Assembly (NCBI GenBank): GCA_030407005.1 | Contig: JAUDYN010000006.1 | Coordinates: forward strand, 3,702,150 to 3,766,149 | DNA length: 64,000 bases | Reading direction: 5' to 3' | From: Desarmillaria ectypa | Taxonomy: Eukaryota > Basidiomycota > Agaricomycetes > Agaricales > Physalacriaceae | Shown: in pieces, positions 1-64,000 of the stretch | Position numbering within the stretch: the stretch's first letter is position 1 | How the letters are laid out: each line of letters begins with the position of its first letter | Position numbers and translations under genes: made by a program | Notes under the pieces: model-generated | Seen by the model: the letters and a program-made list of their open reading frames with translations, nothing else | Told to the model about the DNA's origin: nothing | Databases searched by the model: none

Positions 1-1569
1 GTGACGCTTGAAGCTTGACGAGTAAAGACAAAGAGTCGATTCCTCTGCTCTATCTGTCAAGTCAATGCCCCCATCTGTCAAGTCGACTGGTACTTGTCAT
101 TAGTATGTATCAATCCCATCTCGCAGGCGCAGCGCAGAACTAACCGAGAGACCAATGGTCTAGATCCAGATGAACTTCTCGTGTAGTTTGAATATTTCTC
201 TATCTTGGTCTCCATTGATAGATCAAGACGGCTCCTCAGTACGTTTTGAATATCCTTCCCATAGTCACGGTACCGACTTGATCAAAGATCTCCATCATAA
301 TACAACGCTCCACATCCTCCGTTAGAATGCTACAAATACCTGGACATCCCAACCCCCCTCTCTCTGGACCGAATGTTTGAAGAACTCATGAGATCTGCTG
401 GAGCGGAGATCTGAATGGTTGACTGAGCCTGCCGATCGTTCGCGCTTCATACTTTAAATTATATTGATGCACAGTCTAAATTCTTTTCTGAAAGAAGGAC
501 CGTTTTTCAACAGGGTCTAATGTCGTTATTGCCACCACCTCGTGATGGCTCTTGAACCTCGCAACCATTATTTACACATGATTCAAGGACCGATGCTGAT
601 CTTGTGACAGTTTATACGATACACCAGTAACGATAAAACGATTCGAATATAGTCGTTTTACGCGTAGAGCGATACTTTCAAGAGATAAAGACAGGCCTCG
701 CAAGCCCCATCCAACCCAATAAATGCATGAATCCTCCCTCCACCACGTCGGCCAAAATGTGTAAGTTGTATCGCATGTTCATTATGCTCCTGCCGTGATT
801 TGAACAGGTTTCAGTATCAGTGGCGGATATGGCTTGTTCCCCACTCAAAGGTGCTCCCCAACTCTCGTCGTATTTCCCATGTCCTTTTGTTGTACTCATT
901 CCTTTCGGAGTTTCTCGTGCCAAGTAGTTCATTTTTGACTAATGTATTCCGGAAATCTAGTATTCCGACGAATGATCGATTATGCGCAGGAAGTTGATCG
1001 TAACACTGCCAGCCTTTCAACCCTAATTGTAGCAGCCAATGAGAGTGTGTATCTATGCCTCAAAAGTCTACGTAGAAAGGATTCATTTCGCTGCGCTTAT
1101 TTAGTTCACCAACGAAGCCCGATCGAATGAGAATATGGATCAATGCACAGGCCCTGAGGTTCCGGACGGAGAATCTTAAACCGAAGGAATACAGGCGGCG
1201 TGGGGTCGTCAACTGCGTTTGAGAGCCCAGATAATATAACACTTCTTCCTTACCTAAAATCTCGGTGTTGTTGAAATTCAACCCCTAGGCGCCCCTCCTA
1301 AAAAGAATACTCGCAACAGTGAGTTGAGCGCCACGAATGTATCATTCAGGCTGACAGCATCACATAGCATGGTAATGGTGAGAATGAACGCCTCAGATCC
1401 GGAGAAATAGGACTCGGAAATGAATGAATAGCGGTCGCTGCCCGGGCCATGCTCATTGCCACTCGTCAAGACAGCCTACCTGCAGCACGTATAAAGCTGA
1501 AAGTGTGCGTTGTATGCAAATCCAAAACCTAGTACGAGATTCTTTCCCTCCCTTACCAAAATTTGTGTC
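1..1569. other. intergenic, nothing recognised
   Basis: No reading frame here carries a motif, plausible splice pattern or coding look that I can defend. The short open frames on both strands overlap one another and look random. The base composition is mixed, with no repeat or RNA gene visible. The last part presumably includes the promoter of the Zn2Cys6 gene that follows. Confidence 0.5.
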
Positions 1570-1908
1570 ATGTCTTCGACCTCTACAGTAAGTTATCTCA
1601 TTGTTCATAGCATATTTCTGAAATGCTGACATAGTACAATTGTTAGTCCAACAAGCAGCCCGGGAAAGCCCCTAGAAGGACACCTATGGCATGCAATTTT
1701 TGTAGAGGTAAGGAGAATTCGGTTGAATTAGAAGCATACGCTCAATCCACAACTTAAAGGCCGTAAGATGAAATGTGATGGAAATCGTCCCTCCTGTGCA
1801 AATTGCAAGAGACGCCAAATTGCCTGTGCATACCAGCCAACGTGAGTCGCTTGAACCCATAGTTGGAGGATATCTAAGTTTTAATTTCTATAGAAATACA
1901 AAAACCAA
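1570..1908 (+). CDS. Zn2Cys6 (GAL4-type) DNA-binding domain, gene 5' part only
   Basis: This is the N-terminal DNA-binding domain of a fungal zinc-cluster transcription factor. Four small exons can be joined: 1570-1587, 1647-1707, 1760-1841 and 1894-1908, with GT-AG introns of about 50-60 nt. The joined product has a short Ser/Thr leader, a basic stretch, and then six cysteines spaced C-x2-C-x6-C-x6-C-x2-C-x6-C, the binuclear zinc cluster. The sequence RKMKCDGNRPSCANCKRR is the classic core. In the family this part binds CGG-type half sites as a dimer and is followed by a linker, a coiled coil and a large regulatory domain. None of these is recognisable downstream before the opposing C2H2 gene at 3.5-2.5 kb. 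Either later exons are divergent or the gene is truncated. The domain call is strong; completeness is doubtful. Confidence 0.7.
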
Positions 1909-2517
1909 GTGAGTTGTAACCCTCAAGAGGAAGGAACACTACTTATTCCTTAGTCGCACTCAATAATGCATCATACGAAGCAGTTTTATTATTTAGCACG
2001 AACCCTTCCTTGCTTGTGCATGAGGTAGTATTTACGGAGATATCACAACATAACTTGCTTTGCCAGTCGTATCAAGCCTGGGCTCTGGCTCAACGCCACT
2101 AGCACTCGGTATTCGGACGAGATACATTGCTTCTCCCGCAATTGAGTGGAAGAGCTTGAATAATCTTTGACGGTGGCGGTACATAATTATCAAGATGAAT
2201 ATACATCTTGATTTAGAGAACGGGAGTGAGCAGACGAGACACCAACACTGGCTCAACGTGTTACTGCTGTTATTGAATCTCATTTATGTCGACGCCATTT
2301 TTCTCCGGTTCAGGGAAATTTTCCATCTGCGACCTCACAGAAAGATATTTTGCACTGTAAATCAAAGGCACTTGCCATCAATGGATTGTACTTACGGTTC
2401 AATTCCGTGCAGCACCAGTTGGTAAAATTTTCGAGATGCTTTTCCTTCATTTTATGCTTCAATAGAGAATGTAGACGCACGGGAGAAAGGAACAACGGAG
2501 AGTATACGCAAGGTTAG

Positions 2518-3486
2518 TTATTTATTTGCATAAGAATACAAATGACGTCTCTCATACAGGTAGCTTTCTCCTGTCTGGTGCTCCCACTCATATTCCCCTC
2601 GCGGAGAAGGAATACTACACATTGGGTGCTGCCGCTCGTACTCGTACATACTAGGTCCGCCTTCCATGTACCGGAAGTCATATTTCTCCCTCGAAAATTC
2701 CACATCGTGAAGCCGTCTTTGCTGCTCTCGTTCATCGAAGGACGAAACCGATAACGTAGGGCGCCAGACGAACATTGATTTCTTCGTAGAGCCGCCGAGC
2801 TGAGCATAGCTTTTTGTAGCTGTCATAGGACGTTCTGAGTATGGAGAAGAGAGGTGGCGGCGCTTGGGAGAGGCGGATCGTGACGAAGGTGCGGCAGAAT
2901 TCATATGGTTTCGGTAATGTCGAAGCATATTGGAGTTGACGTTGAATTCCCTTCTGCAGCCAATTACCGGGCACCGAAAAGCTATGTGCGTAGGGCTCAA
3001 TAATAGACGAACAAAAGGTAATATTCGTGTGAGACTCACGGGTAGCACCAGTATGGGTATTGATATGAATCTTGAGGCCGCTGGGGCGACCAAAGCGCTT
3101 ATTGCAGATCGAACAGACAAATCTTTTAGTGTCATCCTCCCCGTCTTCGCTTGCTGACGGGGGTGAACGACGGTTAATACCCTGGAGACCTCCTGATGCG
3201 AGAGATTTATAAGAGCGCGAAGAATAGTAGGCAGGTCCAAAGCGGTGGAAATCGGATAAATACTGCTCGTGTCTGCCAAGTGGCGGAGGCGGTACATATG
3301 GATGAGAGGGAACGAGGGTCGGCGGTGTATTGGATTTGATGCGTGCTTCTGGCGAGATACACAGCAAATATTCTGTAAATCAGTCGCAGTAGACGCATTA
3401 GTAGTTATAAAAGAGGGTGGAATAATAGTATCGAGCTGACCTGGGAACATATCGTGAATGCTGGGGAGTGAGATGTTTTCAGCCAT
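2518..3486 (-). CDS. two-finger C2H2 zinc-finger protein
   Basis: A probable nuclear transcription factor. Three exons fit well: 3486-3441, 3372-3040 and 2981-2518, with GT-AG introns of 68 and 58 nt, giving 280 residues. The mid part has a proline-rich stretch and an acidic patch (SEDGEDD). Two adjacent C2H2 fingers follow. The first is C-x2-C-x12-H-x3-H with the linker HTGATPF split by intron 2; the second is C-x4-C-x12-H-x3-H. The C-terminal third is rich in Ser, Arg, Glu and Tyr and is low complexity. Splicing both introns keeps one frame open to the stop, which argues that the gene is intact. It converges on the Zn2Cys6 fragment to its left. The DNA target is unknown. The architecture is common in agaricomycetes, but I cannot assign an orthologue. 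Confidence 0.8.
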   Translation of the reverse strand: MAENISLPSIHDMFPGQLDTIIPPSFITTNASTATDLQNICCVSRQKHASNPIHRRPSFPLIHMYRLRHLADTSSIYPISTALDLPTILRALINLSHQEVSRVLTVVHPRQQAKTGRMTLKDLSVRSAISALVAPAASRFISIPILVLPVSLTRILPFVRLLLSPTHIAFRCPVIGCRREFNVNSNMLRHYRNHMNSAAPSSRSASPKRRHLSSPYSERPMTATKSYAQLGGSTKKSMFVWRPTLSVSSFDEREQQRRLHDVEFSREKYDFRYMEGGPSMYEYERQHPMCSIPSPRGEYEWEHQTGESYLYERRHLYSYANK

Positions 3487-6400
3487 CGTACTTGCTAGTC
3501 ACTTCGGTGGCGAAAAACCTAGGCAAGTGTTATTAAATATTATTCGGTTATGTACCCGTTCCACACCCCTAAGGAAAGGTCGCCGATTGATTCAAGGGCG
3601 CCGAGGCAGTCATCCCACCCATGGGTTCGCTCAGGAATCTGCCTGTCGACATCGGTGTGGACTCGGTGTGGATTGGGTATGGATCCTTCAATCGTTTGTT
3701 CCCATCATTTCATACTGTCACAATAAGCTCATAAGTTCGCAGTTTTGATTGCCCCACCATATACCTGAATGGCATCTCCCAGGTTCCCACGACTCCGCCA
3801 CAATCACGATTTCACACCTGATCAATCTTCTCAAGAGTATTAGCCTCAATAGATAGTCTCTCCACTAAGCTATGTCCTTTTTAGAACCAGGGATTAAGAT
3901 TCATTCATCTGCTATCACCCAAGCCCGGTCTTTAAGCTTCATCCTCGCCGGACGCAGGCAACCGTCAACTTGAATCTCCATGCCATAAGGATGCACCGCT
4001 TCTGACTGACAGTTTTACAATTTGAGGACGGCTTTCTCTTTTGTTTGTACTTTAGGTCCTTTGTTGCTTTCAGAGAAAACAATGTGTATTGAATCCGGTT
4101 AACTTCACTTTCCCCACCGAGGCATATTTCCGTAATTTAGGAAGGCAAAGTAAGTACCACTCGTACCGTGCCCCCATTTGTTCATTTCCTCCCAGTATCA
4201 TAATAAGTTATTTCAGTATACACTCGTTGGCACGGATTGAAGATGCCGCCCGGTTGCCACCTTAATTTCCACTCAAAACGGCATGCGGTGAACCTTTTGG
4301 GTAACCATAGCACGGCCATCATAGCCTACACGTTCCTTTAAAGTTTATTACTACGATTGGATTTTACATACGTTGCTGATCACTTCTAGGACCGAGATAC
4401 TTTACGAAATGCTCATTCCTGAATCCTATTATCCTAAGAGCAGTTTTTACCCAGATACTACGGTCTCCGAGGAGCAAGAAGGGAGCAGTGTGACTGATCA
4501 ACCTATAATAAGACAGATCACAGATTGAACAGATTTAGCGAGACACACGGCTTGTAGATAAATGGACGTCGGAAAAACCGGACTGGTTCCAACTCAAAGG
4601 AACAGACAGACGAGCATGATACGGTAGTACCTTGCTTCTTATACATGGCTAATCTAGGAATCGGCGTCGGAGGAAGATGGCTTGCGTGGCATATCACTGG
4701 TAAAGAACAAAAAAAAACGGAATGCCCAATTTGATATAACGGAGCCGGAAGAACTAGCGGAGTTACGTAAGCGTTTTTTCTCTTGATCCCGGACAGCAAT
4801 TGTGAGGAGGCCAAGAGGAGGGCTGTAATCTTGTCGACTATAGTTACCGGACCTCACCCTCATTGGATACATGATTTCCGGTAATACGGATGCTAAACTA
4901 AAACAATGCAGTTTCCCCTATGTGACGATGATAGATAGGATGCCCTAGGCTTCGGCCAGGGAATTTCACTCACTGACGCGTTGTGATTGCAGATGTGGTA
5001 AACCTACTACCTTCGTTTACTTCATAACATGCTCATATGTTTCATAGTATTGCTAGATCGACATTATATGGTATACATATCTGTTTAGATGACTTATCGG
5101 TGAGCTATTTTGAAAGAGAATACGACGCCTGGGCGCTGGTGGTGACTCCCGGGATGAAAGACGGCTTCACAAAAACCTAGGTGAATGATATCGAAGCTTC
5201 TTCGTAAGCCCCTGAATACCCAATACCCTGATGTTGATTTGATGTTTTTCTTTAGATTTACTCCATTGTTCATATCAAGACAGTATTCTGGTGCGCGAGA
5301 CAATATAGTGACAATCAGAATGTCAGAATTTTTTTCTGCATAGAGCTGATTAACAATTCATAGAGTCTTCCATTGTTGTTACCACACGACTCGAGAATTT
5401 TTTGCATAGTGAGTTTAAGCGCCACGTAGGATAAGTTGCTAACTATGTTTGGGCACATTAAGGAACGTTCTTATGTTCCTCCTACTTGTATTCTGACGTT
5501 CATATCCTTGAAAGACGGATTGCGACTTATCACTCCTTGCGTCAGTCATGGGTCAGTCATTCCGACATCATGGTCCCCTTTGCCTTCTCACGCCTAGTAA
5601 ACTTAAATTCTAGTCGCCGTCCGTACCACAGCAAAGAGCGCGCTTAAACAGGCTTGTATATACCACCTTAGATTGCCGTCCACTTTGAAGGAAATGCTCG
5701 TGACGCGGCCTCTTACGCCGAAGGACCAGATCACATCTATGTGGGCGGCGATAACTGTCTTGTCGACCTGATTAGGGTGCTACATTCTGGGACGTAGGTA
5801 CATGGTCTCGCAGATACACATCTAATACATGACCGAGAGTCCTCCGTATACTCTATCCTTGTATGACATGTAAACGGCGCATGGCACCTGTTCTCACCGT
5901 GATCGACTGAATTCCTGCTTATCTGGACTCAGCTCTTCGCTGGGTTTGTATTCGTCGAATCGAAGTGACGTTTTCATTTCCACATCGTAGTCATGTGTGC
6001 AGAGAACCTCAAAGATATACGCCATGCGGTAGGGTCCTATTGAAGGCATATGTCAACGGAGATTCAGTAGTTCTATTGTCAGACTCGGAAATGACAAACC
6101 CGCCTAAACTGCATAAGTTGTCTGTATGAACGGCGGCCAACGCTTCCTCTTGGGTATGTTGTTTATCCACTTATGATTCCAGTTTCAACATGGCTGTTCT
6201 TGAAAGAACGTGTAGTTATAGATCGCAGACCTCCACGATTTCAAGCATTTCGCTTGTCTCAATGAATTTGGAAGATGCCCCATTGGTTCTGTCCGGGATT
6301 CAAAGAAAAAACACGGGGCAGTAAGAAGATACCGTGGGTTGAGGTATAAAAACCCTTTAAGTAGATGAAACACATCTCAGTTGACCAGATCACGAAGCAT

Positions 6401-8890
6401 CGGCGAACACGGTCGATGAGTATCAGGTCGCTGCTTCTACGATTGTATAGATATATACAGATGATGTAACAGATCGGTCTAGGCCATAATATCACATATA
6501 TTCAGTGTAGCAGTGAGGACTATAGGTGCTACACACTTCGTGGACAACGAGAATAGATCATGTCCCGTCCCCGTGTCGACATTCTGGGGTAAATGATAAA
6601 GTTGAGACGCCCCTCATGGTTTTTTTTCTTATGCAAGCCGATAATTCTCCTCCACTTTCAAATGCGTACTCCTTCTCTAGTCCGCACGATACCTGGGTAG
6701 CAGAACCCGTGGAATATGGTTACTTATCGTCGAACAAAAGTATCACAGCAAAAGCTTTATGGCATGCTGGGATGAATGCATGGCCCTCAGGGTAAGTACA
6801 ACGATGCTATTGATTCACCGGGTCTGGGATAAGAAGCCCGAACATCGGTAAATGGAGCTATCATAGGCAGGGAGCACGTATGAAAGCGCCCACATTTTCG
6901 GCAAGGAGTACTTCCTGTCAGCCCCGTGACTTCGGTATCAACGGTTAGTCGAGTACAATGTCGGTAGAATTGATAGTCACTCTACGAGGGCATCATGAAG
7001 GGGGCTTATCGTTAGATATCGATAGGCCTCGATTCATGGCATGGTTCTTAGATGCTTGCAAGAAGGCATTTTCTTCGCCTTCCGCACGCTGCCCAAAGTG
7101 GTGCATTCCCTTGGAGCAACGATGCAGATTTAATAACGATTTTTATGGTGGTGAAAAGATCTGGGCCGGATGCAGGAAGAACTCGGAGGTCGAGGTGCTG
7201 TGATTATGATATTTGTAGCACTTTTTCTTATCTAACTCTGGCTATGGCTCTAGCCTTCGGATTCCTATAAACATCGTTGCGGGAGTAAAGGCAGTTGGCG
7301 TGCAGAGAGAACGCTTTTTGTTCTTTCTGTCTTTGATTCGCGACGACAATTTCAAAAACCTGTGGATACTGAGGAAAAGACAATTTTCTGAGCGTAGACT
7401 ATTTAAGGCGGGTCCCAGAAGTGTGGCCTTGCGTTCTCCCCATCAAGACCATCTATATTTTGCACTTGGAACAATGGATACCCCAACCGTAGTGCTCGAA
7501 ACAAAAGCTTTAATAAACTGACGCAGAGAGCAGCCATTTATCTTCGATTTCGTTGCTTTTCGAACCGACTAGCTGAAATCTTCGAGCTCCGAGTGAGTGA
7601 CCCATGTTTTATTTTACCGATATTCAAGGATTCAGAACTCGTGTTGTTCCCTCCCAGATCGCTCATCGAGAACCAACCCATCATACGACCGAACAGCGCT
7701 TAACCTTTCGCTACAGCATCCGCGAGACCTTTGCCGTTATTACGACCACGTTCTTTGACTACATGCCCGGAAGGCCCGAAATCAATGCCGATAGTGGGCA
7801 AAGACTCCTCGAGGTCAACGAATGGGTGGACATTGTTACCATATAACCCAAGTCTGTATGCTGCTTGGGGTGTAACGATCGCATCGTGTTTACCCGTCGT
7901 TATTTTGATGTTTGGATGTGGCAGAAGCATAGGGATTCATGCAAGGGGGTTGACGAGATGATGATGAAAGCAGTCGTGAGGGAACTCGTCAACCTGGTCA
8001 ATCGAATGGAGCCATCGGATTTCTCCCTTGTTACCGTGACTTAGGTTTGTGTATATATGTCTATTACGTGTCAATAAGAATCAGACTTCAGAAGATTGAT
8101 GACCTCTTCATGGAAGCACGACATGTATGTGCGGCGTTTCAATCTTCTGCCATCACAGGCATAGATTTGCCTGTACATCGGCAAAATTCTGATTATATCC
8201 AAATTCCTGCGTTACCGTTGCGAAAAACTGTTAAAAAAATTACATACGATTATGTGTCCATTCTGCGCCATAGAAATTTAATGCATACTGGCATCAAACA
8301 CGGATAGGCTCGCTCTATAAAGACAATACTCAGAACTTCTAAGTCCCTTGGCATCAATTGCCAGCTTTAATTTCACTCAAAAGGCATGAATAGTGGTCTG
8401 AACTACGATGAAGATTGTTAAGGTAATTTCGCTTCGAAACCAAAATATGAGAAATCTCGTCGTACAATCGTAGCATGTCTTTGCAAACTAAGTCAAGGAA
8501 ACAGAAGAGGACAAAAATGGTTTGGTTGTGTATGACACGGGGTGCTTTATTATGGTTGGATGAGAAGAAATAAAAGTTCCTGGAGAAGATGAGACATATC
8601 TAGGTTCGGGACCGCGTTGCCCACTTGCGTTAGGACGAGCCATTTCGCCATTTCGGAGTCAGAACTTAAATCCTGATCAGTCCATGCAGGCCTGGAGTTC
8701 CATATGTTTTTTTCTGACTGTTATTGCCCTTCATTTTGATGACCACAAAAACTGCCAGTTGCGACAGCCGCCTTGTTCATGATATCGAAAATCGTAAACA
8801 TTACAGCTGACTCACCCTTTCATTTACGAGAACTTCTTTGGTCGGATGGGGAAGACTTTTCTACCTCCAACTTTCCACTCGGCGTCCTCG
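3487..8890. other. long gene-poor stretch, nothing recognised
   Basis: About 5.4 kb without a gene I can support. Several open frames of 60-98 codons exist on both strands, for example 6526-6795 (+), 6958-7203 (+) and 7700-7930 (-). None shows a known motif, and none can be extended by convincing splice sites. The region looks like decayed sequence: mixed composition, frequent stops and no long repeats. Confidence 0.45.
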
Positions 8891-8939
8891 CGACAAAGAT
8901 GAGGAGACTCGTTGCGCATTTAGCCTTGACGCCAAACTC

Positions 8940-9566
8940 GTACCACGTTGACTATACTGACCGTCCCTCCACACGGATCAAAACGCGCCCCGGAACCTTT
9001 ACCCGACGATAGCCTACGTAAAGGTAGGAACGATATTCCACTTTTATCCGGAAGATCTCGACAGGTATGCCATTTGGCCATATATGATCCAGGGGGCTCG
9101 GATCTGCGAGACGCTGATAAAGCACTCTCATCCGAGTGTGGCACAATACTACGGTTAGGCCGGGAAGAGTGGGTTGATGGTCGGATTGTGTTTCAAGAAT
9201 TACGGACAGATGCTTGGGGATGCTGTGAAGAAGGATGTGATTCCGAGAACATATATTGAATCCTCGCTTGATCAGATCAAGCAAGGTACAGAGCACATTC
9301 ATGGTCTTAGCTTGGTACACATGAGTTCTTCACAAACGATAATGGGCGCCTTACTGATCACTGCATAGAACGACATTAATACATGTAAGGTCATGCTCAA
9401 TGCAGATGAAACATTGGTCATCATCGACTTTGATTCGTGCCTTGGGCAAAAGAAATTTATCGATGGAAAGAGCAGCCCATTTCCGTTCAGTAACTCTTCG
9501 GAGACGGCGGGTTTGTCTATCATTTCTATGCTGATGGAAGAAGAGCAGTCTGGAGCAGAATAATTT
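8940..9566 (+). pseudogene. protein-kinase-like pseudogene
   Basis: A broken copy of a fungal serine/threonine-kinase-like gene. Pieces in shifting frames read like this family. The first (about 9037-9140) contains ICETLIKHSHPSVAQYYG, resembling the helix-C and beta-4 area. The next (9178-9325) has GLCFKNYGQMLGDAV and then an HIHGLSLVH segment just before the catalytic loop. The last (9370-9560) begins NDIN and carries VMLNADETLVIIDFDSC, which matches the catalytic-loop Asn and the DFD variant of the DFG metal-binding motif. The HxND catalytic loop is interrupted where such genes often have an intron. Here the expected donor reads ATGAGT in place of GTGAGT, so splicing would probably fail. 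Frameshifts separate the blocks and no C-lobe is found. It is therefore annotated as a pseudogene; the family call is reasonably firm. Confidence 0.6.
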
Positions 9567-12369
9567 GGTGGGTGTTGCGTATGTCACATGTTTGATCCGC
9601 CGTGGGCGGTGAAACAAGATCACCGTCGCGCGCATCAGATTCTACATCCCCCCCCCAATGCATAGTCTCTAATAGGGATCCATAGTTTAGGTCCATTGCA
9701 GCCACCAAATCCTACAGTTTCTGGAGATCGTTGAAGTCTACCATTCTGTTTAATGGACATTTCTCTGCGAACGATATAAACGACCAATATTTCAAATTCT
9801 TGGGTGTATCTTTTTGAATAACGAGCCTCAAAATCGTCATCTATGACAAAGAATTCACAGATTATCTATGAATATACCGATAATTCGTATGCCAGCCTCT
9901 TGGCTAGAGTTGAACTTAGTTCGCTGACCTCCGTCCACCGGGTTGAGATAATTTGGTGTGTCCGAGGCCGTCTTTCGTATCAATCCAGAAGTGACCGTGA
10001 TATCTAGGATTCTTGATTCTCTTCATGTTGCTTTCAGCACACATGCAGTATACCACTACCTCGTCCACTCTCCCGGCAACTACCTTGAGCTATATTATGT
10101 CGCTTCGTAGGCTTTGGTATGAAAATTGCACGACCCTTACTTATTCCTCAAACTAGGAGTTTTAAGGTAGGTATCTGGATCTCATTTTAAGTCAGAGCGA
10201 GGTACCTAAGCATCACATCGTCATTAGCTTCAATTACTAATCTCTGTTCGTTGTATGCCTATCCGATATCCTTCCATGCCTAGTGCTTCCAGGTGGTTAT
10301 CATCGTAGGGATCCAATCGTATGTTCTCCCACTTGCTTTTCGTGTACGTATGTAATCACCGATGTAACGTACAGCGTACACGCCATTAAGATCTGGAAAC
10401 GTTCGTGCTTCCGAGTCGCCGCCACCACCGCCACCACCACCACAGAAAAACCAAGCTTATCTCACTTCTAGTTGCCTGACACTTCAATCAGATCCTCCCA
10501 TGGTTTGTTGTGGGTGCCCATAACTTTGCATGAAGATTTGTTCCTGACAATGAAGCCACAAGTTCTGACCGTCGTGGTAGCTTGCGGTGAGCAATCCCGT
10601 CTCCAGTCTTGCTGGTTTAATTTACAATCTGCCCAGGTAATGGAATATGTAAGTTATCATTAGCTATACAGTCATATTTTCCTCATTCGTGACCTGTAGT
10701 TTCTGTGTATTATACGAAAGAAAAGTATTTCGAACTGCGTGTTCACTATGTGCGCTTATATGGTTCCTGATAGATACTCAATTTTCACGACGTTACCGAG
10801 TATTAATGTACGGGTCGCATATTACCATTAATGTATCTCCGCCCGATATATTCTCCAGGGATCGATATGCCTCATTTATTCCGTCCCACCGATTGCTGAT
10901 TTCATCATCGCATTCTCGATGTTTCCATGGATTAATACGCTAAACTGCCCTAATGCTAGAATCGCGGGGTCGTACTGAAACGAAGTGAATAGAAAAAATA
11001 GTTTATATCTGTGGCAAACGCGACATGTGGACTAACTACGAAACCTACAGACTTATATACTACGAAATCCCCGCGGGAATGAGCAAACACGGAACTAAAT
11101 CCGTATGAGAACCAAACGGGGACTAACTGTCAGTACCATGAGAAGTTCGAAATTTTACACCTAATAGCATATCCGACATGCTTCTCGGCCTGATGCGGTC
11201 CCGTGATATCAGGTTTAGCTACATGGTAAAACATGTCTCTTCGGATTTAAGCTACGGGGATTCTGAACAAGCGATAGCGCGCGCTGGTTAATTACACTCA
11301 GCACAATATGGAAGCTCACAGTATGATACCTTCCCACAGTCAGACCTTGAACCGCAGTACCTGGTGCGGCCGAAATCATTTTTCTTGGCATCGATTTAAT
11401 CTTAAAAAAATGTTTGGGCCTCAATCTTTTTTTGTATTCATATCCGATCTAACGTCTCGCAGTTTAGGGTTAACGTCACAATACAGGTTTCACTCTTATT
11501 TAGTGGCTGGACGTTCCTGAGTTGACTTCCCGGAAAGCTCGGACGAGGAGTACGTCTTCAGGATCACACACCCCGGCGTTCACATGTCACAACTCTGGCA
11601 CCGAAGCAGTGCGTGTAAATCGGATTTCTGTCTCCTTGTCTCCCTGCTAATCTGATGTTCGTCCCTCAGAAAATCAGTATTCCCATGGAGAACGTTTTGT
11701 CTCTAGATTACGTTGAATGGGGGCTCGATTTTCACAGAAATATTAGGCAGGTAAAGTATGTGTTTGATATGCTAGAGTGTTACTGTACTAATGATGTACT
11801 ATCTACGTTCAGCTTGAATCGTGCCGTGGAATGCTGCCTACCTTCCTGCCGTGAAAAACTAGAGACCATGGACAGCTTCGTATGGGAATGTTTGCATGCG
11901 TCAGTAAAAGTCGATGAGGATATCAGTAAGCGTTAGTCACAGAATACTTCATTTTGAGGGTCAGAGGTCGAAGGATGATGTTCTGTACTTACTTGGTACT
12001 AGGGAAGAAGTTCGGTACGGAGTTTACCGAGTCTGCTTCTTTTGCTACTTCCATCATCGCTTGCCTTGCATTACCTCTCCCTACGCGTAACGCAAAATGA
12101 ACGAAGGATCTCTTTAGTGAAACTTAATGAAGTAACGTGCCGCTGTTCCATATCTCTTGTCTGCCAGTTCCTCCGGCACCTGTTTGTAAGCATCAGTCAT
12201 CCGTGTCACTTTCGGGTTGGTGGGATGAAAGACTTACCTTGTATTGTCAAGAACCTGTTGTCCTTGCAGTGGACCACTGAATCAACATTTACTGTGGTTG
12301 CTCTCGTAAGTTCGTTTCCCTAGTCCCATTACAGCGACCAGCGACTGACACACAGTTGATATCCATAGC
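9567..12369. other. intergenic; short CCACCA microsatellite only
   Basis: No supported gene. A short CCGCCACCACCGCCACC-type trinucleotide run lies near 10420-10441. An open frame at 11655-11936 (+) encodes 93 residues with no recognised motif, and I could not connect it to neighbouring exons. Confidence 0.4.
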
Positions 12370-12983
12370 TGTTATGGATATTGAGTATCCAAAAATTCGG
12401 TGCATGGGTCAACACATGCCTATACTCGGCCTTCTCGGTCCTAGCAGTGACTAACATATATTTTCTCTTACTTTCTCTATTCTTCTTCCTGATACTAGAA
12501 TATACTAGAACATTGTACAATATTAATGACTTGAGCCCTTTAGTATATAAATACCGTCTGTAACATTGTATTAGAAAAAAAAAGAAAATCGAATCTACTA
12601 CTTTCAACACGCCTTCACTGCGTGAACCCTCAGCTACACCTAGCGCTTGCCGAACAACTCGTTGGATACGCCAAGCGCTTTCCGACGCCAATCCGAAGAC
12701 TACGCCTAGCGCTTGTCTTCACCTACGGCCCGTAATAGCTCCGCACTTACAGGCTTTCTATATCGGTAATAGCTTCACACTTACCGGCTACTTCCTAAAG
12801 TAATTACTTCGCGCTTACTGACCCTTTTACCTCGCAAACCGGACCTCTCAGGTCTCTTCACGAAGTCTTGCTAAACTTTATTGTATCCTAACGACGTACA
12901 TGCCTTCTAAGATATCCTACCTCGCTTCGATCATCCCCTCTCGCCTCGCGGTCTCATATCCGGATTTCGTTAGATTATCGACA
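12370..12983 (+). mobile_element. solo LTR (copy 1) of an LTR retrotransposon
   Basis: A 614-bp block that starts TGTTATGG and ends CGACA, aligned along its length with the block at 34165-34709. Shared landmarks are the opening TGTTATGGATAT, the segment CTCGGCCTTCTCGGTCCTAG, a TATA box (TATATAAATACCG) followed by TGTAACATTGTA, three copies of a GCC(T/A)AGCGCTT motif, and the stretch GGACCTCTCAGGTCTC. The flanking pentamers differ (ATAGC and GTTTT), so no target duplication remains. No reverse transcriptase or other internal region is present on either side, so it is a solo LTR. The strand is that of the TATA box. Confidence 0.75.
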
Positions 12984-13089
12984 GTTTTATTGTGCCCTCC
13001 TCTACCCATAACTAGAGTGAGATTTGGCTGACTTTTAATAAGTATGCTACTAGGCTCTGTCACAAAACACATTGGAAGCAAGCGAGTTG

Positions 13090-13850
13090 AAGGAATACGG
13101 ACCGATTATCGCGCCGACGCGTGAATGGCGTGAGAACTATCAGTGTACCGACGGAAGCGTCCATTTCATTTTAGGATTTGGACTTGTCGATAAGGTGCGA
13201 GTCCCTCTCTGTCTTTCTTCTATACCACCACCACCATATCTATATCCTACCCGTCCGCTGAAACAAAACCGAAAATTGATACTAAAAGCAGTGCCACCAG
13301 AACCTCGTTCACGGTCAGCGGTTGATCACGACTCTTATTTGAAAGGGTACGGGGAACAATGCAAAGGACCTGGTGTGTGCTATCTTTCTGACCTTGTTCT
13401 CTCGATAATATGTTTTTAGACTTATCTGTTTCTCAATAGCCGAGCATGGAGAGAAAAGCAAACAAGGAGAGCGAATCGCCGAACTACTAAAATGGTAAAT
13501 CTCCCCTTTATCGCGTATCTTCCATCACGTCAGCCTTCTTTGACACATCGTTGTTGTCTGGTCACCTTAATACGTATTCGTATTATCGAGGAGAGTAGCA
13601 TATTATTGAGTTGTATTCGCTGAAGAATCTCGAGAACTTTTCTCACCACGCCACGACATCTGCGGGCACGAATTTCGGCCAGGTACATGTTGATGAAATT
13701 GGCCTCGTCTTGGCCTAACCTCCGGACTGTGAGTATGTTCGAATGGCATGTACTGAAAAAGTCGTCGACTAACTATATCCTGCTGGGGATATGAACCGTA
13801 GCGAAGAGTTCGATTCTCTGTACCTGAATGTCATCCTTGAATAGCTCTTT
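13090..13850. repeat. dispersed repeat, diverged partner near 44.09-44.6 kb
   Basis: Several short blocks occur in the same order here and near 44.09-44.6 kb. They are GCGTCCATTTCATTT followed by GGATTTG (13156 and 44096), CCTCGTTCA followed by GTCAGCGG (about 13303 and 44235), and GTCGACTAACTATATC (about 13765 and 44555). The copies are too diverged to define ends. A 115-codon open frame at 13072-13419 overlaps part of it but has no known domain. It may be a relic of a duplicated locus or an unknown element. Confidence 0.45.
13762..13832 (+). pseudogene. tRNA-Glu-like relic (3' half)
   Basis: The end of this segment, GTAGCGAAGAGTTCGATTC and onwards, aligns with the 3' half of the tRNA-Glu at 43945-44036. 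It keeps the T-loop/B-box (GTTCGATTC) and an imperfect acceptor end, and a T-rich run follows at about 13850. The 5' half is not convincing. It belongs to a run of four similar relics. Confidence 0.4.
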
Positions 13851-14000
13851 TTTTGACGTCCTACGTCCAGTGCCGGCAGTCCATGAAAAAGGTGATAAAC
13901 AGGGCTCTAGTATTGTATCACCCTCCCTTATATTCTCTTATATTCTGAACGGAATTCCATTTTGAGAACGTTATTGTCCCTGGTATTCTCGCAGCCACGA

Positions 14001-14078
14001 AGAGATCTGTGTTCAGATAAGGTATGGTTTTCAGTCTTTCTGTTTGACTGGAAGGGTTCGATTCCCTCCATTGCATAC
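14001..14078 (+). pseudogene. tRNA-like relic
   Basis: Contains AGGGTTCGATTCCCT, a perfect T-stem/loop with a B-box, preceded by a degenerate GATAAGGTATGG that resembles the start of the tRNA-Glu. No full cloverleaf can be folded. A T-run follows near 14140. Considered a decayed tRNA copy. Confidence 0.35.
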
Positions 14079-14451
14079 GCAGTCTCTCGTAGTTATTATT
14101 ATTTTGACACGTAGCCGTTTGGTGGCTTTGAAAGATCTGGTTTTTTTTGGGCCCTCTCGCGTAGGGATCCTTCCCGTTCTGAAGTATTCATAATTGGGAG
14201 CTTGGAAGCAGAATCATAGGCATCAGGTTTGGAAGTGGGTGCGAGCTCATGAGGAGTTAAGCTCTGGGTCATGTGTCTGAAGACTTGTGGTAAATAGATA
14301 AGAAAGTTCGCATGAAATTCAGGATTGACATTGATATAGGTATACGATGCTCTGTTTGGAGGCGGGGGGGAGACGATGGGAGTTGTAAAAGGAACTAACC
14401 TGGCGGAATCTGGTCTGGTCCTTAGTTTATATCCCCAAAATTACAGGAGGC

Positions 14452-14546
14452 TCAGATATGATGTAATGGCTAACATTACCGCCTTTCATGCACGGCTGAA
14501 TGCTATCTCTACGCGGTAGCTCGCGGTTCGATTCCCCGTATCCGAA
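14452..14546 (+). pseudogene. tRNA-Glu(UUC), degenerate copy with intron
   Basis: This copy aligns end to end with the tRNA-Glu at 43945-44036 on the other strand. The anticodon stem ACCGC/GCGGT is perfect, the anticodon is TTC, and a ~20-nt insert sits at the usual intron position just 3' of the anticodon. The acceptor stem has an A-C mismatch at pair 3, and the T stem has a C-C mismatch. Two of the three substitutions in the 5' part are C-to-T changes at CpG. A T7 run follows at about 14571, as a Pol III terminator would. The two stem mismatches make function doubtful, though not excluded. Confidence 0.55.
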
Positions 14547-15159
14547 GTGGTGCGGTGCAAAATAGATATTTTTTTACACCCGAATTATCTGTTTGCTGCT
14601 CCCTTTGGTCCACCACTCGCGTATGGGAAAAGATATTCGTTGTATGTCCTACATTTGATTTATCTTTCATTGCAATGCTAATTGTGGAAGGCTGCCTGGG
14701 TGCGTCTGCTGTTTGAAAAACTTGATATGGCTTGGATTATAATCTTTGGTGCACGTTTTTGAAGGTGCATGAAATGTTCCATTGATTTTCCTTACTCGCT
14801 CGTCTGAGATACTTGAGATTAGTGTAACGAATACAGGCTCGAGATCTTATTATGGAATATCTTTTTGTGAAGGTGAGAATGTTGAATTCTCAGGCCTCTG
14901 CGATAGTCGCCGCTTCTGATGTCAACTTTTGGGATCGCTTTTATGGTGGCCGATGGTAGGATGTGGAAAGAAAATCCAAAATAAAATGGATGTGTCTTTC
15001 AGTACACATGACTGTAGATTATTATAATTGTAGACTCTCGCAGAAACTGTTACAAAAAATGCGGTGTCTTCGGTGAGATTGGAGATTCCTCGTTTCTAGC
15101 TTGGCTGTTTCTGGACACATACTCAAGGAATGGGTAATTCCTGCTGTACATATACCCTA

Positions 15160-15227
15160 CTAATATAGTATGATGGCTACATTTACTGCTGGATGCGGTA
15201 CTTCGAGGTTCGATTCTCTCTATCTGG
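15160..15227 (+). pseudogene. tRNA-Glu-like relic
   Basis: TATGATGGCTACATTTACTG resembles the D-arm region of the tRNA-Glu. GATGCGGTACTTCGAGGTTC and the following bases resemble its 3' half with the B-box. The acceptor arms no longer pair. It is the last of the four relics between 13.8 and 15.2 kb. Confidence 0.4.
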
Positions 15228-15259
15228 TCATGGATAACCGAACCAGCATTTTTCCCCAC

Positions 15260-16790
15260 GTACCTGACTTACTTTAGCGGTTCCTTTATTTTTCCCCTGA
15301 TCGTGCTCCTATCTCGTATTTGTCAACTAGGTGCCCAATCTATGAGAACTGTCTATAATTATTCTTGCTATCATAGTCTTCTTGCTGGCAGCCGTTAACG
15401 GCAGTCTATCCAAACAATGATCATTTTTGAAGGTTTCAACTTGGGGCGAGTGCACGAAGCGGGCTTAGTGATTGCAAGTTAAATGTATCTGAATTACCGA
15501 GTTCAGATTTAGACGAATAACGAGAGCATAGTATCCTTGTTAAACCAAGAAGACATCGTTTTACATCCTTTCAGCGCAGTCCTGGGAGGTGATTTTAGAG
15601 AAGATGATAGAAAATGTCCAAGGATCGGGAGGATATTTCCGCAGTTGAAAATTGGAGATATCCGTTCCACTTCGATTTTCCCAGCTCCGTTCGCATGAGG
15701 CTTGACCCGAATCATCACAGTGGCACCAACTTTGCATTGGCAAGTCTCTCATCCAGCCGCAGGCAACATTCAGCTAATGAAGAAGAGAAACAAGGAAGTG
15801 TACCGTTGACAACCTTGAACGCAAGTGCATGCGAAGTGGAACTCTTGGAAGCATGTCTTGAGACTCGTAAGGACGTCCCTACCCATGAGATAACCTGAGA
15901 AATCCTAAACAGTTTCCGCAAGCCTGAGTATAAAGCACTTGAAAATTGAAGGGAGTCGCGAGCGATGTTGTCAGTAGCGAGAGAACTTGAAGCTGGTTCA
16001 GCAGAATACCGCCCAGTGCTTGCTCCCGATGATAATAAGTAACTGGCGTTGTATGAGACCTGTTATTGGACCCTTATAGTGAGCAAGCGAAGAAATTATC
16101 TCTAGTTCTAGCGACTGCTCGACAAGTTCCCTTCGTTTCGCGACAAGTCTCGGAATAAGAGGAATCACGTCGTTGTGGATGATTTTGAGGCAGGCATAGC
16201 TATGTGGAATGCCGGGCAAGGGGGTGCCGAAACCGACATGATCAATGATGGCCAGTTTCTTTCTCGACGAATCCAAATGCAGACGAACGCAAGAGGAACA
16301 TCCAGTAGCATCCACGATTATGTGCACCCTCCATGCCTCATTAAAATTGAGCGTGTACAACCAGTGCATGTTTGGAAGTTTCCATATAGTAAGTCGGCCT
16401 GCTTCTTTTCGAATGCGACATCCTTAAAAGTTCACCTATCGTTCATGAATCATCGACATACGTGTCCATTTAGTTTCATAAAGCTCCCATTTGACATATG
16501 ACATGTACCGTAGAGGTGAAAACACTCTTAAACCTCCTTTCCAGCATGTTACATCAGTTCTGCTACAGCAATTCCCTGGACTTCAACCGTCAGTCATGGC
16601 CCGGTATTGACGCTGTGCACGAGTAAAACCACCACCAACTCGTTCTTGTTTCTTTACTTGCCCAATATTCTTAGTGGTCATACTCTCCGGCCTAAAGCTT
16701 GAGCTGATAGGCTTCTTGATACAATCTAGTGTCGAGTTCTGATATATCAATGACAGTGACGAAACAGACAACAGAACAGTAAGGCCCCAT
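15260..16790. other. intergenic, nothing recognised
   Basis: Open frames of up to 108 codons occur at 15614-15898 and 16175-16501 (+), but neither carries a recognisable motif or convincing exon context. No repeat was noticed. Confidence 0.4.
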
Positions 16791-16799
16791 TGATACATC

Positions 16800-18100
16800 C
16801 ACACCCTTCTCTCTCACACAAGATCTCTCTCCACACTAGCCTCATCTCCGCAGATATTACCATGGTCATAATCTGGAGCGTTGCGGGACATAGCCGCAAT
16901 TCAAATTGCACAAACTTCAACGTTTATTTCACACGTGAGCTCCCTCAGAATGTCACTTGGATTATGATTAATAGGATTAATAGTACCTTTGAGCGAACAC
17001 ATTTTCCTGAACACTGGTGGTAGCCCTGATTCTAATAACACACCCTCTGATCCGACAGTAAACTGGAACGCTACTGCGAATGCCTAAGACTACCCGTGTA
17101 CCAGTACCCCCTCCCCCCATTTATATCAATGCACTATTCATATCATTATATCATAGTGGAATAACGCCGCGCAAGTCTCTGGTATCATCCTTTTGATCGG
17201 TTTGTGCTCTAATTTCCAGGACTTTGTTTGAATGCGAGTCGCCTGATTTGCTAAACCAGTTGTCTCTCGTACATATTTGCTATCGCCCAAAGTGCATCAA
17301 ACAACGACACTATCTCACTCATCCTTGATTCTACCCTCAGGGTTAGCTGTGTCAGCTTCTTCATAACCTTACGGTTCTCTTCCTGAGAAAATTTTACTTT
17401 AGTGACCTTGAGATCACAACCGAATTCATAAGCAAAGGAATTTTCTTTCCAGGTGTACATCATTTATATGAGGGTTACTCTGCAACGTAGTACTGTCCTG
17501 AAAGTGTACTGCATCATCATCACAGTTACACTTTGTTCGCATTTCTCTCTCTCATGCTCTAGTTTTACGTGCTCACCCCTTTGTTTTACGGAAAAGGTTG
17601 GTCGCTTGTATGATATGTGTCATCGTGATCACAACTGCAGTATGTGGGTTCCGACAACGAAACGAAATCTTCGTAGTACCCATTGGGACTGCATTTGACT
17701 TCACCTAACTGCGTTTTTCCGTTCCTGGAACTCCCAAGGGTTTTGGTACTGTCCATCTGTTTCCTCCCTAGTGCATGAACTCAAGGGACCACTCTTGATT
17801 CGTAATCGTTTCATCGATTTGTTGTTACTTACCTTAAACTCTCAATAAGTAGAATTTTTGCGGAATACTACCATGCCTTGCCATTTTATGTGTTTCTGTG
17901 AGTCCCTTGTTACAACATCAAGTTTTTGTGGTCGGGTAGCGGTTACATGGTCACAAAATGGTCTGCAATGTTGGTCGGGTTCTACATATTCGCTGACCCA
18001 GGTTTCTCGTGATAAGCTCACCTGGGCTAGTCTTGGTATGTATTTTATCAGTATGATATTATAGTGGCATAGATACTGATGAACTCATAGTGGATGCACT
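16800..18100 (+). pseudogene. decayed DUF4436-family membrane-protein gene (copy 1)
   Basis: Blocks of this region line up in order with the DUF4436 copy at 32.4-34.1 kb. At 16830-16960 the LISADITMVIIWSV block and its NCTNFNVYF continuation match the VSAD...EWF and DCAEVNIFF parts. At 17456-17520 IYMRVTLQRSTVLKVYC matches IYVTLRRSTLAIAYC. At about 17640-17735 the DNA for the RQRNEIVVVPIG and PGAPEGFG segments is recognisable but shifted. At 17852-17910 the exon after CAG/TAG resembles the DFVGLLPC exon. Frames change repeatedly and stops intervene, so it is a pseudogene. The DUF4436 family comprises fungal integral membrane proteins of unknown function. Confidence 0.55.
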
Positions 18101-18561
18101 AGAAGTCAAGCATTGCGCACCGAAGTTCTGGGTATTTGCCACAAGCTCAATCACGCGTATGCTGAAGCTATCAAAGAATGTACCTCGACTACTATATGCC
18201 GACTGTTTTAGAACCATATAAAGTACGCTGTGTATTCTTCTCCGTTATTGCATTTCTAGAAAACGTTAAAGAACGCGATATTATTTGCCCTATGATATGA
18301 GTATCAATTTAGTTTAGTCGTTATTAATGGTAGCATGTGGATTTAACACCAAAACATTGGTGTTTGATATTTACGAGGAATGAACACTTCGAAGCTGCTT
18401 GTTGTACTAGTGTTGGCACAAAATTGAAAGTAAAAGTTGTCGGTCCGACACGAATTTCAATTTCGGTGACGTGTCGCACGTGGGTTCTTTAGGGCAGGGC
18501 GAAATCACACGGCGTCGGACGTGTCGACCGGCGTCCTATTGCACGAATTACTTCCACCACG

Positions 18562-21500
18562 ATGAAACTAAAGGAGATCCACAGGACCTCGACGTTTACC
18601 TGGTCTCCGACTTCCTCTCTTCCTCTCATAGCGACAGGCACGGTCGCCGGTGCCCTCGACGAGTCCTTCAGCAACGAAAGCCAGCTCGAAATCTGGGCGC
18701 CCAATTTTCTGGACAAGAATGAATTTGACTTGGGGATAGAGGGACAGTCTGGACCGAAAGGCTCTGTGAAGGATACATCGAGGTAAGGCGGATCGTTGCT
18801 GTGCTGCTGGGTGGATGCTGATGCAGCCAAATACAGGTTCAACCGGTTGACATGGGGGTACGTCGACAGTAGTCGACCACGGGGTGTCATTGCGGCTGGT
18901 ATGGAGAACGGCGAGCTCGCGCTGTGGGATCCGGCGAAGATTCTTGCCGGTGCTGGGTGCGTCGCTGTGGTGTAGCCTTTTTTTCTCTGTTCTCTGAGCG
19001 CGTCCTACAGCTCCAGCGAGTCCCTCATCCTGCGGAATACGAACCACACCGGGCCGGTCAGAGCCTTGGACTTTAACCCGCTGCAGACTCACCTCTTGTC
19101 GTCCGGTGCCGTTAATGGAGAGGTTCGTAGTCGTCGTTTGATGTAGCTGCTTTCGCTCTGACCTTGGTGCAGGTCTGTATATGGGATCTCAAGGACCCTA
19201 CGAAGCCGTATGCCCCGACGCCTGGATCTAGGAGTACGAAGTTGGACGAGATTACGTCGGTTGCATGGAATCAGCAAGTTCCGTATGTACTTGCAGGAGC
19301 GAGCACGACGGGCTATACTGTCGTTTGGGATCTCAGAGGGAAACGGGAGGTCGTCGCTCTGGCGTACGGAGGTGGAGCCGGAACGCTTGCAGGCCAAGTC
19401 AGCGCGACGAATGGTCTTGCTGTTGGTGGACGGAGAGGGATGAGCGCCATCGCCTGGCATCCAGATAACGTGCGTCCTATCGCTGCATCTCCGACAATGT
19501 GCTCACTCTATCATTCAGGCTACCAGACTTGTTACGGCATCCGAAGATGATTCTTCTCCTATCATCATGGTCTGGGACCTTCGTAACGCGCGCGCTCCGG
19601 AGAAAATTCTTACTGGCCACGAGAAGGGTGTCCTGTCTCTGTCTTGGTGCAAGCAAGACGCTGATATGCTCTTGTCTTGTGGTAAGGATAACAGGGCGCT
19701 TTGCTGGAATCCCCAGACGTCTGAGATTATTGGCGAGCTCCCGAGCGCGTCGAACTGGGCGTTCCAAGTCGAATGGTGTCCTCGTAATCCTGACCTCCTC
19801 GCTACTGCCTTCTTCGATGGTACTGTTGGTATTCATTCTATCCAATCGACCAATGAGCCAGCAGCTACAGCTGTTCCTGCACCAGCTGGTGCCGATATAT
19901 TTGATTCCACCGGGTATTCGCAGACCCAAGGTGGTACCCTTTCCTTGAAGCAGCCCCCCAAATGGCTGAGATGCCCGGTATCCAGCTCTTTCGGCTTTGG
20001 CGGCAAGCTAGTGTCGGTATCTAACCTTCCCTCTGCGCAAGGGAAGCACCAGAGTGCTGTCGTCCATCTCCGTAAAGTTGTTACTGAGCAGGAGCTAGTT
20101 GAACAAGCTACCAAGTTGAAGGCTGCCATCGAAGGAGACTCGTTGAAGTCCTTTGCACAGGAGAAGGCAGATGCGGCGCCTGACGAGCAAGAGGCTTGGA
20201 AAGCGTTGTTGAGTCTCTTCCAAGCGGACTCTCGAGATGAGCTGGTGACCCTTTTAGGGTTTTCAAAGGCAGACATTGCATCTCGCGTTGCGGAGGCGGT
20301 GGAGAAACTCAAGGTCGCCAAGCAGTCGTTGGAGGAAGAGGTGGAGACTGAAGAAGAAGATAGCGAGCTGAAGCCTCACGAACCTGTTGTTTCGTTCGCT
20401 GAAGAACACACTTTCCACGTTGCTAGCGACGACGATCCTTTTGGAGGAGCGGTCGAAAAGACACCTTCGGAGATCAGTGCCGACGCTACCTCGGATGGTA
20501 ATCGTCTTGCTGATGCAGAGTCTACTACGACGGCGCCTTCTCTGTTTGGAGACGATGGTCCAGGAATGGCTCAGCGGGACGTTGCAGGTGCCGACTTTTT
20601 CAGCAGTATAGGTCTGTCGGGAGAAAGTGTACCTCCTATTGATGTACCACATACGAACTACGGTATCGACTCATCGGTTGCTGCGACCATTGGTTCTGGA
20701 CCTTCATCTGTGACGTCTGAGACATCCAAGAGCAACACCTTCAAGATCTATCCCGCGGACGAGTCGGAGACTGATCGTCTGGTCACCAAGGCCGTCGTCC
20801 TTGGCGACTTTGAGTCTGCGGTATCGTTGTGTCTCTCTTCGGACCGGTTTGCGGATGCTATCCTTCTCGCTGCGAGAGGAGGTCCGGAGCTTTTGCAGCA
20901 GACCCAAAAGACGTACTTTGAACGTCGTACGAACACTTATCCCTACCTCCGACTTTTCCAGTCCATCGTCACCAATGACTTGTCTGATATTGTTCATAAT
21001 GCCGACCTCCAGGAGTGGCAAGAGATCTTTGTTGTTATTTGTACGTTTGCGAGCAAGGAAGAGTTTTCGGGTCTCGCTGAGCAGCTTGGTCGGAGGTTGG
21101 AGTTCCAGTTTGCGGTGTCTAACGCGTCGGAGGATCTTGACCAGGCATCTCAGTTCCGCAAGTATGCTATCTTGACGTATTTGGCTGCGGTGAGGTTGGA
21201 GCGGATTGCTAGTATTTGGACGGAGGAGATGGTTGAGCAGGAGTCGGGGCTTTTGGCGGACGGGAAGCATCAGGGAGATTCGTATTATACGGTGCATGCT
21301 CAGGCGCTGCAGTCTTTTATCGAAAAGGTTACGGTCTTCCGGTCGGCTACGAAGTATGTCGACGGCGACCTCCAGCGGCAGGACTCAGATATCAAGACGT
21401 TCAAACTTGCGAATCTGTATGATCGGTACTTTGAGTATGCGGGACTTCTTGCGTCGCAGGGTTTGGTGGAGGAGGCGAAGGTGTTTTTGAAGCTGACGCC

Positions 21501-23021
21501 TAGTGATTATAAGGGGCCTGGTTGTGGCATTCGGGAGAGGTTGCTCATGACGAGAACGGGGACAGAGCCTGCGGGGATGAATACGGTCAAGATGGGTACA
21601 AAGGCTCTTCCTGCACAGCCTACTGTCCCCGCTGTGTATCCGTCGTTTGCTGCCCCTTCTCAACCGGCGGCTTCTCCTTATACGTCGTCTCCGTTCTCTG
21701 CAGCGACGACGGGTGCTTCTCCGTATGCGCCTTATGCGCCTTCTGTTCCTGCTCCTGCTCCTGCGAATCCTGCGTATGCGCCTCCATTTAGTGTAGGAGT
21801 TCCTGCTCCAGGGTTCAATCAAGGACAATCGCTTACGCAACCACCGCATCTCCGTGCAGCTCCCCCTCCCCGTCAGCCTCCTGCTCCTCTCCCTCCTCCT
21901 CCGAAGCGTACGGAAAACAGCGGATGGAACGATGCACCACCCGTGGTTGGGAACCCTCGGAGCCCTGGCTCGTCTGTCCCGTCGAAGCCTGTCGCGATTA
22001 CCTCGCCGTTCCCCAACTCTACTCCGGAACCTACCCCTGGACCACACGGAGGACATGTCCCGCCTCCTCCACGGCCGGGTAGTGTTGGTGGGGTGAGAGC
22101 TCCGCCGCCGCCGCCTCATCGGGGAATGTATCCTCCTCCTGTGAGACCGTCATCTGGTGCGAACAGGATGACGTCTCCGCCTCCGCCTCCTCGATTGCCG
22201 ACGCCTAGCCAGTATGCGCCTGCTCCTAGGCAGACGCCTCCTCCGGGACAGTTTGGGCGTGTTCCGCAGCATCATGCTCCGCCGTATGTTCGTGCTACGC
22301 CTCCTCCGGGACAGGGATCGTATGCTCCGCCTCCTCCTGAGCGTGGGCCGGGGCCATATGGGCCTGCGCAGGGTGGTGCGTATGCGCCTCCTCCGAGTGT
22401 TCAAAGACAGCAGGCGCCATTGCCACCGCCACCGCCACCTGCAGGGCCTCCGTCGAGCGCGTCAAGTTCGTCTCGGGTAATAAAGGCGCCGCCTCCTGCA
22501 CCAAAATATCGTATGTGGGATATGATGTTGTTATTGATGGTTCTGATTGGTAATGTGTGTGTAGCTCCTGGTGATCGTACGCATATCCCGGATGACCTAC
22601 GACCTGCTTATGAGATTCTGTCGGCGCAGTTGAGCCATTTGAGACAGGTTACACCGGTATGGATTGATGTTTTTCTTTTTTTTCTATCTTATTTAGTGAG
22701 GCTGACGGGTGACGGTTTATTAGGCTATGCAAAAACGCCAGGTTGACGATGTTGAGAGGAGGGTTAGCCCGTTGTTTGATGCGTTGAATTGTGGGACCTT
22801 GTCGAAGGGTGTTGTCGATCAGTTGTTGGTGTTGACTAGGGGTGAGTGTTTTCTTGGTTAGTTGGTTAGTTTTGAGGTGCTGATGGGTTGGGTTAGCTAT
22901 GGAAGCTCGTGATAAGCCTGCTGCACTTGCTATCCATGTGGATTTGTTGACGAGGGGGTCGCAGACGGATGATATTGCGTTGTGGATGTCGGGGGTTAAG
23001 CAGTTGATTATGCGGTTGTAA
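18562..23021 (+). CDS. SEC31: SEC31, COPII outer-coat subunit
   Basis: Sec31 pairs with Sec13 to form the outer cage of COPII vesicles, which carry cargo from endoplasmic reticulum to Golgi. It also stimulates the Sar1 GTPase cycle. Eight exons fit: 18562-18782, 18837-18956, 19011-19122, 19173-19469, 19519-22510, 22565-22656, 22724-22841 and 22897-23021. They total 4077 nt (1358 residues), with introns of 48-67 nt. Residues 1 to about 340 are WD40 repeats ([42 protein letters not shown]). A helical ACE1-type domain lies around residues 650-930. A proline-rich linker follows at roughly 945-1245 (runs of PPPP, YAPP), the region that contacts Sec23. The last ~110 residues are the conserved helical C-terminus. 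The start is the first ATG in frame with the usual [13 protein letters not shown] opening. All junctions keep frame, so the gene looks functional. It is the one clear essential gene here. Confidence 0.95.
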
Positions 23022-25563
23022 GGGTAGGGTAGATGTGTTTTTTTTTTCTTCTTTAGAATGGATGACGATGAAAATGAATACCTTTTTTATGCGAGTGTGG
23101 GAGAAGGTTTGGCCGCTTCTGGGCACGTGGAATTTTGCGAGCTACGTTTGCGAGCTTGCGTTACCTTGCTTCTGCATTTGCGTTTGCGAGTGTGACATGA
23201 TCGAGTTTCCTTCAAGTCCTGGATGCCTATCCTGATTTTCGAAAGAGTTGCAAGCCCGTCAACTGTGTGTTGTAGATCCCATTTCGATACTTGGTGGTCC
23301 CTCGATGATAGGGAGCACCTCAAGAGGTACAGCCAAAATCAGAAACTGATCGGCCATCGAAGAACCTGATTCGGAACACTCGCTCTACCATCACGTCTGC
23401 ATCGTTTCCATACGTTGTGCTGCTAGCTCTTCATTGGATTTCTAAAGTTCATCTCCGCTACTAGGAGGTCTCTTACTCCATAATAGCTGGCGTGTCCATT
23501 TCTAGTCACAAGGGTCTGAGCTTAAGTCTGACGCAAAATATTGGCGAACCTTCGCGATTACAATTACATTGGCTAGCAGGAATCGGTTTGAATGATACAT
23601 TTCTTTATGTCCCTAGTCTAACCTGGTGAATGGAACATGTCAACACCCCTCCCAGCCCCAGTACTGAGCATACCAATGACTGGGATGCTGTGGACATGTA
23701 CCATGCAACTCTCAGCAGAAGGAAGAGATTCCCCAAGAAAATTGAGGACCTTGGCCGACTGCAACCACTTCCCCATATCCTCCGAGTCTTTTCAACTCCC
23801 TGACTCTATTATTACTACAAATATGAGTGATATGAAACCATACAGGATATTGACTATAGTTCACCTCCAACCTGGAGAAGGTTCATGGTCAGCACACAAA
23901 CCAGGAAATGATGGCTCATGAGTTGGGCCTATGACACAACTGAAGTAAGCACCCTAGACATGGATGAGGTTGGCCAACAATACCTTGGAGATGAACATGA
24001 CTTATAAGGAGGAACAGAGGAAAGCTGGGCTGATGTTGAAATAGTTGATAGCCAAGTTCACAGGAAGAATAGCAAAACAAGTAGAGTTGGAGGAGTACAG
24101 AGATGGGTAGTTGTTATACTGAGGCAGAGCCTCAGGAGGCAATAGATAGTTTTTGGTATAGCACTAAGTTCTATGTTTTGACTGCCTTTATGTTGGCATT
24201 TGTACTTGGAACAATATAAATTCATTTGTGTAGGATATAAAGGGCAGTAAATGGAGGACAGATGATGCAACGAAGGCCTATCATTGGGTTATGACTGGGA
24301 AGCTGCCTCTCGAATGATTCAGAATGAGAATGATTTCTGTGCTAGATCGGTCATACTTCTTTGTCAGTCGGGTCTGTACCTCGACGTCCGGTCCGTTCCT
24401 ATGAAAATACAAGGAGAGAATAAAGGTCTGGACAAGAAAGGCTTTTGATAGAAAGGGTCATCGTCATCGCCGTTGAAGAGTTAAAAGTGGATCAACCTCG
24501 TGCCGGATCGAACCCATAGGTGGAATAATATCGGTTCTGTCCCGGACAGGCACGACGGGTTAATCTTGGACCTGAACCGTTCATTGCAGGTTCATCCTTC
24601 GCAGTCTGTGATTCTACCTACCATTCCTGCATCGAGTTCTACGGTTTCAGTGCCTCCATGTGCCAACACGGTGTTACAGTGCTTCTCAGCTACATTATCT
24701 CAAATATCACTCTCGCCCTGGCTCGCTAACCCTCGTCGGCGCTCCATTGGAACGCAGAGGCAAACCGAATTCATAATCCGCGCCTAACCAGCTATCACAA
24801 CGCGAGCGCTTAAGGATGATGATATCACACAAACCTTGTTCTTTAAATGTTGGATCCCTGGTCAATGGGCAATCTCACAAGAGTCAGAGACGCATTCAGG
24901 AGACAGGAAATCGTGATACTTAATGTTAAATTGATGGTCGAACGAGGCCCTCCGGATTCGAAAAGCTGGAAGGGATTCAAGAGCATGGTACTTATATACG
25001 AGAGATTGCCTCCTGGACCTGACCGACTCAACGTTTCTGCATTTTTCTCTTATAGTTTCTGATGATGGCGAAAAACACTTGATCAATTGTCCTGGAACGC
25101 TCATCACGTAAATTTTCAAACCCATGTCGCTGGTTACTGAATTCCAACAAGACCATGGCGGATGAAAAAGCAAGCGACAGGAGTTAAACTGGAGTTGAAG
25201 GCAAATGTGACGGGCCTGTCACACACTTGCGAGGGAAGTGAGATCACTTGCGTTTTCAGATGAATGCATGCATAAATAAAGTGAATGCATGCGTTCATAT
25301 GTTTTGACTGGCGTTGGTTTTCGCATGAGAGTTTGGTGTGAACAGACCACCAGACCACCGATGGGGACCTCGTGCGTAGGTAATTTGATGTCTATTCAGT
25401 CTCAAACAATTATCTATCCTTAATATAGCACGCACTTATGATGGCATAAATTTATTAATAGGACCGCAAGTGAATGCATGCTCTCGCAAGTGTCACTCGC
25501 AAAATTCTCCTGGCCCTACAGCATGTCTTGATATACGATATATTCGCATAATGTCAACGAACA
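23022..25563. other. intergenic with a possible decayed coding relic at 23.64-24.06 kb
   Basis: Just after SEC31 there is a T-rich stretch (about 23038-23056) that may belong to its 3' UTR. At 23640-24060 the + strand has protein-like pieces (for example NDWDAVDMYHATLSRRKRFP) separated by stops, suggesting a dead element or gene that I cannot identify. A 71-codon open frame at 24847-25062 has no known motif. The rest shows nothing. Confidence 0.35.
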
Positions 25564-26107
25564 TCAAAGCACAGCCAGAACTGTTATCAACACAACTCCA
25601 ATAACCCCAGCGCCTATTGTGATCCGTCCTGTACTGTTGATCTTCTGGCTTTTGATGGTGATTCCCACTTGCTTGCACAGATCAACGTACGCTGGAAATT
25701 CGTCAGATCGTTAATAAGCAAAGTAGAGATTTCTAACACTTACAGTTCATTTCTTGCTGTGCTTCCGCCTTGAGACTATTATCGTATCGAACCAGGCAGT
25801 CCAAGCATTCCGCAAACAGGTCGCTGTCAGCGTTTGTGCATGCACAGTCAAGATAATTGTCAGCACAGTACTGTAGGAATGATCAAGAATTTTGATTAGG
25901 ACAGGAAGATACGAAGCTCACAACTATTGTATCGACGATCGAGCAGCTATTCGCACATTGAGAAGGAATAGACGATATCGCGGAGTTACTGAATTGGCGG
26001 GAGAAGAGGAGAGGGCCGATGGATGTGGGAGCATTTCTGGGCGAGGGAGAAGAAATGGCGTAGACTAGTATCATTAGCAGGGATACACGACGAAATCTAG
26101 TACGCAT
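25564..26107 (-). CDS. small secreted cysteine protein, probably GPI-anchored
   Basis: Three exons, 26107-25922, 25870-25744 and 25691-25564, join in frame to 146 residues, with introns of 51 and 52 nt. The chosen start gives MRTRFRRVSLLMILVYAISS, a basic then hydrophobic signal peptide. An upstream in-frame ATG at 26161 would add 18 residues. The middle carries spaced cysteines: SQCANSC, YCADNYLDCAC, and FAECLDCLV. The C-terminus ends in a hydrophobic segment (TIGAGVIGVVLITVLAVL) directly before the stop, preceded by a Ser/Thr/Asn-containing spacer. That arrangement is typical of a GPI-attachment signal. The layout suggests a cell-surface protein of the agaricomycete small-secreted kind. The function is unknown, and I do not recognise a named family. 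The intact splice pattern argues that it is a real gene. Confidence 0.7.
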
Positions 26108-26169
26108 ACCTTCGGTAGCGAAAATCCCGGCAGCGAGAAAGAGGATGTGGGTAGAGATCATTTTTGAGG

Positions 26170-28140
26170 CGAAAGCGAGAACTAAGAGAAAGACGGGATG
26201 GGATGTCTTGAAGGTTTTTATGTGCTTCTAAAAGCAACCGCCAAACTTGATACGAATCAATAACAGCACAGACAGGTCGGGAACAGGCACTTATGGTAAC
26301 TGGTTTGCGTTAAATGTGTAGCGACGTATGGTGATTAGAATCAAGCGTCATCATTGGTGGAAAACCTGATACCAGATGCGACCGGACTTGATCAGGTCAA
26401 GACTTGTTGAGCTCAAAATATGAGGCACATCTCACGAGAATACGACCTTGAGATGACCTACTCGAGTCCACAAACTACGGAAAATCTCGTTCACTGCCAC
26501 GAAATCCAAAGCTTAGCAGGTACAAAGAGCTGTGTAGCTGTCAATATCATCCCCTTGTCTATTAATAGCCACGAAAGACATTGAATACGAATGTATTATG
26601 AGTGCTGGTTACTAGAGAAAAGGAATGTACCTACGCAACGCCACTGTAGTTGATCCTCAATTACAACATGACCGTCTGGCGTCTATAGGTACAGGGGCGA
26701 CATCAGGAAAACCTTTCCCGGGTTGTTGTCATCTGTAGCAAAGTAGTAATGCATAGCTGTCTCAATCAACTGTGGATTATTTGGTGGTGGTACGGAGAGC
26801 TACGATCACCTCGCTGTTGGCATGTCAGTAGATGCGTTTCGTTTCTCTGGTACTCTCGTAGCAAACGGTAGGTCCCCTGAGCCTCTACTCGTATTAATTT
26901 CTAAAATCGGGAACAGGTGATACTTGGCTACAAACTTGAAATGGTATGTATAATTCTGAGCCGGCTTGTGTAAGTGTTGCACGTTCCTTGGCAAGTACAT
27001 GATACCGTGATGAGCTAAATCTTCTCAACCCATCATTCCAACGATTACCTACATTATAGTTGTCATTTTGTTATTGATAAGTCATCAGGAGTTCGGAAGC
27101 GCCTGGTCAGCTTCGTGCCTGACGCTCGGGTCGATAGAGCGTGGGTGACACCAGAGAAATAGACACAGCATCTGTCCCACATCTCGTGGAATGTAGACCT
27201 TTTACAAGCAAATGCGAAAATGCGTCGCAGAGGTCAAGTACCATCTGTAGGGTACAATTGGGAGTGAGGCAGCGATTATTTGGAAAGCGCACCTGGGGCC
27301 ACCCAAGGCCACTACTTGGATCAGCTTGGAAGTAATGACTAGAGAAGATATCAAAGACACAGACAAGCATGACAGCCCTTTCCGGCCTAGATTCGATTAC
27401 TTGGCGCGATGATAGAGCTACTTGAATTGCGTTGAGATATTTTTAAGAATAGCAAGGACTATCCTGCGTAGAAAGTAGCAGCGCTGCATGGAAGGTTTGG
27501 TTGATCAAAGAGTTTCCCACGGAAATGCGTCAAGGGTCCGTGAGCGCTCGGTGTCCGGGTATCTCAACCGGACTATTTTTCTGACGCCCAACACGTTCAG
27601 CTCGAAATATTTTAAATTTAATTATGCGGTTCATTCCGTCAGTTTTCTCCACGTCCTCAGAAAATAGACGCATGATCTCCGGAGTCGAGAATGCCATTTG
27701 ATGAGGGACTTGCTACACTGTGGGATTTCTTCGTATGTCGTGTGGTTTCGTGGATGAGATATATTCGTGTATAGCCGTACTAAGAATGCTACGTTCGTCC
27801 CATGATGCTTGCCGTGCACGATATAGCAGCGAACCATTGACAGATTGAGACACCAAAGGCCTCATATATGTATAGCTGCGCTACATTGGATGAGGAATGC
27901 ACGCGATGGATTGCCGTATGGTCGGTCTCTAGAACTTTGCTACATGTCGAATAACTGCGCACGTGCTATGTTCATTTTCAAGTTCGGCGGATATTTGTGT
28001 GTGTGTGTGTGTGTTAGCTATGGAAGCTCGTGCGCATTCTATATTCACGTGGGGACGCGGCAGGATAGTCATTTTTGAGTACGTCATCTGAACGTGTGGG
28101 ACGTCATCCTTGCCGGGTGCGCACACAGAACCCTGATATA
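26170..28140. other. intergenic, one GT microsatellite
   Basis: No gene supported. A (GT)n run of about nine units lies at 27996-28013. Directly after it, 28014-28032 repeats 19 nt of the SEC31 intron 7/exon 8 junction (see findings). The open frames present are short and overlap on both strands. Confidence 0.4.
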
Positions 28141-28143
28141 AGA

Positions 28144-29472
28144 ATGTCTCGAAGAATCAGCACAGCCCTATATACTACCATGCTTTCGACTACTAGTATC
28201 CGCGTGGTCGAAGAACGAAGCGAAGAAAAGAAGGGCCGCCCTGCACATTGGACCTCTGACAAGCCTGTATGGTTCCAGAATCCATGGCGTAGCTGGAGGA
28301 CGAACGGAAAGTGGGACGTGTTGAGTATGGTACGTGGTTTTGTATTTTTGTTTCAAAGTTGATTTATCGTTCGCTAGCTTGTGTATCTGAAGCGCAACGA
28401 ACCTGAATCAGCCAAAGCCAAAGTTGGGATTCCTGTGAGGACGCCGACTTGGGGTGGTGGAAAGGAGGAAGATATCAAGGCAACGTGGTTAGGTCATGCG
28501 TGTTTCCTTGTTGAACTTCCGTTTGTTAGTTCGCTGGGTCGGGGTGCGAGAGTGTTGTTCGATCCTGTTTTTAGTGATAGGTGTTCGCCGAGTCAGTCTT
28601 TTGGACCAAAGAGGTATACGGAGCCGCCGTGTAGAATTGAGGACATACCAGAGCTGGATGCTGTTGTCATTTCGGTAAGCGGCCCGTTCTTGGATTGAAT
28701 AAGGGGCTAATGATTTTGTTAGCATAATCATTATGACCAGCACGTGTCATGTCATCAGCCTTATCTCCTACTAACCCTTCTCTAGTTTAGACACCCATAC
28801 CATAAGAAACCTTTTCAAACGGACTCGCCAGCCTCATATCTTCGCTCCCTTGGGCAACGAAGAGTATTTCGAATCAATAGGTATACCCAACGGGCACGCG
28901 CATACACTCGATTGGTGGGACACACGACGCGTAGAAATTGCTGGAGCGTCCTTCAAGTTGACGTGTACTCCCGCGCAGCATTTCACCGGTCGGGGACTTC
29001 TCGACCAAGGAAAGACCCTCTGGGCGAGCTGGGCTGTTGAGGGTGAGGGTAAGAAGGTCTATTTCGCTGGGGATACTGGCTATAGGTCTGTCAAGGATGG
29101 TGAGGACGAGGCGGAGAGGCCGGTCTGTCCTGCGTTCAAGGAGATTGGGCACAAGTTTGGGGGTTTTGATCTCGCGATGATTCCTATTGGCGCATACGAG
29201 CCGAGGTGGTTCATGTCGACTATACATTGTGCGCCCCAGGATAGTGTTCGTATCTTTAAAGATGTGAGGGCGAAAAAGGCGGTTGCTATGCATTGGGGGT
29301 GAGTTATTTTTTATGGTATTTGTTCTTGAGCTTATTCGCGTCTAGGACGTGGATTTTGACGACCGAGGAAATTATGGAGCCCCCAAAGAGGTTAGCTGAA
29401 GAGTGTAAGAAGATGGGTATAGACGAGGGCGACTTTATTGTCAGCGATATCGGGGAGACCAAGTATTTTTAA
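28144..29472 (+). CDS. NAPE-PLD-like metallo-beta-lactamase-fold phospholipase D
   Basis: Family members hydrolyse N-acyl-phosphatidylethanolamines to N-acylethanolamines and phosphatidic acid, using two zinc ions in a metallo-beta-lactamase fold at membranes. Five exons join in frame to 379 residues: 28144-28329, 28378-28674, 28723-28739, 28786-29298 and 29346-29472. Visible motifs are [13 protein letters not shown] (start of the hydrolase domain), [22 protein letters not shown], the metal-binding HNHYDH, a second zinc-ligand area [35 protein letters not shown], and the late AMHWGTW histidine. All expected ligands are present, so the enzyme looks active. Exon 3 is only 17 nt and encodes most of HNHYDH. 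The following intron appears to start with GC, not GT. A broken partial copy lies at 31.2-31.5 kb, so the locus was duplicated. Confidence 0.88.
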
Positions 29473-29555
29473 TTCTCTATCGTACTATTAGGCGCGCGTA
29501 TAGGGACCGAAAAAAGTCGATGACTCCACGCAAAAACGACAAGTCCACGCGTTAT

Positions 29556-29616
29556 TCGGACTTGAGGGAGTCGAACCCTACGACTTTTTTTTGCTTTGCT
29601 ATTAGACCATATCCGA
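29556..29616 (-). pseudogene. tRNA-like relic next to LTR insertion
   Basis: On the minus strand it begins TCGGATATGGTCTAATAGC, like the first part of the tRNA-Glu at 44 kb. It keeps a T-stem/loop AGGGTTCGACTCCCT and ends AGTCCGAA, which still pairs for five positions with the start. The D-arm/anticodon region is shortened and contains A8, so a normal cloverleaf cannot form. The LTR at 29646 begins 30 bp upstream of its 5' end. Confidence 0.45.
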
Positions 29617-29645
29617 TAGAGTATAGCCGACAATGAAGGACTTTG

Positions 29646-30063
29646 TGGGGGAAGTTCCTCATATTATTTTTCTGGATTTTAAGCCCGCAGAGCTAATAAC
29701 ATGGAGTTCGTTGGTATCTTTTTCATTATCCCATTTTGACCGATTTTTATTTTTAACGGGTTCTCTGAATTTCCTCTAGTAAGTTCTAGAATAATGCCAT
29801 AGTACTTAACCTGTACGAAAATGCCTGAAAGGGCATCTTAATTCTACCTTGTAAAACTCCACTACTTCGTGTGAGCCTTGAGTGATTGAGTTCGACTACG
29901 CCTAGCGCTTGCTAGACCTACTCGGGTTCCTTCGTAGGTAATCGAACTTACAACTCTCTTCGCTATTCTTCGTATCATAGACTATATTCGAGTTGTACTT
30001 AGCTCGTACATTGTCTATACTATGCTTATTCTCAACAGTTTCTGTCATCCGAAATTACCGACA
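29646..30063 (+). mobile_element. solo LTR with 5-bp target duplication CTTTG
   Basis: A 418-bp block starting TGGGGGAAG and ending CCGACA, flanked on both sides by CTTTG (29641-29645 and 30064-30068). It shares CTACGCCTAGCGCTTGC with the LTRs at 12.4 and 34.2 kb, and the same kind of 3' terminus (ATTACCGACA against ATTATCGACA). It is therefore a related but distinct LTR family. No internal retrotransposon region is attached. The TG...CA ends plus the exact target duplication make the boundaries firm. Confidence 0.75.
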
Positions 30064-30068
30064 CTTTG

Positions 30069-31170
30069 GCATAACTATTTACACTATGGAACAAGCAATA
30101 TCAAAGCCTTCCATCGACAAGCCAACCCCAAGTCTATTGGCAACCACCTTTTCCCCAGTTCAAGTAGAGCATCAATGACGTGCGAGAATGTGGACTGCCA
30201 GCTGCTATTATCGCTCTTGTTGCTACTGCGGTAAATCATATCTTGATCGTTCTGATGATTATCAGGCGTTTGCAACCCTGTGCATATGGCGTGATGGGAA
30301 ACTTGATAACAGTGTCGTTGTTGGAATACAAGCTGAAAGTCGGCACGAAGCCGGAATGATCCATCGGTGTCCTGTTATGGTCACTAGGTTCAACCCGCGT
30401 CATACTTGCTCGTACTCTTGAGTACAGCACTGTTTGCTCCTATGGTAATCATCCATTAGATACTATCTTTGGTACGTCAACATTCACATTTTCTTGCAAA
30501 CAGCATCAAATATCTTTTACATGGAGGCTAACCATGGATCAGGGCTCAAGCCCACGCCCATGAGACTGTAGTATTTACTCAGGGGGTTCAGGCTCCGTTG
30601 GACACATAATAAGGTGTGCATACAGGGGATTCTCATGAGATGTCGTGTTTCTGATCCGGAATTTTGCGATAGACTTTGCTATATTGGGTACCTCGGGGAG
30701 AGACATCACCTCCACCGTAAACGGCAGAGTCCGTGGTTCAAGGAAGCCTGGAAAGGCGAATTTGAAGAGTGAGATGATGCAAGCAAGGGAGGATGCGTTT
30801 AACTAACCCCTAGCCAGAAGGACAGCATATTGGGAATGGTCCTCGATATGCGACAAGTTTGGAATAGTGTTTGTTGGAAGGGCCGGTGCCACAGCACAAC
30901 GTTTTAAATTTTGGGATACATTATCTGACCGCGTATATGTTATGATTGTCGGGGTATTTGCGCGTTCCTTTCATACATGAATAGGGCTTGAATCTGGTAT
31001 GCCTGATTTATCGAAGCACTTCCTTTTCTATAGTCAAGATGTATACCAACACTGTCCGAGTTGTCGATGAACCAGAGGGGAAGAAAAGAATGGATGGTGT
31101 ATAGTTGTACTGCTGCGGTTTCGTCACTGATCGTTACTAGGTTGCATATACTATCCATAACGAGCTTGTT
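30069..31170. other. intergenic, nothing recognised
   Basis: Between the solo LTR and the broken NAPE-PLD copy I see no motif or usable splice pattern. The open frames are under 80 codons. Confidence 0.4.
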
Positions 31171-31480
31171 CCACCCAGAGTTGGGATTCCTGTGAGGATG
31201 TTGACACGAGGTACAGAGGAAGGTGACGTGGTTGGGCCACGCGTGTTTCCTCGTTGAGCTGCCGTTGTTCGCTTCGCTAGGGAGGGGTGCAAGGGTGCTG
31301 TTCGATCCCGTGTTAAGTGACAAGCGCTCGCCTAGCCAGACTTTCGGCATGAAAGGGTACACCAAACCGCCGTGTAGGATTGAACATATACCAAAGGTGG
31401 ATGCCATCACCATATCGGAGATACGCTTCTTCGGTTCATTCGAGAAATGGTCACTTCCTTCTGTTGGCCACGAGGGGGTT
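31171..31480 (+). pseudogene. truncated duplicate of the NAPE-PLD-like gene
   Basis: This aligns with exon 2 of the gene at 28144-29472. It keeps KVGIPVRM-like coding at the left edge, [34 protein letters not shown], and KPPCRIEHIPKVDAITIS. After that point the homology stops where the next intron and the HNHYDH micro-exon should be. No match to exons 1, 3, 4 or 5 is found nearby. A deletion between the VRM and TWLGH parts also shifts the frame relative to the parent. It cannot encode the metal site and is a dead fragment. The degree of divergence shows that the duplication is not recent. Confidence 0.8.
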
Positions 31481-31689
31481 GTGCACCGCACATGCTGCAC
31501 AGAAGAGATTGTGGGTATTTTTAAAAAAGTACTGATCCCTCTGCAGAGTCCGAATATAACATTATATGGAATTGAACCGTTGCCAATAGTTGCTAGCGAT
31601 TACGCCATATCCGAGATGCATGACATCATCAACGCTGATGATATACTGAAGTGTGAAAGATCTTCGGAGTTGGAGCAGTCGGAATAGCT

Positions 31690-32394
31690 GATGCTTAGAG
31701 AAGCCCGTAAATGCGAACTTTTGGACCCTCTTAGATATTTATCTGAATAGAGGGAATGGAAGCTCTGCTGAGGAGTTCCTCGCATGATATTGTCCACCTG
31801 GATGCTATGAATGGTGGTACAAGATGACATGCACTCCACATAATTGAGCGTAGAGCCGCACATTTACGCGTAGCTCATAGAGAGAATGAACAAGAAGCCA
31901 GAACACGTATCCATGTCTAAAAAAAAAGTGAAACAAGGAATTAAAGCCTAGGTTCAAACAAGGTTTATATTTCACGGCATTCGAATACAAAGGCAATGCT
32001 AGACTTTAGGGTTCCGGAAAGTGCAGCATGTGAGTGATACAGCTGGGAAAGCTTAGTGAATCGTTGACCATACAGTTACTCGCAGGGCTACGAACATATA
32101 TTATAATATTTATAGCATTGATCATTGAGCTACAGTCTATGGATACTACGCCTAAACCACTCTGCATCACCATAAATCATGCTCTTGGCTTCTCCCGCCC
32201 ATGGTGGCCAGCCCTCACATCTTTCCACAAATACAATGTACTCGACACCTATGATAAGCGCTCTGTTCTCAAGTCCGCATTGTTTCCATAGAGAACCAAG
32301 TGCTGTTGTGTTACAGCATACTGCTGCGCACTGGATTCACGATGCTACCTATAAAGTCTCGCGTTTAACAGAGATCAGTGCATCATCTGCGTAA
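31690..32394. other. intergenic, nothing recognised
   Basis: Spacer between the NAPE-PLD fragment and the DUF4436 copy. A short A-run is seen at about 31919-31927; nothing else. Confidence 0.4.
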
Positions 32395-34080
32395 ATGACT
32401 GGCTATCGAAGCCCGTCAAGAGTTTTCTGTTGCTTTGTCACTGCTCTCTCATTCATCATCATCATTACAACCTTATCCATTACTCTTGCTCTGAAGGTAC
32501 TCCCCAGTGGCAAGCTCTCTCATGTCAAAGATGTGGCGCTTGTAAACCCCAAAGATCGAACTGTAAGACTCCGTGCTTGTTCATTGATACCTACCTCTCA
32601 TCCTACTGGGAGATTTATCTGCGTGCTAACCTAGTCTCAGCTGATATCCTTCACTACACTATGTTTGTGGAGTGGTTCGTCGCATGGGATACGTGCCACA
32701 CCATGAACAGTGATGATTGCGCAGAGGTTAACATCTTCTTTGTCACGTGAGCCTTTGTCTATGGCTCTCGAAGAATACACCATACTTACTGATCCATTTT
32801 TGAGAAATTTATCTCCGTCAGATCCAAGACATGGTAATGGTCCCTACGATAACAAAAAACCGACAGATCCTATCTTCATATGGAATGCCACTTGCTGGAA
32901 TTGGGGAAAGAACATTTTTGACTCTCGAAATGGTCTCACTTTCCGCACTGAGCTAACTCTTTCCACATTCAATGTTTACGAGTACCTTCCTCGGAATCCC
33001 TATGGATACAGCCACGCAAGCGGTGTGTATTACCCTTTCGACTGGCATATTCTTCAATTTGTGACAGTGTCCTGATCCGATGTAATTAAACCTGGGCATG
33101 TCAGGTATAATGCGGAAATATATGCATTCGCTCAGGAGTCATCAACTAACAAGTCAGTTCCCCTGGGCATTATATCAGTATCTGGACTCATCGTGTAAGC
33201 TTTCTCTTCGCATCTTATTTGACCACCTGATAGAATCTTTATCAGTGGCCTCAAAATTAGAACTGTCATCTTTGGGGAAGACCTCGGCCAGAAATTTCCA
33301 GATGAAATGGGCCTTGAGAAAGAATTCATCGATATATATGTGACTCTTCGACGCAGCACCCTTGCTATTGCATACTGTCTCATCACCACCCTCATATTTT
33401 GTTTGTCCCCTCTTTCTACACTTCCATCGTCGCATTGACCTCATGTACCTTCAATATATGGATAGGGCTAGTTACTCTCATTATCTGCCTCATCATGATC
33501 GCCACCGTATTCTTTGGCTTCCGACAACGGAATGAGATTGTTGTAGTCCCCATTGGGATGGTGTTTGCCTTTATCCAGCTACGGTCCTCCATGCCTGGAG
33601 CTCCTGAAGGATTTGGTATGTCGTTTATCTTCCTCTAAAGGGAATTAACTCAAGCTGCAGCACTTCCAGGAGGTATCCTCGGTATGTCCTGCTTCATATT
33701 GGTGGCCATCAATTAGCTTACCTCTTTCCGATACAGATTTTGTTGGGTTGCTACCATGCATCATCCTTCTGTCGATCTCCGTACGTGCATCACATCACTC
33801 TCATCTAAGTACCTATGTTTATTCATACGATAGGCTGTAACAATGGTTGGCATCTACTTATTTACCAACCCAGATGATCCATCTCGTAGGACCCTCACTT
33901 GGAGCGAATTAAGTATGTTTTCATCAATGGTGGGATGAAATAACGCTCAATGAACTCACAGAGAACGCCTGGCATTATTACATCCACCACATCTGGGACG
34001 CTGCCAAAGAATGGGTACGGTGTGTTCGATTTCGCATCATGATAGCGAGATGGATACGGAGAGCACCTCACAATATTGCG
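32395..34080 (+). pseudogene. DUF4436-family membrane protein, best copy (copy 2), probably frameshifted
   Basis: Ordered pieces of a multi-exon DUF4436 gene. The N-terminus at 32395 has a strong membrane helix (about residues 10-33). The block RANLVSADILHYTMFVEWF lies at 32618-32674 and AEVNIFF follows at about 32722. The extracellular-type part with IFIWNAT and YYPFDW follows. Next come AEIYAFAQESSTNKSVPLG (about 33115), SGLKIRTVIFGEDLG, IYVTLRRSTLAIAYCLITT, and a membrane helix leading to RQRNEIVVVPIGMVFAFIQL and SSMPGAPEGFG. After two clear introns come DFVGLLPCIILLSIS and VTMVGIYLFTNPDDPS. Splice sites around the last exons are good. Apparent +1 shifts near 32740 and 33390 cannot be explained by introns I can see, so it is scored as a likely pseudogene. 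A functional gene with unusual introns remains possible. The family's function is unknown. Confidence 0.6.
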
Positions 34081-34164
34081 ATTCCCTAGACAAATACTGC
34101 CTGCACAAATCGGGCTTGCGCTCCAGCAATGAGTACGAAACAGGAGATTAGTAGGCAAGGTAGT

Positions 34165-34709
34165 TGTTATGGATATCGCGTATCCGTAAACTCGGTGCAT
34201 GAGTCAACGCATACCTACACTCGGCCTTCTCGGTCCTAGCAGTGACTCACACATAATTTTCTCAGAACATTGTAGAATACTCATGACTCGAGCCCTTTAG
34301 TATATAAATACCGTCTGTAACATTGTAAGAAAAATCAATCTACTCATCTTCAACTCCACTTCATTGTGTGAACTAAGCATCTGATCGGTTACGCCTAGCG
34401 CTTGCCAATCTCCTTGCTTTCTGACTACGCCAAGCGCTTTCCGACACCAATCCGAAGACTACGCCTAGCGCTTGTCTTCACCTATAGCCCGTAATAGCTC
34501 CACGCTTACCGGCTGCCTCCTACAGTAATTACTTCTCACTTACTGACCCCTTTACCTCGCAAACTGGACCTCTCAGGTCTCCTCACGAACCCTTGCCGGA
34601 ATCCATTCTATTCCCTAACGACATACATCTTTATAACATATCCTACCTCGCTTCGATCATCCCTTGTCGCCCCTCACTCCCATATCTCGATTTCGGCAGA
34701 TTCCTAATA
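34165..34709 (+). mobile_element. solo LTR (copy 2) with 5-bp target duplication GTAGT
   Basis: A 545-bp homologue of the block at 12370-12983, running from TGTTATGG to CCTAATA. The pentamer GTAGT flanks it on both sides (34160-34164 and 34710-34714). It contains the same TATA box (TATATAAATACCG, about 34301) and three GCC(T/A)AGCGCTT motifs. The 3' terminus reads ATA where the other copies have ACA, consistent with a C-to-T mutation. No internal element is present. It landed between the DUF4436 gene and a duplicated downstream segment. Confidence 0.85.
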
Positions 34710-34849
34710 GTAGTTGTTCCGATGAACCTTGTTGAGACTGGACACAGAACCTTAGTAATAACCTTAGTAATAGGTACTAAACTCTTCTTCCAGTAGCCTA
34801 TTGCAAAGCATTTCGCAATAAAGTCAGATACGTACCACATTCGTGAAGC

Positions 34850-35110
34850 TAGCCTTTAATCCTTGAAGCTAAGACAAAGGATGAAATGCGAGACGAGAGA
34901 TACCAAGGTATGAACAGAACAGCATGGTATTATCACAAACCAAGCTCCAAGTCCTAGGGGTTAGCATGAGATCATTCTGACACCGTTTATCAACCGGAGG
35001 ATCGCTTGTTTTTGGCCGTGAGCTTCTGGATCGTTTGAGACAACGAGCCAGTTAGACGACCGAATTTGAACAGATATCGGAAAATCGTCTGAGGAGGAGG
35101 AGGAGATTCT
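34850..35110. repeat. segment duplicated at about 37190-37370
   Basis: This piece and 37190-37370 share blocks in the same order: GAGATACCAAG / GAAATACCAAG, GGTTAGCA, GTTTATCAACCGGAG / GATTTATCAATCGGAG, and GCTTCTGGATC / GCTTCTGGATT. On the minus strand both could encode a peptide tail resembling LRLIN. It pairs with the DUF4436 duplication to its left. Confidence 0.55.
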
Positions 35111-35296
35111 ATTCTGATCACTGTCCCTAAGAAGGAAACTAAACCAGAGTCCGTAATACGTGTGCATTACCTACCTCATACACTACGCTACGGTACCGAA
35201 CGAGCGTTGGGCCTCACTGATACAGTCACGTCCCCGTAAAGTATGGCCTCTCAGCACTAGCGTCAACGCCGTGAACAATAATCTAGCCATAAATTA

Positions 35297-35629
35297 CTAA
35301 TACGAAGTCACCCCCGGGTGTGTGTAAATCGGTATCTCATCCACTCGCTTAAGCACCTCATACACGTAGCGACCCAATCTCGGCAGTAGATCTGAGTAGG
35401 TCAGCAATGTGTGTAGCAGTTCCCTAGGAGATGAGGTTCTACCACGCAAAGCAGGGTACAATTTCCATACCTCCGCCAAGCAGTCAAAACGCATATCACA
35501 AAGTGTCAGGTCGGGACAGGTGAATAGGACATGGCACTCGCCTTCCACGTCATTGAGACACCAACGGCATATCCGAAATGCCCTGGGGACAGTAACCACA
35601 GTCCCTTGATCAATGAGATGTGCATTCAA
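35297..35629 (-). mobile_element. non-LTR retrotransposon C-terminal fragment (zf-RVT-like)
   Basis: A 110-codon open frame resembling the tail of agaricomycete LINE-type reverse-transcriptase proteins. It has a zinc-binding-like RICRWC...ECHVLFTC arrangement (C-x2-C then H-x4-C), followed by a helical part with SPRELLHTLL and LPRLGRYVYEVL. No reverse transcriptase or endonuclease part is found upstream on this strand, so it is a 5'-truncated or decayed remnant, as is usual for LINE insertions. An alternative is a host gene derived from such an element. Confidence 0.5.
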
Positions 35630-35799
35630 GGATCGGTAGGGTCAGCTTTACAACACTTGTAGGTGATGATTTCGACATTAGAGCCGCACACAGTAGGAGA
35701 AAAGTCAAAGGTATAATAGCGTTCAATGCAACAGGAAATCCTGTGTTTCGGAGATAGTTATTCTTAACTTTCAACCATATACAACCACTACAGGGTGTT

Positions 35800-36210
35800 A
35801 ACTAAGGCACCAACACCCCCAGGCGATATCCTGGATAACAACTTTTTCATATCAATCGCCATCAGCTGATTTATCTCTTTCCGATACAGACTTTGCTGGG
35901 CTACTGCCATGCCTCGTCCTGTTGATTTACGTGCCTGTATCATATCACTCTCATCGACATACATACCGTCATTCATATTCATAGGCCGTTATAATGGTTG
36001 GCATTTATTTATCTGTTGACCCGTCTCGTAGACCCTTCACTGAGGGGAAATTAAGTGCGTTTTCATGAATGCGAGTTTGACGAGATAATATTCAACGAGC
36101 TATCAGTGAAAATGATGCTTCATTATATCTAGCGCACGTAGAAAACCGAATGCGTATGGCGTGTGAAGAAGTCAAGATGGATTTTGGATCGAAAATACTG
36201 TAAAGTCCTG
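35800..36210 (+). pseudogene. 3'-exon copy of the DUF4436 gene (copy 3)
   Basis: Aligns with 33.66-34.03 kb of the better copy, introns included. It shares TTTCCGATACAG as intron end, the exon matching DFVGLLPC (here DFAGLLPCLVLLI), the short intron with TATCACTCTCAT, and ATGGTTGGCATTTATTTATC. It then shares the AAATTAA-GTGCG splice donor area and the following intron. Upstream exons are missing, and the DPDDPS area is shortened. Because introns are kept, it arose by DNA duplication rather than through an mRNA. Confidence 0.65.
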
Positions 36211-37537
36211 AGATAATAGAATGCTAAAACAGGTACAGAGCGCACCGTAGACATAATGAAGTTGCTCCAGCTCTTTTACTAGCATGACATGACTCCACGG
36301 AGCCTTATATTATATCCCTAGTGCTGTTGGCTCGAGACTTCTGTCCAGTGTTCTGGAAACGAACGGAGGACAAAGTACCAGGGAAGAAATAGTCCGCACA
36401 GCAGGAGAATCTAATAACAAAAGATAGAAGCAGGCAATGAACTACGAAAGAGCGTGAGTAAGATACTAGTAAACACGGTAAGGTATACGTATCTCAGTCG
36501 GGCACAGCAAAGGTGGAACGACTGATGAGGTACACGGGTAACTATGGCGAGACCGTAGCGATCGATTAAGGACAAGAGGTAAGGTATAAACAAGGAACGG
36601 TGATTGAAGATAAAGAGGGGGTATACGTTACGGATACCCTCTAACAGAATCGAATCCTATCATTCACGATTTGACATTAGAGAGAATAATGCCAACCATT
36701 ACATATCCCAGCGCTTCCCTTGAGATAAAAATGAATAAAGATGGAAGATGGCCCCACATATGCTGGGCGGGAAGGTAAGTCTGTTGGGAATGGATACATT
36801 ATCGTAATAAGGGCCTGGAAGAGCAGCTGCCTTCCCGTTGACAAAGATGGCCAAGATACAACACGAGAAACTCCAAAACTCAACCAGTCTCCGTCCCACG
36901 TTCAAAATCGATGGGCGTAACAATTCGTCGCTTTAAATGCATGCACAATCGAGGTATCGTCGTCAAACGATAGCCAGCCAACTGTGTACAGAAAATGTAA
37001 ATCGTGCTCTCCTACTTGAGGATCGAAAAAGCAGACTTGGACTCCTTCTCGGTGTACTATGCCGGGCCTACGCTGGACATCAGATGGGGACGTTGGAAAA
37101 TCCGGCACATACGCCTCGTACTAGTAGCCCATCGCAGTGTTTCCCACAAGTTCTATATCACGTCCATAATGCTATCTTCCTTCTTGAAAACCAGCGCAGA
37201 GGGTGAAACGCCAGATGAGAAATACCAAGAACAGGGTATTGTCGCTAACGAAGCCTCAACTCTAAGCGGTTAGCACGCAATCACGCCGACACACGATTTA
37301 TCAATCGGAGTCTCGCCGGTTATCGGTTGCAAGCTTCTGGATTAATTGGGAGGAGCAAGTTGGGCGATGCATAGGATATATTCTTCCTGGCTTATCATAC
37401 ATTCAAAGGGCGCTTCAGGACTACCCCGAAGGAGTATCTGCACCTAAAAGTAGCAATGGTATCGCGGATCACTAGCCCCCTTCCAATCCACTAAATGAGC
37501 GTATTACATCAGAACCCATCGGAAGGGTACAACGAAC
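36211..37537. other. intergenic with duplicated segment; possible decayed minus-strand gene
   Basis: Two minus-strand open frames, 37108-36902 and 36923-36699, look somewhat protein-like (for example FFDPQVGEHDLHFLYTVGW and AALPGPYYDN). They overlap in different frames, and no family is recognised. The right-hand part (37190-37370) is the partner of the segment at 34850-35110. Confidence 0.35.
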
Positions 37538-40108
37538 TCACTCACCACACCGCCAACAATCCAGCAGATGTTCCGGATCACTGATCAATCGTCAGCAAGG
37601 GGAAGAAAAAAGAAAAGTGAAAAACACCAACTACTTCCTCTTCACCCTCACCAGCTCCTCGTAATTCTCCCCCCAAAATGCCCGTTCCCAATCAGGCTCA
37701 TACACATCCGCTTCGTTCCCATACGCTCCACCTCCAGGAGTGACCACTCTCAATGGGTCCATACTTCGTGATAGATCGCGGTACCCCTTTTCCTGCTCTG
37801 CAGGGGATGCCGAGTAATCCCATACCTGGCCAAAGGTTACCTGGGTAGGGTTATCAGCGTCATCGATAACAGGAACATAAGCACGAGCATACTCACATCC
37901 CAAATGCTCCTCCTCCATGCATCTGTCACGCTCGTCTTGCCATCCCCAGGGAACGCATACGGCGTGTTTGCGAATATGAATGACGCCGGGAGTGTGTTTA
38001 TAAGCTGCATTAACGTGCTCAGAAGTTCTTCGGGCGATTCGGAAAAGGTCTCTGCGGGGATGAGCCGCGATGCTGGGAACACAGGGATACATTTCGGCTG
38101 TTGGAATCGATTAGGAAAGCGGAGAGGAGAGATGTGGAGATGCGGACCAAGCCAATAGACGAGAGATGGAGATACTTCTCGTGGAAATCTCCATACGAGT
38201 GACTTATCGACACTTGCATCTCGATATCGAGCTCCTCTGCAAGGAACGTCTTAAGGGGAGACATGTATGCAAGCGCGTCGTCTTCTGTAGTGTCAAGTTT
38301 ACTGAGGTGAAATATCCCGGCAGTCTAACACAAAATAAGTAGCCAACAGAAGTAAACACGGATGGCGACATACATATATGTATCCACTCCAGCCTAGATA
38401 AAGGTAATGATGAGAGCGGAAAGACATAAGATCAGAAATGACTTGCCATCTTCCGCCCATCCGACCGAGTAAGGAATGACGAATTCTAAAAATCTCTCGA
38501 TGGACGTCGTAGGCTTGAACGACGCTGACACCCTAGTACACTACTCGTCAGAGCGAGGAGCAGCGAAGAAAAGTAGCGTACGTGACGAGCTCCGCTCTAG
38601 GTAGCGCCCGTGTTGTCACCTTCATGACGACACCGAACGTTCCGCCTCCTCCCCCACGTAGAGCGAAGAACAGGTCGGGGTTCTGACACTCGCTAGCAAC
38701 GAGGAGGTCACCAGTGGGTACTACAATCTCATATTCCAGCTGTACGCGTGGACTTTAGCGACCAGGAAAGAAACAGGAGAACCATACGTACTACACGGTC
38801 GACCGCTAGTCCAAATATGTTTGATAATGGGCTAGACGACAGAATATGAGTGACGTTCAATGGCGCCGAGAGGTTCGGTCAGACCTGTGACCGCCGCCCT
38901 AGAAAAGAGAAGTCAGCATGGTCCATTCCAAACCAAGCAGCGAACAAACCTGCAGGTATCCTCCTCCAACACCGACTGTCGCATCAGAGCCTCCAGGTAT
39001 CGTGAGGTTGTTCTCGTTTGCAAACGCCAATACATCGGAAAATTGGGCCCCGCTCTACAGTAGATATTGAGGTACGTGGGATTAAGGAGGGTAAGCAACA
39101 ACGTACCCCAAAAGTCACAGCGGGAACCGAGGCCGCCGTCGTTTCACATCCTTGCGGAACGAAGGCATTGTTGTAAGATATCTACTTGTGGTAATGAGCA
39201 TCGATGTTCTTGGGTAGGAGAAGAGACTGACCTGTTTTAGGTGGTGAGTCTACGAACACGAATCAGCTCATTTAATCGACAGAGACTAATAAGACTGGAA
39301 GATATACCCAGATGCCCAATGTCCCCGGTCCACTGCTCCGACCGATGTAATCATGCTGATGAAAGTCAGCATAAAGCCGCCGGACATGTAAAACTGACGG
39401 ACCCCAGTATTCTTGATGACAACGGGAACACCTGTACGTCTCGAGAACTCGAAAGCAGCTGCAACATCCGTATGATCACCGACATCAATCTAATTTTCCT
39501 GTTAGCAGGTAGCAGGGACATAGCAAGCAGGAGAATAACGCACATAGTAAGAAGGAACCGCACCTTGTCTACACTCTCCGTCCCTTGCTGCCGCACTCAT
39601 CCAATTCAAGGCGCATTCCTCCGCAGTCGCTTGGCAGGTTTCCCATTCCGTCTGTAGATTAGGTAAATGCACCCGCAGTTTCGCATAAGGAAGACGAGAC
39701 CCACGTTGATGTATGCGCCAAAGTGGTCGGATCGCCTAGCTGTGACTGCCTTAGTATGCCGTGATGAAGAGATACTGCAAACGTACCAGGATCAAGGTAG
39801 TTGTCTATTACCCCTGTACATTCACCCTCTTCGAACGAACCGCTAAAACAAGACCTTGCATATGGTGTAGCCCTTTGCAGACGGCCGCCAATTGTAGCAT
39901 TTAACGAGGACCAAGCACATGCAGGTATTGGTGCATCTATAAATGGTATCAGCGTACAGTAATACCGGCAATAACAACTGAGCCGACCTGGTTGCAGTCT
40001 ATCCTGGCCATAACCCAGATCAAAATGCGGTTCTTGGACGTGGAACTTGTCACTGCTGCCGACCAGCAGGACTCTTGTTATCGCCAGCAGTATCGGTAAT
40101 CCTAACAT
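37538..40108 (-). CDS. secreted FAD-linked oxidoreductase, berberine-bridge-enzyme-like
   Basis: These flavoenzymes oxidise alcohols, sugars or alkaloid-like substrates using covalently bound FAD and O2. They combine an FAD_binding_4 (PCMH) domain with a C-terminal BBE domain. The gene has more than ten exons with ~50-nt introns, which I joined by splice sites. It opens with a signal peptide ([19 protein letters not shown]), then an N-terminal cysteine-bearing part (TCQATAEEC). The FAD domain follows with VVIKNTGHDYIGRS, whose His is the usual 8-alpha attachment site, then [20 protein letters not shown] and [18 protein letters not shown]. The second, 6-S-cysteinyl site is absent (VGVGG without Cys), so a single covalent link is expected. 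The BBE end has [13 protein letters not shown] and FWGENYEEL. Splicing a last intron gives [14 protein letters not shown] before the stop at 37538. No break was seen. The substrate is unknown and the exact start is moderately sure. Confidence 0.85.
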
Positions 40109-41065
40109 CGCGTCAGTGATGAGAAAGTAAAAGAGGGATGCAAATCCTTACATAGGTGACAGACCTGCGAGCGCCGAGTATCCTTCACCGCCGCCATGCC
40201 GCTGCCGCTGCCAACGTCGGGTAACACAGTGATTTCCAACTTTTTAAAAGGCCTTTAAGAGAGATGCAGAGAAATTTGATCTGCAAAAGAATGTTTCCAG
40301 TCGCTGTTCTAGGGCAAGAGCTTACTACTGCTGGACCAGTGTGCATCCAGCTCCCTGACAATGCGAGAACGGCTGCTGCTGAATGTAGGAGAGGGGTAGG
40401 GCCGCTTTGCTTGCGGTGCAAGGAACGTCACCATACTGGTGGTGGTGGTAGTAAGCAAAGAAACAAGCATAGGACGTGAGAATTCAATGATCTCGACCAC
40501 GTGATATTCCTTGACGCGCTGTCAATTTGAATTTCTTTCAAGTACGTTTAAATGATGTCGTGAAGCAAAACTCGCACTCAAACATGAGTTCTCACTGTTC
40601 TACAGTAACGAATAAGTAGCCACAATAAGACCGACCGACCAATCCTGCTTGCTTGATTACCGTCAAGTACGAATTCGAAGGATTCTATGATGCTGGAGCG
40701 ACACACACAACGTATTATTTGTTCCAGATATGTAAGGTCTAACATGTTCAAATCGATTCGATATACATTTTAATACCCGATGTCAAATATAACGGACTTA
40801 AGCAATTGTCTATTAGATAGGTCAGGAGGAAGGCTTCGGAATCTTAGCCTTATGAAGAGTTAGGTTATGTCAAACTGATCCAATGCCAGGAAAAGAACAA
40901 CAGCTCTCCTAGTCCATGACTCATTAAACACGATAGTTTGATGATAGAACATCTATACCCAGCTCCGAGAACCGATATCAACACGTGATCGTGTCTGAAA
41001 TTTGAACCTTCTATCCCGGGAGTCGAAGCCTAACAAATTCCACGCGAATCTTGATCAAAACCACC
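40109..41065. other. intergenic
   Basis: Spacer between the divergently transcribed FAD oxidoreductase and nucleotidyltransferase genes, so it probably contains both promoters. A GGT/CCA-type short repeat is seen at 40437-40450. No other feature is supported. Confidence 0.4.
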
Positions 41066-41813
41066 ATGTCGCACCGTGTCCTCTTTCTACATGAAGTCCT
41101 CGAGACCACTCGAGAAACCATCAAAGTCCTCTCTACCCTGGGCTTCAAATGCTGCCTAGTAGGGAGCGTCGCATGTTCCTGCTATGGAATGAGCCGATCC
41201 CCCAACGTACGTCCCCACATTATCCAGATCAATCAGATATCTGATCGCGGAAAATCGTTATCAGGACATCGACATGGTCGTCCTCGGATGCAGCCTCACC
41301 CAAGAAACACTCAAGCGCCGCGTAGTGGCCACAAACCCCAGTTTCTACCTCATCGCGGCTAAAGACCCCTTCGCGACGTACAAAGTCCTCTGGTACCGCC
41401 TCCCGGGATACAGGCGCAGCTGCAAAGTCGATCTCCTCTTCCCAGGGGTGATGAACATCCCACCGGTCCCACCAGACAGCATCGTACGCCGCCAGCACGT
41501 GTACGACCACGAAACCCTCCCTCTCATGCCCTTCATTCCTCTCCTGCTTCTCAAGCTCCAAGCATGGATGGATCACGGAGAGTCGGCAAAGTCGTATATG
41601 AAGGCAAAGCAGCCGACAGACGTTGCAGATATCACAGAACTGCTGAACATCTACGTGACTTCAGGGAATCTAGGAGAGCTGGGAAGTTGGATACCGGAGT
41701 CGTTCTTGAAGGCAGGGCGAAGTCGCAGGAGGGTGTTTGTCAGACTTTATCCCCACACCGCTCATCATTGGGGGAGGGTAAAACAGAGGCACGAGCCACA
41801 CGTGCGAAAGTAG
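41066..41813 (+). CDS. nucleotidyltransferase-fold protein (AbiEii-like)
   Basis: Two exons, 41066-41206 and 41265-41813, joined across a 58-nt GT-AG intron, encode 229 residues. The start is in a good context (CCACCATG). The product has LGFKCCLVGSVACSCYGMSR and then, across the junction, NDIDMVVLG. This is the G-S/G...DxD signature of the nucleotidyltransferase fold, with Asp residues that would bind metal. A later hydrophobic helix (MPFIPLLLLKLQAW) and KQPTDVADITELL follow the pattern of AbiEii-type and related proteins, in which a Lys in a LKLxA helix and a downstream KDxxD-like segment are conserved. Such proteins are frequent as uncharacterised single-domain genes in agaricomycetes. Their substrate is unknown, and in bacteria relatives are toxin components. 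The fungal role is not established. The frame is intact. Confidence 0.7.
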
Positions 41814-42005
41814 ATACTTGCGGAGGTTTTGTCGAAACAAGGACTGTTTATATCTTTTCCCATTTCCAGATATTTCATGTATAGAGAGGCGCGAAATATG
41901 AATGTCATACCAAGCAGAATTTGCGCAATACGACCTCAAGAAAAAGCCATCAAATAGCAGAACCGAAGAACGGATTACATTGTACACCTTACAATTTTTG
42001 GATAA

Positions 42006-43363
42006 TCAAGACCTCTTCGACGCCCTCCACGCACTACCGCCCCCAATCCCAACCCCAAAACCTCCAAAAGCGCCTGGACTCGGAACGGGCGACTGTGCAT
42101 CCGACTTGCGATAACCCGTCTGGGGCATCGCCTGGATCGACAAAAACTTGTTTGGCTGTGGCCTATCATCCGTATTATACTGAAACTCCAGCCCAATCCC
42201 GTCAGCCTCCGAGACGTCGAGCAGCTTGACGAGCTTCCTCCCAATACTATTGAGCTTCTCTACATCATCCTTGCTCCTCGTCCAGACCTGGATCCTATCG
42301 ACCTTGCTCCTGAGACTGACGACCGCCCCGCAGATCTCGTCGCCCTCCTCGAGCTCCTCGCCTACCAAGGCCATGGCAAGCCAATTCCAGCACCGATCTA
42401 GCAACCCAGGATTATTCTTCATCGTCAATACCCACTTGCCTCCGTTCGCGTTCGCCTCGTCTTCCCACATGGGCTTGATACCCGACTTGAAGAGGTGGTA
42501 ATTCGAATTGCGCTCGAGCTTGGAGGGCGGTTTCAGCCAGTTAAAGTACCGGCAAAAGTCTTCGACTGTGTTGAACTCGCCAATAACGGTAAGGCCAGCT
42601 TCATAGTCATTGGATTCTGTCGGGTGGGAGAAAGTACTATCTGTGGCGGTGGAGGGCTGTGAGTTGGAGGCGGGGGCGTAAGGGAATTTAGTTTTCGTGT
42701 CATGGTAGATCGTCCTAAAAACGGTTTAGATAAATAGGAAAAGGCGTAAAGAGTAAAAATAAAATAAAAAAAGTACCAAAGATACTGCAGCGGGTGCTCG
42801 GGAGCCTTCATCGGTACGCCTGGCGTCTTCGGATCGTCTATCATCTCCGCTTCCGGTGGCTTAGCTGAGCCATCGATGCTCAGCGCACGGGTCTTGGCGA
42901 GCCTAGCAGTAATTGCATCTAGACTCGGAATGTTCTTGTACCCAACCTTCACATTCTTCTTCTCACCCTCCAGCTGATTATGCTTCTCCAGTTTCTCCGC
43001 TGTCAGCGCTTCCCCGCCACTAACAACTTCCAAATCTTCGGCTGGGGGTGTCGATGGTGAAGCTGATCTCGTCGTGGGCGCATTCACAGCGACAGAGTCT
43101 GCCGTCGTTACTGATGAAGCGACTGATGTCGTCGAGCCAGTCCGCAGTGCGAACGCGGCGAGGCGAGGTCGTGGGGTAGTTGTCGATGACGATGAGCTGG
43201 GCGATTGACTAGATGGAACGTTGATGTTAATGCGAGCAGCAAGCTGATTAAGCGATGGCAAGCGATTGTTCGTGGAAGGGCGGAGAGTATCGTTGGTGCT
43301 CGTCGTCATCGTCGTCAAAGACCAGGGCGCGAGTTCAATGCAATCAAAAACTGCGGCCATCAC
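42006..43363 (-). CDS. eIF4E-family cap-binding protein, 4EHP-like
   Basis: eIF4E proteins bind the mRNA 5' cap. Class I recruits eIF4G for initiation; 4EHP-type members usually repress translation. Two exons, 43363-42777 and 42714-42006, with a 62-nt intron splitting the W of HPLQYLW, give 431 residues (413 from the second Met, at 43309). Residues 1 to about 190 are a Ser/Thr/Pro-rich extension, much longer than in canonical eIF4E. The fold begins at HPLQYLWTIY. It continues with GEFNTVEDFCRYFNWLKPPS, NYHLFKSGIKPMWEDEANAN, GGKWVLTM, LVGEELEEGDEICGAVVSLR and DRIQVWTR. The cap-stacking Trp and its following Glu in MWED are present. The Trp normally found in the VEDFW motif, which contacts eIF4G or 4E-BPs, is Cys here. 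RCW followed by the EICGAVVS area is closest in feel to 4EHP. Confidence 0.88.
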
Positions 43364-43944
43364 CGCTCATGCCGGTTTCGGCACATCCACCCATCCTGCA
43401 GTCCACGTGGCTACCGTTCTCATTTATTGTTCTTTGTCTGACAGGGCTTGACGAAAGGCACAGAAATAATGCTTTCACGTCATTCATCATTCTAACAATC
43501 GCCGTAATCTCTCAAGGGCACTTTGAGGGAATCAAGAGGACCAGAGAAAGTGTCAGTAAAGACCTGAATGAGGCTCACTGCTCGGGCTGCGCGACGGAAA
43601 TATCATTCATTCGTACTCACAGAACACAAGCAAAATCATCAGACATGTCGAATTCCCCAAGCGATGGAATATTGCTTTCGCCTAGTGAGTCGTGTTCCTT
43701 TTTGAACTTTCATCTACATTCAAATGAAAACACAAGAGACACATGAGCATATAAGGATAAAAATTCTTCTCAAGATGAAAGTATTCTACGCGCCCGCACA
43801 AAGGTCTTCTACAGAACATTATGAACCCACAAGGATGTAAGGAATGCCCTACAGACATGCGACAATTGTTAGTATATAGTCAGTGACAAACCCGGGTGCC
43901 GTCCAAGTGTAAAAATTCATATCAAAACGCTCGCTATTGTTCAA
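43364..43944. other. intergenic between eIF4E-like gene and tRNA
   Basis: Left part holds the eIF4E-like promoter. A T5 run for the tRNA (minus strand, plus-strand AAAAA at about 43913-43917) lies just past the tRNA 3' end and fits a Pol III terminator. Nothing else is supported. Confidence 0.4.
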
Positions 43945-44036
43945 TTCGGATACGGGGAATCGAACCCCGAGCTACCGCGCATAATCCACGCAAAGACAAT
44001 GAAAGACGGTAATGTTAGCCGTTACACCATATCCGA
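43945..44036 (-). tRNA. tRNA-Glu(UUC) with intron
   Basis: The acceptor stem TCGGATA/TATCCGA pairs at all seven positions. The D arm reads GGTGTAACGGCTAAC, the A-box type seen in fungal tRNA-Glu. The anticodon stem ACCGT/GCGGT pairs (one T-G) around CTTTCA with anticodon TTC, and about 19 nt of intron follow the base 3' of the anticodon. The T arm CGGGG-TTCGATT-CCCCG is perfect and carries the B box. A discriminator A and a downstream T5 terminator are present. It decodes glutamate. It looks functional, unlike its relatives at 13.8-15.2 kb. Confidence 0.85.
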
Positions 44037-44089
44037 GTGCGCTTCTGTTAACTAGCAAGTTTAAATCCTGCCCTAAACACCACATGATT

Positions 44090-44600
44090 ACGACGCGTCC
44101 ATTTCATTTCGGATTTGCCTTTTGATTTGTTCATATGTTGTGAACGCGTCTCAATCTTTATTCAAAGGTACGGTGTCTTGTTCTCCCCGTGCCAACATTC
44201 GATACCAATAGCAACAACTCTAAATCCTCGTTCATAGTCAGCGGGCAAGGATATATTAAGAGCCTAATAACGACGCTTATTGGGAGAGACACCAAGAAGG
44301 ATATGAAACTGGTACTCGCTGCTTTACTAACGTTTTTTCTCCTATTGATACGTGTTTAGATAATATTGTTCTTGACAGACGAGAAGCAGAAAAAAAGTTA
44401 ACGGCGAGTCTTTCATTTAGAAATTATGATCCCCTTTTAATGACGTATTCAGGACATGCCACAACGTCTTGGCGCACGGATTTTGAGTAATAGACCTCAA
44501 TAAATCGGTCTCGTCTGGTCCAGAAATCAGGACTCGGGGGGTCATTTAAAACCCGTCGACTAACTATATCTCTCTATGGATACGGAGTTACCTAAGTACG
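44090..44600. repeat. diverged partner of the dispersed repeat at 13.1-13.85 kb
   Basis: Carries the same ordered short blocks as 13.09-13.85 kb, including GTCGACTAACTATATC. In both places a tRNA-Glu-type sequence lies nearby, which suggests that an old duplication included the tRNA locus. Confidence 0.4.
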
Positions 44601-47600
44601 AACTCTATGCGAACAATACCTCGTTTTCACGTTGATTGGTCCCACTACTCTTGACCCTGATCATAGTTGAAGCTCGCCTCGACAACACTAGGCCTAACTT
44701 CCAAATGTTCCGTCATCAGCACTATCATTTTTTATGGGATCTCAGCGTTGTCAGAAAAAGTCAGAGTCAAGACGCTTCGAAGTCTAGATCGATCAGTTTA
44801 TCTAATATTCCCTCAATGCCGAAATGTAGGTGACAGTAGGCGTATCCCTCTTCCGAATGTCATTCTGATACCCCGAGCGTCGTTGGTCCGAACCTTCTGA
44901 TCTGGACATGCTAGTCTCCCTCGAATATTCGCCACCTCCTCCCGAGATCTCGGAATCTTCATCTATTCAATAGGCCAGTAGCAAAAATTTCTCCTAGGCG
45001 AGGCTTCTATGTCAGTGGTCACGGAGAAAAGGCCCGTATATCTTTCCCTCTTTCAATTGCTTACCCCTTCACACGGGCCCCGCTCAATCTCCGCCTCCAA
45101 TCCCACTCGAAGATCCACATAGATCTTTCTTTTCGACTCAATACGTTCACGGAGTATGAATTCCAACTTGCAATTCAAAGGAGAGGCACGGAAGTTTCCT
45201 GCATATAATGGGGCGGTGTTGGTTCAATAACAGCCTCTATTTAGACTACAAGTGACCCTTTCCTAATGCCGCCGATCGGTGAATTGCCATTTTTATTTTC
45301 TCTCAACCCAAGTGCTACGCATGTTCCTTTCCGATTTCCGTTAAACCCGTTTCCGGACCTTTGTTTTCTGCTCTAGAAGCTTGACACGTGTGAACAAACA
45401 GCCAGTTGCGAGAACACTGACAGAAGAACGAGATTCAAAATAGCCTGGGCTGCTGTTGGGTTAGGGACCAGGGGAATGTCAGTTTGGTTTGACTCGGAAA
45501 CTGATACCATGGTATCGGCGAGAGTCCAGACAAAAGAAGTCGAAGGACTGACTGTGCACAAAACCAGGGATTTGCATGGTATTCTCCAAAAGGTGAACAT
45601 AATAAAGAAAGGTACGTTACGCCACACCAAAGAAGCATGATTTATGCGCGTTACTTAACCATCCGGGATCGCGTATGCACCGAGGAGTACAAGATTAGTG
45701 CAAATATCGAACACGAGTTGGTCGAAGCTAGCATGTGGGGGAAATAGAGAGTACGCGTGATGTCGGACTCTGGCTCTTTTTGCGTATGTCGGTTGCAGAG
45801 AAAGCTTGGCGGCGTCAGTGAATTCCGAATTGTGATTTTAGCGACTAGAGGAGAAACAAAATCTCCGCACTAGACTTGACTAGGTATTTGTGAATGACAA
45901 AGAAGCAGAGCTCTCCACTCCTAGGAAAAAGTTACCACACCCAATCATTCCGGTTTCATTGGTTCTCAGCGAGGAGGATGCCATGCGTCATGAAAGTATG
46001 ATCCCGGCCCAGAAGAATCTTGTTACACGTTGGTGAAGAACGTTGCAGCATCCTTCAACTCGGACCGCTCCTCCTTTGATACAGATGTTTATCTGTGATT
46101 CTCTAAGGTAAAACGATTATATAGGATTTTCCCTGCATATAAGTGTTACGCGAAACGTACCAATGTAGCTACGACAAATTTCAACATAAAATCCTTCATG
46201 GCTGTTCTGCTTACTTGGTGATTACGATTTCCAAGAACGCTTCCGCGACGATAGGTGAGTAGAGCACGAATACATATCATAACGGATAATCACCCAGGGC
46301 TTCCGGCCTCCGGCGAGGAATTCAGAAATATCTATTTGGCGAGTTTCAGGAAAACCTCGGTTGGGAAAGCGTTTGTACAAGTGATGACTCACCGAGGTAT
46401 CGGGTACCGTTCTGTGCGATGTGGATAAAGAACATCGTGACTAGAGAAACTCAGGTAGGGCGACTTACTTTAGTATTTCGACACTCTGGGTAACCTTATA
46501 GTTTATTTTAAATTATTTTCAACTCCAGTGGTTACTTATGAACGTCCGTTTGAAGTCCATGGTGCGAGAGACTCTAAGAGACTATCCTGGCCCGAGCTAT
46601 GACTATGAAACACGTATCATAAACATACAGCACATCAAACATAATGCATATTCATTGAGACTGACATTTGACAGCTCAATAGCCGAGAAGCTGTAAAGGG
46701 GTTTCTTCCGGTTGGCATCGCCATCGCTAACAGTTCGTATTCTTCTTCTGATGTGCAAGTTTGTTTCGTACGTTTTCCCTGATCATTTAATAAATGACTG
46801 CAAGACAATGGCAAGGTCATCAGTATTCCAGGGTTTCCTGTATTTGAGCTGCAATCTGATTCATGAGTGTCGGACATAACGTAGGAAAACAGTTAGCACA
46901 AGGTCTCGTCGATGTGGCGGTGCGCAGAATTTATATCACGTGAATTTACGTAACAAGAAAATTCGCCAACCAGTCCGTCGCCACCGCTGTTTTTTTCTTT
47001 CTTTTCTTCTATTACCGTCGCTTGCGTGATTTTTCTCTTCCTTTTCTAAAGGGTATGTTTCGCCTTGCGCAAATTATCGACTGACTGCTAGCAATGTTAA
47101 CGCCACATGCATGCCAGCCCCACCTGAAAAAGTCCCAAGACGTAACGTTCGATATGTGACACTTCTAGGTACATGGGACCGCGTACGGTCTTGATATCTC
47201 ACTTTGGTTTTCCACTTATTTCAATTCAGGATCTCATCCTAGAATTATCGAGATATATTTTTCGGTAGAATTGGTTGAAAATGTTGTTATTCCAGCATTG
47301 AAGGACGAGGGTATATATCTCTCATACCATATTATTTCACGCTATCCAAGTCTCGTGTCTCGTTCTAGCTCAAGGTGAATTGAACTGGTTGACAAGCCCT
47401 TCCCTATCTAGTTAAAACCGCCTATATCTCCTGCTTATCAACTCGTTAATGCATCAGCAGATCTTGGATTTGTTTTCTCCATACCGGATATATTCTGTCA
47501 GGTGCAACGTAATATATTTCCCTGACTACTAAACCTGGACGCCAACCTCGGGACCAGATAAAAGGCAGAAAATTTTCTAATGGTCTGCTCAGTCGAGTCC

Positions 47601-47654
47601 TCCTTCGTATCTAAACCAGCATATTAGTCTCATCTTTGCACTTTACAAGTTACC
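44601..47654. other. intergenic, nothing recognised
   Basis: About 3 kb without a supported gene. Overlapping open frames on the minus strand at 45373-45638 are shadows of each other, with no motif. A pyrimidine-rich run is seen at 46990-47011. The last 200 bp may contain the promoter of the small ORF that follows. Confidence 0.4.
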
Positions 47655-47837
47655 ATGTGCACTTTATCGTCGTCCTCCATCCCGGTTTGCTACGAATCAT
47701 GTCAGCAATTATCCAGTCCTGTCTCGAAGTCGCCATCGTCGATCGCGTCAATGCTCATGGCTCGCACAGTGAGCGAGCCTCAATGCTGTCATTGCGGGTG
47801 GAGGGGCGCCCATGCACCGGGCTGCCCTTTCAAGTAA
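47655..47837 (+). CDS. small Cys-rich protein with CCHCGWRG tail
   Basis: A 60-residue open frame without introns. The first 40 residues are Ser-rich (STSS-type runs). The C-terminus is CCHCGWRGAHAPGCPFK, a compact cysteine/histidine/tryptophan knot directly before the stop. From memory, short agaricomycete proteins with a C-x2-C-G-W-R-G...C-P-F ending recur as conserved hypothetical proteins; this needs a search. The Cys spacing (C-x-x-C...C) could bind zinc. No signal peptide is evident. The upstream region has a CT-rich stretch and the context TACCATG around the start. Function is unknown; the alternative is a chance open frame. Confidence 0.5.
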   Translation: MCTLSSSSIPVCYESCQQLSSPVSKSPSSIASMLMARTVSEPQCCHCGWRGAHAPGCPFK

Positions 47838-50800
47838 CGGGATGGGAACCAAGTCCGTTCGTTTTCCTTCCTTCTCTTCTCTCTCAAGCCATCACTTACT
47901 AGCCCTCCAACTCCAGATATCTTACTCACCACTCACTCCGACATCACGCAATTTCCCTCTTCCCATCGTAGCCTAATTTGTTATCATTGTTTTCTATTGC
48001 TGTCGTCGCTTTTGCATCTGCTTTCTCTACATACCTTAGTATGTTCTTCTCGTATATGTATTGTGTATATTCTACATCAATTGGACTTGGACTTTCTGTT
48101 CTAGATAACGTAGATAGTTAATTTTATGATTATCGTGCTTGAGATACAATTGTTTCCTGTGCCTGCCCTGTCATCCGCACAAGGACCATGGGAGCTTCTG
48201 CGACACTTCTCTATATATCACAGTGCATGAGAAGTCCAACGGTAACACTTCCGTAAAGAATCAGCCATCCTTTCATTTAACTCGTTCCCTTGATGGGCGA
48301 TCTATTCGTTTCCAACTCGTACTAGCGCGTCCTTCAATTGAATTGCACACTCTAGCACACTTTTCATGATCCTATTGATTTCCTTCAGGTTGAATGTATC
48401 TAGAGGTGCCCGAGTCTCGTCTGTGGTACTCATTAGGTCTATAGCTCCATCTTGAACCGTATATATTGATCACGCCAATGACTAACCTGTGTTGATCAAT
48501 CCCACACAACTACAAAAACCGTACCTGAACCAGGTGTATGATGCGCGATAACAAATACGTCCTGTGCATAGGAAGTCGTCGTCATATGTCACCCTTCGCT
48601 TTAGTCTATAAATAGTAGCAAGCCACTTACGTAGGAATATTTCCTACATCACCGGTACTACTTTCCCGTGCTGCGGCAATCATGCCAAGAACAACTACAT
48701 ATCTGCTGCGGTAGCAAAATCTCCTAGTTCTACTTTGCGGGAGAGCGCCACCACCTATTGCACCCATGCCCTGTTTTTCGTTCTGGTCAGAAGGTTCGTC
48801 ATAAATTTCACAGTGTATCGGACGACATCTGGTAGAACCGGTCGCACGGAGGTCAATTGCTGGAGGATATATTCACTATCCACTATGAGGATAATGAGCC
48901 GTGAAACAGGAAGAGTGCGTGGATGTCCGTCAGCTGCCAGGCCTTCAGAACATTGATCTACCCGAAGCCCGGTGCAAATATTCCGAAGAAACGACGGAAA
49001 GGACAAATAGAGAGGAGGTAAAGCATGAGCAGAGGGGGCTTCATCTTAAGAAGCATAGCAACGTACGAGGAATTTCGTCAGAGATCAAATAACATGAGCA
49101 CTGTTCAAACTAGATGCAAGAATCTAGGACGGGTTCCAATGTATCGGAGACTCAGAATCGCTGTCAATAAGTCCTCCAGTGTCCGATTTCAGTCCGCAAT
49201 ACCGTTGTGTCCGTCTTGGGCACCAGAGCAATATCATGATCTAGACAGTAGAGGGAGCTGTCTACTGTCTAAGCGCTCCTATAGACCTCGGTACGTCTGG
49301 ACCTGTTTCTTATCGTGGTTCAACAAAGGAGAGACACTGAACTCAATAAAAGGTGGTAACAACCTACGACCCTTGTACATGAGACAGCCTGTGATACAAA
49401 AAGGAGATCATTATCACGACATCCCTCAAACGGAGATATCACTGTTGGAAATAAGTTCCCATAACGTGAAAGGATTAGAGTTGGAAAAATGAATGGGACG
49501 TACCTGTCTAAACATATTGACTACCATTACACTGAACTTTGTTTTCCACTGAAGGACGGATAAACAGATTATAGGCGCGGAGAAAGATAGCATCGACTCC
49601 TGCGAAGTACGCGATGTCTTGGGCACAATTATTAACATTTAGCCGGTCGTACAGTAATCAGCAGCCAATACCTTTTCACATGATCTTCGTCGACGGATGG
49701 AAATCGTGAGAATCGCCATGTCCTATTCAATTCATCTTGAAAAGTATGCCTTTCATCGGAACTGTATCACTTTGACCTTAGCTTGATCTAGCAGACCGTT
49801 TCAGACCAGGTTCGTGGGCGGGGGCGGGCGGGAAATCTGCACATGTCAATCAAGGATCAATCAGAGGGATTAGCGATGTCTAGCCTAGCCAGGAAACGGA
49901 AGATTAGAGTCTATGTCATCACATAAATAGCTGGAATACGTATACCTTCGTACGGAGACACATCATGCACTAGATCATGACGATCGGCTTCGAAGGGCTG
50001 GACTGTGCCAATTCGACATTAGGGGTGGATATACAGATGATTACTTAGTACTTACGTGGCTCGTAATGTTCCTCAAATTGAGGTAATTGTCGGGGGCTTT
50101 CTCAATATCGGTCTTTCGAGGCCATGTCCACTTTCTGTGTCTCAGCAAAAAAGCATATCAGCGACACTAGCTGGTTTCTAAAGGAAATAGATAATGTGCT
50201 TGTGCGTACCAGTGTCGACACTGAAGGCCACGATTCAAAGTGAATTCATCATAATTATGTCGGGTGCAGAATAACCAGTCCTTAACAACAGACTGTAAAT
50301 CATGCAGGGCGAACGGAAAAGATGAAGAAACAATTTTTTGTTCCACATTGAGAAGGAAGTAATCATAAATTGAGACGCAGGCTGTGCATCAACACTCAAG
50401 GTTGGTAATACAGTGCCGTCATCATGTATTACCCACTCTGATGCGAGACCGCCTAAGCTCCATACCCCGAGATACCCACGACAAATCATTCATCAAAAAG
50501 TCCCTACCAGGTAGCACAGCGTAGAAAATGGGTGTTATTACAAACGATCTAGATAGGGGCTGGACTGGCGAGCCTTTGCATCGGAAATGAACAGGAACAC
50601 CAATGGGAGTCCAGTGATTTGGAATATGTGACGGAACCAAAGAACAGCTACCCGGCCTGTCTGATACAAGCCTGATGACTACCACTTCCACGCCTGTGAA
50701 AAGCGCGTCTTGGCTCCTTAAATCACGTTGTCGAGCATCTCGGTGCATAGTAGTTAATACAGACAGAAACTAGAAACCATTTTTGCGAGCCAGAACAGAG

Positions 50801-53104
50801 CGAAGGGATGTAACGAAGAGCCGGGGATGTTAGTACATAAGGGTAGAGAATTACAGGGATAAAGTAGTTCAGGGACAGTCTTTGAGGATGGTGATGTACT
50901 ACATCCGCTTCAGCGTTGGACAGCCATGAATGCCGAATTAGGACCATGCTAGTAACCACCCATCAACAGTCTCCCAAATTCCAGGCAGGTCGAAGAAGCA
51001 AGCGACTGAATCAATGGCTCATGCTGTCTGATAATATTTTGCAAAGAATTACCTGGAAGATCAGAAATGGCGAAACACAGGTTCCGCAGCTGATTGATAC
51101 AGTTGGCAATATAGGACGGGCTTCCACTTGGAGGTAGACGCGGATGAAAAAAATCCAATAGACTTAAAAAACGACGTGGGTCGGGTCATTGCTGTGAAAA
51201 TTCACCAAAAAAAATATGTTGAAATCCGATAGCAGTCAAAAGAACAGTTGAAGAACCGATACTTCGTATGGAGAGAGGACATATGCAGCACGAACATGAC
51301 CACTCGCTTCTTTGTTCTTATTCCCGCCTGTAGCTGGACTCTTAGCCAAGGATCCTGCCCAGAAGGCGCAACACATGGCCGTTTCGGGATACGCCACTAG
51401 TCCTCAATCCAATATTTGTTACATACAAGGTAGTAAAATACTCAAATCAAAACCACGCATCAAAGAACAACGAGAGAAAGACGCGCGAGTCATAGTGTAG
51501 GCTAAACGTTCGTCTTGCGCGGGATGAGTGTATGGTGTGGAAACTTCACACTGATGGAAGGTTGAGGTACTAGCCGTTCTCGAAACATCGATTTCTCGCT
51601 TCATCTCAACAAGGTTCAACCACACTCGCGTTACAGTTCGCGGTTACCCTCCATACGTTGAAAATCTGCTGGCCCTATACGTAAGGAGGCGATCTGGACC
51701 ATTTTGGTTTGGTATTGGCTTGTACGATATTCTCACAAGGTGGGCATCATACTCCCAGCCGCAAGTCTCGAAGAAAACCAGTCTGCAGCTAGAGAAGCAT
51801 AATTACAGGTACCTTCTGACCATGTATGTTTGAGGTTCGCAACGGCATTAGAACGCCCAGGCCATCTTCCTACTTTCCCAGCATTGATTGGTATCACTTT
51901 CGCACATGCAATGACAAATGAATTTACCATTTCCGTGGGCTATCATGACAAATCACTCTCATCGATGTTAATCTTCGTCAATTATGAATCGGAAAGGATT
52001 CATATCAACTGGGAAGATAATCTGACCTGGAACTCGGATACCTGAACGAAGTGGGACCCTGTTATAGCAATGATGCAATTACTGTAGCTATCCCTGATCA
52101 TGCGGGAAGGATTGAAAAGTATGGAAAAACAGACCCTGAGAGATTATGCTATGAAAGCAGCCAACGTTGACGAGGAGGAAACCTGAAAGTCAGAGAAGAT
52201 TCTCTGTTCCTGTTAGCAGAGTTTCTTTCATCCGGAGTTCAAGATTTTCTTATTCACGACCAAGGGCTATAGCACATAAATCATCTACCTGGATATGAAA
52301 TCAACCATGATAAAGGGGATGGAACATCCACGCACTACAACTTATTTCTTTTAGGTGAAGATAGACTCATACTAAGGTGAGGTAAGATACACGAATGAGC
52401 AAAGTAAGGTAACCTGATGGTGAAAGGAAAGGTACCACCTATGTTATCGGTAATCCCAAGACCAGCGAGAATTACGTATACGACATGAACGTTACCACAT
52501 ATTGACGGCTTATCCCAGCTAAAGCGAAAGTTCAGCGTGTTTCTGAAGTAGAGCCGTTGGTCTCAACATTACGGCGCCAAATACTGATATTGTTAAATCT
52601 GTAGTTTGACAATCTCAGTCGATTGCTGGTATTTTTGTTCTTTTACCCTCCGATTCCTTCAGCAGCTATTATATCCATTTCTTATTTACGATGAGTTCAC
52701 GATCTTGAGCCATTATAAAATAGGCACTTCTTGTAAGAGATATACCTCAGGAGGGTCTAAAACTCAAGCGCATCGCACGATTGGCATATATTATCCAGAG
52801 TACGAGGAGGTCATAGACACGACATACAGGTAAAAATCAAAGGTAGAGAAGGAAAAAGGCCGAAAACAGCGCATACATAGCTAACCGAAGCTGTAAGTAA
52901 ATAGAAAACAAGATATGCCATATCCACCCGGTCCATAAGAAAACCATATTCTTTACACCTCTACTACTCCTAAAAGGTAAAATGACGATGAGACAATAAG
53001 GTAGTGGTGCTTGCGCCGAAGTCGTAATGAAACCTACTTCAAGGCATCTTGGATCAGGGACAGAAACTCTTTCATTTTCCCATATATCGGAATAACTGTA
53101 GCCT
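47838..53104. other. long intergenic stretch, nothing recognised
   Basis: Open frames of 60-155 codons exist, the longest at 49025-49492 (+). None carries a motif, and composition and stop spacing look random. A G-rich run (GGGCGGGGGCGGGCGGG) is seen at about 49817-49833. No tRNA, LTR or tandem repeat was noticed. Confidence 0.4.
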
Positions 53105-54559
53105 TCAGTTATAGTGACGAGCTCGAGGGATGAAGGTGCATACTTTATCGATTCCTGCGTCACTTGCCATCATATCTTGAGTGCTATGGTTGATTCCAGG
53201 TACCCAATCGACGGTGGTGATATTGGGTATACCACCCATATCTTCCAGCATCGCGATGAAATTCTGTCCCCTTTCTAAACGTGTGCGCCCTTGAGTCTGA
53301 GATCATGTGATCAGTATCAGACCGAAGGGGAGGAAATAGGCTCAAAATAATAAGGCAACTCGCCTGTGCTTGACATCAAGTATCTCCATTACCGTCATCT
53401 TTCTGAAAGGATTTCTCAGTGAGCACCCTAAGAAGGAAGATATCGCACGTACCAGTCCCCACGCATAATTTAGCGTGCGGCTGTAGTATCTCTTAATAAT
53501 ACCGTCTCTTCCAAGAACACGAGCGTCTTTACTTGCATATGCAGGAAAATTTGATTGGAGCCCGTACTTGAACTTGTCGAAGCCTTCGCATTGGTCATTT
53601 GGAAACAGACGATCTGGAGTTAGCCAACAAAGAGATGCGGGATTAGCTATATGTATTGGATTTAGGTAAGAACTCTTGTCGTATGGCCTACGGAGGATGA
53701 CTTACCAATCCAGAAATGCAACCTGTCATCATTAGCAGTTGATATCCTCAGAGTCGCGTAACGCTGAGCCATTTGGCCGCCAGCAGAGTGACCTCCGATG
53801 ACCAGGACCTGAAAATGAGGATCGCATTTTCATATGTGATAAATAAGGTCACCACCTTTAGGTTCGGATAAACACTTCTGTCCATATAATATGAAACTAG
53901 TGCATCAAGAACGTCGAAACTGCTAATGCTGGATACAGAGTCGGGAGCGACGTTGCGTTGCCCGCTGATCCAAGTCGTGTTTCCCCATAAGAGCTGTCCG
54001 TCCTGTGCAGCACCCGCATTTAGATCAGCTTCTGCGAGGAAGCATGGACCCATGATGGATATCTGGCTACGTTTGATGGTCGCATCATTGTAGGTCACGT
54101 TATAAAGTGCATTGTTTGCGGCATTCCAATCTACAGGAGGTAACGAGTAGAATAACGGGACCTGTGGTAGTGGGTACGCACGAGACCAGCAAGCTCTTTC
54201 CTTTGTGATGACATCAGCGTGATCACGGGATCTGATTCAGAAATATGACGCACCTTCCCCTGCAAAATAATAACGGCCCTCGTGACTTCGGCCCTGTCTA
54301 GGCTGGCAGTTTGATAGACAGGCTATGAAGTTTCCATACAATGATGAGAGAAATAATACCAACGCAAAAAAAGACTCACTAGATATGCACCTTTATCGCT
54401 ATCGACAATCCATTCAGGATATACTGTGGCATCAGCGACGTCTGGGAGCCATTGCCAACCATCTTCACTGGAGCCCTTGACTTCCGGGTCTGGGTTATAC
54501 TGTTGGGCGAGCGTGGAAAGCATGAAAGACACAAAGATGAAAAGAAAGCTGAGAACCAT
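53105..54559 (-). CDS. secreted alpha/beta hydrolase (GHSAG)
   Basis: A multi-exon secreted serine hydrolase. Exon 1 (54559-54380) starts with a signal peptide (MVLSFLFIFVSFMLSTLAQQY). Following exons, joined by GT-AG introns, contain ACWSRAYPLP, the SIMGPCFLAEADLNAGA region and SSFDVLDALVSYYMD. Next comes VLVIGGHSAGGQMAQRYATL, where the Ser of GHSAG is the nucleophile. Then follow ANPASLCWLTPDRLF, YYSRTLNYAWGL and a late block MLEDMGGIPNITTVDWVPGINHSTQDM. The His in GINHS is the likely catalytic histidine, and the Asp is probably in the segment around MEILDV. The frame stays open through all joins to the stop at 53105, so it looks intact. Similar secreted hydrolases are common in wood- and litter-decay agaricomycetes. 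The substrate (ester or peptide) cannot be told from sequence. Confidence 0.78.
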
Positions 54560-54601
54560 TGTGCACCATGCCCAACGCTTCGATTTATGAGCTCGTAGTG
54601 C

Positions 54602-55058
54602 TCAGCATGATGAGAACCAAAAATACCTTACGGAACTCTGGAGAACCCCAAGACCGTTCTCGACTCCGCTCTCAACATTATATGTCGAGCGTCTGTTTGA
54701 TTTTGATGTAGAGATTGATGGTCTTAGTTTATCTTCTACTTTTTCCGATTCAGATAGTCCGCTCCGAAGGTCCTGGTTGCTGCAACCGAATAAATCTACG
54801 GGATGTACTCGATGTGTCCGTATGCGACAATGTGACTTTTCTTCTGCCCTGATCAAGATAGGTAGTCGCCCCGATATAAACGCTATTATGGAATGAAAAA
54901 TGCAGGCGAACACTTCGTCCGATTGCTATCGATGAAGATGAAGTAAACTTCCCTACCAGAGAATCCTTTGAACTCAAGAGTTCAAAAAAGTCGTCGTCAC
55001 ATGCTGGGTTCAAAAGATCCTGTAGACCAAATCGAGACATCACTGCTTCGATGTTCAA
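54602..55058 (-). other. open frame of about 100 codons, unrecognised
   Basis: The minus-strand frame 55058-54750 (start near LQDLLNPACDDDFFELLSS) reads somewhat protein-like, with an acidic patch and Ser-rich stretches. It lies directly upstream of the hydrolase gene on the same strand and in front of the F-box relic on the other. No motif or clear exon structure is seen. Confidence 0.25.
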
Positions 55059-55129
55059 ATGAGACAGAAATGAGTGCGTTAGAATTTTGGATTGTGATAA
55101 AATATTAAACTAAACAAAACAGGAGCTAG

Positions 55130-55685
55130 ATAACCGACATCGCCACTACCAATATTGTTCTCCCTGCTGTTCACACCCTTGACCTCCTTTCGGACCGAGA
55201 ATCACTGTTTTTACCTTCCCGCATTGCGCTTCCAGGGTTCCAGAAACTGCATGTCGGTCAAGGGGATATTACCTCGCGGTGCAACGTAATCACACTGGAG
55301 TTCACGAATAGGGTGGGTGGACTACTGAGGAGTTCGGGCTGTACCTTAACGCATGTAACTTTCCTACTGATTGTGTAATTCGGGCCCGCTTTGCGGGATG
55401 TCATCGCTCTATGCCCTACCTGACGTTCCTCGATGTTAGATTTATTCTTCCGAGAGAAAATATTGACCGTGTGTTTTCGTTCATGAATCAGCGAAATGTG
55501 GTTCCTGCACTTCGTACTTTGAAATTTACTTTTTGGGTGAGCAATCTTTGGAAACATGGCCCATGTATCAGAGAGCAGCTCGTCGAGACAGCCATGATAC
55601 TGAGAAATAGCTTAAGGGTTTTCGAGGCCTCGGTTGATGTAGAAAAAAGTCAAGGAGGTGCAAACCATCCTCAATACTGCGGATA
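55130..55685 (+). pseudogene. F-box/LRR-type protein relic
   Basis: Leucine-rich pieces of the kind found in agaricomycete F-box proteins. The first block has LPAVHTLDLLSD, IALPGFQKLHV and GGLLRSSGCTLTHVTFLL. After a frame change near 55376 comes ALPYLTFLDVRFILP and VVPALRTLKFTFW. The order alternates (L..L.L) repeats with the typical RSGC motif. No F-box is visible upstream, and the frame is broken, so it is a degraded fragment. Confidence 0.45.
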
Positions 55686-58071
55686 AAGCATTTGTAGAAA
55701 AATTAAAGGTGGATGGTATGTCAATTAAAGTAAGGTAGGCTATGATATCTTCTGCATTTATTTAGATTTGAACTCCTTTTCTTTCCAGTGTGACACTAGA
55801 AATAACTAAATGGAAGCAGTCCTTGGTATTTACATGGGCATAGAGTGTACTGCGCGGGATAAATGCACGGTTGATATTAGAAAGAGACCATCTGACTATA
55901 TCACCGTTGGCGAAAAGAAAGAACATTCGTAGTTGTACTCTTCCGAACACATTGTTTGTAACCTAGTGAATTATATTGAGAGGTTCAATCCACGAAGAAC
56001 GCAGTTTGTTACTGCATCAACAACAATCGATTCAAGAGGAAATGCTTGCTTCGACTCAGTCTTACACATAGAGCAATATTTTAGCTCATGAAACAGAAAT
56101 TTTGATGATGTTTAAACTTATTCGAAGTTAGGACTGGAGGAAAGACATCCAGTCAAATGCTGCAGTGCCGAACGTGATCTCCACAATATGGATATGCATA
56201 CACTATGTGACAGTGAGTGATAGAGGGACTGAAAACGGTGTGATTAAACTTCCTTTATCTGAAATGTTTAGGTCATTTTTATTGAGCTCTCACCAAGATG
56301 CGGACTTTGCCAGCCATCTTATATTCATCATTCTAAGGACCGGCTACTGACTGTGATCATGCCATTCCCCCATCTCTAGATCTTCCCTAGTATAGTCTTC
56401 TACTTCCACTCCCTTATAAGAACCCACCACCTGTATAACCCCAAGCAATCAGGTTGTTATTTCTATACAATTCATACTCCCCAGAAGTAATTGAAAATTC
56501 CACGACGACCGACTCGTCAGGGAAGGATTATACCACCGAGAGCAACCGATGAGAATGGAAGGATATAGAACAATGGGCGTTCTCTTCAACTCAGCATCCG
56601 TTGAACATGCCCTCTTGAACAACAGACCGCAAGGGGTGATCGCCAATATCAGGTTCTGAAACTCGCAGAAATTGCCTGCTGAAGGCTTCACAACAGCCAT
56701 GCGCTTGACCAAGCGCAAGGTCCTAGCTATATTTCGCATTGATAGATTCCACAAGCCTGATGGAAGTGTCGACTATCAACGCTGAGAGTAATATTGTAGC
56801 GATAACAACTTCGCTACGCAAATCATTCTAGCCAGCGGCAGAGATAGTATTGCTGGCTAGAATACTGAGCAAAGATATGTATTATCCGAGCATTAGCTGA
56901 TTCAGTACTGAGAAGAAATGCGACCATACTCAGCACAAGCGTCACACAAATTGTCCATAGGTCGTTTGCTTGGGCATGGATCCGAGGTCTTTGAGAGCAT
57001 GTGGCTGGGTGGTTCTTGAACGTAACATGCGGACCGTGGTGGATGCTTAGGTTCTAGTCTAATAACCAGTTGCTGTGCGGACATCTTCTACTAGTGTGGA
57101 GGACATCAATGGCGTCAGCAACCACTCGTTAGGGTTGAAACACCCAGTCCACGACTCAGGATGTCGAAGTCTCCCGAAAATGACACGAGGAAAGGGATGT
57201 AACCCGTAATAGTGGACATGAGGACCCTGATGTGGATCGAGGGGAGCACAGTTTATCACAATTTGAAGATGGTCGGATGTGGTACGTGCTCGAAGGTTAA
57301 AGATGCTGGAAAGATGATGATAGCCACAGGCTACCCTTTGGAGTCCACCGTCGCCAAGGTCCATCGAATCTTCCCAGGCGACAAGAACTGTATGTATTCC
57401 CAAGTTTGATCCCCTCCGAGGGAACATAGAGAGCAGCTGAAATGACATGAGAAGGCGATAGAGAGTGAACGATAACTGGATACATATGGCAAGAACTACG
57501 CTACCAGGAAGTTACGTCGCCTTTCGATGTATAAAAACAGCCCGTGCGTTAAAGACGAACGCATCCCAACCATGAAATTTGAAATTTGAAAGGCACAACA
57601 ACCACTACGATTCCGCCTTTTAAATCCCTGATGGCATTTTGTTTACAATCCCAAATACCAGTCGTTTGAATATCAAGCATAAATATGTATATACCTACGA
57701 CGCAACACCACACTGATCTTTTCCAGTTCAAATTTTAAGGCGCTGACATGATCATGAAAGCGTTCAAATGAGTCCGTCATGCCAAATTTGTACACCCAGC
57801 CTGTGTTATGGGATGCAAAGAACACGAGTTAGACGTTGCTTTTTGTGAGATGGCGCATAGAGAAGGGAAGTTTGGATGGCCGAGGATGTGACTTTATCCC
57901 TTGAAAAAATATAAGGTTCGATACTCAGTGAAGGTTCCATCAACGGCACATGCAAGACCTTGAAGATGCAACAGATCCATGTAAATAGCGCATTGTAATT
58001 GATACATATGCTCTTGTGATATAATAGCACTGCCGCGATGACAACAATGCGATGCAAATGAAGCATCCCCT
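55686..58071. other. intergenic, nothing recognised
   Basis: Open frames on the minus strand at 56449-56754 and 57059-57448 have no recognised motif. A short inverted pair, ATTCTAGCCAGC and GCTGGCTAGAAT, lies at about 56825-56862 and could form a hairpin. Confidence 0.4.
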
Positions 58072-59784
58072 CTAGTGCCTCGCTTCCTCCTTCTCCTCTC
58101 TAAGCCCTGTCGTATTCAGTGGCACACTCTTCCGTCTCAGAAACCACTGGAAAGTCGGAAGCGTGATCATAGAAATCACTGTCCATGCAATAAGGATACC
58201 AAAATGTAGCCCCACTAACCACAAAATGTCAGCAACATCGGAAAGAATATCTGGAATGTTGAAACTTACATTCATTCTTTGTGCCAAATAAGATGGTTCG
58301 TACAGCACCAGAAACGTTGTAGAAAGGCATGGCATATCCGTATCGATAGATATTTGGTAGGACGGCGATGGGCATGAAGCATACCGATACATTAGCTTCA
58401 AAAAATTCACATAAAAACAACGGCTGACAAGCGGGGATATGTACACTCACATATAATCCACAGAATCATGAAAAATGGCATGAATCGAGTGGTGAGGAGC
58501 GTTATCATTGCTTCAAGGGCAAGGCCCACCGAGAGCATACCAACAAAATTAAGCATCCAGAATATGACAAAGCCTGCGTTGCCAAATCTAGAGTATTACT
58601 AGTCAGTTCACGTAACGAGAATGCAGGAGAAGGGTACGTACATGCGTGAGAAGTCGACTTGGAAGGCTCGGCTAAGGAGAGAGTAAAATAGGGAGATCAT
58701 AAAGTATGCAATGAACACAGAGATGAGCCGGACCCGAATGAGGGAACCTGTGGTTAATTTTTCCTGGAGGCCAGATACTTCTCGTGCAGAAACTCCGATC
58801 ATCTACGTCGAGGAAGGTTTAAGTACCGCATTATGCATTAATAACGAAAGGTACGCACGACGATGAAGAATGATAGAATTAGTAGGTAGATGAGTCCAAC
58901 AAAAGTAATAGCGCTAGCACTAGATCAACATCAGCACGCCGACATGAAGCATAAAGATATAGAAGCGCACACTGGGATGTCGAATGGAATGAGGTTGTTC
59001 GTAGTATAGCTTATAGGTTCCGTTAGAATTTGCGGTGCCGAACGAGCGATAGAGGGTAGGGATGAAGACGAGGCTAGTTGTGTCACGAATTGTTGTGCAA
59101 ATTCCTGGGATATAACTACGAGGAGAGCTTGGACAGATGGCCGTATCAGCGAGCGACTGTTAGAATGAAATCAAGACAAAGAGATAAAAAAGTGCCTTGG
59201 AAACGTACTACGCGTTCTCGTTCCTCGCCTCAGCGCCGTAGATTGTTATTGCTTCCGATGCATCATACGAGGAGTTTACTGTTGATACAGCCGCATTTAA
59301 CGCGCCGGTCGCGTTGGATTGAACTAGGCAGTTGTCATCAGTACTTGATGTCAATGACAAGAGAAAGAGCCGACGCACTAACAACAGGCACCCAGGTCTT
59401 CTGCTCCACTACGCTATTCGCCACATCTTTCCAGCCACTAGGGAACTCGCTCGCAGAAATCTCGGTGAACGTTACCTTACTCGATGAAGAACCTGCCGTG
59501 AGGCCTTGGACTACCGCGTTCCCCACCATCGACCCATCAAAATCAATGACCCAGCCATGCAGATTATGCGCTGGAATCTTCCACAGCGCACCCCAATATA
59601 TTGAGAATATGCAGAACATTACGATCACCATCGCAAAGCACCCGCCGAAGAGTATTTTCAGATATATAGACCGTGAGGTCTGTATTGAGGGAGTCTTGTC
59701 AAAGAATTCGGAGGAGTAAGGACAGTCCATGGCGGGGATGTCCAGTTCGGCAGTGGCGGTATTGATGGATATACGGTCGGACAT
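58072..59784 (-). CDS. DUF3533 / SNG1-family membrane protein
   Basis: Members are multi-pass membrane proteins. The founder, yeast SNG1, confers nitrosoguanidine resistance, and another member affects lipid-asymmetry phenotypes. The fold resembles ABC-2-type membrane domains. The first exon starts at 59784 (MSDRISINTATAEL). A helix (FGGCFAMVIVMFCIFSIYWG) is followed by the family hallmark WKIPAHNLHGWVIDFDGSMVG, then an extracellular-type part with NSSYDASEAITIYGAEARN. Later exons give SVQALLVVISQEF, TNNLIPFDIP, and five or so membrane helices (for example VFIAYFMISLFYSLLSRAF, MLNFVGMLSVGLALEAM, LHFGILIAWTVISMITLP). The end is basic and charged (REEKEEARH). Splice joins keep frame and no stop interrupts, so it looks functional. 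It probably sits in the plasma or an internal membrane; the transported substrate is unknown. Confidence 0.85.
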
Positions 59785-59967
59785 GGTATAAAAGATGTAG
59801 GAAAAAGAAAGTGGGATAGGGGATAAATGACGATCGAGGGTCATGGCGGTATATATAGTGACAACTTCGGTTAAATTTATCCGAACTATAAAGGGGTGGA
59901 GCAACATGATGGAAGATTACAAAGTTATATTTCCAGATAGTGAGACAAGCTTCACAGAAAGGCAAAG

Positions 59968-60880
59968 ATAGGTAACCCTGTTAAGGAAGTCGTCATTTTT
60001 TTACACTAAGAGGAGGTTGACGAATAAGTACGGTTCGTAGAGAGAATCGTATCCTAGCCGATTAACCGTATGAAAGTAGACGAAATGTCACGGATAAACG
60101 GAAAGCTCAACCATCAAATGTGGCGGCGCCTATTTCTAAGGCATCACGGATTTAGGCATTTTGAGTCAGAGAGTCGTCGAGGGGCATCAAGGAATTTTAC
60201 CCGGTCTGGAGTTCCACCTTAGTTCTACTCATCTTGTTCAACGTCTGTCACAAGAAATAACTCGGTTGTAATATGTATACTCACTAGATCATTAAACTAC
60301 AAGTTCCAAGTTCCAGTCTCCTGAATCTTGATCATGATTCGCGGTTGCAAGGTGGCCATAGCATTTATACATAGAAGCTGTATTACCGTACAATCGTACA
60401 GCTATGTCTACGATGCACTCATCTTAAATCGGCGAGTGATCGTTGAAAAAGAAGCCAGGTGTGGCTATATGAATTGCCGCAGCCCGCCGTTTGAAAATCG
60501 ATCTCTCTCTGTTTCCATCGGACCTTCATTCGGCCCCGATGCCTGGCAGTTCTAACATCTGTTAAGGTTGTACAAAATAAGCGTACTCTAAGTGTGAGTA
60601 TTATTCGAATGTCTTGGAACATTGTCTTAATACCCATCTACGAACCTACAGACTGGAATTGACGCAAGGAAATTAGTAGTATACGTTCATTCAGTAGATC
60701 ATAACTTTCCTTGACTACGTCTCCCATGATTCAGATGTCTATACCTTTTTTAAACCAAAACTGCGTGTTTTTTAAATCTTTGTTACATAGCCCGAGAGCG
60801 GACAGTTCGACGGCCAGAAAAGTTAGCTGCATCCACATTTTGGTTCTCCCTACGTGCCTGGCTATCTCTGACGCTGCATC
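59968..60880. other. intergenic, nothing recognised
   Basis: No supported element between the DUF3533 gene and the coiled-coil frame. Confidence 0.4.
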
Positions 60881-61264
60881 ATGGCCTTTTCTGATTCTCT
60901 TTCATCTCTATCTCCTGCCATGCTTTTAGACAACCCCCCAAGGAAAGTCGACAGCCTGGGACAAGCTATCGTGAAACTCCAAGACGAAAGTGACAAGTAC
61001 AGACACAGTGCGTCGAAGGCGAAGGGAGAATCCATGGAGCTCCTAGTTGAGAAGGAGCACCTCGAGTGTGAGAATTCTGATATGAAGTGTACTATCAGAG
61101 GATTGAAAGAGGATATTCGACGGCGAGGAGAGATATGCCCCACTTTTCCGCTATTATTTCACATCGTTCATGGTTCTTTGTATCTGGTCTACTGTGACAT
61201 CCCCCTTCGCAGACGCTGGCAAGCATATCTATCATTATCTCCGTGCGATTGCGATACTTCTTGA
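60881..61264 (+). CDS. hypothetical coiled-coil protein, possibly first exon
   Basis: A 127-codon open frame opening at an ATG in the context ATCATGG. Residues about 22-85 are rich in Lys, Glu, Leu and Ser in a heptad-like pattern (IVKLQDESDKY, ELLVEKEHLECENSDMK, GLKEDIRRRGE), suggesting a coiled coil. After about residue 86 the character changes (PTFPLLFHIVHG). That may mean a splice donor lies near 61138 and the rest is intron. No family is recognised. It is the outermost plus-strand frame that looks coding. Confidence 0.35.
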   Translation: MAFSDSLSSLSPAMLLDNPPRKVDSLGQAIVKLQDESDKYRHSASKAKGESMELLVEKEHLECENSDMKCTIRGLKEDIRRRGEICPTFPLLFHIVHGSLYLVYCDIPLRRRWQAYLSLSPCDCDTS

Positions 61265-61812
61265 CTAGGCTAGGACGGAACAGGTTCCTCAGAATCCCCG
61301 GAACGCGATGTGGGATCCTCTGGACTTCAGAAGCAATACCCGCCTGGAAGTTCATCAGCATGAAGCAGGATCTTTGGCGTCACGGATGTTTGTAAGCCTT
61401 TTATTTCTTTATCTCCTTACTCATTGAGCCTAATGAAAGTCTCTTCAGACTTCCCATGAGACCCCGCGTCGTGCAAAGGCGACGACATCTTTCTTATTCA
61501 ATTACCGCGACCAAGATTTATCGAGCTCGTGGATACTATGTGGGCTCTCATGATATGCTAATGAAGAGCCTCTGATGACAATGTTCAGACGAGAGTAAAA
61601 TCAGGTGCACTGAGGCATAATATGGTGATTATACACCTCTGTTCGCGATGTGGCTTCGCTTATAGTGCCGTCATAAATTACGCTCCTTCGTGAGCTAACA
61701 GTCTCTGTGACAGAGCATTTCCTTTCATATCCTGCTCCTATCAGTACTGGGAAGGCTCGTGCATTTTTTATTTTTTAATTTTATTATCGGAAGACTTTTC
61801 AACGCTACTCAT

Positions 61813-61935
61813 TAGGGTTGAGTTTTTTTCGGCTCAACCCTACAGCCTTTGACACCAACCCTAGACAATCACCTGGCCTCACCTCACCAACCCTGGACAT
61901 GGATTTTCACCCACTCCACCTTCAACCCTGTAGGG
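61813..61935. repeat. telomere-like CAACCCT motifs and a perfect hairpin
   Basis: TAGGGTTGAG (61813-61822) and CTCAACCCTA (61833-61842) are exact inverted repeats around a 10-nt T-rich loop. Three further CAACCCT(A/G) motifs follow at about 61856, 61889 and 61922, two of them inside a repeated CACCAACCCT(A/G)GACA context. These resemble scattered, mutated telomere units in the C-strand orientation. Confidence 0.6.
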
Positions 61936-62023
61936 TGAGCATGAATGATTGCCTTACCTCTGCTGAGCAACTGTAGAGAGTCTTTCGCCCACTCCTCCCT
62001 CTAGGCTTGTGAGAGAGAGGCTA

Positions 62024-62342
62024 TCTTACTATTTGGCCTACTACAATGGCTCACATGTTTAAATATGGTTAGAATATTCTTCAGCTTGTGAATAACTGCT
62101 CAGACGAAAAGAATCTGCCACTAGTACATTAAGAATACATGGTATGAATACCGCCTGGAATGCGGGCGACGCTATGGGGTAGTCTTATTATTTGGCGCAC
62201 TCCAGTCGCCTCACATGTTTAAATACGGCTCTAATATTCTTCAGCGCGTGAATAATTGCTCAGATAGCAAGGATCCGCCACTAGTACGTTAAGAATGCAT
62301 GGTATGAATACCACCCACAATGAGGGCGATTCTATGCGGCAG
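62024..62342. repeat. two tandem copies of a ~160-bp subtelomeric repeat
   Basis: Unit 1 is 62024-62182 and unit 2 is 62183-62342. Both contain CACATGTTTAAATA (160 bp apart), AATATTCTTCAGC, GTGAATAA, TGCTCAGA, CCGCCACTAGTAC-type blocks (unit 1: TGCCACTAGTAC), TTAAGAAT and CATGGTATGAATACC. Divergence between units is roughly 15-20 percent by eye. They have no coding potential and sit immediately inside the CCACGC-rich block. Confidence 0.8.
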
Positions 62343-62345
62343 GGT

Positions 62346-62417
62346 CACTAGAAATCTAGTGTGGTCACCTGCGTGGTACCACACTTGCGTGTCACGCGAC
62401 CACGCAGGCACGCAAGT
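62346..62417. repeat. palindrome-rich CACGC block, left
   Basis: Three nested or adjacent inverted repeats lie in 72 bp: CACTAGA/TCTAGTG (62346-62352, 62355-62361), CCTGCGTGGT/ACCACGCAGG (62368-62377, 62399-62408) and ACTTGCGTG/CACGCAAGT (62383-62391, 62409-62417). It shares the ACCACGC vocabulary with the block at 62.85 kb. Confidence 0.7.
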
Positions 62418-62450
62418 TCAATCTTTAGTTGAAGTGAATTATTAGTGAAT

Positions 62451-62648
62451 TTACTTTACATGTTTCTTAATGATAATAGAGTATATCCTGCTCATCATTA
62501 ACATGTCCTCCACAATGCACAGGTCGCAATCAAGGTCAGTTCCGATATTTATCAAAAATGATGTTAAATGTTCATTTGCTTCGTGATAGTGAATTAAAAA
62601 CTTTCCAGCTTTCAGTTTATGTTTCCAAGGTATCTTTGTATCGTACAC
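62451..62648 (-). other. AT-rich open frame between CCACGC blocks
   Basis: A 65-codon frame with protein-like composition (WKHKLKAGKFLIHYHEANE, SFLINIGTDLDCDLC) in DNA far more AT-rich than its flanks. It may be a downstream exon of the minus-strand gene that begins at the telomere, or a separate relic. No family is recognised. Confidence 0.3.
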
Positions 62649-62849
62649 TTACATATTTATAATTAAGAGAAGGTAATACTGTCAAAGATGGCTAATTTTC
62701 CCTTTTTATCGCTCAAAGGTCTTTAACTAACACTAGTATACTGCTATAGACATAATCCTGACATAAAATCCTCACGAACCGCCTGAAAACCGAAGGAACT
62801 ATTCAGTTTAAACATATGAGCAATACACTTTCTTATGTAGATATAAACC

Positions 62850-62998
62850 TTGGACCACGCAAGTGACCACGCTGGCGTACCACGCCACCACGCCACCACG
62901 CCACCACGCCACCATGCAGGCGTACCACGCAGGCTTACCACGCATGACCACGCTGACCAACCACGCCACCACGCATGCACCATGCAGGCGTGCGTATC
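62850..62998. repeat. CCACGC minisatellite, right block
   Basis: CACGCCAC is iterated with interspersed GCGTACCACGC and ACCACGCATGACC. About 15 copies of ACCACGC or near variants occur within 150 bp. Composition is abruptly GC-rich within AT-rich surroundings. It has no coding meaning; the open frames across it are simple-sequence artefacts. Confidence 0.8.
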
Positions 62999-63247
62999 AA
63001 TGGTTTGTGAGAGTACTCGTTATTATACTCCTCTGATAGTTATAATATTATCTCCCACATTAATTATGGAAAATTTTGTAATCAAGAAATAGTTCGAAAA
63101 TATTGACTCTAGACTTCGAACAATTTGGATAGTATAAGTGCAAGGCAGCCGTATTTCGACTATGAAGATACTTGAAATTAAATGATATATCTAAAGAAGA
63201 GTCTGATAAATTGGAGTCAAGTTCTAATATAATGGTAAAACTGAGTT

Positions 63248-63783
63248 TTAGGTTCGCCGACACCGTTTGTTAAGGATTGGTTGCATAGCTTCAAACATGG
63301 TGTGGTCAATATCAAGTTCAAAATCGCCATCCAGCCATCGATTCAACGTCTCATGCAGGTTTTCACTCTTCATCAGATCAAGTGCCGTATTTTTCCCGTC
63401 GTATATTAGCTTCGAATTATTGGTGGTAGTGGATACATCCTTACTGCGGAACTGAAGATATGACCGTTCTCCTTTTTCCTTTGTTTTCGCAGAACTGTCT
63501 AGTCCAGGCTGCATGGGAGCAGGCTTCAGTTCCAACGGGGTTGACGGAGCTTTGACTTCGTGTTTGAGAATTTTGGTTTCTTTGGAATTCTGCGATGAAG
63601 TGTCGACTTGTTTCACTGGTTTTGGTACGTAACATTGCACATTTTCTAGAAAATGCGTACACCCCTGTCAGTCATGCCATGTATCGTGAAGCAATGAGTT
63701 ACGATGGATACTTACCACTTGCATCGAACACTGGAACATGTGTTAAGATAAAATTGAAGGGGAGAATTCTTCCAGGAATTGAA
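63248..63783 (-). CDS. hypothetical gene truncated at its 5' end by the telomere
   Basis: Reading away from the chromosome end. An exon runs from the telomere junction to 63716, a 70-nt GT-AG intron covers 63715-63646, and the next exon runs from 63645 to a stop at 63248. Across the join the frame gives VPVFDASENVQCYVPKPVKQ. The exon continues with a Lys/Ser/Pro-rich segment and ends with ETLNRWLDGDFELDIDHTM. On the 5' side the frame stays open into the CCCTAA array (as Pro-Asn repeats) with no start codon before it, so the true N-terminus is missing. An alternative donor at KR/gtgtcg near 63266 could link to further exons at 63170-63060. The family is not recognised. A subtelomeric helicase gene is conceivable by position only, since no helicase motif is seen. 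Confidence 0.45.
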
Positions 63784-64000
63784 GGGTTAGGGTTAGGGTT
63801 AGGGTTAGGGTTAGGGTTAGGGTTAGGGTTAGGGTTAGGGTTAGGGTTAGGGTTAGGGTTAGGGTTAGGGTTAGGGTTAGGGTTAGGGTTAGGGTTAGGG
63901 TTAGGGTTAGGGTTAGGGTTAGGGTTAGGGTTAGGGTTAGGGTTAGGGTAGGGTTAGGGTTAGGGTTAGGGTTAGGGTTAGGGTTAGGGTTTTAGGGTTA
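63784..64000 (+). repeat. telomere, (TTAGGG)n
   Basis: About 36 units of TTAGGG read toward the right edge, the orientation of the G-rich 3' strand at a right chromosome end. One unit is shortened to TAGGG near 63949, and one near the edge is expanded (GGGTTTTAGGG, about 63988). The array starts directly after GAATTGAAGGG with no transition zone. Confidence 0.97.

What the first reader, a model, noticed from the sequence alone, without database searches (positions are those of the whole stretch)
63248..64000. A spliced gene whose reading frame runs into the telomere
Seen: a minus-strand frame with a clean GT-AG intron (63646-63715) is open up to the first telomere unit and has no start codon. 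The transition to TTAGGG is abrupt. Inference: the chromosome broke inside a gene and was healed by telomere addition, or this end was copied from a gene that is complete elsewhere. The retained splice frame suggests that the event is fairly recent.
Basis: partly seen in the sequence, partly recalled or inferred. Interest (0 to 1): 0.75.

Follow-up and report, generated by a model that had tools for sequence, protein, structure and literature searches.

The report
Chromosome end healed inside a transposon
This fungal chromosome ends in the middle of a defective jumping gene, where a new telomere was probably added at a short telomere-like word, and the last 960 bases before it are almost a copy of the same jumping gene on another chromosome; it looks like a natural example of known ways of repairing a broken chromosome end.

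Summary
A spliced minus-strand frame (exons 63783-63716 and 63645-63248, 70-nt GT-AG intron) runs without a start codon into a TTAGGG array at the 3' end of contig C29. The "gene" is not a host gene. [quoted passage not shown] The full element is about 6.7 kb. The genome is taken to be Desarmillaria ectypa from contig lengths. The inner TIR lies at 62343. The outer end is missing, but the closest copy (C12:16.4-18.5 kb) continues in frame through the breakpoint, so truncation is supported. The joint carries a 5-nt telomere seed, AGGGT, as expected of telomerase healing.

Against C12, 62347-62823 differs at 60 of 458 aligned positions and 62824-63783 at only 4 of 952 (0 of 10,000 permutations as extreme). 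The two explanations offered, break-and-heal and copied-from-elsewhere, therefore probably both apply; their order is not settled. The phenomenon is known in kind.

The parts
61780..62342 (.). Subtelomeric repeats, including two tandem 160-bp units (62024-62182 and 62183-62342)
   Evidence: 61780-61993 is 97.7% identical to the last 214 bp before the telomere of contig C30; the two units are 80.6% alike. The related C30 unit and the neighbouring unit both continue past the transposon's insertion point (by eye).
62334..62342 (+). Candidate 9-bp target-site duplication ATGCGGCAG; its partner would be lost
   Evidence: Position relative to the inner element end; 7 of 13 other copies with both ends in view have exact 9-bp duplications
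62343..63783 (-). Non-autonomous DNA transposon copy, cut off by the telomere: inner terminal inverted repeat kept (GGTCACTAGAAAT), outer end missing
62343..62823 (.). Part of the copy with ordinary divergence from C12 (60 mismatches in 458 aligned positions, counted from 62347)
62824..63783 (.). Recombinant tract: 4 mismatches in 952 aligned positions against C12, plus an 8-bp gap; every other pair compared over 63000-63783 is 82.9-94.0% identical
63286..63286 (.). Internal-deletion junction of the non-autonomous subfamily: homology to the long copies (C1, C31) stops here
63248..63645 (-). Exon, ending in a stop supplied by the element's 3' part
63646..63715 (-). Conserved 70-nt GT-AG intron
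   Evidence: protein models P0002 and P0003
63716..63783 (-). Upstream exon, truncated at its 5' side by the telomere
   Evidence: the frame continues in C12
63783..63787 (+). AGGGT, shared by the transposon and the telomere repeat: likely telomerase seed
63784..64000 (+). Telomere, TTAGGG repeats, 217 bases, a few irregular units

Best explanation
A non-autonomous transposon with 9-bp target-site duplications sat in the subtelomeric repeats of this chromosome arm, its gene pointing inward. The arm broke inside the transposon, everything distal was lost, and telomerase built a new telomere on an exposed AGGGT (shown: missing distal part, seed, telomere; inferred: break and telomerase). At some point the distal 960 bp of the copy exchanged sequence with the C12 copy by homologous recombination (shown: sharp identity switch; inferred: mechanism and direction). 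An attractive form is one event: the broken end invaded the C12 copy and copied about 960 bp, moving inward on C12 and so unable to reach a nearby telomere; synthesis stopped and telomerase capped the end. An ectopic gene conversion separate from the break-and-heal step, before it or even after it, fits the sequence about as well. The confidence given is for truncation and healing inside the transposon plus a recombinant tract, not for either order.
For: The C12 copy is complete (both ends, TSD AGATGAAAT on both sides) and continues past the breakpoint. The window copy keeps only one terminal repeat. Only 13 of 2075 positions in the C12 element end in a telomere match of 5 nt or more. The switch after 62823 goes from 60/458 to 4/952 mismatches; 0 of 10,000 permutations reach it. 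Apart from window-C12 in the outer region, no pair of the 15 copies compared exceeds 94.3% in either region (pairs with too little overlap are blank). Flanking DNA is not shared with C12 beyond the element, so this is not a duplicated subtelomere. Blast fungus has direct precedents: 19 of 24 new telomeres at truncated ends used 1-4 nt seeds, and truncated telomeric elements were healed (PMC7367193, passages).
Against: No reads and no second strain were available, so the joint rests on the assembly alone. Telomere arrays lie in one orientation only (194 forward, 0 reverse), which hints at an assembly peculiarity. The four tract mismatches all lie in its distal 380 bp, so the tract could be shorter than 960 bp or have two ages. 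In 150-bp windows parts of C12 are also 95-98% identical to the C29, C30 and C1 copies, so conversion among copies seems general and need not be tied to the break. A C12-like donor that is not in the assembly cannot be excluded. The C30 end, possibly also cut back, shows a seed of at most 1 nt (by eye), so the 5-nt seed is not a rule in this genome.
Confidence: 0.8

Rival explanations
1. Two unrelated events: ordinary ectopic gene conversion between the two transposon copies (in either direction), and, separately, a terminal break healed by telomerase.
For: Other copies show short high-identity stretches (C12 against C30 98%, against C29 97%, 150-bp windows), so conversion seems common in this family. 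A second contig end, C30, has its telomere joined to a subtelomeric repeat that continues in the window, with at most 1 nt of shared sequence (by eye), so terminal loss may also occur where no such tract is known.
Against: It needs two events, and the near-identical tract happens to run right up to the telomere.
Confidence: 0.42
2. Aborted break-induced replication: the broken end copied about 960 bp of the C12 copy and was then capped by a new telomere, one event.
For: One-sided tract from 62824 to the very end. The C12 copy lies on the same strand, 16.4 kb from the C12 5' end, with a telomere at the C12 3' end, so copying would run inward for more than 4 Mb before any telomere. In yeast, ectopic break-induced replication is most efficient close to chromosome ends and falls with the length to copy (PMC9249352, passages), and dicentric products are unstable (PMC2712687, passages).
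Against: Order and direction cannot be read from one genome. C12's 5' end has no telomere in the assembly, so the true chromosome layout there is not certain.
Confidence: 0.38
3. Assembly artefact: a chimeric join of a C29 end, a repeat copy and a telomere read.
For: The switch lies in a repeat, where assemblers err. Telomere arrays are found in one orientation only.
Against: The tract differs from C12 by 4 bases and an 8-bp gap, so it is not simply C12 reads. The joint has a 5-nt seed. Tract length resembles the other ends.
Confidence: 0.12
4. The end arose by a 5'-truncated insertion of a retroelement onto the chromosome end (as in HeT-A, MoTeR or Penelope-like elements), not by breakage.
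For: The orientation, with the gene's 5' side cut and facing the telomere, is what such elements show (recalled for HeT-A; MoTeR in PMC7367193, passages).
Against: The family has terminal inverted repeats, 9-bp target-site duplications and a conserved intron, as in cut-and-paste DNA transposons. No telomere repeats lie at the inner border.
Confidence: 0.02

Closest known systems
De novo telomere formation on truncated subterminal DNA and truncated MoTeRs in Magnaporthe oryzae (PMC7367193, passages seen)
   Same: A terminal element is cut, and TTAGGG is added at a short in-frame seed (1-7 nt).
   Different: There the element is a telomere-targeted retrotransposon; here it is a DNA transposon with target-site duplications, and part of it is a recombinant tract.
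[quoted passage not shown]
   Same: Telomere addition and recombination with subtelomeric repeats compete at the same kind of broken end.
   Different: Yeast sites carry a binding sequence for Cdc13; only a 5-nt seed is seen here.
Mutator-like elements (PMC6446971, passages seen)
   Same: 9-bp target-site duplications (8-11 bp typical), terminal inverted repeats; non-autonomous deletion derivatives (recalled for the group).
   Different: GCM-type DNA-binding domain; no Pfam transposase match; terminal repeats short and imperfect.

Membership tests
De novo telomere addition (chromosome healing) | Telomere repeats start abruptly in non-telomeric sequence whose homologue continues | tested here: met
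   Window and C12 agree to 63787, then diverge
De novo telomere addition (chromosome healing) | Short telomere seed at the joint | tested here: met
   AGGGT; matches of 5 nt or more at 13 of 2075 positions of the C12 element
De novo telomere addition (chromosome healing) | Added by telomerase after loss of an ancestral distal arm | not testable with these tools
   Needs an untruncated strain or an experiment
Break-induced replication / gene conversion tract | Sharp switch to near-identity with an ectopic homologue | tested here: met
   60/458 against 4/952, 0 of 10,000 permutations
Break-induced replication / gene conversion tract | Copying proceeds to the donor's chromosome end (full break-induced replication) | tested here: not met
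   The tract ends after about 960 bp inside the C12 element, so at most an aborted form
Mutator-like element | Target-site duplications of 8-11 bp (9 typical) | tested here: met
   Of 13 copies with both ends in view: exact 9 bp in 7 (C12, C30 1.248 Mb, C29 3.595 Mb, long C1, long C31, C5, C32 2.193 Mb); 8 of 9 in 1 (C30 3.513 Mb); 10 bp in 1 (C4 40 kb); none in 4 (C1 77 kb, C32 2.506 Mb, C31 232 kb, C2 1.931 Mb)
Mutator-like element | Terminal inverted repeats | tested here: met
   GGGCACTAGAAATTTTGCGTGG and GGGCAAGAAGAATTCTGCGTGG, imperfect
Mutator-like element | Transposase with a DDE catalytic core of the MULE type | tested here: inconclusive
   No Pfam transposase match for 9 pieces and 8 homologues. 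The fold of that region is low-confidence; ISCth4 transposase 6xgw (a Mutator-like bacterial family, recalled) appears only at E 1.6
GCM-domain protein family | GCM DNA-binding domain | tested here: met
   Met for the wider protein family, not for the window's own piece, which lacks this part. Of 8 homologues scanned, P0018 passes the Pfam cut-off (25.3 against 25), P0006 is below it (19.9), 6 show no GCM match; the predicted fold of homologue P0025 matches GCM structure 1odh, E 7e-5

The most novel reading that the evidence does not exclude
One natural chromosome end records a two-step rescue: a broken end invaded a transposon copy on another chromosome, copied 960 bp toward that chromosome's interior, was released before a dicentric could form, and telomerase sealed it at a five-base seed. 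Subtelomeric DNA transposons would then act as landing pads that recurrently reset chromosome ends in this fungus.
Probability: 0.3. Interest if true: 0.6.

Novelty: new member of a known kind. Interest (0 to 1): 0.36.

Why it matters
The cases of telomere healing and recombination at broken ends that I came across are in engineered yeast or in telomere-targeted retroelements of the blast fungus. Here a mushroom chromosome end, made of an ordinary DNA transposon, seems to keep both the healing joint and a recombinant tract. Resequencing a few strains could show whether the two are one event.

Tried and rejected
Rejected: a broken host gene (it is a repeat). Rejected: copying of a whole subtelomere from C12 (flanks unrelated). 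Rejected: retroelement attachment (terminal repeats, target-site duplications, intron). The Pfam scan of the window peptide and of pieces of the long copies gave only chance-level matches, all below the curated cut-offs. The structure model was poor outside the GCM part (mean pLDDT 53). Of seven literature searches, four concerned this species or this kind of element; their listings (7, 12, 10 and 10 papers shown of 7, 228, 79 and 357) show no title about this element. I saw listings and passages only, no whole paper, and only open-licence papers are held, so this is no proof that it is unpublished. [quoted passage not shown] One script stopped with an error after its useful output (the C31 copy's acceptor TTTCTCG did not match my intron pattern), so its planned count of silent and non-silent changes did not run; I read those from the printed translations and alignment, for C12 only.

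Full report
What is there. The window is the 3' end of contig C29 (3,766,149 bp) of a 40.6-Mb genome in 32 contigs. Two proteins named Desarmillaria ectypa sit on contigs of exactly the lengths of C1 and C31 (4,568,377 and 3,136,319 bp), so the genome is taken to be that species. The frame also runs on through most of the telomere repeats (to 63953), so being open up to the telomere proves nothing by itself. What shows that it was once coding is the conservation of frame and intron in other copies (the C31 copy has lost the acceptor AG) and homologous predicted proteins in D. tabescens and Armillaria solidipes.

It is a transposon. The stretch 63020-63783 has 31 matching pieces in the genome, and the C12 element has 71 (a lower bound). 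Of these I took 56 and merged them into 28 loci; the 15 left out lie beside listed pieces. Copies have fixed ends, GGGCACTAGAAATTTTGCGTGG and an imperfect inverse, and direct duplications of the target. Of 13 copies with both ends in view, 7 have exact 9-bp duplications (C12, C30 at 1.248 Mb, C29 at 3.595 Mb, the long copies on C1 and C31, C5, C32 at 2.193 Mb), 1 has 8 of 9 (C30 at 3.513 Mb), 1 has 10 bp (C4 at 40 kb), and 4 show none (C1 at 77 kb, C32 at 2.506 Mb, C31 at 232 kb, C2). The long copies (C1:4,498,760-4,505,412; C31:5,640-12,394) share both ends and carry 4.6-4.8 kb more in the middle. The window's frame therefore ends in a stop (63248) that belongs to the other side of an internal deletion shared with the C12 and C30 copies.

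The element's protein. The frame in the long C31 copy matches proteins of agaricomycetes (6 proteins at E<=0.001; 27 including itself with P0001 as query at E<=1e-5). Of 8 homologues scanned, one passes the Pfam cut-off for a GCM motif, one falls below it and six show none. The predicted fold of homologue P0025 matches the solved GCM domain 1odh as its only hit at E<=0.001 (E 7e-5). The downstream part is presumably the transposase, but no Pfam model recognises it. The 9-bp duplications suggest the Mutator-like group (8-11 bp, PMC6446971, passages); I leave that open.

Truncation and healing. The window copy keeps its inner end at 62343, beside a candidate duplication ATGCGGCAG. It is inserted at the end of a 160-bp subtelomeric repeat whose relatives in the window and on C30 continue uninterrupted (by eye). 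The outer third of the element and the partner duplication are missing. C12 continues through the break in frame. The joint overlaps by AGGGT. Only 13 of 2075 positions of the C12 element offer a telomere match that long. In the blast fungus, 19 of 24 new telomeres at truncated ends used 1-4 nt seeds, and 17 of 23 truncated telomeric elements had seeds of 1-7 nt (PMC7367193, passages).

The recombinant tract. Aligned to C12, the copy changes character after 62823: 60 mismatches in 458 positions before, 4 in 952 after. None of 10,000 permutations reaches this contrast. In the inner part the window is 87.1% identical to C12 and closest to C30 (3.513 Mb), 93.9%. In the outer part (63000-63783) it is 99.5% identical to C12 and at most 91.4% to any other of the copies compared (15 copies, blank where they do not cover a region). 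Flanks are not shared, so the two are separate insertions and the tract was exchanged between them or came from a common source. Which was donor is not settled. The C12 copy is whole and points the same way, 16.4 kb from the C12 5' end. If the C29 end copied from it, synthesis ran inward, toward a telomere more than 4 Mb away. In yeast, ectopic break-induced replication falls with the length to be copied (PMC9249352, passages), so such copying is unlikely to finish, which makes abortion followed by telomere addition an attractive single event. Separate conversion and breakage are about as likely. Other copies show shorter patches of 95-98% identity, so conversion within the family seems general.

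Wider setting. Of 21 merged loci on seven contigs over 2 Mb with known length, 14 lie within 100 kb of a contig end, against 5.8% expected (p 4e-13). This assumes contig ends are chromosome ends and uses only loci the search scored. At C30 the telomere joins a repeat that runs on in the window (97.7% over 214 bp), so that end too may have been cut back. Ends of C2 and C32 share 596 bp at 97% and the same joint.

Judgement. The finding stands and its core inference is right, but the gene is a transposon relic and the biology is of a known kind. Its value is as a natural case with a testable order of events. No RNA, no reads and no second strain could be examined here.

Noticed in passing
whole genome G000: TTAGGG arrays occur only in forward orientation (194 forward, 0 reverse matches). 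The eight seen are at contig 3' ends (C2, C5, C6, C12, C29, C30, C31, C32). The six contig starts read (C1, C12, C29, C30, C31, C32) and the C1 3' end carry none. Possibly an assembly peculiarity.
   Followed up: partly
61780-61993; L060 1294-1507: The C30 telomere joins, at CGCCCAC|TTAGGG, a subtelomeric repeat that continues in the window as CGCCCACTCCTCCC: a second end that may have been cut back and healed.
   Followed up: partly
L053 and L061 (ends of C2 and C32): The last 596 bp before the telomere are 97% identical and share the same telomere joint.
   Followed up: no
63783; L011, L017, L018, L022, L025: At almost the same point where the telomere starts, at least five other copies carry an extra stretch of about 220 bp flanked by the direct repeat AATTGATG or a close variant, perhaps a small transposon insertion. 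The coincidence with the break point is unexplained.
   Followed up: partly
G000:C1:4498760-4505412 and C31:5640-12394: Long copies of the transposon, with stops in the coding part of the C1 copy, and exact 9-bp target-site duplications (CAGATTTCG and CTTTCGCCA).
   Followed up: partly
L055 220-1213 (C5 end): A further copy with a 9-bp duplication (TTATCGTTG) lies about 0.3 kb from the C5 telomere; pieces also lie 1.4 kb from the C12 3' contig end.
   Followed up: no
62856-63000: ACCACGC-type minisatellite inside the transposon (limits by eye), variable in length between copies.
   Followed up: no
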